Shown here: positions 1 to 47,058 of the stretch, in pieces
Layout of the letters: each line of letters opens with the position of its first letter
How positions within the stretch are numbered: position 1 is the first letter of the stretch
NCBI RefSeq assembly: GCF_014132355.1
Contig: NZ_BLZO01000130.1
Location: 1 to 47,058 of the forward strand
DNA: 47,058 nt
From: Okeania sp. KiyG1
GTDB lineage: Bacteria > Cyanobacteriota > Cyanobacteriia > Cyanobacteriales > Microcoleaceae
Direction of reading: 5' to 3'
Translations under genes and position numbers: made by a program
The notes under the pieces: model-generated
What the model was told of the DNA's origin: nothing
The model's input: only the letters and a program-made list of their open reading frames with translations
Database searches by the model: none

Positions 1-740
1 ATGGTAAATTAGTACCAATGGCACAGATGAATCTGCAAGTGTTTTTAGAGTGGTTTCATCGACTAGATGCAAGTTTAATCGGCTTTGGCGCGATCGCTCT
101 CATGGGTTTATCATGGTGGCATAGACAAGAATTGCCTGGTTGGCTACCTTGGGCATCGACTTTTGCTCTAGGACTAATAGTTTTTCAAGGCGTACTCGGT
201 GGATTAACTGTTACAGAACTGTTACGTTTTGATATTGTCACCGCTCACCTGGGTACTGCTTTGCTGTATTTTATGACTCTATTAGTTATAGGTATATCAA
301 TGATGCCATACACAGGTACGGGTAATGTTGGTAAACTACCTTGGGTAGGATTAACTGCTGCAATTTTAGTTTACTTACAAAGTTTACTCGGTGGGTTAGT
401 TGCTTCTCAGTGGGCACTGCATCAATGTTTTGGAGTGGCGGAACTTTGTCAAATAATGAATAGTCATATTGCTGGCGTTGTTCCTCCGACTTTAGCAACA
501 TTAGCATTGGTAGTAATGGCGTGGCGCACCTCTGCCTTACATCCGCTGCTGCGAAATTTAGCAAACTGGGCTGGTTTATTAGTATTAGCTCAGATAGGTT
601 TGGGGGTTATGACCTTCCGGTTACGTCTGCAAATTGAGTTATTAACCGTATCTCACCAAGCTGTAGGAGCAGCTTTATTAGGAGTTCTAGTTGCATTTAC
701 TGTTATTGCTTTACGCGATCGACAAGTTGCAAAGGCTTAA
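1..740 (+). CDS. ctaA: Heme A synthase CtaA (5' end outside window)
   Basis: This gene encodes a polytopic membrane enzyme that oxidises the C8 methyl of heme O to the formyl of heme A for cytochrome c oxidase. The reading frame is open from base 3 and spells GKLVP before the first internal Met (base 18). This matches the end of the CxWPLCYGxxVP segment of cyanobacterial CtaA, so the true start lies upstream and base 18 is not the start. Visible family features are the conserved EWFHRLDAS histidine segment, the later HLGTALLY and SHQAVGAALLG histidines (heme ligand candidates), and about six hydrophobic helices. The paired Cys in HQCFGVAELCQ resemble the conserved loop cysteines. ctaB follows 393 bp downstream on the same strand, the usual cyanobacterial order. 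The function is assigned from family resemblance. Confidence 0.93.
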   Translation, partial: GKLVPMAQMNLQVFLEWFHRLDASLIGFGAIALMGLSWWHRQELPGWLPWASTFALGLIVFQGVLGGLTVTELLRFDIVTAHLGTALLYFMTLLVIGISMMPYTGTGNVGKLPWVGLTAAILVYLQSLLGGLVASQWALHQCFGVAELCQIMNSHIAGVVPPTLATLALVVMAWRTSALHPLLRNLANWAGLLVLAQIGLGVMTFRLRLQIELLTVSHQAVGAALLGVLVAFTVIALRDRQVAKA

Positions 741-1133
741 TTGTTAGCAAATATACAGCAATATACCCCTCTTTTGTGAGTTATTAGAATAGAAAGGTTA
801 GTTATCTTTAGAGCGATCAAAAAATTTTTGTTTCTAGTGTTGCTCTAGCCCTATCTATCTTATTGCTCGAACCCTACTACGAAGCTCTAATTACAACACT
901 ATCAGCTATAGGTGAGGTAGACATCTAGCGGGCAAGATGCCCGCACTACAAGAATTTTGAGGTACTGATAACTGATAACTGATAACTGATAACTGAAATT
1001 ACCCGGACTAAATTTTTCAAACTGGCTAACATCAAAAATTAACTGGCACTAATATCCGTTTTTATCTGCCCATAAACTTTAGACCACGGAAAAAAAAATC
1101 AGTTAAAACAGAAAATTAACAAACTAAGAATCT
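741..1133. other. ctaA-ctaB intergenic region with short repeats
   Basis: No gene is seen. It holds a small hairpin (GCGGGC/GCCCGC, about 928-943, in the common cyanobacterial context 'tagcgggcaagatgcccgc'), then a short tandem array of the 10-mer ctgataacta-type unit (about 964-995). An AT-rich leader precedes ctaB. Confidence 0.6.
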
Positions 1134-2120
1134 ATGCAAGAAGTTATTTCTCATCGTCTTCCACGACGCCATGATAATATCCTACAAGTAGCTAAAAGCT
1201 ATTATCAACTAACAAAACCTAGAATTATTCTACTGCTACTGATTACAACAGCAGCCGGAATGTGGTTGGGAGCAAAAGGAGAAGTCTCTCCCCTTCTACT
1301 ATTCGTGACATTAATAGGTGGTGCATTAGCTTCTGGTGCAGCTAACACTATAAACTGCATCTACGACAGCGATATTGACTATATTATGGAACGCACTCGC
1401 TGGCGTCCTATTCCCTCTGGTAGAGTCAAACCCCGCGATGCTTTAATTTTTGCATTCACTCTAGCAGCTACATCATTTACTTTGCTCACAGTATTTGCTA
1501 ATTTACTAGCTGCACTGTTGGCAATGTCTGGAATAGTTTTCTACGTTGGTATTTACACCCACTGGTTAAAACGTCATAGCGTACAAAATATTGTAATTGG
1601 CGGTGCTGCTGGTGCTATTCCTCCATTAGTGGGTTGGGCTGCTGTTACAGGTGAATTGAGTTGGGCAGCTTGGTTACTTTTTGCAATTATTGTTATTTGG
1701 ACTCCCCCTCATTTCTGGGCTTTGGCAATATATATTCGCGATGAATACAAGGAAGTTGGCGTGCCAATGTTACCTGTAATTGAAGGAAATGAGGAAACGG
1801 CTAAACAAATTTGGGTTTATAGTCTGATTTTGATTCCGATGACGTTGTTGTTGGTTTATCCATTGCACACGAGTGGAGCGCTTTATGCAGTATTAGCAAC
1901 TCTCCTCGGTGGAGTTTTTATCCAGAAAGCTTGGCTATTATTAAAAGAACCTTCTAATAGAGATGTGGCGCGATCGCTCTTTAAGTATTCCATCTACTAC
2001 ATGATGTTGTTGTGTTTAGTAATGGTGATTGACAGTTTACCTTTTACTCGTGGAATTACTACTGCTGTTGCGGATAATTTTCAGACTTTGATTAGTAGTG
2101 CGATGGCAGTTTTATCCTAG
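1134..2120 (+). CDS. ctaB: Protoheme IX farnesyltransferase (heme O synthase) CtaB
   Basis: This integral membrane prenyltransferase transfers farnesyl from FPP to protoheme, making heme O, the substrate of CtaA. The 328-residue product has about nine membrane segments. The first Asp-rich motif is in [18 protein letters not shown] (about residues 72-89), followed by the conserved RPIPSGRV. A second conserved loop, [21 protein letters not shown], and [11 protein letters not shown] with a [11 protein letters not shown] tail are hallmarks of the CtaB/UbiA-like family. Length is normal. The ATG at 1134 gives a typical N-terminus ([18 protein letters not shown] from about residue 27). A terminator-like hairpin follows. 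Confidence 0.95.
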
Positions 2121-2157
2121 TGTCCTAGTGTTAATTAAACAATAAAATCTTGTTTGA

Positions 2158-2181
2158 GGTAGGCATTTGGCCTGCCTTTTT
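2158..2181 (+). terminator. Rho-independent terminator after ctaB
   Basis: The stem GGTAGGC / GCCTGCC (loop ATTTG) is followed directly by TTTTT. It lies 38 bp after the ctaB stop. One pair is a T-G wobble; otherwise it is a classic hairpin plus U-tract. Confidence 0.75.
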
Positions 2182-2368
2182 GTTTGACAATTTGTAGTTT
2201 GACAAATGACAAACATTATGGTATATAGAAAATTAATAAGGATAGACGATTTCTCACAACCCTTATTTTCTTGGTAGTCCTGTAGATGTAGTGATATTGA
2301 TAAGTAAAATCTTTTCACAGTAAGGGATAAAAATGCAAAAATCACTACTTGTACACTGCTATCTCCTT

Positions 2369-2701
2369 TTAATATATAACTAAAACTGAATTACTGGCAT
2401 CTTGACTCAAAGCTACGATATCATCATATCGAGAACGTAAAAGTATCTCAATTTGAGATGTTGTGCAATTTCCCACCCTAATCCAGATTAACTTAGGTGG
2501 AAAACCAAGCAAAATTACCAAATCATAAAAATCAGCATCTTTAGTGACAATAATATATTGATGATCGCGAGCATATTGCCAAACATCTTGATCCCTAGCT
2601 TGGTCTAATCCTAAAAAATAAAGATGATTAGAATGTGGATAAATATCAGCTAAACGCGAAACTAAACGAGGCGATAAATTATGGTCGAATAAAAGTTTCA
2701 T
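2369..2701 (-). CDS. DUF5615 PIN-like protein (putative toxin partner)
   Basis: The 110-residue product begins MKLLFDHNLSPRLV and has VTKDADFYDL in the middle, the two acidic signatures of the DUF5615/Mut7-C-like PIN-fold family (Asp6 and the Asp pair near 55-57). PIN-fold proteins are usually metal-dependent RNases. This family sits beside DUF433 proteins in cyanobacteria and is regarded as a toxin-antitoxin-like pair. The start overlaps the upstream DUF433 stop by 4 bp (ATGA), which indicates translational coupling. Toxicity is inferred from family and context. Confidence 0.85.
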   Translation of the reverse strand: MKLLFDHNLSPRLVSRLADIYPHSNHLYFLGLDQARDQDVWQYARDHQYIIVTKDADFYDLVILLGFPPKLIWIRVGNCTTSQIEILLRSRYDDIVALSQDASNSVLVIY

Positions 2702-2922
2702 TTGGGTACTATTAAAGTTTGTTGTTCCCGTTCAGCAGCATAGCGAAGACAAGCTAAAATATCCTGTTTTGTTAAATAGGGAAAATCTTCTAATAATTCT
2801 TCATAAGTCATCCCCCCAGCTAGATAGGAAAGTACATCGTAGACAGTTATTCTCATACCTCGAATACAAGGTTTTCCACTACGTTTTCCTGGCTCGATAG
2901 TAATAATATTTTGTTCTGACAT
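2698..2922 (-). CDS. DUF433 protein (putative antitoxin partner)
   Basis: The 74-residue protein has the DUF433 pattern: ITIEPGKRSGKPCIRGMRIT, then VYDVLSYLAGGMTYEELLEDFPYLTKQDILACLRYAAE, a small helix-turn-helix-like fold. It is the first gene of a two-gene operon and overlaps the PIN-like gene by 4 bp. Family precedent suggests DNA binding and neutralisation of the partner; nothing in the sequence proves it. Confidence 0.87.
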   Translation of the reverse strand: MSEQNIITIEPGKRSGKPCIRGMRITVYDVLSYLAGGMTYEELLEDFPYLTKQDILACLRYAAEREQQTLIVPK

Positions 2923-2975
2923 ATTTAGTTGATAGATTTAGTTGATTAAATTATTATTGTAGAGTCCATATTTAT

Positions 2976-3602
2976 CTACAGGTTTTGTAACCATTCACGA
3001 AACTCACGAAGTAAAGCATTTTCCCCTTTTTCCCCTCGTCTAGTGAGAAAGTTTTAAATAACTGATTTAGATAAAATTGGCAAAACATTTGACTGTTCTT
3101 GCTCCTGATAACTCCCATTTTACAAACAATAAATAAATAAATTTTTCCCATCAAATCTCCATATTTCTCTGATACCTAAAGCAGCATAAATTGTTAAACG
3201 GTCTAAGGAACTGCTGGTAATATCAATCTCAATTGCTAGGTCTGGAGGTGGATCTATATTAAAGTCAAATTTAATTTGACCTCGTACTAATGCCTCATTA
3301 GTGATGTAATAACATTCATCTGGTTCAATTCCTTTTTGCAAATCTTCTCGACTTAACGTTGTCGAACCAATACTTGATATTTCTAATCCTAATACTTCTG
3401 TAGTTGTTTGTACCAGTCGCCCTAAAAAACCTTTATTAATTTCATGTTCTGGTAAGGGAGTCATAATTTCTAATGCACCTTGGTCGTAGGTCAATTTTTT
3501 ACTAGGATTTTCTGCTAAATCTAACAATAATGCTTGATAAGTTTCCCATCTGACTCCAGTTAATACTGTTCTGTTTTCTAGTTTAAATAAAGTTTTAGTC
3601 AT
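2976..3602 (-). pseudogene. Uma2-family (DUF820) nuclease-like gene with two in-frame stops
   Basis: Residues 1-160 are open and match the Uma2 family, a PD-(D/E)XK-like fold of unknown role common in cyanobacteria: TYDQGALEIMTPLPEHE, then GIEPDECYYI, PPDLAIEIDIT with the acidic residues, and LGIREIWRFDGKNLFIYCL. A TAA at 3120-3122 ends this frame. Reading on in the same frame gives NGSYQEQEQSNVLPILSKSVI, a second TAA at 3054-3056, then NFLTRRGEKGENALLREFRE and WLQNL before a TAG at 2976-2978. The continuation has the normal Uma2 C-terminus and the whole frame is exactly 209 codons. Both TAA are plausible one-base changes from sense codons (the first from CAA). Hence it is a recently inactivated gene, or less likely one read through. 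Confidence 0.82.
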
Positions 3603-3673
3603 GGTATTAGACCAAATTGAATTTTTGTAAGTGCAGAAAGTTTGCCACGGAGCGTTCGTTATTGTGAAGTTCT

Positions 3674-3703
3674 CTCCCGTTAAATCGAAGATTATAACGG
3701 GAG
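3674..3703 (-). repeat. IS605-type right-end hairpin downstream of tnpB
   Basis: A perfect 9-bp inverted repeat (CTCCCGTTA / TAACGGGAG) lies 4 bp beyond the tnpB stop codon. IS200/IS605-family elements carry such subterminal hairpins at their right end, and the overlapping transcript forms the guide RNA (omega/reRNA) scaffold of TnpB. The guide would be the sequence just left of this hairpin on the minus strand. The exact end is not determined. Confidence 0.65.
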
Positions 3704-3707
3704 CTTC

Positions 3708-4946
3708 TCAAACCAAAGAAGTTTCTTGTTTCACGGGCTGACCAATGTCTAAGCCTCCACAAGCAGACAAGATGATACCCACCTCGTTTAACGCTTTATT
3801 TAATATATTAATTGCAGCATTCTCGTCCCTGTCTAAAACTGTTTTACATTTAGGACAAGAGTGAGTTCTAACTGATAAAGTTTTAGATACTTTTTGACCA
3901 CAATTGCTACAATTTTGTGATGTACTGTGAGGGTTAACTTTAATGACATGAACGCCGCGTTTTACCGCTACTGCATTCAATTTTTCTATAAAAGTACCCC
4001 AGGCTACATCATAAATTGATTTTGATAGTTTCGTGTTTGTTGCTAAACCTCTAATATTTAGGTTTTCAACTGCAATCATGTCATATTGTTTAACTAATTT
4101 ATGAGCAGTCTTATAGTGGAAATCTTCTCTTTGCCTGGGAATATGTTGATGTAATCTAGCTATTTTGTTTTGTGCCTTTTTCCAGTTGTTAGACCCTATT
4201 TCTTTTCTAGATACTTTTCTTTGCTTTCTTGCTAAATTCGATTGAGACTTTCTATAGAATTTAGGTACAGAAACAGTCTCACCAGTATTAGTAGTTAAAA
4301 ATTCTTTTAAGCCTACATCAATGCCTACAGCAGTCTTGATATTTTCTGTAGAAATTAAACTAGGTACTGACTTATCTTCTAAACTAAAACTTACATAATA
4401 ACCGTCAGCTTTTTTGGTTATAGTTGCAGTTTTGATCGCAAACCCATCTGGAATTGGTCTATGAACTATTACTGGAATAGCACCAAATCTCGTAGTAATT
4501 ATTTGTTTTCCATCAAATTTAATTACTGCTTTGGAATGATTAACTCTACTAAAACACAATGACCTTAACTTCCCTGATTTTTTAAATCTTGGCCTTCCTC
4601 CACGTTTACCAGAGCGATCGGGTATTAGCCAACGTTTCCAAGCTTTATCTAGTCTTTGTAAGTTAATTTGCTGGACTTCTGAATATATTTCTTTGTAGTC
4701 AGGAAATAACTGTTTTGTCTGTTTAAGTGCTGATTGTTGAAAATAATAATCTGGTCTACTAGAAATTTCACCAATAGGACATGAAATTAATGAACAACTG
4801 TCAACTTGACACCTAGTTCTATTCAACCAGTCTAAACGTTGACCAAGAGCATAATTCCAATGTCTTCGTAATAGTTCTAGCCAATAATCTATTTTGACTG
4901 ACTGTTCACAGGTGGGCTTAATTTTGTAGCAATGAGTAATTATCAT
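3708..4946 (-). CDS. tnpB: IS200/IS605-family TnpB (RNA-guided nuclease)
   Basis: The 412-residue protein is of normal TnpB length. TnpB is an omega-RNA-guided DNA endonuclease, ancestral to Cas12, that favours retention of IS605-type elements. The N-terminal helix-turn-helix/OrfB region is intact. The RuvC-like triad is complete: D210 in AVGIDVGLKEF, E294 in IAVENLNIRGL, D374 in DRDENAAINIL. The zinc ribbon has C346/C349 (NCSNCG) and C364/C367 (CPKC). No tnpA is present, so this is a tnpB-only (IS1341-like) element needing TnpA in trans to move. It lies between the broken Uma2 gene and an orphan end hairpin. Confidence 0.93.
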   Translation of the reverse strand: MIITHCYKIKPTCEQSVKIDYWLELLRRHWNYALGQRLDWLNRTRCQVDSCSLISCPIGEISSRPDYYFQQSALKQTKQLFPDYKEIYSEVQQINLQRLDKAWKRWLIPDRSGKRGGRPRFKKSGKLRSLCFSRVNHSKAVIKFDGKQIITTRFGAIPVIVHRPIPDGFAIKTATITKKADGYYVSFSLEDKSVPSLISTENIKTAVGIDVGLKEFLTTNTGETVSVPKFYRKSQSNLARKQRKVSRKEIGSNNWKKAQNKIARLHQHIPRQREDFHYKTAHKLVKQYDMIAVENLNIRGLATNTKLSKSIYDVAWGTFIEKLNAVAVKRGVHVIKVNPHSTSQNCSNCGQKVSKTLSVRTHSCPKCKTVLDRDENAAINILNKALNEVGIILSACGGLDIGQPVKQETSLV

Positions 4947-5332
4947 AATTTTATACTACTCTTTAGCGCTAGATTTGAACAGCAATCGACACCTGTTTCA
5001 TTTACCACCAAGCAATTTCCCTCCCGTTAAATCGTAGATTATAGCGAGAGACCTCTTGCCGAATCAAGTTGGGAGATATCAATTTCAGAACTATGGCCAC
5101 CAATATTTGATGAGTCAGAGTAATATTAAATTTCAAAAAAGGATAATACTTGTAAATCTGTGATTCCTGTCTGCTGCCCGAAACTTGAAAACTATCATCA
5201 AAATTCAACCTTTTTCATCCCTTTTTCAGATACTTTGATTTTTTGGCTTTTTCCCGGTTAAGTGTTCCCTATTCTCTTCTGATATAATTAAGAATTATAG
5301 TAAAGTTAAAAGTAAAATAATTTATCTAAATT
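4947..5332. other. tnpB-to-ATPase intergenic region
   Basis: No credible gene is seen; the 68-codon minus-strand frame here reads through a repeat. It contains the left end of the tnpB element, an orphan hairpin (5021-5050) and an AT-rich leader with TATAAT-like sequence (about 5282-5287) before the ATPase gene at 5333. Confidence 0.5.
5021..5050 (-). repeat. Orphan copy of the tnpB-element end hairpin
   Basis: This 30-bp stretch differs at only a few positions from 3674-3703: it keeps CTCCCGTTAAATCG, but the partner arm is decayed (AGCGAGAG instead of AACGGGAG). It lies upstream of tnpB where a right end is not expected, in the same orientation as the true end. The simplest reading is a remnant of a second element of the same family whose tnpB is gone. 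Confidence 0.55.
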
Positions 5333-6604
5333 ATGCAATCAGCTAAATTCTGTCCTACTGAACCTGTTCCTTCAGAAAAGTTTGTCGGGAGAACATCAGA
5401 ACTATACACAATTTTTGACCAAATTCACGATCGCGGTCATGTTGCTATTTCTGGTAGTTTTGGCATAGGTAAAACATCTTTACTTAAATATATAAAATCA
5501 CCTAATTATTGGGAAGAGTGGGAAGAGAAAGAATTAAATTTTTCAAAAGCTTTGATTGTTTACCACAACTGTGAGATTTCATTGACACCACAGAGTTTTT
5601 GGCAAGAAGTGTTAAAAGAGTTAAAAAATGAAGCTCAAGGTGATGAAGATTTACAGAGCAAAATTGATGATGTATTAAAATTAGAAACAATAGAAGTAAG
5701 AGACATACGACAGATTCTTAGAGAGATTGGGAAAAGAGATAAATTTTTATTGTTACTATTAGACGACTATCATAGAATAGTTGGTACACAAGAAGACTAT
5801 ACTAATAACCTAAAAAAACCTAAAGAAATGCAGACATTTTTAAGTGGGTTGCGGGATATAGCAGTTCATAGTACAGAAGGTAAATATTTCTCGACAGTTG
5901 TTGCTGCGTTCCAAAAATTGGATGAGTTAGGACCAGAGATTCCTCGTGGTGGCTCTCCTTGGTATAATCATTACATATATGTAGATTTAAAACCTTTTAC
6001 TCAGGATGATATTGATAATTATTTTTTTAACCCTGCGAATGAGAATTTTTTCATTTCAATTCCTGACAGTATTCAGAAGGAAAAAGTGTTAGAAATGACT
6101 GGTGGATATCCTATATTACTTCAACACGCAGGTCGTACATTTTCTAAATTGAAGAGAGATTCGGAGCTAGATATTGATGTTGATATTTTTAAAGCAGAAT
6201 TTAAAGAACAAACTGAAAAGATATTGAAAGATATATGGAGAGATTTGACTGCGGATGAACAAAATCTTTTACTGTTGATTGTAATTGATAATTCAGAAGG
6301 AGAGGTGAGTGGAAAGCGTTATTCTGCTGATAATAAAGATAAAGTATTTGAGAGAAATAGGTATAAACTGAAAATTTTACAGCAAAAAGGTCTGATCTAT
6401 AAGAACCCAGACCAGGAAAAATATAATTTTTCTTCTTCTTTAATGCAAGATTTAATTGTTCAAAAGTTGTTTGATGAAAAGATTTCCGACCCTCGGGAAG
6501 AGAAAATATTGTTTGAAAAATTTGGGATAAAGTTTACTGAGAAACAAGCAAAGATAGTTAAAAAAATGCACCGTTTTTTGTGCAAATTGGAAAAAATATT
6601 TTGA
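5333..6604 (+). CDS. STAND/AAA-type ATPase, first of three
   Basis: The 423-residue protein is a nucleoside-triphosphatase of the STAND/AAA_16-like type. An N-terminal FVGRTSEL box is followed by Walker A (GSFGIGKTS, about residues 42-50) and Walker B (FLLLLLDDYHRI, about 138-149). The segment MTGGYPILLQHAGRTF corresponds to the GGHPYLTQ sensor region of the family. A winged-helix-like C-terminal part (LKILQQKGLIY...NFSSSLMQDLIVQKL) follows. There is no recognisable effector domain, signal or membrane segment. Two related ATPase genes follow on the same strand, the next after 80 bp. STAND ATPases act in signalling, cell-death control or phage defence, but the specific job here is unknown. Confidence 0.8.
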   Translation: MQSAKFCPTEPVPSEKFVGRTSELYTIFDQIHDRGHVAISGSFGIGKTSLLKYIKSPNYWEEWEEKELNFSKALIVYHNCEISLTPQSFWQEVLKELKNEAQGDEDLQSKIDDVLKLETIEVRDIRQILREIGKRDKFLLLLLDDYHRIVGTQEDYTNNLKKPKEMQTFLSGLRDIAVHSTEGKYFSTVVAAFQKLDELGPEIPRGGSPWYNHYIYVDLKPFTQDDIDNYFFNPANENFFISIPDSIQKEKVLEMTGGYPILLQHAGRTFSKLKRDSELDIDVDIFKAEFKEQTEKILKDIWRDLTADEQNLLLLIVIDNSEGEVSGKRYSADNKDKVFERNRYKLKILQQKGLIYKNPDQEKYNFSSSLMQDLIVQKLFDEKISDPREEKILFEKFGIKFTEKQAKIVKKMHRFLCKLEKIF

Positions 6605-6684
6605 AAATGATACCAGTAATTAACCTTTCAAATAAGTCAGAAGAAAAAGAATAGTAAATACCTAATCATATTTAGTTCTTAAAG

Positions 6685-7944
6685 ATGAAAAATTCAATGA
6701 CTTTGATTAAAAATCCTTACACTATTGGTCGCCCAGTTTATGCTCCAGAATACTTATTTGGACGAGAAACAATTGTAAGTTTTATTCAAGAGCAACTTAC
6801 TTCTAGGGCAAAGGTAACTGTATTACATGGGCAAAGACGTATTGGTATAACTTCGTGCATAAATTATATTTCTCGGTCTGTTAGTGTAGATGGATTTATG
6901 TTTGTTCCACTTTCTCTAGAAGGTAAATATCATAATTCTTTGGATGAAATATTGTATGACTTTGCTAGGGATATAGTTGATTGGTTGGGAATATCTAGAA
7001 GCACGATAACTATTCCTAGTCAGGAAGATATAAAAGCAAAGCCACGACGATTTACTAGAATTTTTTTTAAACAGATTTACAATAGGTTAGAGGGGAAAAA
7101 TATAGTTCTACTCCTAGATGAGTTTGATGTTCTGTGGGACGATAGTTGTAGTGAAATTAATCCGTTTATCAAATTCTTAACTTCAATAATTAATAGAGAG
7201 AAAAAATTATTTATTGTTCTGTTTTTAGGAAGACGAGGAAATAGTCTGGAATTTATCGGTAATTTATTTGGTGGAAAAGTATCTCACGAAGAATTAGGAT
7301 TACTTAATAAGTCTGATACTGAAAATTTAATTACTGAGGTTGCTGAGGGAATTCTTGAATATAAACCTGAAGCAATTGAAAAAATTTGGGAATTAGCAGG
7401 CGGACATCCTTACTATACTCAACTACTATGTTTTAGTTTATTTCAGCAAGCTAGAAATCTAGACCGATGGAATGTAACTCGACAGGATATAGAGGGGATT
7501 ATAGATGAATCTTTAGAAAAAGGTGAGGCTGCTTTTTTATCTACTATAGAAGTTTTATCTGCTAGGCAAAAATTAATTCTATATGCAGTAGCTGAAGCTC
7601 AAAAAGAGGCTACAAAATCCTCTAAATCAAATATCGTTAATCCATTAGTGATATTAGAAAGACATCATGGAAAGCTTACCAAAAAAATGAAAGAAGAATT
7701 AACTAAAGCAGCAGAACATTTAGTTGATTTGAAATTTTTGCAACAAATAGGAGAACAAAAATTAGGAAAAAACGTAACCCCTATCTATAAAGTAAAAATT
7801 GAATTATTTCGACTTTGGTTATTACATAAACTTTCATTAGAAACAGAAATAGAGAAAGTCAACGAATTATTTCCTCAAAAGTCTTTTTTCGGCAAAATAT
7901 GGAATATTAGCCTTGGAAGATGGATGCGACCGCATAATGATTAA
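6685..7944 (+). CDS. STAND/AAA-type ATPase with altered Walker A, second of three
   Basis: The 419-residue paralogue has YLFGRE near the N-terminus and HGQRRIGITSCINYI where the family has GQRRIGKTS: the codon for the Walker A lysine is ATA (Ile). Walker B is intact (NIVLLLDEFDVLW). The sensor region ELAGGHPYYTQLLCFSLFQQ is canonical, followed by a winged-helix-like tail with LVDLKFLQQIG and YKVKIELFRLWLLHKL. Loss of the P-loop lysine should weaken or abolish ATP binding or hydrolysis, so this may be a regulatory partner of its neighbours or an early pseudogene. The rest of the frame is undisturbed. Confidence 0.82.
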   Translation: MKNSMTLIKNPYTIGRPVYAPEYLFGRETIVSFIQEQLTSRAKVTVLHGQRRIGITSCINYISRSVSVDGFMFVPLSLEGKYHNSLDEILYDFARDIVDWLGISRSTITIPSQEDIKAKPRRFTRIFFKQIYNRLEGKNIVLLLDEFDVLWDDSCSEINPFIKFLTSIINREKKLFIVLFLGRRGNSLEFIGNLFGGKVSHEELGLLNKSDTENLITEVAEGILEYKPEAIEKIWELAGGHPYYTQLLCFSLFQQARNLDRWNVTRQDIEGIIDESLEKGEAAFLSTIEVLSARQKLILYAVAEAQKEATKSSKSNIVNPLVILERHHGKLTKKMKEELTKAAEHLVDLKFLQQIGEQKLGKNVTPIYKVKIELFRLWLLHKLSLETEIEKVNELFPQKSFFGKIWNISLGRWMRPHND

Positions 7945-8199
7945 ACAACCAGAAATATCCAACTAATGAGGTTATAATCATGGTGTAGTTTAATTATAAA
8001 CCCGATAAAAGTGGCATTTTTATACAGGATAAGATAATGTTTACCATTTAATCTATGTCCTTGAAATGCTATCTATTACTCAAAAAAGTGGGAGGAATGA
8101 AGGGTTTTCTGTCAGGATAAATCATCTATAGCTTTAATCTTCTATTTCATGCTTATTTTGCTAATGGTCTATAAAATTATATAGAAATTTTTATTTTAA

Positions 8200-10185
8200 A
8201 TGAATACAAGCCATAATAAACGCAAAGCAAGTCCTTATATTTTTGGCAAGCCAATTTTAAAACAAGAACAGCTATATGGAAGAGAGCAAGATATTAAACA
8301 AATAAAATCTAATTTAATACACAATAAAAAAATAACTTTGTTAGAAGTACAAAGACGTATCGGTAAAACTTCATTGCTCAAATGTTTACCTCAAAATATG
8401 AATGAATCTGAAGGTAAATTTAAGTTTGTTCATTTTTCATTTCAAGGCAAGCAAAAATATCCAATTCCCACAATATTAGATTACCTTGCTGAGGAGATTA
8501 TTGAAGACATTTATGGAATTCCTGAACAAGAAAAAAAAGTAGCAAATAGTCTAGATACTTTTTTTGGGAAATTTTTACCAAAGATTATTAATCAATATTT
8601 GTCAGATGAAAAACTGGTTTTTCTCATAGATGAATTTGACATTTTAGGAGAAGATGAAGAAACATATTCTCAAGGAAAAGGAAAAGACTTATTTGATAAA
8701 TTAGAAAAAGCTATTGAGCAAGAAAATAGACTCTTTGCTGTCCTAGTTTTTGGGAAGCCAGTAAAAAAAATAACCTATCTGGAAAGTTTCTGTAAACAAA
8801 ACCCAAAATCAATCATAACAGTTACAGAACTGGATAAGAAGAGTACAAAAAAACTAATTACTGAACTAGCTAAAGGAACACTAGAGTATGAACAAGAGGC
8901 TATTGAGGCTATTTGGAGACTCTTAAAAGGGCATCCTTCTTTAACGCAACTGCTATGCAAATCTATTTTTGAACTTTGCCATCCCCGAAACATAAAAATA
9001 GTAAATCCTAACCATGTAAGCTTAAGTCAAGAGAAAGTAATAGAAGGGGGAAGAGGGGTATTAAAAGGCTTTCTACAACCTTTGAGTGAAGCTGAAAAGT
9101 TATTTTTTCGTGCAGTAGCAGAAGCTCAAAAAAGAGGCATCGTAGACCCACTAAAGATTATAAAACCAACTGAAGAAATACCAATATCGGCTTTAATGCA
9201 AGCGGGAAAAGATTTAGTGGAATATGGCTTTTTAGAAGAAGATAAAACAGGCTATAAAATCAAAGTTGAATTAGTCCGAGTTTGGCTGTTAGACAATTAT
9301 CCTTTATCTGATGAGGAAAGACTACCAATACAGGAAATTTATCAAGCAAATCAAAATATAACTGAAACAAACAACAATGGCAGAATGCCTACTCAAAATG
9401 GAAACAATAATTCTCAAGGACCTAATCAAATTTATAAGTTTTTCTCTTTATTGTTAGTACCTGGAATTTTCATTACTCTTATTGTCATATTTATCATGAG
9501 AGCTACAGAACCTCCTCCTATATGTAATGATTTACCAAAGGAAATAAATAGCAAAATAGCATCAGGAACTTCAGAAGAGCAATTAGAAACCATAAATAAA
9601 TTTAGACAGGGGGAAAGTTTGAATCAGCAATGCCCTAATTTCGATGAAATTGAGGGAAAATTTTATGAATTACTTCACAAGTATGGGGAGGAAAAAGTGA
9701 ATGATAAAAAATTTGATGCAGGTATAAAAACCTTGTGTTCTATTCCCGATAAATATGCAAAAAAAACTCAAATCAAACAAGATATAAACAAGTTAATTGC
9801 ACCAAATAGTAGCTTTTCTATAGAACAAAAAAGAAAGTTGATTAATGAAATTTTGGAACAAGAGAAAGCAGGAAATAAATGCCCTGCCTATTCACTTGAG
9901 GATGAAACAGACAAAAAAAATTTTATCCAGAAATTAAAGCCAATAGATAAGTTTTATGAGGAAGAAGCAAAAAAACAAATCAGCAACAATAATTACCAAG
10001 AAGCTGTTAAGTTATATTGTAAAATATCAGAGCATTATCTTCAACTTCCTCAGATTAAACAACAACTAGAAAACTGGTCTAAAGATGAATTTGAGATGCT
10101 TATATTGCGCCAAGACAGAGAAAAGATAATCAGTACACTTAAGAAAATCGGTAAAGATAATTGTCCAGCATATCCAGATATTTAG
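8200..10185 (+). CDS. Membrane-anchored STAND/AAA-type ATPase, third of three
   Basis: The 661-residue protein has an ATPase half closely resembling gene 2: YGREQDIKQI, Walker A VQRRIGKTS (lysine intact), Walker B LVFLIDEFDIL, LLKGHPSLTQLLCKSIFELC, and winged-helix-like tail YGFLEEDKTGYKIKVELVRVWLL. A linker rich in Asn/Gln (about 385-412) leads to one transmembrane helix (FFSLLLVPGIFITLIVIFIM, about 414-433). About 225 residues follow, with Cys-containing helical units such as LCSIPDKYAKKTQIKQDI and YCKISEHYLQLPQIKQQL, which look like degenerate TPR-type repeats. The ATPase is probably cytoplasmic and the repeats on the other side of the membrane, which would suit a sensor. The stop lies 6 bp from the converging amt stop. 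Confidence 0.8.
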   Translation: MNTSHNKRKASPYIFGKPILKQEQLYGREQDIKQIKSNLIHNKKITLLEVQRRIGKTSLLKCLPQNMNESEGKFKFVHFSFQGKQKYPIPTILDYLAEEIIEDIYGIPEQEKKVANSLDTFFGKFLPKIINQYLSDEKLVFLIDEFDILGEDEETYSQGKGKDLFDKLEKAIEQENRLFAVLVFGKPVKKITYLESFCKQNPKSIITVTELDKKSTKKLITELAKGTLEYEQEAIEAIWRLLKGHPSLTQLLCKSIFELCHPRNIKIVNPNHVSLSQEKVIEGGRGVLKGFLQPLSEAEKLFFRAVAEAQKRGIVDPLKIIKPTEEIPISALMQAGKDLVEYGFLEEDKTGYKIKVELVRVWLLDNYPLSDEERLPIQEIYQANQNITETNNNGRMPTQNGNNNSQGPNQIYKFFSLLLVPGIFITLIVIFIMRATEPPPICNDLPKEINSKIASGTSEEQLETINKFRQGESLNQQCPNFDEIEGKFYELLHKYGEEKVNDKKFDAGIKTLCSIPDKYAKKTQIKQDINKLIAPNSSFSIEQKRKLINEILEQEKAGNKCPAYSLEDETDKKNFIQKLKPIDKFYEEEAKKQISNNNYQEAVKLYCKISEHYLQLPQIKQQLENWSKDEFEMLILRQDREKIISTLKKIGKDNCPAYPDI

Positions 10186-10191
10186 TTAAAA

Positions 10192-11859
10192 TTACTCATC
10201 TCTAGGATTTTTAGGATTTTTAGGATTTACCCAGAAACCATCACTCCCCTCTTTTTCTTGTTCAGGTGTTACTCTGATTCCTTGTCTAGCTATCCTATGA
10301 ACTTTTGCCAAAAAATTTCCTTTTTTAGATAGCTCTCTGGAATTGCCAATAATCATATCAAAACTATATAAAATTCCCCCAATAATTACCCAGACTATCC
10401 AACTGAGAACAAAAACAACAGTAAAAACAATTAACCATCCTAATATTTGATTCCCTAGTTGCCGTAAAACATTATCATTCTTCTGATATACTTCAGTACC
10501 TTGAAGACTCAAAGATACTGCTAAAGTACCCCAGCATCCGCAAAAAAGATGAACGGGAATAGCTCCTACTGGATCGTCAATTTTCCATAACCTTAATAGT
10601 AAGCTACCTAAAGTAACAATGAATCCACTAACAGCACCTATGAGAATAGCAATAGGAACATCAATATAAGCAGAAGAAGCAGTTACTCCAACTAAACCAC
10701 CTAAAATACCGTTAATCAACGATAAAAGTTCGGGTTTTCCTGTTTCTGGATTTTTTTCAAATGTTTGAGACCATAAAGCAGTTATAGGAGTAGATAGTAT
10801 GGCAACTATACCACCCGTTGCTGCGGACATTATAGTTACTATAATGATATGACCGACATCTTGTAGCTCCCGTGCAGAACCACCATTAAAACCCAACCAA
10901 CCTAACCAAAGTATGAAACATCCAAGGGTAGCAGATGTTAAATCGCTTGGGTAAGTAAAATAGTTTTGCTGTTCAAACTCAGAAGGCAACTTTTCCCGTG
11001 CTACACTACGATCTAAATCTTCATGGGGGTCATATCCAAAGCGATTCCATCTTGGTTTAAGTAGAATAGCACCAGCTAAAGCAGCAGTTCCTCCCACAGT
11101 ATGAACAACAGTAGACCCTGCGAAGTCTTTAAAATTTAATGCTTGTCTGAGCACACCATATTTTGACCATACCCAATGACCAGTAATAGGATATAAAAAT
11201 CCTACTAAAATAAAACTAAACCAGAAAAATGCCCAAAAACTAATCCTTTCTGCTACTGCTCCAGAAACAATAGTAGCTGCGGTGGCAGCAAATGCTAATT
11301 GAAAAAAAAACAGAGATGCTATAGAGCGATTTTTCCATTCGCTCTGCAAACAAGAAAATCCTTCTTCAGGAAAACCTAGTGGATTATCTTTTTTTGGCAG
11401 TAGAATAAATTGTGACTTTTGCTCAGACTCATTATATTCAGTTCCTGGAGAAAAATGCCCCCAATAAGTTACTATTTTCTGTTCATTTTGATTAACATTT
11501 TCTCCACAAGAATGATATTGATTATCCCCAAACATTAAACCAAAACCAAAAAACCAAAAAGCGATCGCTGCCACACAAAAAACAATTAAGTTTTTCGCTA
11601 AGACATTAATAGAGTTATTCTTGCGACATAAACCAGCTTCCAAGAGAGCAAAACCAGCATTCATAAAAAATACTAGAGCACCTGCTAATAACAGCCAGAT
11701 ATTATCTACCGCAGCAAAACTATTGGCACTATCAACACCATTAGCTAAAGCTCTTTGGCCACTTATCAAAACTACAATAGTTGCCAAAAATAAACAGAGA
11801 TACCTAAAACGAGAGAACCAGTTTTTATCTTTCATTTCATTTATAAGTTTGCTACGCAT
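10192..11859 (-). CDS. amt: Ammonium transporter, Amt family
   Basis: The 555-residue Amt channel has the expected 11 membrane segments after a hydrophobic signal-like N-terminus. The twin-histidine pore motif is visible as STVVHTVGGTAAL and AIPVHLFCGCWGTLA. NAGFALLEAGLCRKNN and VAERISFWAFFWFSFI are conserved family segments. It is longer than typical Amt (about 400-450) because of an unusual extracellular insertion of about 70 residues between helices 2/3 (QYHSCGENVNQNEQKIVTYW through SCLQSEWKNRS), with three Cys. The start may be the second Met (MKDKNWFSRF, 11832) rather than 11859. A repeat-loaded mobile element begins 27 bp upstream. The role is uptake of ammonium; regulation is not readable. 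Confidence 0.93.
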   Translation of the reverse strand: MRSKLINEMKDKNWFSRFRYLCLFLATIVVLISGQRALANGVDSANSFAAVDNIWLLLAGALVFFMNAGFALLEAGLCRKNNSINVLAKNLIVFCVAAIAFWFFGFGLMFGDNQYHSCGENVNQNEQKIVTYWGHFSPGTEYNESEQKSQFILLPKKDNPLGFPEEGFSCLQSEWKNRSIASLFFFQLAFAATAATIVSGAVAERISFWAFFWFSFILVGFLYPITGHWVWSKYGVLRQALNFKDFAGSTVVHTVGGTAALAGAILLKPRWNRFGYDPHEDLDRSVAREKLPSEFEQQNYFTYPSDLTSATLGCFILWLGWLGFNGGSARELQDVGHIIIVTIMSAATGGIVAILSTPITALWSQTFEKNPETGKPELLSLINGILGGLVGVTASSAYIDVPIAILIGAVSGFIVTLGSLLLRLWKIDDPVGAIPVHLFCGCWGTLAVSLSLQGTEVYQKNDNVLRQLGNQILGWLIVFTVVFVLSWIVWVIIGGILYSFDMIIGNSRELSKKGNFLAKVHRIARQGIRVTPEQEKEGSDGFWVNPKNPKNPRDE

Positions 11860-11886
11860 ACTGAAAAGTCTCCTAGATCGGAACTA

Positions 11887-12610
11887 TTAGGACTTACGCA
11901 CTGACAATAGATATAGGGTTTTGGTGTGTTAGTGTTAGTGCGGGGGCGGGTTCACCAGCTTTTGGGTAAAACCATTAACTTAACTTGGTGCGGGGGCGGG
12001 TTCACCAGCTTTTGGGTAAAACCATTAACTTAACTTGGTGCGGGGGCGGGTTCACCAGCTTTTGGGTAAAACCATTAACTTAACTTGGTGCGGGGGCGGG
12101 TTCACCAGCTTTTGGGTAAAACCATTAACTTAACTTGGTGCGGGGGCGGGTTCACCAGCTTTTGGGTAAAACCATTAACTTAACGCGGAACCCGCCCCTA
12201 CCGCGGAACCCGCCCCTACCGCGGAACCCGCCCCTACCGCGGAACCCGCCCCCTACCGCGGAACCCGCCCCTACTGGCGTAACACAGCTAAAACTGTGCA
12301 GAGCGATTATTGGTGCGGGGGCGGGTTCACCAGCTTTTGGGTAAAACCATTAACTTAACGCGGAACCCGCCCCTACCGCGGAACCCGCCCCTACCGCGGA
12401 ACCCGCCCCTACCGCGGAACCCGCCCCCTACCGCGGAACCCGCCCCTACTGGCGTAACACAGCTAAAACTGTGCAGAGCGATTATTGGTGCGGGGGCGGG
12501 TTCACCAGCTTTGGGTAAAACCATTAACTTAACGCGGAACCCGCCCCTACCCGATGCACCATTTTAGGTGTGCCACTCCACTACAAATAGCGTTTATGCG
12601 TAAGTCCTAA
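11887..12610. mobile_element. Mobile element A1 with 14-bp inverted ends and internal tandem arrays
   Basis: The ends are perfect 14-bp inverted repeats (TTAGGACTTACGCA at 11887-11900 and its reverse complement at 12597-12610). No transposase lies inside, so it is MITE-like. The interior is a nested array: five 50-bp units starting CGGGGGCGGGTTCACCAGCT (11941, 11991, 12041, 12091, 12141), then runs of an about 18-bp unit GCGGAACCCGCCCCTACC. A duplicated block of roughly 175 bp repeats both (about 12138-12312 and 12313-12488). The two unit types are partly complementary (GGGGGCGGGTTC versus GAACCCGCCCC), so the transcript would fold extensively. Open frames here are repeat artefacts. The same ends bound A2 at 26210-26364. 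Confidence 0.82.
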
Positions 12611-12624
12611 TTAGCTATTAGCTA

Positions 12625-14259
12625 TTAAATATTCATTTTCCTCAGCTCTTCAGCAAGAGCATCTATAGTAAAATGAATTTGTTCCTCTGTGTGATGACAA
12701 GTAATAAAAAAGCGCAGTCTAGCTGCATTGTGTGGCACAGATGGATAAAACATAAACGGTACATTAATTCCCCGCTTAAATAAATTTTGGGATAATAGTA
12801 CAGACTTAATAGACTCACCCACAATAATAGGTATGACCGGAGAATCTTTACTCATACCAGTATTCAAACCTAGTTCGCGAGCGCATTCCAAAAATAGTCG
12901 AGACCTTTCTTGCAATTGTGTCACTCTTTCAGGTTCCGCCTTCAACAAACGAATAGCTGCTAATACTGATGCTGCATCTGGTGGGGAAATACCTACACTA
13001 TAGACAAATCCTGGAGAAGTATATTTAAGATATTCTACTAATGCTTTGCTTCCAGCAATATAACCACCACAACTAGCAAAAGATTTACTTAATGTACCCA
13101 TCCATAGATCGATATCATTGGGGTTGACCCCAAAATACTCACTAATACCCCTACCATGGCTGCCAATGGTACCGATAGAATGAGCCTCATCTACCATCAG
13201 AAAAGCTTTGTAACGTTGTTTAATCTCTATAAATTTCGGTAAGTCTGGAATATCACCATCTGTACTATATACACCTTCTATAGCAATAAGTATCCGTTTA
13301 TAACGATGACGGCGATCGCTCAATAACCTATCCAAAGCTTGCCAGTCATTATGAGGAAAAGCAATAATAGTTGCTCCCGATAATAAACAGCCTTGGAAAA
13401 TACTATTATGGCTCAAAGAATCATGGAGAATTAAATCATTTTGCCCAAACAAATGACTAATAGTAGTTACATTAGTCGCATGACCGCCAACATAAACAAT
13501 ACTATCCTCAACGCCTATAAAATCAGCAATTTCTCTTTCTAATTCCTGATGTAATGGCTTTTCTCCTGATAATAACCTACTGGCAGAAACAGAAGTACCA
13601 TAGCGATCGATAGCTTCCTTTGCTGCATTAGATACTGAGGAGTCGCCACACATACCTAAATAATTGTAGGTGGCATAATTCACCAATTCCCTACCATCGA
13701 TAACTGTGGTATTATTATTAATCCCTTCTTGAGGTATAAAAAACGGATTACCAATACCTGTAGCATTAATTTCTGCCATTTGCTTTTGCAGTTGCAGATA
13801 TTCTGGGTACAGGTCGAAGTTATAATATTCTAAAGGAATTTCTTCAGTTTCAATAGTTGGATTAGAAGTTGAGACCTCAGCCTCATCTTCTAATTTTTTG
13901 TGAATATTTGGCCCTGTATCCTGGGTGGTATCCTCCACTAAATATTCAGCTAAAGCCTCAATAGTAGGATAATCCAATAATAGAGTTGGAGGAAGTCGCC
14001 GACCGAGGAGATTTTCTAGTTCTCCAGAAAGATTGACCACTTCAATTGAGTTGAGGCCATAATCAATAAAATCCCGCTCAATATCTATCTCATTGGTATT
14101 AAGTTCTAGTCGTTCGGCCAATTGGGATATCAACCAGGACTTAATAGTTTCCGTAGATGGAGATAATTGTGGGACTTGCAAGGCAGGGTCTGGATCGTTT
14201 TTCACTAAAGACAGATGTTGGCTGTCTTTCTCATTCGTAAGCTGGTTCAACAGTTTCAT
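12625..14259 (-). CDS. ACP fused to alpha-oxoamine synthase (BioF/serine palmitoyltransferase-like)
   Basis: The 544-residue fusion has an acyl carrier domain at about 40-110, with the phosphopantetheine serine S71 in FIDYGLNSIEVV. From about 145 a PLP-dependent alpha-oxoamine synthase follows: YNYLGMCGDSSVSNAAKEAI, SGEKPLHQELE, H284, MVDEAHSIGTIG (D357, H360) and the PLP lysine K392 in MGTLSKSFASCGGY. Such enzymes condense an acyl thioester with an amino acid, losing CO2, to give an alpha-amino ketone (BioF, KBL, ALAS, SPT). The built-in ACP suggests the acyl group is delivered by the divergent-free neighbour downstream in the locus, the fatty acyl-AMP ligase, rather than by CoA. Which amino acid is used cannot be read. 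This is not an ordinary biotin bioF, which lacks the ACP. Confidence 0.88.
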   Translation of the reverse strand: MKLLNQLTNEKDSQHLSLVKNDPDPALQVPQLSPSTETIKSWLISQLAERLELNTNEIDIERDFIDYGLNSIEVVNLSGELENLLGRRLPPTLLLDYPTIEALAEYLVEDTTQDTGPNIHKKLEDEAEVSTSNPTIETEEIPLEYYNFDLYPEYLQLQKQMAEINATGIGNPFFIPQEGINNNTTVIDGRELVNYATYNYLGMCGDSSVSNAAKEAIDRYGTSVSASRLLSGEKPLHQELEREIADFIGVEDSIVYVGGHATNVTTISHLFGQNDLILHDSLSHNSIFQGCLLSGATIIAFPHNDWQALDRLLSDRRHRYKRILIAIEGVYSTDGDIPDLPKFIEIKQRYKAFLMVDEAHSIGTIGSHGRGISEYFGVNPNDIDLWMGTLSKSFASCGGYIAGSKALVEYLKYTSPGFVYSVGISPPDAASVLAAIRLLKAEPERVTQLQERSRLFLECARELGLNTGMSKDSPVIPIIVGESIKSVLLSQNLFKRGINVPFMFYPSVPHNAARLRFFITCHHTEEQIHFTIDALAEELRKMNI

Positions 14260-14895
14260 TGTTCACTCCTGCACCACGTTAAAATTGCTCATAACTCAGT
14301 TTTTTCTAGTAGCTTATAGGCAATAGCATATATTGGGGTCAAAAAATCCCTCTAAGAGGTCGTTTGAGAAGTCCCTTATGGTACATCACTCGCCCCCTAA
14401 ATCCCCCAAAATTGGGGGACTTTTACCAGTTCATGGATTCTTGTTCCCCCCAGAATTAGGGGGATAGGGGGCAAAATTCAGTATTAAACAACTTTTCAGA
14501 TATCCTCTAAAAATCAAAAATCAAGTTTCCGAATTACTTGGATGAGATTTTGACTTGTAACAATTACCTGAAATAGCTAACTATTTCAACTGATTGACCA
14601 CCCCAAAAAAACGCTGGGGAAGCCATGATGGTTATGTGCAATTATCTTATACGAAGTAGGAAGAAGGAGCTATCTTCAAATCAAGTCAAAAGTTAAAAGT
14701 CAAAAGTCAAAAGTTAGAAGTTAAATCAAGTCAAAAGTTAAAAGTCAAAAGTCAAAAGTTAGAAGTTAAATCAAGTCAAAAGTTAAAAGTCAGAAGTAAT
14801 CCCTGACTAACTTTGAGCATTTATAATAGCTTTACGGGCAAGTTAGAAGTTTGTAGGGGTGATTCGCGAATCACCCCTACAGAAGTCAAAAGTAA
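14260..14895. other. Intergenic region with MITE G1 and tandem 7-mers
   Basis: No gene is seen. It holds element G1 (14356-14507), then a tandem array of agtcaaa/agttaaa 7-mers arranged as about 45-bp blocks (about 14680-14800), and a small hairpin around a gattcgcgaatc core with GTAGGGGTGATTC arms (about 14854-14880). Confidence 0.6.
14356..14507 (-). mobile_element. MITE G1
   Basis: Inverted ends: GAGGTCGTTTGAGAAGT on the left and, read from the right end inward, GAGGATATCTGAAAAGT. The element is flanked by direct TAA triplets (14353-14355, 14508-14510). The interior has paired G/C-rich hairpins (CCCCCAAAATTGGGGG and CCCCCAGAATTAGGGGG). It is an inverted copy of G2 (16831-17076); the two bracket the acyl-AMP ligase gene. 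Confidence 0.7.
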
Positions 14896-16653
14896 TTATT
14901 CAAATACCTTTAAAGTTCCTGTCAAAAAGCCATCACGACAAGCATAGCGCTGAACTTTCCCGCTAGAAGTCTTAGGAATAGCTCCTGGCTTAAGCAATAA
15001 TACCCTATAAGTCTGTAAGTCGTGATTCCTTGATATAACTCGTTGGATAGACTTCATTAAATCCTCAGAAGAATTGGAACTTTCCGTCCCAGACTTGCCA
15101 TTACGCCGACTAACTTCCCGAAAATTACGTTCCACCTCAGCCACTACTACTAAACGTTCTTCTCCTGCCACCTCTAAAGAAAAGCTAGCAATACAACCTG
15201 GTCTAATCATGGGATGACTTTGCTCAACTGTCCATTCAATGTCTTGAGGGTAATGATTCCGACCATTAATAATAATCACATCCTTCAGACGACCCGTCAC
15301 AAATAATTCCCCACCCTCTATAAACCCTAAATCTCCAGTTCTCATAAATGGATATTTCCCAGGAGCTTCAGGTAAATAAGCCTCAAAAGTCTGCTTTGTT
15401 TCCTCTGGTTTGCGCCAATAACCTTCAGCAATACTTGGTCCAGAAACCCAAATTTCTCCAACTTCACCTTCAGCACAGAGAGTTAATTTTTCTGGATGGA
15501 CAATTTTAATCTGTTGGTCTGGCAAAGCTTGACCACAACCTACTAATGTTTTTGTTCCTTCTGTTTCAGAAACTAAGACGATCTGGTTTTGTTCTAATGC
15601 GTTAGTCGCAATAGTAGTTTGAACTGGTGGGGCAAATTTATCGCCTCCAGAAATTATCAGAGTAGCTTCTGCCATCCCGTAACAAGGATAAAAAGCTTCT
15701 CGACGGAAACCACAAACTTCAAAAGTTTTGGCAAATCTTTCTAAAACTTGGGCACTAATAGGTTCAGCACCGTTAAATGCTACTTCCCAACTACTTAAAT
15801 CCAAATTTTGAATCTGTTCGGCTTTAATTTTACGGACACACAGATCGTAAGCAAAGTTAGGTCCACCACTGGTAGTCCCTTGATGTTGAGAAATAGCTTG
15901 TAGCCAGCGCACCGGACTTTGGAGAAACATTAACGGAGACATTAAAACTACTGGAAATGCTCCATATAAAGGTTGTACTATTCCACCAATTAAACCCATA
16001 TCGTGATAGGGAGGTAGCCAGATTACTCCTTTGCTTTCTACAGAATGTCCAAAACATTGATGAATCAGACTAGAGTTATGCAAAAGGTTGTGGTGAGTAA
16101 TCATTACCCCTTTTGGTGTGGCTGTGGAACCGGATGTATATTGAAGGAAGGCAAGGGTATTTTCGTTGATATTAGGTTCAAGCCATTTTTCTGCAAAATT
16201 GTCTGGAATATGGTCAGTAGCTAACCAACCTAAATTATTCAATTCTGGGGTTTCTGAGGCGCGACGTTCTAGGGTGGAAATGATAGATTTAGTTGTTAGA
16301 GCTACTTTGGCCTCTGTATCTCTAATAATTGTTTGAATGCGGGCCAGGGAGCGATTTGGTCTAGGGGGATAGGCGGGAACTGCAATAATTCCAGCATAAA
16401 GACATCCAAAAAAGGCGCTAATATACTCTAGTCCCGGTTGATAGATGAGTAAAGCACGTTCTCCTGGTGGACATACTGATTGGAGATAGGCAGCGATCGC
16501 CCGTGAATGTTGTTCTAGTTGTTGATAGGTGAGGCTAATTGTGTTTGTTTCTCCGTCTACTAAAAAGGTATAAGCTATTTGTTTGGGGTTTTCGATAGCT
16601 CTGTTTTGTAATAAATCTACTAATGTTTTAATTTTTTTATCTAAACTATTCAT
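14896..16653 (-). CDS. Fatty acyl-AMP ligase (FAAL)
   Basis: The 585-residue adenylate-forming enzyme activates a fatty acid as acyl-AMP for transfer to an ACP thiol. The P-loop-like motif YTSGSTATPKGVMI is at about 172-185, followed by WLPPYHDMGLIGGI and PCYGMAEATL. RTGDLGFIEGGELFVTGR, then IIINGRNHYPQDIE and the C-terminal catalytic lysine K566 in PKTSSGKVQR, are also present. The stretch around GGDKFAPPVQTTIA to CGQALPDQQIKIV is typical of FAALs rather than acyl-CoA ligases. It is co-directional with the ACP-oxoamine synthase gene 636 bp downstream, whose ACP is its likely acceptor. The ATG at 16653 gives the usual N-terminus (TLVDLLQNRA). Chain length is not predictable. Confidence 0.93.
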   Translation of the reverse strand: MNSLDKKIKTLVDLLQNRAIENPKQIAYTFLVDGETNTISLTYQQLEQHSRAIAAYLQSVCPPGERALLIYQPGLEYISAFFGCLYAGIIAVPAYPPRPNRSLARIQTIIRDTEAKVALTTKSIISTLERRASETPELNNLGWLATDHIPDNFAEKWLEPNINENTLAFLQYTSGSTATPKGVMITHHNLLHNSSLIHQCFGHSVESKGVIWLPPYHDMGLIGGIVQPLYGAFPVVLMSPLMFLQSPVRWLQAISQHQGTTSGGPNFAYDLCVRKIKAEQIQNLDLSSWEVAFNGAEPISAQVLERFAKTFEVCGFRREAFYPCYGMAEATLIISGGDKFAPPVQTTIATNALEQNQIVLVSETEGTKTLVGCGQALPDQQIKIVHPEKLTLCAEGEVGEIWVSGPSIAEGYWRKPEETKQTFEAYLPEAPGKYPFMRTGDLGFIEGGELFVTGRLKDVIIINGRNHYPQDIEWTVEQSHPMIRPGCIASFSLEVAGEERLVVVAEVERNFREVSRRNGKSGTESSNSSEDLMKSIQRVISRNHDLQTYRVLLLKPGAIPKTSSGKVQRYACRDGFLTGTLKVFE

Positions 16654-17091
16654 ATTATTTTTGATAGAAAAACTAGGGTTCTAGCAATTAATTTATAGCA
16701 GAAGGAAGGAAGAAGTAAGAAGGAGGTTTTAGTTATCTATGATATATTTCCCTGGGTTGGCTTTTGATTAAAAATCGATCTAAAGTTGCCAAAATATATC
16801 AATTTATTAATATTAGAGCTATTATTTTAAGAGCATATCTGAAAAGTTTTTTGATTCTGAATTTTGCCCCCCTAGCCCCCCAACTTTGGGGGGAACAAGA
16901 GTCAATTTGCGTCTAAAAGTCCCCCAAAATTGGGGGGGACAAGAGTCAATTTGCGTCTAAAAGTCCCCCAAAATTGGGGGATGCGCGGGGGCTTGGATTT
17001 AGCATCTAAAAGTCCCCCAAAATTGGGGGATGCGCGGGGGCTTGGATTTAGCAAATGGGACTTCTCAGACAACCTCTAAGTCTGAAATAAA
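16654..17091. other. Divergent FAAL/SDR1 spacer
   Basis: No gene is seen. Only about 175 bp (16654-16830) is not mobile element; the rest is G2 (16831-17076), which ends 15 bp before the first reductase start. Promoters for FAAL, and possibly the reductases, must lie in this spacer or in the element itself. Confidence 0.6.
16831..17076 (+). mobile_element. MITE G2, directly upstream of the first SDR
   Basis: It begins GAGCATATCTGAAAAGT and ends with ACTTCTCAGACAACCTC. It is flanked by TAA on both sides (16828-16830, 17077-17079). The interior is expanded by repeats of a tctaaaagtcccccaaaattgggg unit and a roughly 60-bp direct duplication (GGGGGATGCGCGGGGGCTTG occurs twice). It is homologous to G1 in inverse orientation. 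Confidence 0.7.
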
Positions 17092-17829
17092 ATGACACAA
17101 CAACATATAACCTTAATTACTGGTGCAAGTCGGGGAATAGGTTTCTCTACGGCAGAATACCTGGCAAAAAAAGGACATCTAGTAATTGGCCTGGCACGTC
17201 ATGCCCCCGAAAAGACCTTTCCTGGTGAATTTTTTACAGTCGATCTGAGCGATCGCGATGCTACAACAGAAACTCTGGCTAATTTAACCAAGCAGTATGC
17301 TTTTGATGGAGTGGTCAATAATGTAGGAATAGCACACCCAGAGCTACTAGAAGAAATAACACTTGATAATTTCGATGCAGTTATTGACTTAAATTTGCGT
17401 GTTGCTATCCAAGCTGTGCAAGCAGTGGTGCCATTAATGAAGGCAAAAAAGTGGGGTCGTATTGTTAATATTTCCAGTATCGCTGCTTTGGGAGCGCAAA
17501 ACCGTGGCACTTATGCTGTCAGTAAGGCCGGAATTATTAGTTTAACTCGCACTTGGGCTTTGGAGTTGGTATCGAGTGGGATAACTGTTAATGCTGTTGC
17601 TCCTGGGCCTATTGATACAGAATTATTTAGATATTATTACCCATCAGGAAGTGAAGTGGAAAAGCGCTATTTAAGTGGGGTGCCAATAGGACGTTTTGGT
17701 AAACCTTCGGAGGTAGCTGCAAGCATTGGCTTTTTCTTTTCAGAAGAGGCAGGTTATATTACTGGGCAAACTCTTTTTGTAGATGGTGGTTGTACCATTG
17801 ATACACATCCTTATTATAAGGCAAGATAA
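17092..17829 (+). CDS. Short-chain dehydrogenase/reductase, copy 1 of 3
   Basis: This 245-residue classical SDR is of FabG/3-oxoacyl-reductase type. The cofactor motif TGASRGIG is at 10-17 and NNVG at 76-79. The catalytic tetrad is complete: N101 (IDLNLRV), S128 or S129 (NISS), Y141 and K145 (YAVSKAG). The C-terminus YITGQTLFVDGGCTIDTHPYYKAR is shared by all three copies. Arg14 after the Gly-rich loop suggests NADPH use. By context it may reduce the ketone made by the ACP-oxoamine synthase, as ketosphinganine reductase does in sphingolipid synthesis. MITE G2 ends 15 bp before its ATG. Confidence 0.9.
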   Translation: MTQQHITLITGASRGIGFSTAEYLAKKGHLVIGLARHAPEKTFPGEFFTVDLSDRDATTETLANLTKQYAFDGVVNNVGIAHPELLEEITLDNFDAVIDLNLRVAIQAVQAVVPLMKAKKWGRIVNISSIAALGAQNRGTYAVSKAGIISLTRTWALELVSSGITVNAVAPGPIDTELFRYYYPSGSEVEKRYLSGVPIGRFGKPSEVAASIGFFFSEEAGYITGQTLFVDGGCTIDTHPYYKAR

Positions 17830-17988
17830 CGAAGTCAGAAGTCAGAAGTCAGAAGTCAACCCACCCCTAACCCCTCCCAACCCACCCCTAACCCCGACCG
17901 TGGAGGGAGGGGAAGTAGGGGATGGGTGAGCAACTCTCCAAAAATATTGCGCCAGTCAAGGCGGGGTTTTAGACCTATGTTATTTTGA
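17827..17988 (+). repeat. Dispersed repeat D, copy 1
   Basis: It starts at the SDR1 stop with TAACGAAGTCAGAAGTCAGA and includes tandem gtcagaa 7-mers, CCCACCCCTAACCCCTCC-type blocks, CTCCAAAAATATTGCGCC, AAGGCGGGGTTTTAG and a terminal TTATTTTG. It is shared with 34209-34362 (inverted) and 38282-38456. Confidence 0.65.
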
Positions 17989-18012
17989 TAAATTATTTTA
18001 CTATCCAGAAAA

Positions 18013-18750
18013 ATGACAGAAAAACACATCACTTTAATTACAGGTGCAAGTCGGGGAATAGGTTTTTCTACAGCAGAATACCTAGCCAAACAAGGACATC
18101 TGGTAATTGGTCTTGCACGTCACGTTCCAGAAAAACCCTTTCCTGGTGAATTTTTTACAGTCGATCTGAGCGATCGCCACGCCACAACAGAAACTCTGGC
18201 TAATTTAACGAAACAATATTCTTTTGATGGAGTTGTCAATAATGTAGGAATAGTACACCCACAACCACTAGAGGAGGTAACACTGGATAATTTCGAGGCT
18301 GTTATTGATTTAAATTTGCGTGTTGCGATACAAACTGTTCAAGCAGTGGTGCCATCAATGAAGGCGAAAAAGTGGGGTCGTATTGTTAATATTTCCAGTA
18401 TCGCTGCTTTGGGAGCGCAAGACCGCACCAGTTATACTATAGCAAAAGCTGGAATGATTAGTTTGGCTCGCACTTGGGCTTTGGAGTTTGTGTCAAGTGG
18501 GATAACTGTTAATGTTGTTGCTCCTGGGAGAATAGAAACAGAAATTGGTAGGCGCATTTTTCCAACTGGAAGTGAAGAGGAAAAGCGCTTAATTTGTGGG
18601 ATACCAATGAAGCGTGCTGGTAAACCTTCGGAAGTAGCAGCAGCTATTGGCTTTTTCTTTTCAGAGGAAGCAGGTTATATTACTGGGCAAACTCTTTTTG
18701 TAGATGGTGGGTGTAGCATTGATATACACCCTTATTACAAGGCAAGATAA
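18013..18750 (+). CDS. Short-chain dehydrogenase/reductase, copy 2 of 3
   Basis: It has the same 245-residue architecture as copy 1 and long stretches of identical DNA. TGASRGIG, NNVG, N101, NISS, Y141 and K145 (YTIAKAG) are all present. The substrate-side loop after the catalytic helix differs from copy 1 (VAPGRIETEIGRRIFPTGSE versus VAPGPIDTELFRYYYPSGSE), which suggests divergence in substrate fit after duplication. It is separated from copy 1 by dispersed repeat D and from copy 3 by only 23 bp. Confidence 0.9.
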   Translation: MTEKHITLITGASRGIGFSTAEYLAKQGHLVIGLARHVPEKPFPGEFFTVDLSDRHATTETLANLTKQYSFDGVVNNVGIVHPQPLEEVTLDNFEAVIDLNLRVAIQTVQAVVPSMKAKKWGRIVNISSIAALGAQDRTSYTIAKAGMISLARTWALEFVSSGITVNVVAPGRIETEIGRRIFPTGSEEEKRLICGIPMKRAGKPSEVAAAIGFFFSEEAGYITGQTLFVDGGCSIDIHPYYKAR

Positions 18751-18773
18751 ATATTATTTTACTCTCAAGAAAA

Positions 18774-19511
18774 ATGACACAACAACATATAACCTTAATT
18801 ACTGGTGCAAGTCGGGGAATAGGTTTCTCTACAGCAGAATACCTGGCGAGAAAAGGACACCTAGTAATTGGCCTGGCACGTCATGTCCCCGAAAAGACCT
18901 TTCCTGGTGAATTTTTTACAGTCGATCTAAGCGATCGCGATGCTACAACAGAAATTCTGGCTAATTTAACCAAGCAATATTCTTTTGATGGAATAGTTAA
19001 TAATGTAGGAATAGTACACCCACAACCATTAGAGGAGGTTACACTGGATAACTTCGAGGCAGTTATTGACTTACATTTGCGTGTTGCGATACAAACTGTT
19101 CAAGCAGTGGTGCCATCAATGAAGGCGAAAAAGTGGGGTCGTATTGTTAATGTTTCTAGTATTGCTGGTTTGGGAGTGCCATATCGCACCAGTTATGCTG
19201 CAGCTAAAGCAGGAATGATGTGTTTTACTCGCACCTGGGCGTTGGAATTTGTCAAGAGTGGGATAACTGTTAATGCTGTTGCTCCTGCAAAAATAGAAAC
19301 AAAAATGGCTAGAAGTATTTTTTCAGCAGGAAGTGAAGAGGAAAAGCGCTTAATAAGTGGGATACCAATGGGACGTGCTGGCAAACCTTCGGAGGTCGCT
19401 GCAGCTATTGGTTTTTTCTTTTCAGAAGAAGCAGGTTATATTACTGGGCAAATTCTTTATGTAGATGGTGGTTGTAGCATTGATATACATCCTTATTACA
19501 AGGCTAGATAA
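18774..19511 (+). CDS. Short-chain dehydrogenase/reductase, copy 3 of 3, tetrad Asn replaced
   Basis: The third tandem 245-residue SDR keeps TGASRGIG, NNVG, NVSS, Y141 and K145 (YAAAKAG). Where copies 1 and 2 have IDLNLRV, it reads IDLHLRV (codon CAT for AAT), replacing the Asn of the SDR Asn-Ser-Tyr-Lys tetrad by His. This Asn positions a water in the proton relay in characterised SDRs, so activity may be reduced or altered. The downstream loop also differs (VAPAKIETKMARSIFSAGSE). It ends 113 bp before the sulfotransferase start. Confidence 0.9.
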   Translation: MTQQHITLITGASRGIGFSTAEYLARKGHLVIGLARHVPEKTFPGEFFTVDLSDRDATTEILANLTKQYSFDGIVNNVGIVHPQPLEEVTLDNFEAVIDLHLRVAIQTVQAVVPSMKAKKWGRIVNVSSIAGLGVPYRTSYAAAKAGMMCFTRTWALEFVKSGITVNAVAPAKIETKMARSIFSAGSEEEKRLISGIPMGRAGKPSEVAAAIGFFFSEEAGYITGQILYVDGGCSIDIHPYYKAR

Positions 19512-19624
19512 ATCATTGATTAAAATATAAAGATGAACCAAATATAAAATCAATTGTGCCAGAATATCCTATAGCATAAGTGATATAATTTATATTTTTG
19601 ACAGCGATTAATTCAGGACTGAAA

Positions 19625-20528
19625 ATGCACATTATAAAAATTGGGTTACCTAAAAGTGGCAATTTTTGGCTACATACAATCTTACATAATATTATTGATT
19701 ATAGCAGTATTAAATATGAAAGTTTTATTCAAAATCAACCTATATATGAAATTGCTAAAACTTGGGATGTTAATCAGGTAAAAGAGCAAGTTAATATTAA
19801 TTTTTTAGATATTACAAGAAATTCTGTATCTTATAGAATAGGTAATATATTTAGATATCCAGTTGATGATTTAGATGATTATATTCACAGTTCTACTTTA
19901 GTTTGGACTCATTCCCAAATGAGCGATAGTGTGTTAAAAATCATCAAAAAATTTGACAAGTTAATATACATTATTCGTGACCCTAGAGATGTATTGGTTT
20001 CTTGGTCTAATTTTGTATTTTCTCCTTATATGCAAAGATTTTATCCTTTTTTGATTGTTGATGAAACTAACCCAGAAAGTTATTTGATTAACAATCTGAC
20101 CACGATTATTTCTGACTGGATGAATCATGTGGGGGGATATTTAAAACATCAGAAATATTTGAATATTCACTTTGTTTTCTATGAAAGATTGCTAGATGAT
20201 TTTGACCTAGAGCTAGAAAAATATTAGAATATTTGGAAATTGAATTAGATAAAAAGCTAGAGATGAAATTAAAGAAAAAGTATCATTGAATAGCATGAAA
20301 CAAGATAGTCCTAATCATATCAGAAAAGGTCAATTGGCACAGTGGGTTAATATTCTCACCGATTCCCAAAAAGAGGAGGTTTTGCAAATGGCAACTCCTC
20401 TATTAAAGCTGTTAAATTATCCGTTGAATAGTCAAATAGATACTTTGCCAGAGTTACCTGAAAAATTACCTGAAAATATTAGTTTACCAGATGGGAAAGT
20501 GGTATTACTCAAACCATCAAATCATTGA
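19625..20528 (+). pseudogene. PAPS-dependent sulfotransferase, broken by two frameshifts
   Basis: Translation from ATG 19625 gives MHIIKIGLPKSGNFWLHTIL with the 5'-phosphosulfate-binding loop (PKSGNFWL). LIYIIRDPRDVLVSWSNFVF is the 3'-phosphate-binding segment, and HFVFYERLLDDFDLELEKY comes just before a TAG. Family members continue with a 'fLgIel' helix, and it is visible in the next frame (ILEYLEIELDKKLEM), then in the third frame (RDEIKEKVSLNSMKQDSPNH, IRKGQLAQWVNILT). Two one-base losses, in the A-run near 20215-20222 and near 20250-20262, would give exactly 302 codons. It would transfer sulfate from PAPS to a hydroxyl or amine, plausibly of the lipid product of this locus. Assembly error remains possible. 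Confidence 0.8.
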
Positions 20529-20681
20529 ATTCAAAAGTAAAAAGTCAAAAGTAAAAAGTATTAATTTGTAATTGTTTTAGGATTTTGTAACTGGTAAGTT
20601 ATTTCCGCCATCCTGCACTAGGAGCGATCGAAGTTTTCCTGCCGAATGCGGAGCTAAAAACCATTTTTAGGAATTAAAAGA

Positions 20682-22070
20682 ATGAAAATTAAAATCCAAA
20701 ATCTTGGCGTATTAAAGCAAGCTGAATTTACTCTTGCCGATCTGACGATTATTTGTGGAGGTAACAATACTGGCAAGACTTACGCTACTTATGCCTTATT
20801 TGGATTTTTGTCTACTTGGGAACAGATACTTACTATTGATGTTGACGATAAAATTCAGCAATTACTATCTGAAGGTGTGATTCGTATTGAGATACAAGAA
20901 TATATTAAACAGACTCAACAAATTGTTGCGAAAGGTTGTCAGGCATATACCGAGGAATTACCAACTATTTTTGCAGCAACGCCTGAACGATTCAAAAAAA
21001 CAAAATTTGATATCATCGTTGATACAAATAACATTAATTTGAAGACTCAATTTGAGCATCAAATCATGTTCCCAGGTGTAGAACTTTTTTCACTGAATAA
21101 AAATGATGATAGTACAGAATTAGTTGTGGTGCTTCTAGTTGAACAAGAAAAAGTGAAAATTCCTACTGAGGTTCTTAATCATTTTATTACAGAAGCTCTC
21201 AAAGAAATTATTTTTTCTCAACTTTTTCCTAAACCTTTCATCGCTAGTGCAGAAAGAACAGGTGCTGCTATTTTTCGCAAAGAGTTAGATTTTACCCGCA
21301 ACCGTTTGCTTAAAAAAATAGGTCAGGCAGATTATAGGATTAATCCAAGAGAGATTTTATTTAGAGGATATCAAGATTATCCACTTCCAGTTGAAGAAAA
21401 TGTAGAGTTTACACGGGAACTAGAGACAATTTCCAAACAACGTAGTTTTCTTTATAATGACTATCCTGAAGTTTTGAATGATTTCGCCGATATTATTGGA
21501 GGTGAGTATACAGTTACTCCCAGTGACCAACTTTATTATATGCCGAAACAAGGGAAACGACCTCCAAAACTGTCTATGCTTGAAAGTTCTAGCGCTGTGC
21601 GTTCCTTACTAGATATTGGTTTTTATCTAAAACACGAAGCTCAACCTGGGGACTTACTGATGGTAGATGAACCAGAGTTAAACCTACATCCCGAAAACCA
21701 GCGTCGTGTTGCTAGACTATTTGCTCGACTTATTAATCTGGGAATCAAGGTTTTTATTACTACTCATAGTGATTACATTATCAAAGAATTGAATACCCTA
21801 ATTATGCTGAATCACGATAAACCTCATCTTAAGCGCATTGCTGAGGAGGAGGGTTATCAAAAAGAAGAATTAATATCTGCTGAAAAGATTAAGGTATATA
21901 TTGCGGAAGAAAAACTTATGCAACCAAAAGGTTATAAAAGAAAAATTAAGTGCCCAACTTTTACCCTAGCAAATATTGACCCGGAAATGGGTATTGAAGC
22001 TCGTAGTTTTGATACAACTATTGAAGAAATGAATCGAATTCAGGAAGCGATCGCCTGGGGCGAAGATTGA
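20682..22070 (+). CDS. SMC/OLD-like AAA (ABC-fold) ATPase, candidate defence gene
   Basis: The 462-residue protein starts MKIKIQNLGVLKQAEFTLAD, typical of AAA_15/AAA_21 ATPases. Walker A is GGNNTGKT (26-33), the ABC-like signature is LESSSAVRSLLDIGFYL, Walker B/D-loop is LLMVDEPELNLHPENQRRVA and the switch His is in VFITTHSDYIIKELN. The hinge is short with no obvious long coiled coil and no TOPRIM domain, so it is not a full OLD nuclease. The downstream gene overlaps its stop by one base (TGATG). This pairing resembles two-component defence systems such as Septu or PARIS, in which such an ATPase controls a small effector. Equivalence to any named system is not established. Confidence 0.85.
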   Translation: MKIKIQNLGVLKQAEFTLADLTIICGGNNTGKTYATYALFGFLSTWEQILTIDVDDKIQQLLSEGVIRIEIQEYIKQTQQIVAKGCQAYTEELPTIFAATPERFKKTKFDIIVDTNNINLKTQFEHQIMFPGVELFSLNKNDDSTELVVVLLVEQEKVKIPTEVLNHFITEALKEIIFSQLFPKPFIASAERTGAAIFRKELDFTRNRLLKKIGQADYRINPREILFRGYQDYPLPVEENVEFTRELETISKQRSFLYNDYPEVLNDFADIIGGEYTVTPSDQLYYMPKQGKRPPKLSMLESSSAVRSLLDIGFYLKHEAQPGDLLMVDEPELNLHPENQRRVARLFARLINLGIKVFITTHSDYIIKELNTLIMLNHDKPHLKRIAEEEGYQKEELISAEKIKVYIAEEKLMQPKGYKRKIKCPTFTLANIDPEMGIEARSFDTTIEEMNRIQEAIAWGED

Positions 22071-22645
22071 TGGTTGATTCTGATATTGATATCCTTAAAA
22101 GGATGATTCAACCGGAAGCTACAGTAGCATTAGAATCCGAATATCAGAAGAATATCGTCAAACTAACAGAAGATTGTGATAACTACACTGTAACTATTTA
22201 TGGAATGCCCGATGATGATGAAGTTATTGTGATTAAGGTGGATACTTTTAGCGCACCAAAAGAAATTTTCCAGGCAAACCGGGGTGAATGCAAACGTGCA
22301 GATTTTGCCATTATTGCCGATATTATCGAAAAAGGAAAATTTATCGTCTTTATTGAAATGAAGGGAGGAAAAAAGACATCTAAAGAAAAAGAGATTATCC
22401 AGCAACTAAAAGGGGCGCAGTGTTTTGTTGAATATTGTCAAGCAATTGGTAAGTCATTTTGGGAGAAACAAGATTTTCTTGATGATTATAAATATCGTTT
22501 TGTCAGTATTAAGAATATCAAAATTCCTAAGAGTAAAACACGATATGAATCTAAAGCTAATATCCACGATACTCCAGAAAATATGTTAAAAATTAGCTCT
22601 CCAAATCACATTCAATTTAATCATTTGATAGGACATAAAAAATAA
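22070..22645 (+). CDS. PD-(D/E)XK-like protein coupled to the ATPase, putative effector nuclease
   Basis: The 191-residue product starts at ATG 22070 (a TTG at 22067 is in frame but the TGATG overlap favours the ATG). I do not recognise a named family. The core reads CKRADFAIIADIIEKGKFIV then FIEMKGGKKTSKEKEIIQQL: an Asp (D78), two beta strands and E96-x-K98, then a helix with QQLKGAQCFVEY, the order seen in PD-(D/E)XK nucleases. The C-terminal 50 residues are basic (KNIKIPKSKTRYESK). Its stop codon lies at the very edge of mobile element C1. It is probably the effector of the ATPase above. Confidence 0.7.
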   Translation: MVDSDIDILKRMIQPEATVALESEYQKNIVKLTEDCDNYTVTIYGMPDDDEVIVIKVDTFSAPKEIFQANRGECKRADFAIIADIIEKGKFIVFIEMKGGKKTSKEKEIIQQLKGAQCFVEYCQAIGKSFWEKQDFLDDYKYRFVSIKNIKIPKSKTRYESKANIHDTPENMLKISSPNHIQFNHLIGHKK

Positions 22646-23011
22646 TTAGGGCTTGCTGATTAATTATCAACATATTTACAGATAAAGACTTTAGCCTTTT
22701 TGGAGTCGAAAAAAGTGCGCCTATTTCAGTCTAAAAAGCTCAAAAAATTAGTATTTTATATCATGTCCGGATAAGAGCGTGATGAAAAAACTTATCACGA
22801 GTGCTTAAACAATAAATCTTTCTATTTTCCCTACTCCCCTACTCCCCTACTCCCCTACTATCTTAATAATAAGTATTCAACCGGACATGATATTAGGCGC
22901 ATAGTTGGGCAGAACAATCAAGGGAAAATTCTTTCTTATACCTCCTCTAAATTCTCATTTATCCTGTCTCCTACCCCTACTAAAAGACTTTTTCAGCAGA
23001 CCCTAATTATT
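22641..23011. mobile_element. MITE C1 (contains a nested element)
   Basis: Inverted ends AATAATTAGGG (22641-22651) and CCCTAATTATT (23001-23011), extending inward as TTGCTGA versus TCAGCAG. The interior is shared with C2, C3 and C4 (motifs GAAAAAAGTGCGCC, GTATTTT, GCGCATA, TTGGGCAGAA, GTAGGGGTAGGAGACAGG in reverse). A 134-bp element (B1) is inserted in it. The stop codon of the upstream nuclease-like gene falls inside the terminal repeat. Confidence 0.75.
22759..22892. mobile_element. MITE B1 nested in C1, with TTA target duplication
   Basis: Perfect 12-bp inverted ends TATCATGTCCGG / CCGGACATGATA, flanked by TTA on both sides (22756-22758, 22893-22895). Sibling C4 shows the uninterrupted site (GTATTTTAGGCGCATA, reverse strand of about 39760-39775), so the insertion and its 3-bp duplication can be read directly. 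The interior is unrelated simple sequence (repeats of ctacccctac type). Confidence 0.85.
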
Positions 23012-23432
23012 TCTCAGGTTTTGTCCTGGGATTTTAGCAGTAACTTTTTATTTTTTCTCAAGTTCTAAATTGGTTTTACCTTCCCCAAAATTAATAGCTG
23101 TTAACGCAGTTCCGACCTAGGAGGCTAGCTAATAGCTGACCGCTGTTTGCGCAGCATTCCGGAGGAAATGCTTACCGAATAATTAATAATTAATAATTAA
23201 ATAATTCGTGCCTTGAAGCCTCCCCTTTTAAGGGGAAAAAAAGCGGTCGAGGGATGGCGTTTTGCTCCGCAACATATAAAGCGGAGCGGCTCTGATAAGA
23301 GCGGGTCTCCTCGCCATATCCAATCAACCAAGAGAAGAAATAATGTTTCCTTATATTCAATTAAGGACAGTTTTAACCAGAGGTAATTATCAATTATCAA
23401 TTATCAATTATCAATTATCAATTAATGAAAGA
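23012..23432. other. Repeat-filled intergenic region
   Basis: No gene is seen. It contains short dispersed repeat H (23141-23175) and AATTAATAATT arrays. A block shared with about 37400-37610 in inverse orientation follows (CTTTTAAGGGGA hairpin, GGTCGAGGGATGGCG, AGAGCGGGTCTCCTCGCC), then a tandem ATCAATTATCA array before 23433. Confidence 0.6.
23141..23175. repeat. Short dispersed repeat H (4 copies)
   Basis: The unit GCTGTTTGCGCAGCATTCC plus (G/A)(C/G)AGGAAATGCTTAC is also found at 29931-29960, 45011-45045 and 46604-46638. AGCATTCC and GGAAATGCT form an imperfect hairpin. Copies sit only in non-coding DNA or at ends of frames. Confidence 0.7.
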
Positions 23433-23948
23433 CTATCTTAGTACCTCTGATTGAACAAAAGCAGGTTTAATAAACTCATCCCTATCTTGTAAACTAATAT
23501 AACCTTGATTAACTGCTAGACTCATTAATTCAGTTAAAAATTGCTTTAATTCAGTCAAAACCTGTTGTTTATTCAATATAATTAATGATTCCTGAGAATA
23601 ATAATTAAGCTCTTTTAAATAACATTTAATTTGCGTATCAACAGGAACAAACTTTATTCTACACCAATAACTTTCAACGAAATCTAAACCCATGATTTTA
23701 TCCTGTTCTAACTCTCCTATTTGTTCAGTGAATCTATCCTCCAATAAGATACAAATATCAGGATCTAAAAAGACCTTAAACTTAGTTTGCCCAATTTCTA
23801 CAATAACTTGACGATTAAACTCATAACAAAACTTCCTTAACCCTAATTCAAAGTCAGATAACTCCCCTAAAGGATCATCAGGAGGAGTAGTAAAATTTTC
23901 TATATTTTTATGACCTAATCTTAGTTTAAATTGCTTAATTTTATTCAT
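23433..23948 (-). CDS. Hypothetical protein
   Basis: The 171-residue protein is not recognised. It is soluble, acidic in the middle (LEDRFTEQIGELEQDKIMGLDF) and has no signal peptide or membrane helix. The C-terminal helix LTELKQFLTELMSLAVNQGYIS is followed by a charged tail. An AGAGG ribosome-binding site precedes the ATG. A small frame ends 9 bp upstream, so the two may form an operon. Confidence 0.6.
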   Translation of the reverse strand: MNKIKQFKLRLGHKNIENFTTPPDDPLGELSDFELGLRKFCYEFNRQVIVEIGQTKFKVFLDPDICILLEDRFTEQIGELEQDKIMGLDFVESYWCRIKFVPVDTQIKCYLKELNYYSQESLIILNKQQVLTELKQFLTELMSLAVNQGYISLQDRDEFIKPAFVQSEVLR

Positions 23949-23957
23949 TTTGACCTC

Positions 23958-24125
23958 TTATTTATAGTTTATTTTAGGCTCAACAATAGGATAAGCATAC
24001 TTAATTGTTCCATCTGAATTTCTGCCAATTTCCGCATAAACTACATTTTCACTAATCCTTCCATCATCATGATAAACTCTACCAATAAGACAATTAAATT
24101 TAATGACCAAAAAAGAAGGTTTCAA
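23958..24125 (-). CDS. Possible small or 5'-truncated hypothetical gene
   Basis: A 55-codon frame from a TTG at 24125 (or open further upstream into repeat DNA) reads KPSFLVIKFNCLIGRVYHDD then GRISENVVYAEIGRNSDGTI and KYAYPIVEPKINYK. The composition looks coding and the stop lies just before the ribosome-binding site of the next gene. Its upstream part fuses into a dispersed CTCCCCTTTCAAGAGGAT-type repeat, so the original 5' end may have been lost. Function unknown. Confidence 0.4.
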   Translation of the reverse strand: MKPSFLVIKFNCLIGRVYHDDGRISENVVYAEIGRNSDGTIKYAYPIVEPKINYK

Positions 24126-24298
24126 GCCTCCCCTTTCAAGAGGATAAAAAAGATAAACTTCAGTATTTCAAGGCTCTGGATTTATCAGTACCTCTTCATG
24201 GAGAAATGGTATTAGGAGAATAAAAAGGTTATCAGCTAACATTATTGAGTAGTTGCTTGAATATATTCAAAAGCTGCTACTCAAACAATATAATCATT

Positions 24299-24412
24299 AG
24301 ACATCTCCATAAAAGAGAGAGTAGGGAACCCACCCCTAACCCCTCCCAGGAGGGGAAAGAATCGATAGTTTCTGTGCAATAATTGATTTGATTTTTATTA
24401 TTGGAGATGTCT
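24299..24412. mobile_element. MITE E1
   Basis: Inverted ends AGACATCTCCA / GGAGATGTCT with ATT on both sides (24296-24298, 24413-24415), consistent with a 3-bp target duplication. It is the inverted relative of E2 (34393-34510). It ends 7 bp from the stop codon of the FAD monooxygenase. Confidence 0.7.
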
Positions 24413-24419
24413 ATTAAAT

Positions 24420-25661
24420 TCAACTATTCAAACGCACAGGTGAAATTCCAAATGCAATCAACCGTGGCGGAATATCCCGCAACACAGGCAACTGCAAAAA
24501 AGCAGGAATAGTAAACTGCTGATTTTGATTCAACGCACGAGCAATAATCCGTTTTTGAGCTAACTCCTGAAACCATTGAATAACTCTGGTGGGAAACTCC
24601 CGTTGGCGCTGCACCTCTGCTAAGTCCCACAAATGCCAACTCCCACGTTTTAGCGGTTCGCTGAGAATATTTGTTGCCACAACTGCATCTTGAATAGCAT
24701 AGTTAATACCAACCCCAGCTACAGGAGACATAACATGAGCAGCATCCCCAATGAACAGTAAACCCGGTAGATACCATTTAGGAAGACGACTCGACTCTAC
24801 AGATAGAAAAGCAATATTAGACCAATCTTCAAGTAAATGGGAGCGATCGCTAAATTCTGGCACCAACTCAACCAAAGACTTTCGCAAAAAATCTATACCA
24901 GCAGTGCGCAGTTGGGCAAAAGCACCCTTAGAAATCATATAAGCTACTTGCCAGAAATCTGAGCGTTGGCGGAGCCTAGCGGCAGCTACATCGAGCAAAA
25001 CTACCATCTTGCCATTACCTACACGACCTGATAAACCATTAGGTTCCTCTGACTTGCGTGGCAAACGAAACCACATTACATCCATTGGTGGAGAAGTTTT
25101 AATTGGTTCAAAACCTGCTAACTGACGCATTCGAGAGAAACGACCATCTGCTCCCACTGTTAATAATGCTCTAACTTCGTGCCAACCTCCATGTCCGCGA
25201 TAACGCACCCCACGCACTACTCCATCCTCTTTAATAATTTCCTGTACGTTTGCACCCATGATTAAATTAAAATTGGGATACTGTTGCGCTTCAGTAGCAA
25301 TAAAATCTAAAAATTTTGCTTGTGGCAAGATAGTAATATAGGGATATGCAGTTTTTAAGCGACTGAAGTCAGTCAGAGCAATGTCACCATTGGTAGAATT
25401 TAACTTGAGTGTGCGAGCTTTGGAATGGGGTAACTCTAACAAACGGTCAGCTAAACCTATTTGTGCCATTATTTCCATTACGGAAGGATGAATAGTATCA
25501 CCTCGAAAATCGCGATCGAAGTCTTGATGTAATTCCAGGAGAGTGACTGAGATACCTTGACGTGCTAACAATAATCCTAATACAACTCCTGCTGGTCCGC
25601 CGCCAACAATGCAACAAGTTGTTTGCTGTACATCGATAATTTCATGGGTATTATTAGTCAT
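24420..25661 (-). CDS. FAD-dependent aromatic-hydroxylase-type monooxygenase
   Basis: The 413-residue protein is a group A flavoprotein monooxygenase (p-hydroxybenzoate hydroxylase fold). It has the N-terminal dinucleotide motif CCIVGGGPAGVVLGLLLARQ (about 16-35), the RGDTIHPSVMEIM segment, the DG motif VGADGRFSRMR and the second FAD motif LLFIGDAAHVMSPVAGVGIN. Such enzymes use NAD(P)H and O2 to hydroxylate aromatic or quinone-like substrates; the substrate is not readable. The start overlaps the preceding 170-residue gene by 8 bp, so they form an operon. Confidence 0.9.
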   Translation of the reverse strand: MTNNTHEIIDVQQTTCCIVGGGPAGVVLGLLLARQGISVTLLELHQDFDRDFRGDTIHPSVMEIMAQIGLADRLLELPHSKARTLKLNSTNGDIALTDFSRLKTAYPYITILPQAKFLDFIATEAQQYPNFNLIMGANVQEIIKEDGVVRGVRYRGHGGWHEVRALLTVGADGRFSRMRQLAGFEPIKTSPPMDVMWFRLPRKSEEPNGLSGRVGNGKMVVLLDVAAARLRQRSDFWQVAYMISKGAFAQLRTAGIDFLRKSLVELVPEFSDRSHLLEDWSNIAFLSVESSRLPKWYLPGLLFIGDAAHVMSPVAGVGINYAIQDAVVATNILSEPLKRGSWHLWDLAEVQRQREFPTRVIQWFQELAQKRIIARALNQNQQFTIPAFLQLPVLRDIPPRLIAFGISPVRLNS

Positions 25662-26166
25662 TTTCTTTAAGTTTTTCCTTCAATTGATTTAACTGTTCTG
25701 GTGTTAGTTTAATTTGTACTTCCAATAACTGAGTTGCATCCCGAAATAAGATACTATTTTCTTCGACTAAAATTTCAGGATTATTAATTTCAATTCTTTG
25801 ATATTTTACTTCTGGCAATGCAACTCTAATTACCAATTGTTGTTGAGATTTAGGAAAAATATATAATTCCTGACGAGTATGATGTAATTCTAGTTTTTGA
25901 ACAGTTGTATTGCTTTCTGTCGTAGAGTTTGGTTTTTGCCAATAAAGAGTAATACCGCGAATTTCTGGTTTAGCTATCTCAAATATTTCATCAAATCTTT
26001 GAGGTTCCCAATCAAGTTCTGTAACATCTCCACTGACAGGAATAACTCGCTGTCGCCAGGTAATTTCTTTGTCAGCTATAGCTGCCCACCATTGACGAAT
26101 AGTGTCTAGATTATTAGGATTTTCTGGATTATTGCTACCTAATTGCCAAATAGTTTTAAGCTGCAT
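25654..26166 (-). CDS. Conserved cyanobacterial-type hypothetical protein
   Basis: The 170-residue product is not recognised. It starts MQLKTIWQLGSNNPENPNNL, contains the Trp-rich segment IRQWWAAIADKEITWRQRVI, several short beta-type stretches and a C-terminal charged helix (LTPEQLNQLKEKLKEND). There is no membrane segment. It is translationally coupled (8-bp overlap) to the FAD monooxygenase downstream, which suggests a shared pathway. Confidence 0.7.
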   Translation of the reverse strand: MQLKTIWQLGSNNPENPNNLDTIRQWWAAIADKEITWRQRVIPVSGDVTELDWEPQRFDEIFEIAKPEIRGITLYWQKPNSTTESNTTVQKLELHHTRQELYIFPKSQQQLVIRVALPEVKYQRIEINNPEILVEENSILFRDATQLLEVQIKLTPEQLNQLKEKLKEND

Positions 26167-26209
26167 ATTTATAGATGGTTTGAGTTAAGTGAGTATGAAT
26201 CTAAGTTAT

Positions 26210-26364
26210 CAGGACTTACGCAAATCAACCTTGAAAATCCCATATGTAGGGGCGTTTTGCTCCGCAACATATAAAGCGGAGCTTTGCGGAACGCAAATGG
26301 CATTTGCGTTCCGCAAAGCTGCGCTAACGCCCTCACTCGATTTAGTTTCCGTGCATAAGTCCTG
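26210..26364. mobile_element. MITE A2 with a perfect 20-bp-arm hairpin
   Basis: Ends CAGGACTTACGCA (26210-26222) and TGCATAAGTCCTG (26352-26364) match those of A1. Direct TTAT lies on both sides (26206-26209, 26365-26368). The centre holds an inverted repeat with 20-bp arms (26280-26299 and 26301-26320) separated by one base, preceded by GCTCCGCAACATATAAAGCGGAGC, itself a hairpin. Confidence 0.78.
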
Positions 26365-26489
26365 TTATAATAGTATTATACTATAAAAGCAAATTAAATT
26401 GAAATAAGAGGAAAAAAAAAGTGACTAACTTTTTGACCGTTTAACATAAAAAAAAACAGGATAGTGAGCGATTGCTTTTTTCTCTTCCA

Positions 26490-26565
26490 TTGAATAAATC
26501 ATATCATGTCTTTTGGTATCGTTTGTGTAAACCCAAGAGTGAATATCTACAGGAAATTTAATTTT
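26490..26565 (+). pseudogene. Fragment of an unidentified coding repeat
   Basis: The plus strand reads NKSYHVFWYRLCKPKSEYLQ EI then stop. The minus strand at about 33200-33290 reads HESYHVRWYRLCKTKGEYLQ EI, clearly the same protein segment at a different place. I do not recognise the family. Both are short relics of one gene, probably a mobile one. Confidence 0.5.
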
Positions 26566-26635
26566 TTTTCTTCCCTCTTCCTTCTTCCTTGTTTTTTTCC
26601 TAAAAACATCTTCCCTATTCCCTATTCCCTATTCC

Positions 26636-29600
26636 CTATTCCCTATTCCCTATGTCTAAAGGAAGAGAAATAATAAATTCTGTGCCTTTCTCTAATTGTG
26701 ACCTACAAGTTATTGTCCCGCCATGTTTTTCTACAATAATTTGTCGCGCGATCGCCATGCCTAATATCAAATCCGTTTAATTCGGCACGTAAAAAATGTT
26801 CCATCTTCAACGATTACCAAATATTTCTCCCCTCCAGGGAGGGGTTAGGGTGGGTCCCCATCCCCACATTCCCCTCCAGGGAGGGGTTAGGGTGGGTCCC
26901 CCTCCAGGGAGGGGTTAGGGTGGGTCCCCCTCCAGGGAGGGGTTAGGGGTGGGTCCCCCTCCAGGGAGGGGTTAGGGGTGGGTCCCCCTCCAGGGAGGGG
27001 TTAGGGGTGGGTCCCCCATCTCCCCATCTCCCCATCTCCCCATCTAATTACACCGATGCTACCGGATTTGATATAATCCTGTTCCTTTGCCCACCCCCTT
27101 AGTTGTAAACCCCTGCTCGAATATTTGTGAGCGCACTTTTTCGCTCATTCCTGAACCATTATCGGCAATTTCTACCACCGCCATATTTTTATCGGTACTT
27201 AATTTCGTACTAATAGTAATGCGATTATTATTAGCTTCAATATCAGCGTAATTTTTGCCTTCACTTGCCTCTTCTAATGCGTCAATTGCATTAGCTAAAA
27301 TATTCATAAATACTTGATTTAATTGTCCTGGATAGCAGTTAATTTCTGGCAAATTTTCCGAGTTTTTTACTACTTCTATTTCTGGGCGGTGTTCATTAGC
27401 TTTGAGTCGATGTTTGAGAATTAATAAAGTGCTATCTATTCCTTGATGGATGTTAAATGGAACTTTCGCTATTGTATCGCTACGAGAAAAAGTTCTCATT
27501 GATTTACTAATCTCGGTAATGCGATTAGTTCCTTGTCTCATTGATTCGATCATTTCTGGCAAATCTTCTATCAGATCATCTAATTCTATCTCCTCAATTT
27601 TATCTTGAGTTGTTTTGCTATTCCAGTCACATCCTTGTTGATAAAGCTGCAATAAATCAATTAAATTTTGGATGTATTCGGTAGCGCAATCTAAGTTACC
27701 GGAAATAAAGTCTATAGGATTGTTAATTTCGTGGGCGACACCAGAAACCAACTGACCAATAGAAGCCATTTTTTCGCTTTGCACAAGTTGTAGTTGTGTT
27801 TGCTCCAATTGTTGGGCATAATTCTGAGATTTTTGATAGAGTCTGGCATTTTCTAACGAGATAGCAGCTTGAGAACAAAGTAAATTCAGAAATTCCACCC
27901 GATCGCTGGTAAACGCTCCTGTCACTTGATTATTTTCTAGATAGAGAATACCAATCATTTGACCCCGGTCTAATAACGGTAGACATAAAACAGACTGAGG
28001 TTGGTGCTCTTGAATATAAATATCTCCTGCATAAGCAGTTTCATGATTGGCATTATAGATAACTAGAGGCTTTTTGTTGTGCTTAACTTGGTTGATAATA
28101 CTCAAGGGTATTGAATGACTTGTTTCTGCTGGAATAGCTTCTAGTTGTGAAATCCGGTCTTCAGTAGCAAAAGCTGTGAGCATTAAAACTTGGTCTTGCA
28201 ACAGCATCAAGGCTACATTTTCTGCACCAGCATTTTCCATAACTACTTGCATTAAATTAGCGATCGCTCCTTCTAAAGATATGTCCTGTGAAAGGGTACG
28301 AGATGCTTTCATTAGGGTGGCTAAATCTAATATTTCTCCTTTACCTGTTGTGGTTTTGGAGATTGTTTCCATTGTTAGAGTTGCGATCGTAGTACTTGTG
28401 AGACAACTGAGTTTTTGCCGTTCGAGAATGGAGCTGAGGATGCTAGGATAGCGTTCTTCTAAGTCATCAGTTTTGGCTTTAGCTCCCCAACGAGCAACAA
28501 TAGTAAGCTTCTTGCATATAGCCAGCAGCAACTTTTTCTTTGCCCCAGTCGAGGTAAAATTTAGCAGCTAGTTCGTTGGCGAGAGCTTCTTCTTGAATGA
28601 ATCCATTTTTTTTAGCTCCAGCTATGGCGCAATCGTATAAGTTAAACACTTCAAAATATTGACTTGCAATGCGGTGACATTCAGCTTCAACTAAGTGAAA
28701 CTTATGAGCATAGTTAGTTGGTGCAGATTCAGCCCATACTTTCATCTTCAACTGATTTGCACTCACTCGCTTCAAGTGACGATCGTTGGAATAACTGTGT
28801 TGTCCGCATAATGCCATTTGAACTAGGGAATCGTAGAAGTAAAACACCGGGACAGCAGATGATGCAATCACACTGTCAATATATTCCAAGGCCAGATTAC
28901 TAAACTCTGCTGCTTTATCATAACATTCAAAGAGATAGTAAAGAACAAATTTGCCTTGATCAAGAAAATGAGAGCCAGTACGATCTCCTTCAGTACGATA
29001 TTTTTCGATGGCATGGTTTTCATCATAAAATTCACCTATCAACAAACAAGGATCTTCTGATTCTCCCATTAGATTCAGGACAAACTGACATATATTATCA
29101 TTCCAAGGCAAACTGTTGAGCAATTCAGTAGCTTCGATTGCTTGACGATTGAGTTTGATTTCCGTTTTAAGTTCTGTAAGTTCGCATCCAGTATACATCA
29201 GGTTTTGGGAATGACGGAATGAAGAGAGAGCTGCGTGTTGCAGGTCTCCTGATTCAAGAGCTATAAAGTAAGTCTGTTTCAGTTCATTAACTGACTCGCA
29301 CAACGGTTTATGCCAGTGAGAAATAAAACAGTGAAAAATATAGGCAACGACCGCGCGAATATCTGGAGCATTGCTTAGTCTATCATTTGATATAGTTTGT
29401 GTAAAATATCTGCTATTTGAATACCTATTTTTAAACAAGTTGTTAAGTCTAATGAGTCATATTTGTCCAGAGATATTGCTCCATTATCTTCCATCACTAA
29501 AGCATAACCGTTGCGATATATTTCTAAATTTAAGGATTTGACAACTCCTGGTAAATTGAGGTTTTTTGTAATGGTATATTGGTTGCGGAAGTGTAACAGT

Positions 29601-29743
29601 TCGTTAAAAGTGGGATATTCGTTACGCATAAATTTGAGCACGACTGTCTGAGATTCTGTTGCTCGAATGCCTCGGTAAACTAAAGTACGAGTACCTTCAT
29701 ATAGCTTTTGTTTGATTTTATATCCTGGGAGTTTGATGGTCAT
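26636..29743 (-). pseudogene. Remnant of a giant Ser/Thr kinase - histidine kinase gene
   Basis: Four pieces, in order. (1) 29375-29743: kinase N-terminus (MTIKLPGYKIKQKLYEGTRT, VLKFMRNEYPTFNELLHFRN) ending at IADILHKLYQMID, just before the catalytic loop. (2) 28479-29438: the helical region before the GAF domain (RAVVAYIFHCFISHWHKP, FIALESGDLQHAALSSFRHS). (3) 27059-28531: GAF domain and histidine kinase (SGVAHEINNPIDFISGNL with the phospho-His, FMNILANAIDALEEA, DNGSGMSEKVRSQIFEQGFT). (4) 26636-26764: the last 40 or so residues (IARQIIVEKHGGTITCRSQL, EKGTEFIISLPLDI). Pieces 1 and 2 are joined by a large deletion removing the rest of the kinase and the AAA ATPase domain. Pieces 2 and 3 are out of frame (about 28490-28500). 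Pieces 3 and 4 are split by a 309-bp element. Intact relatives are about 1,800 residues. Confidence 0.88.
26765..27073. mobile_element. MITE B2 inserted in the histidine kinase gene
   Basis: Inverted ends TATCAAATCCG / CGGATTTGATA, flanked by TAA (26762-26764, 27074-27076). Removing the element plus one TAA gives, on the minus strand, GKGTGLGMAIARQIIVEKHG, the intact G2 box and following helix of the kinase. The interior holds about six copies of a roughly 30-bp unit with CCCCTCCAGGGAGGGG palindromes, plus CCCCATCT repeats. Confidence 0.9.
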
Positions 29744-30113
29744 TGGTCTAGAGTTAATGATTATAATAATTACTTATATAATAGCTTTAAATAACTCTGA
29801 GCTTGTGCGATCGTTCGCCACTGTGCTGAGTCGTCATTTCAGTTATCAGTTAGCCCCATAAGGTCAGAACTGAGTTAACAGTTAGCCCCATAAGGTCAGA
29901 ACTGAGTTAACAGTTATCAGTACCTCTGCCTGTTTGCGCAGCATTCCGCAGGAAAGTCAGAGGCTTGAAATATGGAACTTTTTGTCGTAAATAAATGCTC
30001 GAACGTAGAGCTTTTGTTTGATTTGATATCCTGGTAGTTTTATAATCATTACTCTAGAGTTAGTAATTATGGTAATTATACAAATATAATAGCTCTATCT
30101 GACTCTGAGGCTG
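29692..30113 (-). repeat. Duplicated 5' end of the kinase gene
   Basis: About 29998-30113 repeats about 29692-29806, the upstream region and first codons of the kinase gene. The second copy has an ATG at 30049 followed by MIIKLPGYQIKQKLY, then loses similarity. It is the relic of a tandem paralogue of the kinase. Between the copies lie two tandem units containing TTAGCCCCATAAGGTCAGAA and short repeat H. Confidence 0.65.
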
Positions 30114-30587
30114 TGTTATGAATCACTTTCCAATGTTTTCACTAGAATTTACACCTACAACCTACGACCTAAGAACTTTATTTTAACTAATTAGGGCTTG
30201 CTGATTAAATATCAAACCACTTACAGATATTGATTTGCTGCCTTTTTAGATCGAAAAAAGTGCGCCTGTTTCGGTCGCTCAAGCTCATGCATGCTAGTAT
30301 TTTGGGATAATTATGGCAGAAAAATCTTGGGACAATTTTTACGACTACCTCCTCTATAATTTCCATTTCTCCTGTCTTCCCCTCCCCTCCTGGGAGGGGC
30401 GAGGGGTGGGTTGTCTCCTGTCTTCCCCTCCCTCCTGGGAGGGGCGAGGGGTGGGTTGGGAGGGGAGGGGCGAGGGGTGGGTTGTCTCCTACCCCTACCA
30501 CTCATACTTTCCATACGCAAACCCTAATTAAACGGATACAATCTTACATTAAATTTCTAAGTTAATACTTTCTACTTCCTTCCTTTT
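29744..30587. other. Intergenic region with kinase relic and MITE C2
   Basis: No intact gene is seen. It holds the relic kinase start (30049), repeat H (29931-29960) and element C2 (30188-30530). Frames at 30205-30531 are repeat artefacts of CCCCTCCTGGGAGGGG blocks. Confidence 0.6.
30188..30530. mobile_element. MITE C2
   Basis: Ends TAATTAGGG (30188-30196) and CCCTAATTA (30522-30530). The left half parallels C1 (GGGCTTGCTGATTAA, GAAAAAAGTGCGCC). At the position where C1 carries the nested element, C2 reads AGTATTTTGGGATAATTATGG without it. The right half holds direct repeats with CCCCTCCTGGGAGGGGCGAG. Confidence 0.72.
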
Positions 30588-31505
30588 ATGAATTTACCAA
30601 TTATTTATCATCCTAATTATGTTGCACCGATGCCACCCGGTCATCGCTTTCCGATGGCAAAATTTCAACTACTTTATGAAATGCTATTAGAGGATGGGGT
30701 TACAGAAAAATCACATTTTTTTATTCCACAACTGCCACCTTTGGAATGGATAGAATTAGTTCACGACCGCGACTATATAGAAGGATATTGTAACGGCACT
30801 TTAGACCCAAAAGCACAAAGACGGATCGGGTTGCCTTGGAGTGAAGCATTAGCAAATCGAACTTGTATTGCTGTGGGTGGTGCTGTATTAACGGCGCAGT
30901 TAGCACTCAAACATGGTTTAGCTTGTAATACTGCTGGGGGTACTCATCATGCGTTTCCCAGTTATGGGTCTGGGTTTTGTATTTTTAATGATTTAGCGAT
31001 CGCTGCCCGTGTTATCCAAAAACTAGAATTAGCTCAAAAAATCTTAATTGTAGACTTAGACGTACATCAAGGAGATGGCACTGCCTGGATATTCCAAGAA
31101 GACCATACTGTATTTACATTTTCGATGCACTGCGGTATCAATTTTCCTAGTAGAAAACAAACTAGCGATCTAGATGTACCTTTGCCAGAGGGAATGGATG
31201 ACGACCGCTATTTACAGACTTTAGCGCAATATTTACCAGACTTGCTGTCACAAGTAAAGCCTGATTTGGTGTTATATGATGCCGGAGTTGACACTCATAT
31301 CCATGATGCTTTAGGAAAATTAGCTTTGACAAATACAGGAATATTCCGGCGCGAGATGCAAGTATTGAGTACCTGTGTAGCAGGAGGTTATCCGGTTGCT
31401 TCCGTTATTGGAGGAGGATATACAAAGGATATGAAATCGTTAGTTTACACTCATTCACTTTTGCACCGTGCTGCTAGAGATGTATTTCAGCAGTATCGAC
31501 TTTGA
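30588..31505 (+). CDS. Histone-deacetylase-family amidohydrolase
   Basis: The 305-residue bacterial member of the zinc-dependent HDAC/acetylpolyamine amidohydrolase superfamily hydrolyses N-acetyl groups on polyamines, lysines or small molecules. The proton-relay histidines are H120/H121 in NTAGGTHHAFP. Zinc ligands are D158 and H160 in VDLDVHQGDGT and D235 in YDAGVDTH. The C-terminal VIGGGYTKD supplies the conserved Tyr. Length and order match the HdaH-like family. It stands alone, with no partner gene; the substrate is unknown. Confidence 0.93.
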   Translation: MNLPIIYHPNYVAPMPPGHRFPMAKFQLLYEMLLEDGVTEKSHFFIPQLPPLEWIELVHDRDYIEGYCNGTLDPKAQRRIGLPWSEALANRTCIAVGGAVLTAQLALKHGLACNTAGGTHHAFPSYGSGFCIFNDLAIAARVIQKLELAQKILIVDLDVHQGDGTAWIFQEDHTVFTFSMHCGINFPSRKQTSDLDVPLPEGMDDDRYLQTLAQYLPDLLSQVKPDLVLYDAGVDTHIHDALGKLALTNTGIFRREMQVLSTCVAGGYPVASVIGGGYTKDMKSLVYTHSLLHRAARDVFQQYRL

Positions 31506-32006
31506 TTTTTCTCAGTTTTAGGGAATAGGGAACAGGGAACACGGAACAGGGAACAGGGAACACGGAACAGGGAGAAATTTATCAGAGAAAACATTTTTAT
31601 TTATCTCAACGTTGGTTGAAGACTCGCGCTCTAGCTCAAATCTCATTTGGGTAAGTTTGGATAAGTTTAGTAGAACGGGACATCTAAGTAGTATCTGTGA
31701 TACAATGAAAGAAATTCTTATAGGTTATTAATTATTGAAAAATGATTCTGGATAATTTAAGAGAATTATGAGGAAGCATATCGCAACAACTGGATTCTCA
31801 GTAATAGTCAAGTGTTAGAGTTGCAAAAACTTCCTTCTCCTTCTCATTTTCAACATCACGGATTTGTGTTTCAGAGCGATCGCGAACAGCAACAGGGACA
31901 ACAAAAAGGCTGGCGTATTCTCAAAGTTGATAATTAAGTAGATTTTATTAGGAATTAAAAACAGGCATTTACCTGAATTATTACTATTTTTGGATAGATA
32001 CAAAAT
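31506..32006. other. Intergenic region with a gene fragment
   Basis: It holds a tandem array of 10-mers (GGGAACAGGG/GGGAACACGG, about 31521-31571) and a coding-like fragment (31761-31937). No intact gene is seen. Confidence 0.55.
31761..31937 (+). pseudogene. 3' fragment of an unidentified gene
   Basis: A 58-codon frame without a start codon reads ENYEEAYRNNWILSNSQVLE then LQKLPSPSHFQHHGFVFQSD and REQQQGQQKGWRILKVDN. It looks like the C-terminus of a real protein, cut off by an upstream stop. Function unknown. Confidence 0.4.
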
Positions 32007-33050
32007 ATGAATTTGCGTAAACGTGAGATATTGCAACGATATAAACAAGGTATAACAGATTTCCAAGATGCTAATCTCAGAGGTTTATCTTTTAAGGGAG
32101 AAGATTTGTCTGGTGTAGATTTCAGTTTTGCTGATATCAGAGGTACTAATTTTAGTGGGGCAAATCTAACAAGGGCTAAGTTTTGTGGAGCTAAGGCTGG
32201 ACTACAAAAGCGTTGGGTGGTAATTTTGCTTGCTAGTATTTTTGTTTTAGTTTTTATATCAGGATTTTTCAATATATTCACTTCATATTTCATATCATCA
32301 TATTTCATATCATTAATATTTGATCCTATTAGCATTGATAATCAAGTTGTTTGGGTATCCTTGATTGTAATTCTTATATTCTGGATAACATTTATCTATA
32401 AAGGAAAAGAAAACTCAGCCTTTGCCTTCGCCTTTGCCTTCGCCTTTGCCTTCGCCTTTGCCTTCGCCGGAGCCGGAGCTTTCGCCTTTGCCTTCGCCTT
32501 TGCCTTCGCCATCGCCTTCGCCATCGCCTTTGCCATCGCCTTCGCCATCGCCGGAGCCGGAGCCTTGGCCATCGCCGTCACCTTCGCCTTTGCCATCGCT
32601 GGAGCCGGAGCCTTGGCCGGAGCCTTCGCCTTCGCCCTCACCTTGGACGTCCCCGGAGTCTTGCCCGGAGCCGTCCTCGGAGCTTTCCTCATCACCGGAG
32701 CTTTCGCCCTCGTCGTCACCGGATTGCAAACCTTGTTAACTGCTTACATTGCTTATCGAACAATTAAACAAGATGAAAATACTTTTATCCGTAATATAGC
32801 TATTGCCTTTGCTGCTATAGGTGGAACATCTTTCACAGATGCAAATTTAACTGACGCTGACTTCACTAATGCTACTCTCAAAAGTACAAATTTTATAGGA
32901 GCTAACATAAACCGTACTTGTTGGAAAGACACTATAAAACTAGACCGCATACGACCAGGAAAAACCTATCTAAAAGATGCTAAAGTTAGAGAGTTAGTCA
33001 GAACAGGTCAAGGAGAAAATATAAACTTAAATCGCTCTGACCTCCAATGA
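32007..33050 (+). CDS. Pentapeptide-repeat membrane protein with (GCCTTC)n-coded Ala-Phe tract; truncated
   Basis: The 347-residue protein has an N-terminal pentapeptide-repeat block (LRGLSFKGEDLSGVDFSFAD, about 24-65), two ordinary membrane helices (WVVILLASIFVLVFISGFF; VVWVSLIVILIFWITFIY), then an Ala-Phe/Ala-Ile/Ala-Gly tract of about 95 residues. The tract is long enough for several hydrophobic helices and is followed by a second pentapeptide block (TSFTDANLTDADFTNATLKS). After the TGA at 33048-33050 the same frame continues INLQGTNLTNASFIEPIWDL then FNKLQVQYPSGFDD to a stop at 33155, the expected end of the family, so TGA probably replaces CGA. Function unknown; related proteins have channel-like or scaffold folds. 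Confidence 0.85.
   Translation: MNLRKREILQRYKQGITDFQDANLRGLSFKGEDLSGVDFSFADIRGTNFSGANLTRAKFCGAKAGLQKRWVVILLASIFVLVFISGFFNIFTSYFISSYFISLIFDPISIDNQVVWVSLIVILIFWITFIYKGKENSAFAFAFAFAFAFAFAFAGAGAFAFAFAFAFAIAFAIAFAIAFAIAGAGALAIAVTFAFAIAGAGALAGAFAFALTLDVPGVLPGAVLGAFLITGAFALVVTGLQTLLTAYIAYRTIKQDENTFIRNIAIAFAAIGGTSFTDANLTDADFTNATLKSTNFIGANINRTCWKDTIKLDRIRPGKTYLKDAKVRELVRTGQGENINLNRSDLQ
32417..32655 (+). repeat. 6-bp microsatellite inside the pentapeptide gene
   Basis: Runs of GCCTTC/GCCTTT/GCCATC hexamers interspersed with GCCGGAGCCGGAGCC are far more GC-rich than their surroundings. All frames on both strands stay open across it, so overlapping frames (PSPLPSP, AKAKAK and GEGKGEG types) are shadows. 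Hexamer gain or loss would change the number of Ala-Phe pairs without shifting the frame. Confidence 0.85.
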
Positions 33051-33155
33051 ATTAATCTCCAGGGAACAAATCTAACTAATGCTAGCTTTATAGAACCCAT
33101 TTGGGATCTATTTAACAAGTTACAAGTCCAATACCCATCTGGGTTTGATGATTGA

Positions 33156-33673
33156 AGAAGGAAGAAGGAAGAGGGAAGAAGGCTTAAAAGCTTGAAAAAA
33201 CGTAAATTTCCTGTAGATATTCACCCTTAGTTTTACACAAACGATACCAGCGGACATGATATGATTCATGATTTTTCGGTTTCCAGCAACCCTTATAGTT
33301 GTTATGCTCCTGAAAACGGCTTTTATGAAGCCTTTGTATTTCAAGAAAAGATACCGTTAGGGGTTCTATAAAATCCGGTTGAACAGTTGTCATTGCGACG
33401 GTCGGGAAGCAATCTCAGGGGTGCGCGGAGATTTCCTCCTTCCACGGAGTAACCGTCACAATGACTTGGATATAGTAATTATCAGGATTTGATATTAACC
33501 CCTACAAATGGTGTATAGTTTTTTGAGTAATTCCTGTTTATATCATGTCCGGATAATAGCGCGATAGAAATGTCAAATAATTGCCTGAAACTATTGCATT
33601 ATCAAAATTTTACCTTATCAAATAAATTCTAAATTCTAAATTCTAAATTCTAAATTCTGACTTCTAATTCCCT
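33156..33673. other. Intergenic region with relics and a degenerate MITE
   Basis: It has minus-strand relic coding matching 26490-26565 (about 33200-33290), a degenerate family-B element (33367-33494), another TATCATGTCCGG half-end at about 33541-33553 and an AAATTCT tandem array (about 33624-33660). Confidence 0.55.
33367..33494. mobile_element. Degenerate MITE B3
   Basis: Left end TATAAAATCCGG (one mismatch to TATCAAATCCGG), right end AGGATTTGATA followed by TTA; the left flank is TTC, so the duplication is decayed. Inside, GTCATTGCGACGGT and ACCGTCACAATGAC (33388-33401, about 33450-33463) form a further imperfect inverted repeat. Confidence 0.5.
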
Positions 33674-34186
33674 TCACTCATGCACTACTACAGGTGTCCC
33701 CACTGACGCCCAGTTAAATAACCATTTGGCGTGATTGACTGCTACATTAGTGCAACCATGACTAACTGGGGTACCAAACATATTATGCCAATAAGCACCA
33801 TGAATTGCCATTCCCCCGTCATAATACATAGTATAAGGAACGTCGGGCACATCGTAACCAGGTCCGGTCATTCTGGTAGTGCGATATTTTGTCTGTACTC
33901 TGAAAGTACCTAAGCGAGTAGGAGTTGATGCTTTACCTGTGGAAACTATCACTGCATAAACTGCTTTATTTCCTTCCCAGGCAATTAATCTTTGGGTTGA
34001 TAAGTCAATTGAAATCCAACGTTCCGCTGATTGTTGTAATTCTAACATTCTTGTGGCAATTACATTTTCCCATCCACTAGCTTTGGTTGGTATTGACCAG
34101 GAGAAAAAAGTCGTAATAGTTAGTGCTGTAGCTGCACATATTTTACCAACTTGATACCATTTTTTAGAACTAAATAAGTTTTTCAT
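33674..34186 (-). CDS. L,D-transpeptidase (YkuD domain)
   Basis: The 170-residue exported peptidoglycan enzyme has a signal peptide ([23 protein letters not shown]) with likely cleavage after about residue 37. The YkuD domain spans about 57-170. It starts [20 protein letters not shown] and has the catalytic cysteine motif MAIHGAYW...SHGCTNVA, with H129, H143, S142 and C145 in place. L,D-transpeptidases make 3-3 cross-links or attach proteins to stem peptides. There is no LysM or other binding domain, so it is a minimal form. Confidence 0.92.
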
Positions 34187-34208
34187 ATTTTATACCTAAT
34201 AAAAACAA

Positions 34209-34362
34209 AATTATTAAAATCATAAGGGTCGCGCCACCCCGCCTTTTAAGGCGCAATATTTTTGGAGAGTTGCTCAAATCCCCTACTTCCCCTCCCCTCC
34301 ACCGGAGGGGTTAGAGGTGGGTTGACTTCTGACTTCTGACTTCTAACTTATGACTTCGTTAA
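34209..34362 (-). repeat. Dispersed repeat D, copy 2 (inverted)
   Basis: Read on the minus strand it runs TTAACGAAGTCATAAGTTAG ... CTCCAAAAATATTGCGCC, TTAAAAGGCGGGGTGGCGCG and ACCC, matching copies at 17827-17988 and 38282-38456. Confidence 0.65.
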
Positions 34363-34392
34363 GGTGTGATTTAGAAGTAGATTATTTTGATT

Positions 34393-34510
34393 AGACATCT
34401 CCAATAATAAAAAATAAAATCAATTATTCTACTCTTATTCATCAATTATTTCCCTACTCTGTAAGGACATTGCATGCAACGTCCCTACTCCCTCTTTTAT
34501 GGAGATGTCT
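34393..34510. mobile_element. MITE E2
   Basis: Inverted ends AGACATCTCCA / GGAGATGTCT with ATT on both sides (34390-34392, 34511-34513). Orientation is opposite to E1. The interior includes TACTCCCTCTTTTATGGAG and TGCATGCAACGTCCCTAC. It ends 14 bp before the aldolase stop. Confidence 0.7.
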
Positions 34511-34524
34511 ATTAATTTTAAAAT

Positions 34525-35166
34525 TCAATTGTTTGCTGAAAGTTCTCTAACTAGAACCTGAGCTTGTCGAGCGATCGCTTCCCAATTTTGAGCAATTATT
34601 AAATCTTTGGGAAATAGTTTCCCCGATAAACCTACAGCAATTGCACCTGCTTTTATAAATTCTTTAGCATTTTCTAAGGTGACTCCACCAGTAGGAATTA
34701 GAGGAATTTCTCCTAAAGGTCCTTGCAAACTTGTGATATAAGTTGCGCCTCCTACTGATGAAATAGGATATATTTTAACACAGCTAGCTCCTGCCTGCCA
34801 AGCTGTAACTATTTCTGTAGGAGAAAGAGCGCCGGGAATAATTGGAACTGCTGCTATTTTTGCTGTTTGAATCATAGCAGGGTTAGTATGTGGCGTAAAG
34901 ATAAATTGGCAACCAATTTTGAGTGCTTTTTGTAACTCTTCTATGGTTAATAATGTGCCTGTACCAATTATACAAGTGGGTAATTCAGAGCGGAGTAAAG
35001 TAATTAATTCTGATGCTTTATGACTGTTCCAAGTGATTTCTACTATGCGTATACCACCAGCGACAACTGCTTTTGCCATTTTCCTACCAACCTCGATTTC
35101 TGAGGCACGAATAACAGCGATGATTCGATTTTTTTTTAATATTTTTAACCAGCTTTCTTGATTCAT
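34525..35166 (-). CDS. eda: KDPG/KHG aldolase
   Basis: The 213-residue class I aldolase cleaves 2-keto-3-deoxy-6-phosphogluconate (Entner-Doudoroff) and/or 4-hydroxy-2-oxoglutarate to pyruvate plus aldehyde. Starting at ATG 35166 it reads MNQESWLKILKKNRIIAVIR. The general-base Glu is in IVEITWNSHKA, GTGTLLTIEE follows, and FIFTPHTNP and the Schiff-base Lys in SCVKIYPIS are all visible; the phosphate loop is PTGGVTLENAKEFIKAGAIAVG. An in-frame ATG at 35229 would add 21 residues lacking family similarity, so I chose the inner start. No edd gene is nearby. Confidence 0.9.
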   Translation of the reverse strand: MNQESWLKILKKNRIIAVIRASEIEVGRKMAKAVVAGGIRIVEITWNSHKASELITLLRSELPTCIIGTGTLLTIEELQKALKIGCQFIFTPHTNPAMIQTAKIAAVPIIPGALSPTEIVTAWQAGASCVKIYPISSVGGATYITSLQGPLGEIPLIPTGGVTLENAKEFIKAGAIAVGLSGKLFPKDLIIAQNWEAIARQAQVLVRELSANN

Positions 35167-35229
35167 ACTTTTGGTGGAAGGAAGAAGGAAGTTTGAATAA
35201 AATAGATGTATTGAAGTCAAAAATTGCAC

Positions 35230-35866
35230 TAATGAATTAATTTTTATAATTTATAAAATTTAGTTAATAATTAATCATTCAAAATTAATCTAAAGCTTTG
35301 ATGAAATTGCTTTTTTCTCCTTTAGGAGCCATGTAAGAATAATAAGTTGTACAAATTTTATCTGGGATAAATTGTGAAATATATAGCAGTGTGCGCTGGT
35401 ATATTTACAAATTGCAGGGGCTGCCCAATAGCTAAAACTCTTATATTATTCCAACGGATATGCTGCGCAAATGGCAATTTATTCCCCCTGTTGCCTATTG
35501 CCTCTCTTGGTGCGCATTCCCTCTCTTGGTCAGCATTCCCTTGCGACTGGCGTCGTCGCGGGGTCTGACCGCTTGCGACTGGCGTCGTCGCGGGGTCGCA
35601 CCGCTGTTGCCTGTTGCCTGCGCACAGCGCTATAGCTTTTATCAAAAAGACTGTTCAAGTTATTTTTACAAGGCTACTTAAAGTTCAAAAATTAATTATT
35701 AATTATTAATTATTAATTATTAACAATTGCCTCTCCTTGAAAAGGAAGAGGATTGACGCAAAGGGAAAATTAATTCATTGTTTCTCCTTTAAAGGAGAGG
35801 CTTTAAACCTTAATTATTCGGTAATAAAGCTGATAGCTGATAGCTGAAGTGCTGACTGCTTACATC
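35230..35866. other. Intergenic repeats
   Basis: No gene is seen. It contains a direct repeat of GCGACTGGCGTCGTCGCGGG (about 35542 and 35574), ATTAATTATTA arrays (about 35690-35722) and a block with CTTTAAAGGAGAGGCTTTAA shared with about 37400-37610. Frames here are artefacts. Confidence 0.55.
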
Positions 35867-36565
35867 TTAGCTAGTTAATAAATTCAGATATTCCCAGTCC
35901 AATACATCTTGTAATAGAGCTTTATAACCTGCGACATTAGGATGAATGCCATCTGCACAAAGACGTAATCTCCACCAATTTTCGCCCCGACTTAACCACT
36001 TTTCAAACACATCTAAATAAGGAATTTTTCGCTTTAAACAAGCCAACCGAGTTGCCTCTTTATATATAAATTGATCCTCGTGACTATAATATAAACAATC
36101 TTGAAAAGGCATTTTGTCCAAATTAACAGGAACCATTCCCACAAATAGTACAGGACAAAGCTGTTTTGATGTATCCAATAAATTATCTAAAATTGTTTTA
36201 AATTTAGGAAAATCAGTATAGTAACGTCCATTTGGTCTTTGGACTCTGGCAGAATCATTTACCCCAACCGAAAGAATAATAATATCTGGTTGACGATTTC
36301 TTAATTCTCCACGATGGTGAAACTCATGTTCCAGGCGTTGTTCTACTTGTAAAACACGGTTTCCCCGAACTCCAAGATTATACAGTACATGACCAGGACT
36401 GTCTGGCAACATCCATTGCCGTCGTAATCTCTCTACCCATCCACCACCTTCATGATCGCCAAAACCATAAACTAAACTGTCTCCCAAAGCAACTATTTTT
36501 AGGGGATGATGATGAGTCTGAGAAAAGTGCTTTATCGTAGAAGGGGTAGATATTAACATAAGCAA
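35867..36565 (-). CDS. SGNH/GDSL-family esterase
   Basis: The 232-residue hydrolase has all four SGNH blocks: Ser in VALGDSLVYGFG, Gly in NLGVRGNRVLQ, Asn in LSVGVNDSARV, and Asp/His in CADGIHPNVAGY. There is no signal peptide, so it is probably cytoplasmic. Members cleave acyl esters or thioesters, including lysophospholipids; the substrate is not predictable. An in-frame start at 36565 (MLMLISTP) is used; a second Met is three codons in. Confidence 0.9.
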   Translation of the reverse strand: MLMLISTPSTIKHFSQTHHHPLKIVALGDSLVYGFGDHEGGGWVERLRRQWMLPDSPGHVLYNLGVRGNRVLQVEQRLEHEFHHRGELRNRQPDIIILSVGVNDSARVQRPNGRYYTDFPKFKTILDNLLDTSKQLCPVLFVGMVPVNLDKMPFQDCLYYSHEDQFIYKEATRLACLKRKIPYLDVFEKWLSRGENWWRLRLCADGIHPNVAGYKALLQDVLDWEYLNLLTS

Positions 36566-37122
36566 TAAAAATTGGTAATTTTAGTATAAATTTATTAATA
36601 TTGATTGAATTTTAACTAAAAATATTACCATTGACTACCTAATTTAGAGAAAAATATAAAAAAATATAAAAAAATATAAAAAAATATATATGATACTAAA
36701 TCCGGTTTATAGATTATCGCAATTGTGCAGATGCTGGAGATAGGGTTTAGGGGAAATGGGGAGCTTATTAAGGATATATTTTTGACAATCAAGGGGGAAA
36801 GTGGACGACTTAAGCAGAAATACATTCACACTCATAATTTCTACTATCTTTGATAACTGAATTTGATATAAGTAGTAGCTCGTCTAGCTTGAAAATGTGG
36901 GTAAATTTTAGAAAATATAGACCTCTCCCCCCTTGGAAAGGGATCGTAGCGTTGGGTTTTACCCAAAATTTTAGTCTAGACGCGCTAGTAGTCAGATAAT
37001 TTGGCCTAACTACCAATCATCTGTACTTATTAGAGAAAAAATGCTACTATTCTACCAGCATTTTATTCTAAATGTGACTGAAAAGATAATGACTGATAAA
37101 ACTATACAGGCTAATAAAATTT
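36566..37122. other. Intergenic region upstream of rpoZ
   Basis: I see no gene. It contains an AAATATAAAA tandem array (about 36650-36690) and a TAAATCCGGTTTATAG stretch resembling a family-B end without a clear partner. Confidence 0.5.
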
Positions 37123-37374
37123 ATGCACATAGAAAAGCAATCTAGTATTGATTCCGCAGAACTAAGTCGTAGATCTGAAGAGCTGATCAGAGCTGCCTCT
37201 AATCGTTATCGCGTTGTGGTACAAGTAGCTAATCGTGCTAAACGCCGTCGTTATGAAGATTTTGATAATATGGATGAACAATTAATGAAACCTGTTATCC
37301 GTGCTGTAGTCGAAATGTCCGACGAATTGATGCAGCCAGAGATAATTAGTGATGTAAGCAGTAGCATAGTGTAG
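37123..37374 (+). CDS. rpoZ: RNA polymerase omega subunit
   Basis: The 83-residue protein matches cyanobacterial Rpo[21 protein letters not shown] then [20 protein letters not shown] and [19 protein letters not shown]. Omega assists RNA polymerase assembly and sigma factor choice. Length is normal for the phylum. It is followed by repeat DNA shared with 23200-23330. Confidence 0.92.
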
Positions 37375-37636
37375 TTCAACAATTAATAATTAATAATTAA
37401 TAATTAATTATTACTCCTCCTTGAAAAGAAGAGGATTGACGCTTAAGGAAAAATTTTTTCTTCTCTTGGTCGATGGTCGGCTAGCAAGAAGACCCGCTCT
37501 TGAAAGAGCCGCTTTCCTAGCGGAATGCTATCGCAAACGCGCTCCGCCATCCCTCGACGGCTTTTTTCTCCTTTAAAGGAGAGGCTTTAAACCTTAATTA
37601 TTCGGTAAATACAATAGTAGTTATTTAATAATAGCT
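37375..37636. repeat. Dispersed repeat block F
   Basis: AATTAATAATT arrays are followed by CTCCTTGAAAAGAAGAGGAT, an inverted pair AGACCCGCTCTTGAAAGAGC, and CTTTAAAGGAGAGGCTTTAA, ending AATTATTCGGTAA. Parts recur at about 35700-35835 and, inverted, at 23180-23340. Confidence 0.55.
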
Positions 37637-38284
37637 ATGAGCAAGAAGCGGTGGCTCAAATATTTCAAGATTACAATCGTAACATTAGTAGTTTGGGCTA
37701 GTATCGAAGCTTTATTTTCTTCTACTGCAATTACAGTTAGCCCTTCTACTAATTATCTGTTAGAAACAGTTACAGACCAAGAAAATTTTGAAGACTCAAT
37801 TAAAATTGTCCAACGTCGGGTTAGACCTACAGAAGTATGGCCATTTGTATATGAGACAATACCAGATTTGCCATTAGAAAATAATTACATATCTCAAGAA
37901 ACGGGGGAAGTAGATGCTGAAGAAACTCTGGTTTCACGTTTAATTCGGTATCATCTATATGTGAAAGGCCGTGCTCCCAATTATCGGTTTGACTGGAAAT
38001 TAACATTAGCAGATTATCTTGGGGCTAATGATTATCTACAATCATCGGTTTATCCAGGAAAAGATACTTTAACTGAAAATCCAATGGAGGGCGATCGTCA
38101 AGCTATTCAAAGTTTAACTCGCTCTCAAAGGGAAACTTTAGTTAATAGATTAGTAAATATTTTTAGTGGCGATCCTAACCCTCCATCAATACCAGAAGTA
38201 TATCAGAGAGATAACTCTGGACGTTCAAATCCTAGAGCGCCAATTATTCCCCAACCGGGAGATGCAGATTTGCTGAGGCCTTAA
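37637..38284 (+). CDS. Conserved membrane-anchored protein of unknown function
   Basis: The 215-residue product has one N-terminal membrane helix (YFKITIVTLVVWASIEALFSS, about 9-29) and a soluble, probably periplasmic domain with RPTEVWPFVYETIPDLPLEN and VSRLIRYHLYVKGRAPNYRF. The C-terminal tail is Pro-rich (RAPIIPQPGDADLLRP). It looks conserved in cyanobacteria but I cannot name it. Repeat D begins at its stop. Confidence 0.75.
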   Translation: MSKKRWLKYFKITIVTLVVWASIEALFSSTAITVSPSTNYLLETVTDQENFEDSIKIVQRRVRPTEVWPFVYETIPDLPLENNYISQETGEVDAEETLVSRLIRYHLYVKGRAPNYRFDWKLTLADYLGANDYLQSSVYPGKDTLTENPMEGDRQAIQSLTRSQRETLVNRLVNIFSGDPNPPSIPEVYQRDNSGRSNPRAPIIPQPGDADLLRP

Positions 38285-38456
38285 CGAAGTCAGAAGTCAG
38301 AAGTCAGAAGTCAGAAGCGGTGCGACCCCGCGTCGGCGAAAGACGCACCTGGTAGCGCACCAAGAGAGTCAGAAGTTGTTTTTGTCACGGGGATTTGAGC
38401 CCCCCTCCAAAAACATTTCGCCTTAAAAGGCGGGGTTGCGCGACCCAATTATTTTG
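38282..38456 (+). repeat. Dispersed repeat D, copy 3
   Basis: It starts TAACGAAGTCAGAAGTCAGA right at a stop codon, as copy 1 does, and ends CGCCTTAAAAGGCGGGGTTG, CGCGACCC, AATTATTTTG. The middle carries GTGCGACCCCGCGTCGGCG instead of the CCCACCCC blocks. Confidence 0.65.
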
Positions 38457-38464
38457 AGAAAAAA

Positions 38465-38830
38465 ATGGGACGAATAGTCAAAAGTGGAGCTGGTTGGCGG
38501 TTAGGGTTGAATCCTGAAGCAGAAAAATTTAAGGGTTTAGTTGCAGGAAATGAGTGGTCAATAGAACTGACAGAAGAAGAACTTGAGGATTTTTGCAGAT
38601 TATTAGACCAGTTAAGTAAAGCTATAAACCAGATGGCAGATGAGTTGATGGATGAAGAGAGAATAGTCTGCGAGGCTGAAAGCGATCTACTCTGGATGCA
38701 GGTAGAAGGGTTTCCAGGAAGTTATACTGTTCAGTTCATTTTAAATCAAGGGCGCAGGGGAGAAGGAAAATGGCCTGTACAAGCTGTGCCTGGTTTAGTC
38801 CAAGCAGCACAAATGTTAAAAGTTTTTTAA
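38465..38830 (+). CDS. DUF1818 family protein
   Basis: The 121-residue cyanobacterial protein begins MGRIVKSGAGWRLGLNPEAE and has IELTEEELEDFCRLLDQLSK, CEAESDLLWMQVEGFPGSYT and a WPVQAVPGLVQAAQ tail, the DUF1818 pattern. The role is unknown. The start lies 8 bp after repeat D. Confidence 0.85.
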   Translation: MGRIVKSGAGWRLGLNPEAEKFKGLVAGNEWSIELTEEELEDFCRLLDQLSKAINQMADELMDEERIVCEAESDLLWMQVEGFPGSYTVQFILNQGRRGEGKWPVQAVPGLVQAAQMLKVF

Positions 38831-39002
38831 CTCACATAGCAGAAGGAAGAAGGAAGAAGGAAGACGGAAGAAGGAAGGGGGAAGAGAGAAAAATCTTGCC
38901 TTGTCTGAGTTTTAAGCTTTTGATATGTCCGCGACCTTTTCTTCGACTGCTATAACTATCATAAATGTATAAAAAATATCTCTCTCAAAATATAATAATT
39001 AA

Positions 39003-39030
39003 TTGCATAAGTTTAATATTGTGTTATGCT
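39003..39030 (+). promoter_or_regulatory. Putative promoter of tRNA-Pro
   Basis: TTGCAT (39003-39008) and TATGCT (39025-39030) with a 16-bp spacer, ending 14 bp before the tRNA. Confidence 0.5.
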
Positions 39031-39044
39031 ATATTAATAGTTGT

Positions 39045-39118
39045 CGGGGCGTAGCGCAGCTTGGTAGCGCACCACTTTGGGGTAGTGGGGGTCGTGGGTT
39101 CAAATCCCGCCGCTCCGA
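39045..39118 (+). tRNA. tRNA-Pro (GGG)
   Basis: Folds as a cloverleaf: acceptor CGGGGCG / CGCTCCG (one G-T pair), D arm GCGC/GCGC with AGCTTGGTA, anticodon stem CCACT/AGTGG with loop TTGGGGT (anticodon GGG at 39079-39081), variable GGGTC, T arm GTGGG/CCCGC with TTCAAAT, discriminator A. CCA is not encoded. Confidence 0.95.
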
Positions 39119-39344
39119 TTTTAACTGATATGAGGAGAGGTCCAAAACTCTCCTATAAGGTATTTTGGGTCGGGAAGAGGCTGTTGTTGTATGCAACGTC
39201 CCTACCTCCTAAGCAAGAAAATCATAGCTAAATTTACCAACGCCAGAAATTGTTATTTATTCAAAAAATCGGCGTTGGTTAAAAGGGGTATGATATCATG
39301 TCCGGATAACAGCGGGATAGAACTCCGTTTCGCGCTCCGTGTTA

Positions 39345-39525
39345 TATCAAATCCGGTTAAACAGCTATAGAATGCTTAAGTCAGGAGGAGTCAACCCACC
39401 CCTAACCCCTCCTGGGAGGGGAGGGGAAGTCAGGAGTCAGGAGTCAGGAGGAGAGAGAATTACAAAGATGAGCGTAGTTATGACGATTGGAGAATTTTGT
39501 TATATTCAATAAAACGGATTTGATA
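39345..39525. mobile_element. MITE B4
   Basis: Ends TATCAAATCCGG and ACGGATTTGATA, flanked by TTA on both sides (39342-39344, 39526-39528). The interior has CCCACCCCTAACCCCTCCTG and GTCAGGA repeats. Confidence 0.8.
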
Positions 39526-39635
39526 TTATGTGTCCCGTAGCTAAACAAAAAACTTTCTCCTTCTATTCTTCTTTCTTCCTTCCTGACTCCTGAGATCAAC
39601 TCCTGGGAGGGGTTAAGGTTGGGTTTTCTCCTAAG

Positions 39636-39850
39636 TAATTAGGGTTTGCTGAATAAATCTTTTAGTAGTGGTAGGAGACAGGAGACAGGAGATAGGAGAA
39701 ATTGGAATGAGCGAGGAGGTAGGAGTAAGAATTGTCAATTTGGGATTTTTCTGCCCAAGTATGCGCCTAAAATACGCTCCTTTTTGAGCATAAAGAGCTG
39801 AAAAATTTGCACTGCAAAATGCCGGAATATCCCCAGATAACCACCATTCT
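39636..39850. mobile_element. MITE C4, one end missing
   Basis: It starts TAATTAGGGTTTGCTGA and runs in the order of reversed C1 (GTAGGAGACAGG, CTGCCCAAGTATGCGCCTAA, AATACGCTCC). No partner end was found; the right limit is approximate. It preserves the empty site of the B1 insertion. Confidence 0.6.
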
Positions 39851-40012
39851 CATCCTTTCTTCCTACTAACTTCTTCCTACTAACTTCTTCCTACTAACTT
39901 CTGACTCCTGAGTTCTGACTTGCGCGTAGCGCCATAATTGCCTCTCCGGATCGTAAATAATACTATGTGAATATTTATTTGATAGAATCTACTTCCATCT
40001 GTAAAACTACAG

Positions 40013-40624
40013 ATGGTTTTTTATGTTAAAGATATGGTGTTGAGGGTTGTTTCCAGTAAAAAAATATACAATAAGTTGAAGATTTCCCGCATTTTCTGGT
40101 TTCTACTAGGATTTATATTAACTTTTTGGATTAGTTATCAACAGTTTGCAGGTAATTTAGAAACACCTCAAGCTTTATTTGTACTTGGTGGGGCGATAGA
40201 AAGAGAAGTTTTTGCTGCAGAATTTGCTCGCCAACATCCACAGCTAGATATCTGGGTGTCTTCTGGCACTAACCCGGAATATGCTGACTGGTTATTCTCT
40301 AAGAGTGGTATTTCACAAACTCGCTTACATTTAGACTATAGTGCGGTAGATACTGTAACTAATTTTACTACAATGGTAGATAAATTAAAATCCCACGGTA
40401 TTACAAGTGTTTATCTAGTTACTTCTGATGACCACATGCGTCGCGCTCAAGTTATCGGGGAAATTGTTTTGGGTAGCAGGGGTATTAGTTTTAAACCAAT
40501 GCCAGTACCTTCTGGGCGATCGCCCGAACCCATTGAAAAAGTTATTAGAGATGGGATTAGAGCGATTTTGTGGGTAACTACTGGTTATACTGGTGCAGGA
40601 CTGGTTGCTCCATTATCCTCTTGA
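40013..40624 (+). CDS. YdcF/DUF218-like membrane protein
   Basis: The 203-residue protein has an N-terminal membrane helix (ISRIFWFLLGFILTFWISYQ, about 25-44) and a DUF218 (YdcF/ElyC/SanA-like) domain. Conserved segments are LFVLGGAIEREVFAAEFARQ, WVSSGTNPEYADWLF, DTVTNFTTMVDKL and YLVTSDDHMRRAQVI. Related proteins affect envelope integrity; the reaction is unknown. The start could be ATG 40013 or 40034. The last 40 bp overlap the converging DUF2288 gene. Confidence 0.82.
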   Translation: MVFYVKDMVLRVVSSKKIYNKLKISRIFWFLLGFILTFWISYQQFAGNLETPQALFVLGGAIEREVFAAEFARQHPQLDIWVSSGTNPEYADWLFSKSGISQTRLHLDYSAVDTVTNFTTMVDKLKSHGITSVYLVTSDDHMRRAQVIGEIVLGSRGISFKPMPVPSGRSPEPIEKVIRDGIRAILWVTTGYTGAGLVAPLSS

Positions 40625-43600
40625 GTAACATCAGATTCTTGTACCAAAACAAAAGGTTGTACTATCAAAGCATTAAATTTTTTACTATCATTACTATTCC
40701 AAATTGACAACTGTTCGGCTGAGGGCTTATAAATAAGTTCTCGGCTAATCCAGTCTTGCACAGAAGATGTATTATCAGAAGCGATCGCTACTCCCACATC
40801 TAATAAATCTAAATTTTTGCCGACAATTACTACAGCATCACGTTTTACATGGGGTACTGTTAAACTAAGCAAGCTCATTTCCAGATTACTCTTTTATAGA
40901 ACCTGCTCGTCTTCAGAACCGGACTTGAGACTTTCACCTCATCACGGCTCCTCTCTTAAACGTCCCTTGTCATGGGTACATCCCTACCTTAATGAATAAT
41001 TAATAATTAATAATTAATAATTAATAATTAATAATGAAAAACAAATTAATTAGGGTTTGCGCTCAAAAGTATGAGTGGTAAGACTAGGAGTCAGGAACCA
41101 GAATCCATAATTCAGGATAAATGGGAATTATAGAGGAGGTAGTTGGAAGAATCGTCCCTTAATTTTTCTGCCCAAATATGCGCCAAAATACGCTCATTTT
41201 TTAACCGGAACTAATTAAAAGCTAGCACTTTTTGATACCTAAAAATCTTCAAACCTTTATGTGTAAAAACTTGGAGATTTAATCAGCAATCCCTAATTAT
41301 TCATTATTCATTATTCATTATTCATTATTAAAAGGCAGTTTTAGTATCGTGGCAATGTCGGTGCAACAGTTGTTTATTCTTATATTTGTTGTCACCACCT
41401 TCAGACCTTGGTTTTATATGGTCAACTTCCATGAGGTCAGTTGGTCTAAAGGTTAGTCCACAAGATGCACATTTATTCCTTTGCCGTTTTAACAGCGTTG
41501 TGACTTCTTTCCTTACGCCCGGATATTTACCGATTCTGTTGCTCCAATAAGTCCAGTCACCGTCGTAGGGTGATTTATTACCTTTAACTTTGATGTGCCT
41601 TATAATGGGGACATCTGAGTGTTGGTTTAGCATATATTCGCCATCATTAAGTACCCAGTTCCTGGTTACTTTTACGTTGGGGAAATACTTTTTCTTTACC
41701 CATTTGGCTGACTTATTTGGATGCCTTCTACTTGCCCATCGACCTAGTCTTTTCCATAAAAGACTGTCCAGTTTTTTGAATATTACTTTACTGACTTGTG
41801 TTGAGAAGTAGTTAGCCCATCCCTTTATTACCGGATTTAATTTAGCTATTAGGGCTTCAACTGGTGCGTTCTTATGAGAATCACATATTTCCGCTAGTTT
41901 CCGGTAGTGAGTTTTGATACTCTTGGATGATGGTTTAATCAGTGTTTTAAATCCTTGTTTGGTTGACTTAATCTTCCATTGCCTGATTGTGAATCCTAAG
42001 AAGTCAAATCCGGGTTGGCTTCCTTTATACTCTTCCAAGGTATGGGCAATCTTAGTTTTTTCTGGTTTTAGTTCTAATCCTACCTGGTTTAACCATTCCT
42101 GTATTACGGTTTTAGCTTGTACCACTACTTTGATGTCTTCATGTAGGATAACAAAGTCGAGACTCATAGCGTATGAGATTGAGACTCTGTACTTTATTTT
42201 GCCAACTTACTTGACAGCCATTACCTCTTTTCATGTCAATAGTTTTGGCAAATTCATTGAGTCTTTCCTCCATACCGTGTAAGGCTATGTTTGCTCTTTT
42301 GGGGACTGATGACCCCTCCCTGTGGTGTACCCACCCCATCCCCTCCCGGGAGGGGAGCCAGAGGGGTGGGTGGAATTGATTATTGTCCATCACTCCAGAC
42401 TTTAACCATTGTTTGATTAATCGTCTATAAGGAGATTGGCTCACTTTTCCTAGTAGTGCATCATGGTTAATTCGGTCAAAACATTTTGATATGTCAGCAT
42501 CCAGTACATATTTAGGTTTTTTGTGAATGCTGTCAAAGATTGCCCCAATGGCATCTTGTGCTGACCTCCGGAAAAGACCATAGCTATTAGGTTCAAAAAG
42601 TGCCTCCCACTCTGGTTCCATACCTAATTTCACCAAGGCTTGTAACGCACGGTCGTACATCGTGGGGATGCCTAGCGGGCGCTGTCTTGAGTGCGTCTTA
42701 CATTCTGAGGAAACCTCATCCATTAGCACTCGCTTTTCATCTTTTCCTGGTTTTGGTATATAGACTCTGCGGGTGGGACTTGCTTTGATGTGGCGTGATG
42801 CGAGTAGGTTCACCAAGTTGAATCGTTGCATTGGAGATATATTTTTTATACCATCTATTCCAGCAGTTTTCTTTCCCTGGTTATCTTGTGTCACGCGTCT
42901 AACAGCTAGCAACCTTGCGTAGTAACTTTTTAAAAGAAGTTTTTGGTATCTGTGCATCTTGCGGATTTCGCCACTCATGGATGCTCTGTAAATCAATTTT
43001 TGTAATCGGAACACAGATTTCTCTACCTTCTTCCAATTGATATCCTTCCATTTAAGGTTAGGATTGATTGAAACTTGTGAAGGTATATCCTCTGTATCCC
43101 ATGCTACGCTTAAAAATAGTTTAGGGTTTCCTAATCTTCTTTTTAGTGTCTGAGCTTTATTCATTACTATTCATTGCCTTACATTACGTCTAACAGTGGG
43201 TACGTCTGCAAATAAAGCTTTTTACCCAATCCTACTCTCTCTTTGACCTGCAACCGTTGTGCAGATTGACCTTGAATGGCTTCCTAAGTTCTCGACCTAC
43301 ATTCTTAGGATGTCTTAGAGAGGTTTCCTCGTTCCCTTATTCCTTTATTACGACTGATTTAGCGGGGTAAAATCTCCCGGAGGGCGCGATATGGTTGTTG
43401 ATATAGACTAGGTTATGCCTATATCCATTGACCCCCTGACTTTGTCCTACATTCCATAGCTACCTTGGGAATGGATAATGGTGACGAGAGTTTAATTACC
43501 TTCCTATTCGTCCACTTGTCAGTCTCTGCTAGCGGTATCGTTCCTGGCAACTGGTATTGTCCCGCATTTAAGCCAGCTTCGGAGGTTGATGTTCATTCTC

Positions 43601-43814
43601 TACTCCGTGGCCTACGCTTTCTACCCAACAACTAGGCGGTGGAATTTCACCACTAAGGAAATAAGAGTTACTCACAAGTCGAGGTTGTCCTCATGTATTG
43701 ACTTGGAATGGCCGTTTATACCTAGTCCCCTAGTTTAGTGGCCAACGAGTCGCACAACCAATTCCATTCCGCTACATCTAAGTTTTCGGCCAATTGTTCT
43801 CTAATATCCTGCAT
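40585..43814 (-). CDS. DUF2288 gene split by a group II intron
   Basis: Exon 1 (43756-43814) encodes MQDIREQLAENLDVAEWNW plus two bases of a codon. Exon 2 (40585-40858) encodes VPHVKRDAVVIVGKNLDLLD, VGVAIASDNTSSVQDWISRE and ...KPSAEQLSIWN, FNALIVQPFVLVQE. Joining at the intron boundaries gives WLVPHVKRD in frame and 110 residues (333 nt), matching the small cyanobacterial DUF2288 family. Exon 1 supplies the N-terminal helix absent from the exon-2 frame. The protein is expressed intact only if the intron splices. Function unknown. Exon 2 overlaps the 3' end of the converging YdcF gene. Confidence 0.85.
41047..41299. mobile_element. MITE C3 inside the group II intron
   Basis: Ends TAATTAGGG (41047-41055) and CCCTAATTA (41291-41299). 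The interior matches reversed C1/C2 (TGAGTGGTAAGACTAGGAG, CTGCCCAAATATGCGCCAAA). It lies between the intron protein stop and domain V, in domain IV, where extra sequence is tolerated. Confidence 0.72.
41328..43164 (-). pseudogene. ltrA: Group II intron reverse transcriptase/maturase, inactivated
   Basis: N-terminal frame 42139-43164: RT domains with TAGIDGIKNISPMQRFNLVN, VYIPKPGKDEKR, RPLGIPTMYDRALQALVK and YVLDADISKCFDRINH. C-terminal frame 41328-42167: FDFLGFTIRQWKIKSTKQGF, maturase domain X (NPVIKGWANYFSTQVSKVIF) and an HNH endonuclease domain (CASCGLTFRPTDLMEVDHIK...CH). Two lesions are visible. A dispersed palindromic repeat (CCCCTCCCGGGAGGGG, 42340-42355) sits where GTPQGG should follow DNNQFH, with a compensating shift before RANIALHGMEE. 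The catalytic YADD is replaced by YESR with a +1 shift at about 42165. RT activity must be lost. Confidence 0.9.
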
Positions 43815-43848
43815 TTCTTTTTAACTCATTTTAACTAAACTCAATATA

Positions 43849-44484
43849 TCAAGGTCCTAAATCGTGCATTTTGTTAATTATATCTGCACATTTTTGACTT
43901 ATTAATTCTAGCTCTTCTTTCTTAGTTGACTCTGGGGGTGGTATTAGTTCTCCAATTCGGACAGTTATTGGTACAGAATTAGCTATCAAACCTTGACGTT
44001 TCACTGCATGACTACCACAGATAGAAACTGGTAATAATGGTACTTTTGCCTTTGCAGCAATTAAAGTCGCCCCCAATTTTGGTTCTGTAATTTTACCATC
44101 AGAAGTCCTAGTTCCTTGTAAAAAAATACCGACTGCCCACCCCTGCTCCAAACTATTGAGTGCCGAACGAATAGCACTCCGGTCTGCCGCTCCTCTTTTA
44201 ACTGGATATGCTCCGTATAATGTAATAATCTGCTTCAAAATTGGTACTTCAAATAATTCCTCTTTTGCCATATAAGCAACAGGTCTTTTTATACAAGCAG
44301 AAACTATTAGAGGGTCTAAGTCGCTGGCATGATTACTAACTACGACAAATGGCCCTTGTAGTGGAATATTTTCTGTACCATAAATATTATTCCGAAAATA
44401 AAACTTAAGTATAGGAAATACTACTGACCATTTTAATAAGTGATAAAGAATTAAGTTCTTGACTGGTTCACGATTTCTAGCCAC
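43849..44484 (-). CDS. plsC: 1-acyl-glycerol-3-phosphate acyltransferase-like (PlsC family)
   Basis: The 211-residue membrane-associated acyltransferase probably acylates lysophosphatidate. The HX4D motif is in VVVSNHASDLDPL, block II is YMAKEELFEVPIL, block III is GIFLQGTRTSDG and block IV is VPLLPVSICG. In most PlsC proteins block III reads EGTR; here Gln replaces Glu, a position that contacts the glycerol-phosphate substrate, so specificity could differ. An N-terminal hydrophobic stretch (LILYHLLKWSVVFPILKFYF) anchors it. It is transcribed in the same direction as the intron-split gene. Confidence 0.88.
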   Translation of the reverse strand: MARNREPVKNLILYHLLKWSVVFPILKFYFRNNIYGTENIPLQGPFVVVSNHASDLDPLIVSACIKRPVAYMAKEELFEVPILKQIITLYGAYPVKRGAADRSAIRSALNSLEQGWAVGIFLQGTRTSDGKITEPKLGATLIAAKAKVPLLPVSICGSHAVKRQGLIANSVPITVRIGELIPPPESTKKEELELISQKCADIINKMHDLGP

Positions 44485-45075
44485 AAGATATGACCTTGAT
44501 TTTTGCTTTAGTTAGTTCATCATAATATCAAATCCGGTTAAACACTTATAGATTGGTAGTCTCTAGGAGTCAGGAGTCAGAAGGAGAGAGAATCACTTTG
44601 ACTTAGTAGTTATGACAGTTGGATATTTTTTTTATGCCCAATTCCCCCGGATTTGATCTAATTTATCAGTTTTTACTCCACAATGAACTGATGTTTAAAG
44701 TATAAGCGATCGCTCATAACAAAAGTATAAATATTATTCATAGCGATCGCTCATACAACTTCTTTTCAAGTCCCGAAATAACCTTCTTAGCTAGAGTATG
44801 TCACCATAAAGGCTACAGTTCTACATCGAACCAAGTCAGTAAACTTTTGTCCTCTATTAGGGTCTTTGTTACAGAAGGTAAGCATTCAGCCTTCAGTTTG
44901 CCTCCTATGGGAAGAACAGCAGGATATAGCAAATATTTATCAAATTGGTATTACTTCATTCATTAAAAAACTCTTTGCGCAGCATGACCTAGGAAAAGCT
45001 GACCGCTAATAGCTGTTTGCGCAGCATTCCACAGGAAATGCTTACTATAGAAGTGAAGAGATGAAGAAAAATGTA
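44485..45075. other. Intergenic region
   Basis: No gene is seen. It holds element B5 (44526-44658), a direct repeat of AGCGATCGCTCATA around two HIP1 palindromes (about 44705 and 44741) and short repeat H (45011-45045). Confidence 0.6.
44526..44658. mobile_element. MITE B5
   Basis: Ends TATCAAATCCGG and CCGGATTTGATC, flanked by TAA on both sides (44523-44525, 44659-44661). The interior shows GTCAGGAGTCAG repeats, as in B4. Confidence 0.78.
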
Positions 45076-46040
45076 TTATTCTAAAGGTATAAAATCTGCC
45101 TGTTTTACAAGTTGTTGACCTTTGGTTGATAAGGCTAATTCTAGAAATTTTTTTACCGCTAAACTTGTTTGATTTGGTACTGCTAAAAATACACTACGAC
45201 TCAGAGGATAATTATCATTATTAAGAGTAGTTTTGTCTACAGGTGACATTCCATTTATTGGTACAATTCTAACGGTAGTTTGATTTTTTGCCTGAGCTAC
45301 TGTGGTATAGCTAATTCCATTATTTTTCAATTCTCGTAAAATTGGAGTTGTGACATCTCTTTGAAATGTAATAAAGTTTGAACTATCTGGAGCAAAAGAT
45401 TCTCCTAACAATACAACATCTTGAAAGAAATTGTAGCTGCCACTTTTGGTAGAACGGTTGATAACTTTGATCGGCAAATCATCACCACCAACTTCTGACC
45501 AATTAACTATTTTTCCCTGATAAATATCTTTGAGTTGGTCTAATGTTAAGCTTCCTTTATAAGGATTATTAATTCCGACTACTACTGCTAAAGCATCTTG
45601 AGCAATAGGAATTAATTTAATGTTTGCTTGAGAGTTTTCTTCTGGTCGTAAAGTACGAGATATTGCTGCTATTTGTACTCGATTTTCTAGTAAATTTTTG
45701 ATGCCTTGATTAGAGCCATTTGGTCTACCTTCAGGTACTCCATAAGTGATGGGAGTATTAGGATATTTTTGTTCATAAGCATTTTCTATCAGCTTGATTA
45801 ATTTAACCATCGTTACGCTACCATCCATTGCTAATATATTGGGATTTGGTAGAGATGTATCTAGATTAGAGACTATTTGATTAGCTGCTTCAGCTATGGT
45901 TAATTTTGCTGATGGATTATTAACAATATTGTTGTTAGTATCTGGTTTTTTTGATTTAATAAAAACCAGTATCCTCCTCCAGCTAGTAGGAAAAATAATA
46001 GTATAAAAACAATTACTGGTGGTGTATTATTTTTAGCCAT
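45076..46040 (-). pseudogene. PstS-like substrate-binding protein with one frameshift
   Basis: The first frame starts at ATG 46040 (MAKNNTPPVIVFILLFFLLA) with a signal/membrane anchor and runs off frame at an A-run (T-run on the plus strand, 45946-45952). The next frame continues KKPDTNNNIVNNPSAKLTIA, EAANQIVSNLDTSLPNPNIL, AMDGSVTMVKLIKLIENAYE and the periplasmic binding domain (GSNQGIKNLLENRVQIAAIS, VNRSTKSGSYNFFQDVVL) to the stop. One added base gives exactly 322 codons. The family binds phosphate or related anions for ABC import or signalling. No pstC/A/B genes are adjacent. A homopolymer sequencing error or slippage is possible, so the gene may be functional. Confidence 0.82.
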
Positions 46041-46377
46041 GATTGTTTTACTTGATTTTATAGTGATACTAAGTACAATTTGGATCAAATTACTTATGGA
46101 GTTATAGATAACCAATGACTACCTATAAATTTGTACTCCAGTTGTTTCTATTCTAGAATTTTAGCCTGAATAAGTAGCATGATCGGAGAGATTCTTTTAC
46201 TTATTTAAAAATGAGTATTTTATTACTTCAATAATTTAGAAAAACTCAGGTTTAATCTATTTAAGTTTTGCTCTTTAACTTCTGTATTTTATTTAATCCT
46301 CATTCCTTAACAGATGTATTATGCTCTAAGTGGCGTTCCACCATTGCGGGATGATTTATAATCAAAGAAAAAATTTT

Positions 46378-46397
46378 ACCTTGGCGATCGCCAAGGT
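46378..46397. repeat. 20-bp palindrome centred on HIP1
   Basis: ACCTTGGCGATCGCCAAGGT is perfectly self-complementary, extending the HIP1 octamer GCGATCGC by 6 bp each side. It could be a protein-binding or recombination site; no T-run follows. Confidence 0.7.
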
Positions 46398-46567
46398 AGG
46401 AAACATGAAAATTAACGTAAGCATTCAGCCATCAGCTATTAGCTAACCTCCTATGGTCGGAACTGCAGACTTCAGCTATTAATTTTGAGGAAGATAAAAG
46501 CAACCTTTAAAATTGAGAAGGAATAAAAGTTACTGTCATGCGTCCCCTTCCTAAACCTTAGAAGTCA

Positions 46568-46855
46568 TTACTCATTACTAATTGCTGACTGCTGACTGCT
46601 AATAGTTGTTTGCGCAGCATTCCGCAGGAAATGCTTACAAATTAACTGTCCTGAATGTACATCAAATAATATCAGGAAAAAGCGGCTATAGGTGAGTTCA
46701 GCAAAATTATCAATTGCTTTGAGTGTGGTCGTCAATTTGCAGAATTTTATTCTCATAGATATTTTTTTATATGTAAGTTTAAGATTAAACGCAAAATATA
46801 CTGCATCAAGTAAATGTTCCCAAATTATTTTGACTTCGGTATGTCGCCAAACCAT
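46568..46855 (-). CDS. Possible small hypothetical gene
   Basis: A 95-codon frame reads MVWRHTEVKIIWEHLLDAVY, FAFNLKLTYKKISMRIKFCK, and so on. The first 70 residues have plausible protein character; the last 20 are encoded by dispersed repeat H, so the natural end was probably overwritten. No family is recognised. Confidence 0.25.
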   Translation of the reverse strand: MVWRHTEVKIIWEHLLDAVYFAFNLKLTYKKISMRIKFCKLTTTLKAIDNFAELTYSRFFLILFDVHSGQLICKHFLRNAAQTTISSQQSAISNE

Positions 46856-47058
46856 AGATTATCCTATCTGCTTCCTGACTCCTAGTCTCAAAATTAACTT
46901 TATTTATCACCAAAAAAATCAGGTCTTAAGTCTCCCCTTTTAAGGGGATAAAAGGTGGTCGTTAGTGGAGCTTTCCATTGGATGAGATAGTGAGAAAATT
47001 TCCCCACATAATTGACCAAGAGAAAAAAATTTTGCATCTTTTCCCTCCCTATTACAGG

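Follow-up and report, generated by a model that had tools for sequence, protein, structure and literature searches.

A fatty acyl-AMP ligase and an ACP-oxoamine synthase fusion of Okeania sp. KiyG1 as the probable entry step of a scattered cyanobacterial sphingolipid pathway

Background

The closest precedents found for the genes described here are SgaB of Pseudomonas fluorescens and a 2022 paper that flagged an oxoamine synthase (AOS) of Moorea (PMC8895605). In the sections of PMC12134224 considered here, SgaB of P. fluorescens MYb115 has been shown to be an SPT specific for L-serine, and SgaC is a KDSR homologue. This SgaA-SgaB-SgaC cluster resembles the present system in that an AOS with SPT function is clustered with a KDSR homologue, and a similar PKS-AOS-SDR order is found in Shinella within the clade of our AOS; it differs in that an iterative PKS supplies SgaB, whereas here a fatty acyl-AMP ligase (FAAL) would load a fused ACP; SgaB is not among the rows of our tree. 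The main text of that paper does not contain the string "cyanobacteri". A second AOS of Moorea producens (LYNGBM3L_27370, 571 aa) was singled out in 2022 as a homologue that deserved a test of SPT activity; it probably belongs to the same gene family as the 577-aa Moorena ACP-AOS, although the parts of PMC8895605 considered make no mention of an ACP fusion, FAAL, KDSR or pathway context.

The AasR-AcpR-SPT system of Caulobacter and E. coli BL21 likewise has a dedicated fatty acyl-AMP ligase/acyl-ACP synthetase and ACP acting ahead of an SPT, but its ACP is unfused, its reductase is of the epimerase type (PMC9386255, in the parts considered) and it falls on another branch of the tree. The proteins studied here share 33.5% (SPT) and 33.9% (ligase) identity with this type, the BL21 locus being L199 in our set. 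In rhizobia, rkpG encodes an AOS-like protein and rkpH an SDR, and we know of no FAAL among the rhizobial rkp lipid-anchor genes. The rkpA/rkpG/rkpH genes share the logic of a PKS/FAS, an AOS and an SDR (gene roles taken partly from general knowledge), but serve capsular polysaccharide, according to sections of PMC3557214. TamD of the tambjamine pathway has an N-terminal ACP fused to an AOS for which L-serine is hypothesised, but belongs to a route with a bipyrrole product (PMC4698589, in part). B1XHP8, an AMP-binding enzyme of Synechococcus sp. PCC 7002, has an embedded AOS-type PLP domain that was modelled on the S. multivorum SPT with serine docked; its likeness to the present fusion is taken from that description, and the parts of PMC3870968 considered propose no pathway.

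Searches of an open-access library found no paper joining FAAL, oxoamine synthase and cyanobacteria, none on cyanobacterial sphingolipid as a phrase, nothing on Trichodesmium lipids among the matches listed for Trichodesmium and sphingolipid and, in searches of wider aim, no report of an Okeania sphingolipid. In the FAAL review PMC11837247, the terms oxoamine, sphing and PLP each have 0 occurrences.

Results

The window (the whole 47,058-nucleotide stretch of contig NZ_BLZO01000130.1 that was analysed) contains two divergent units 438 bp apart, with the FAAL and AOS genes on the minus strand and three SDR genes and a sulfotransferase (ST) gene on the plus strand. Among named genomes, those of Okeania are nearest. 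All parts named in the first-pass annotation, i.e. a FAAL, an ACP-AOS fusion, three SDRs and a PAPS-type sulfotransferase, were recovered as ORFs with matching domain profiles; that annotation had called the genes consecutive, which hides their division into units on opposite strands. The ACP-AOS fusion (positions 12625 to 14259, minus strand; 544 aa) is a candidate for an SPT-like step on the basis of its Pfam PP-binding and Aminotran_1_2 domains, solved relatives and trees. It comprises an ACP domain (aa 42-107; 13939 to 14136, minus strand; PF00550, 5.7e-16) and an oxoamine synthase domain (aa 191-534; 12658 to 13689, minus strand; Aminotran_1_2, residue checks), and the residues assigned at first pass hold in the sequence: Ser71, the expected phosphopantetheine site, sits in GLNS (YGLNS), and the PLP lysine K392 in GTLSKSF. 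Upstream on the same strand lies the FAAL gene, FAAL2 (14896 to 16653; 585 aa), identified by PF00501, FAAL models and PDB matches. The longest ORF of the window is 661 aa, such that there is no PKS-sized ORF, and a FAAL stands in place of the PKS supply of the SgaABC and RkpAGH type.

The intergenic region between the two units (16654 to 17091) contains repeats, including tandem repeats at 16877 to 17053. On its far side, profile matches and identity mark SDR1 (17092 to 17829, plus strand), an accessory SDR of PRK07577 type, its paralogue SDR2 (18013 to 18750, plus strand; 82% identity to SDR1) and SDR3 (18774 to 19511, plus strand; 86% to SDR2); each is 245 aa, with 79.6-86.1% mutual identity, and all carry TGASRGIG and YxxxK. 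The ST matches PF00685 (Sulfotransfer_1) above the cut-off yet is frame-broken, as noted at first pass. Comparison with an intact 301-aa relative was used to place the break: the first piece (19625 to 20221, plus strand, with a probable ATG start at 19625) corresponds to aa 1-199 of that protein, and the second, in another frame (20256 to 20525, plus strand), to aa 212-301, with 77% and 83% tblastn identity, respectively, to the L048 ST. An assembly error was considered, and is kept as a possibility because the GT4 gene of this genome is also in two pieces, while each of the ten other genomes with GT4 has a single match.

The best PDB relatives of the AOS are SPT subunits (E-values of 1e-75 to 1e-68), namely SPTLC2, LCB2a and the S. 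multivorum SPT. K392, H284, D357, H360 and R516 are present and invariant in 16 aligned sequences. They supply the lysine for PLP, the stacking His, the Asp and the Arg for carboxylate binding that are expected of the AOS fold, with roles predicted from homology to SPT and from parts of PMC3870968. The curated SPT models were missed by the protein (321 vs 640, 298 vs 500 and 243 vs 670 bits). Trees were built with 72 rows, with 63 rows (five long-branch rows and four near-copies removed) and with 49 rows (three long-branch rows and seven near-copies dropped, 14 more thinned and the BL21 SPT added). In the 49-row tree, the PKS-AOS, FAAL-ACP-AOS and ACP-AOS proteins form one group (35 rows; support 100/99). 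Eukaryotic LCB2 joins this group with support of 100/98, and BioF and KBL fall elsewhere, as in the 72-row tree; the group is separate from both classical bacterial SPTs tested, of the S. multivorum and BL21 types. In another run the clade, there of 49 rows, had support of 99/98. Constraining LCB2 with bacterial SPT gave AU p-values of 0.0987 (72 rows) and 0.0069 (49 rows). Two of the eight rows labelled as cyanobacterial BioF (L034 and L036) fell with KBL.

The best PDB matches of the FAAL are 7r7g, 7r7f and 7r7e (labelled "Polyketide synthase"), which we take to be FAAL domains, followed by 3kxw, with FadD32-type AMP ligases lower. As an AMP-binding enzyme it comes closest to the models and structures of FAALs, with a score below the curated FAAL cut-offs (e.g. 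458 vs 775), and it shares 61-64% identity with the intact FAAL directly beside the ACP/AOS in Planktothrix/Arthrospira-type loci, and 47-53% with the other intact FAAL of those loci. Neighbourhoods were compared over 94 loci (L038-L093 and L122-L159; L094 left out), 88 of which were kept at an AOS ORF match of E 1e-60 or better (L085, L087, L088, L090, L091 and L092 dropped), giving 78 distinct AOS. A FAAL adjoins the ACP-AOS in 13 of 14 Okeania/Trichodesmium-group loci (L038-L049, L072, L085), the exception, L047, being a 4-kb contig, and lies within 9 kb of the AOS in 41 of 63 distinct discrete AOS loci; the remaining 22, e.g. in Hydrococcus, Hyellaceae and Myxosarcina, have none within that distance. 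Since both sets pair the two genes to this extent, the pairing is beyond chance, and the co-occurrence in other cyanobacteria that the first-pass annotation proposed to look for is thereby found. In two relatives (L073 and L134), FAAL, ACP and AOS form a single polypeptide of about 1,080 aa, supporting the order FAAL to ACP to AOS that had been suggested as the route to a long-chain amino ketone.

A fuller gene set is found at AOS loci of relatives. Within 14 kb, the Moorena locus L052 carries FAAL2 (64% identical to that of the window), SDRb, a GMC oxidoreductase, an OlsC-type acyl 2-hydroxylase, FAAL1, ACP-AOS, a radical SAM gene and a KDSR-like SDR, with 73% (GMC), 70% (OlsC type), 67% (FAAL1) and 67% (KDSR-like SDR) identity to copies in the Okeania genome. 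In L147, a single strand carries FAAL-FAAL-ACP-AOS-GT4-SDR, in L129 and L154 a PF04116 hydroxylase separates the two FAALs, and the single-chain proteins of L073 and L134 have as neighbours a KDSR-like SDR and glycosyltransferases with weak similarity to diglucosyl-DAG synthase; the named Planktothrix loci L063, L065, L067 and L068 have no OlsC type between their FAALs. In the Okeania genome, the second FAAL, OlsC type, GMC, KDSR-like SDR and GT found at other AOS loci are on three other contigs: C70 carries the OlsC type (86% identity to L046) beside GMC; C184 carries GT4, FAAL1 and an MFS gene whose product is 57-59% identical to the MFS of Planktothrix/Arthrospira-type AOS loci; and C177 carries the SDR. 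The pathway genes are thus scattered over contigs, contrary to the single complete locus first proposed. Among 389 sampled genomes of the order, in raw counts that ignore kinship, AOS is found in 99, KDSR-like SDR in 86 and both in 76, such that 23 of the 99 have no KDSR-like match at the cut-off used; the FAAL/ACP-AOS core is thus widespread, although of the 18 genomes listed for a related genus of the same family (g2) none passed the AOS cut-off. The OlsC type is found in 74, of which 55 have AOS, leaving 44 of the 99 without it at the cut-off used; in genus g4, it is found in 5 of 10 AOS-bearing genomes.

Reduction of the ketone had been attributed to the three neighbouring SDRs. The C177 SDR shares 62-70% identity with the AOS-adjacent SDRs of six loci (L129, L147, L073, L069, L052 and L137; 63% to that of L129), whereas SDR1 shares 27-31% with these, and SDR2 and SDR3 share 31% and 29%, respectively, with the C177 SDR. 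Because of this low identity to the AOS-linked family, the SDRs of the window are probably not the ketoreductase and were set aside in favour of the C177 protein, which is KDSR-like and a candidate 3-ketosphinganine reductase. Among the PDB matches of the L129 SDR, the 3-ketodihydrosphingosine reductase TSC10 ranks second; the best matches of SDR1 are FabG-type, with TSC10 absent among the 60 matches listed. The C177-type SDR had no match to any curated KDSR model in a profile search.

Discussion

We consider the FAAL and ACP-AOS pair to be the entry step, fed by acyl-ACP, of a cyanobacterial (glyco)sphingolipid pathway whose genes are scattered, with a probability of about 0.7. The position of the clade on the LCB2 side, the gene set of L052 and the homologues of that set in the Okeania genome together make the pair most likely the SPT step. 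The FAAL would adenylate a free fatty acid and load it onto Ser71 of the fused ACP, and the PLP domain (K392) would join this acyl-ACP to an amino acid in a decarboxylating condensation, to give a 3-ketosphinganine; the most likely amino acid is L-serine. Homology, linkage in relatives and co-occurrence suggest that the KDSR-like SDR of the other contig would reduce this to sphinganine. The second FAAL, OlsC-type hydroxylase, GMC, GT4 and MFS probably serve to activate and alter the N-acyl chain, to glycosylate the product and to transport it. No N-acyltransferase was identified for the pathway.

The product could instead be used for a capsule or other surface polysaccharide, as in the rkp system, which concerns its use and leaves the chemistry of the first step alike. 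The Shinella relative has capsule and ABC transporter genes after its PKS-AOS-SDR genes, GT39/PMT-type glycosyltransferases lie beside some cyanobacterial loci, and rkpA/rkpGHIJ are described as acting in the synthesis, modification and transport of a lipophilic molecule, possibly a carrier or anchor of KPS (PMC3557214, in part). However, a ceramide is the better fit for the second FAAL and the acyl hydroxylases, and we regard this use as unlikely.

About equally unlikely, in our estimate, is the use of alanine, glycine or some further amino acid in place of serine, which would lead to 1-deoxysphingoids or to a natural product that is a soluble amino ketone. The active-site columns do not discriminate here: the AOS matches SPT in 0 of the 3 columns separating SPT from KBL and BioF, and matches LCB2, KBL and BioF in 6 each of 21 LCB2-diagnostic columns, leaving the choice of amino acid unsettled with serine as the most likely. 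Against another substrate, the L-serine-specific SgaB shares its gene arrangement with members of the clade, and S391, which some BioF also have as Ser at that column, is invariant in the 16 aligned sequences and appears, by our own numbering, to match Ser242 of the docked model, proposed to hold the serine hydroxyl (PMC3870968, in the parts considered).

The first-pass annotation had read one locus for a sulfated sphingoid-like amino alcohol, reduced by the three SDRs and sulfated by the ST, which we now consider improbable. The SDRs and ST do adjoin the FAAL/AOS unit in the window and, with an intact ST, in L048 and L085; intact SDRs lie beside the FAAL in these two and in L039, L040 and L041, and a different PF00685 protein is directly upstream of the AOS in the Prochloraceae locus L057 (8565-9473; AOS from 9884). 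However, a better ketoreductase candidate is elsewhere in the genome, and the SDR/ST unit was not seen in L044-L047 and L049, is decayed in L072 and, in Hydrocoleum (L182), sits on a contig that lacks the AOS. An intact linked ST of this type, which was to be sought in relatives, was found in 2 of the 14 group loci, and a nearby ST is weak evidence in a genome with 22 PF00685 matches (12 to 34 in each of 13 genomes). For these two reasons sulfation, patchy in relatives and broken here, is downgraded from its proposed place as the final step and is the weakest part of the earlier reading. Among the loci examined, the unit was seen only in the Okeania/Trichodesmium group (the genome-wide search covered 13 genomes), and it looks like a lineage-restricted accessory unit that may modify or sulfate the product in some strains. 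Lastly, an ordinary BioF or HemA joined to an ACP by chance, the identity named at first pass as the refuting case, is very improbable and was rejected: NCBIfam bioF is the top-scoring model, but at 351 bits it is below its cut-off of 426, the 5-aminolevulinate synthase model gives 237.7 against 338.6 bits, a separate BioF-like gene is on contig C115, and the tree does not place the AOS among the BioF or HemA rows.

The genetic basis of two known cyanobacterial ceramides was described as yet unreported in 2022 (PMC8895605, in part). A glucosylceramide was isolated from Moorena, the genus of L052. A point against the proposed pathway is that Mooreaside A from Moorea is without a 2-hydroxyl, according to parts of PMC6272925, and could come from attached bacteria.

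For the proposed sphingolipid pathway, a specific, testable gene set is now named. It accounts for the incomplete look of a single locus, with the genes scattered in Okeania and Trichodesmium and mostly together in one Moorena locus. More tentatively, the FAAL-fed ACP-AOS might be the missing cyanobacterial SPT, in Trichodesmium, Planktothrix, Arthrospira and Moorena, and its clade and the TSC10-like reductase, in place of the classical bacterial SPT, the nearest bacterial kin of LCB2 and KDSR, a bacterial pathway from which eukaryotic sphingolipid synthesis may descend; we hold this wider reading to be possible and well short of probable. If the proposed pathway is right, sphingolipids would be made by cyanobacteria that form blooms or are eaten, with a bearing on lipid biomarkers, host interactions and the origin of the eukaryotic sphingolipid enzymes.

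The FAAL and ACP-AOS core in the order

In the 10.98 Mb genome containing the window, the fatty acyl-AMP ligase (FAAL) gene (14896-16653, minus strand) has transcriptionally downstream of it a gene encoding an acyl carrier protein fused to an alpha-oxoamine synthase (ACP-AOS; 12625-14259, minus strand). The fusion protein is 95-97% identical to its counterparts in five named Okeania genomes (loci L038-L042), and Ser71 and Lys392 were confirmed in its sequence at the positions given by the first-pass annotation, which had also described the gene set correctly. Among the 389 genomes sampled from the order, 99 (from 45 of 149 genera) contained an ACP-AOS relative (E at most 1e-110). FAAL adjoins ACP-AOS in 13 of 14 Okeania/Trichodesmium-group loci and, among 78 distinct AOS loci (63 discrete and 15 inside larger proteins), lies within 9 kb of AOS in 49, in 7 of which both are the same protein. 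The co-occurrence in relatives that had been suggested as a check was thus found; this core is widespread, and the other parts of the window are patchy.

Tandem arrays of 50-bp, 18-bp and 175-bp units (11938-12551) lie immediately downstream of ACP-AOS, with more repeats at 14678-14797 and 16877-17053. The gene next to AOS encodes a 469-482-aa FAD monooxygenase-like protein in L039-L042 and L048, with an MGS-DAGK_cat lipid-kinase-like gene also after AOS in L039-L042; an ammonium transporter takes the monooxygenase-like gene's place in the window and L038. The window also encodes an IS605 OrfB/TnpB-type protein with a Cas12f1-like TNB domain (3708-4946, minus strand) and a reverse transcriptase with RVT_N and RVT_1 domains (42139-43164, minus strand).

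Relationships of the AOS

The solved structures closest to the window AOS are human SPTLC2, Arabidopsis LCB2a and S. multivorum serine palmitoyltransferase (SPT), and the protein falls below the curated cut-offs for bioF, HemA, KBL and all three bacterial SPT models. Maximum-likelihood trees recovered, with support, a group that unites it with cyanobacterial proteins of the ACP-AOS, PKS-AOS and FAAL-ACP-AOS types; Planctomycetes, Legionella, Acetobacteraceae and Shinella contribute further members. Eukaryotic LCB2 is joined to the group at 100/98, and the S. multivorum and E. coli BL21 SPTs are placed elsewhere. Constraining LCB2 with bacterial SPT was rejected in a 49-row tree (AU p 0.0069) and not rejected in a 72-row tree (AU p 0.0987). 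Because the trees held two eukaryotic rows only, we treat as a lead that eukaryotic LCB2 may be nearer to this PKS/FAAL-fed bacterial clade than to classical bacterial SPT.

The SDR and sulfotransferase unit

Beginning 438 bp from the minus-strand genes, a plus-strand unit encodes three SDRs of 245 aa each (mutually 79.6-86.1% identical) and a frame-broken sulfotransferase. The earlier assignment of these SDRs as the ketoreductase is probably wrong, as an SDR on contig C177 of the same genome shares 62-70% identity with AOS-linked SDRs of loci L129, L147, L073, L069, L052 and L137, whereas window SDR1 shares 27-31% with this set. The second-best PDB match of the L129 SDR is TSC10, a 3-ketosphinganine reductase (KDSR). 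In the 14 Okeania/Trichodesmium-group loci, window-type SDRs are intact beside ACP-AOS in five (L039, L040, L041, L048, L085), partial or decayed in three (L042, one stop; L043, contig edge; L072, six stops) and not seen in six (L038, L044-L047, L049), L038 and L047 having short upstream sequence.

The sulfation step that the first-pass annotation proposed appears doubtful, with an intact sulfotransferase in two of these 14 loci (L048, L085; remnants in L041 and L072) and 12 to 34 PF00685 matches per genome in the 13 examined. L057 has another kind of PF00685 protein upstream of its AOS, so this association is not unique to the group. Hydrocoleum carries two SDR copies and a sulfotransferase, all frame-broken, on a separate 5.8-kb contig (L182). 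An AAA ATPase and small partner (20682-22070 and 22067-22645, plus strand) match PDC-M47A/B, which PADLOC lists as a candidate defence pair, with scores of 772 and 270 bits; loci L039, L040, L041 (fragmented ATPase) and L045 have homologues alongside.

Partner genes at other AOS loci and scattered in the host genome

Within 9 kb of AOS, the 78 loci included a KDSR-like SDR (at least 50% identity) in 11, an OlsC-type hydroxylase in 13, a GT4 glycosyltransferase in 10 and a B12-binding radical SAM protein with DUF4070 in 19 (e.g. L050-L053, L061), the last possibly for chain C-methylation. Moorena L052 is the most informative locus: it has FAAL2 (the window's type, 64% to the window FAAL), SDRb, a GMC oxidoreductase, the OlsC type and a second FAAL type, FAAL1, on one strand, and ACP-AOS, radical SAM and KDSR-like SDR on the opposite strand. 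Locus L147 reads FAAL-FAAL-ACP-AOS-GT4-SDR on a single strand, and in L073 and L134 FAAL, ACP and AOS form one protein adjoining a KDSR-like SDR. A PF04116 fatty-acid hydroxylase lies between two FAALs in L129 and L154, followed by ACP-AOS and SDR (one further ORF interposed in L129), and Arthrospira-type loci L061 and L157 have the arrangement FAAL, OlsC type (PF05118), FAAL, ACP, AOS, radical SAM, with GT4 added in L064 and L156. Two families occupying the same slot suggests one shared job, most simply acyl-chain hydroxylation; among named models, the OlsC type matches OlsC and LpxO best, with scores below their cut-offs. In the named Planktothrix loci (L063, L065, L067, L068), GT4 is accompanied by two FAALs, some of them fragmented, and no OlsC type is seen there. 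FtsX-type permease, HlyD-type and ABC ATPase genes (sequence clusters, one example of each scanned) near AOS in L073, L131-L133, L135 and L159 are reminiscent of DevBCA glycolipid exporters, which suggests product export.

In the host genome, contig C70 carries an OlsC-type hydroxylase (70% to Moorena's) adjoining a GMC oxidoreductase (73%), and the Trichodesmium counterpart (L175) also holds a Moorena-type SDRb (80%). Contig C184 carries an MFS transporter (57-59% to those at Planktothrix/Arthrospira-type AOS loci), FAAL1 (64-67% to Arthrospira and Moorena FAAL1, against 55% for the window FAAL with the same query) and a GT4 split over two ORFs (L200 5499-6775), so frame breaks also occur elsewhere in this assembly. 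Counted without account of kinship, the KDSR-like SDR occurs in 86 of 389 genomes (76 with AOS) and the OlsC type in 74 (55 with AOS); three of the ten KDSR-like genomes lacking a counted AOS (G058, G083, G211) have a more divergent ACP-AOS directly beside the SDR.

Predicted sphingolipid pathway

Every reaction of the most likely route is inferred from sequence relations. FAAL would load a fatty acid onto the fused ACP, the PLP domain would condense acyl-ACP with serine to 3-ketosphinganine, and the C177 SDR would reduce it; the sphingoid-like amino ketone of the first-pass annotation is thus retained as a predicted product. The second FAAL, OlsC-type hydroxylase, a putative N-acyltransferase and GT4 would then yield a glycosylated ceramide-like lipid. 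FeeM-type proteins ~4-5 kb from AOS in L046 and L069 (the L069 one just below cut-off) and a GNAT adjoining AOS in L084 are possible N-acylating enzymes. Serine is assigned since SgaB, reported as a proven serine-specific SPT (PMC12134224), has a PKS-AOS-SDR arrangement similar to the one in members of the clade, for example Shinella L196; the active-site columns compared do not discriminate among amino acid substrates.

A dedicated acyl-ACP route to SPT is reported in Rhodobacteria (PMC9386255), and SPT has served as the template for a model of the AOS-type domain in a cyanobacterial AMP-binding enzyme (PMC3870968). PMC8895605 describes Nostoc punctiforme as having only BioF and no sphingolipids, proposes for testing a second, 571-aa AOS of the cerebroside source Moorea, and states that the genetic basis of the two known cyanobacterial ceramides had yet to be reported. 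The literature searched gave no description of a FAAL-fed, ACP-fused, LCB2-side cyanobacterial route with scattered partner genes. Mooreaside A, described as a glucosylceramide whose base is C17 and whose C25 acyl chain has no 2-hydroxyl (PMC6272925), matches the Moorena pathway in part only and may originate from associated Sphingomonadales, known from cyanobacterial cultures (PMC13028669). Interest in the predicted pathway is high because its core is widespread and directly testable.
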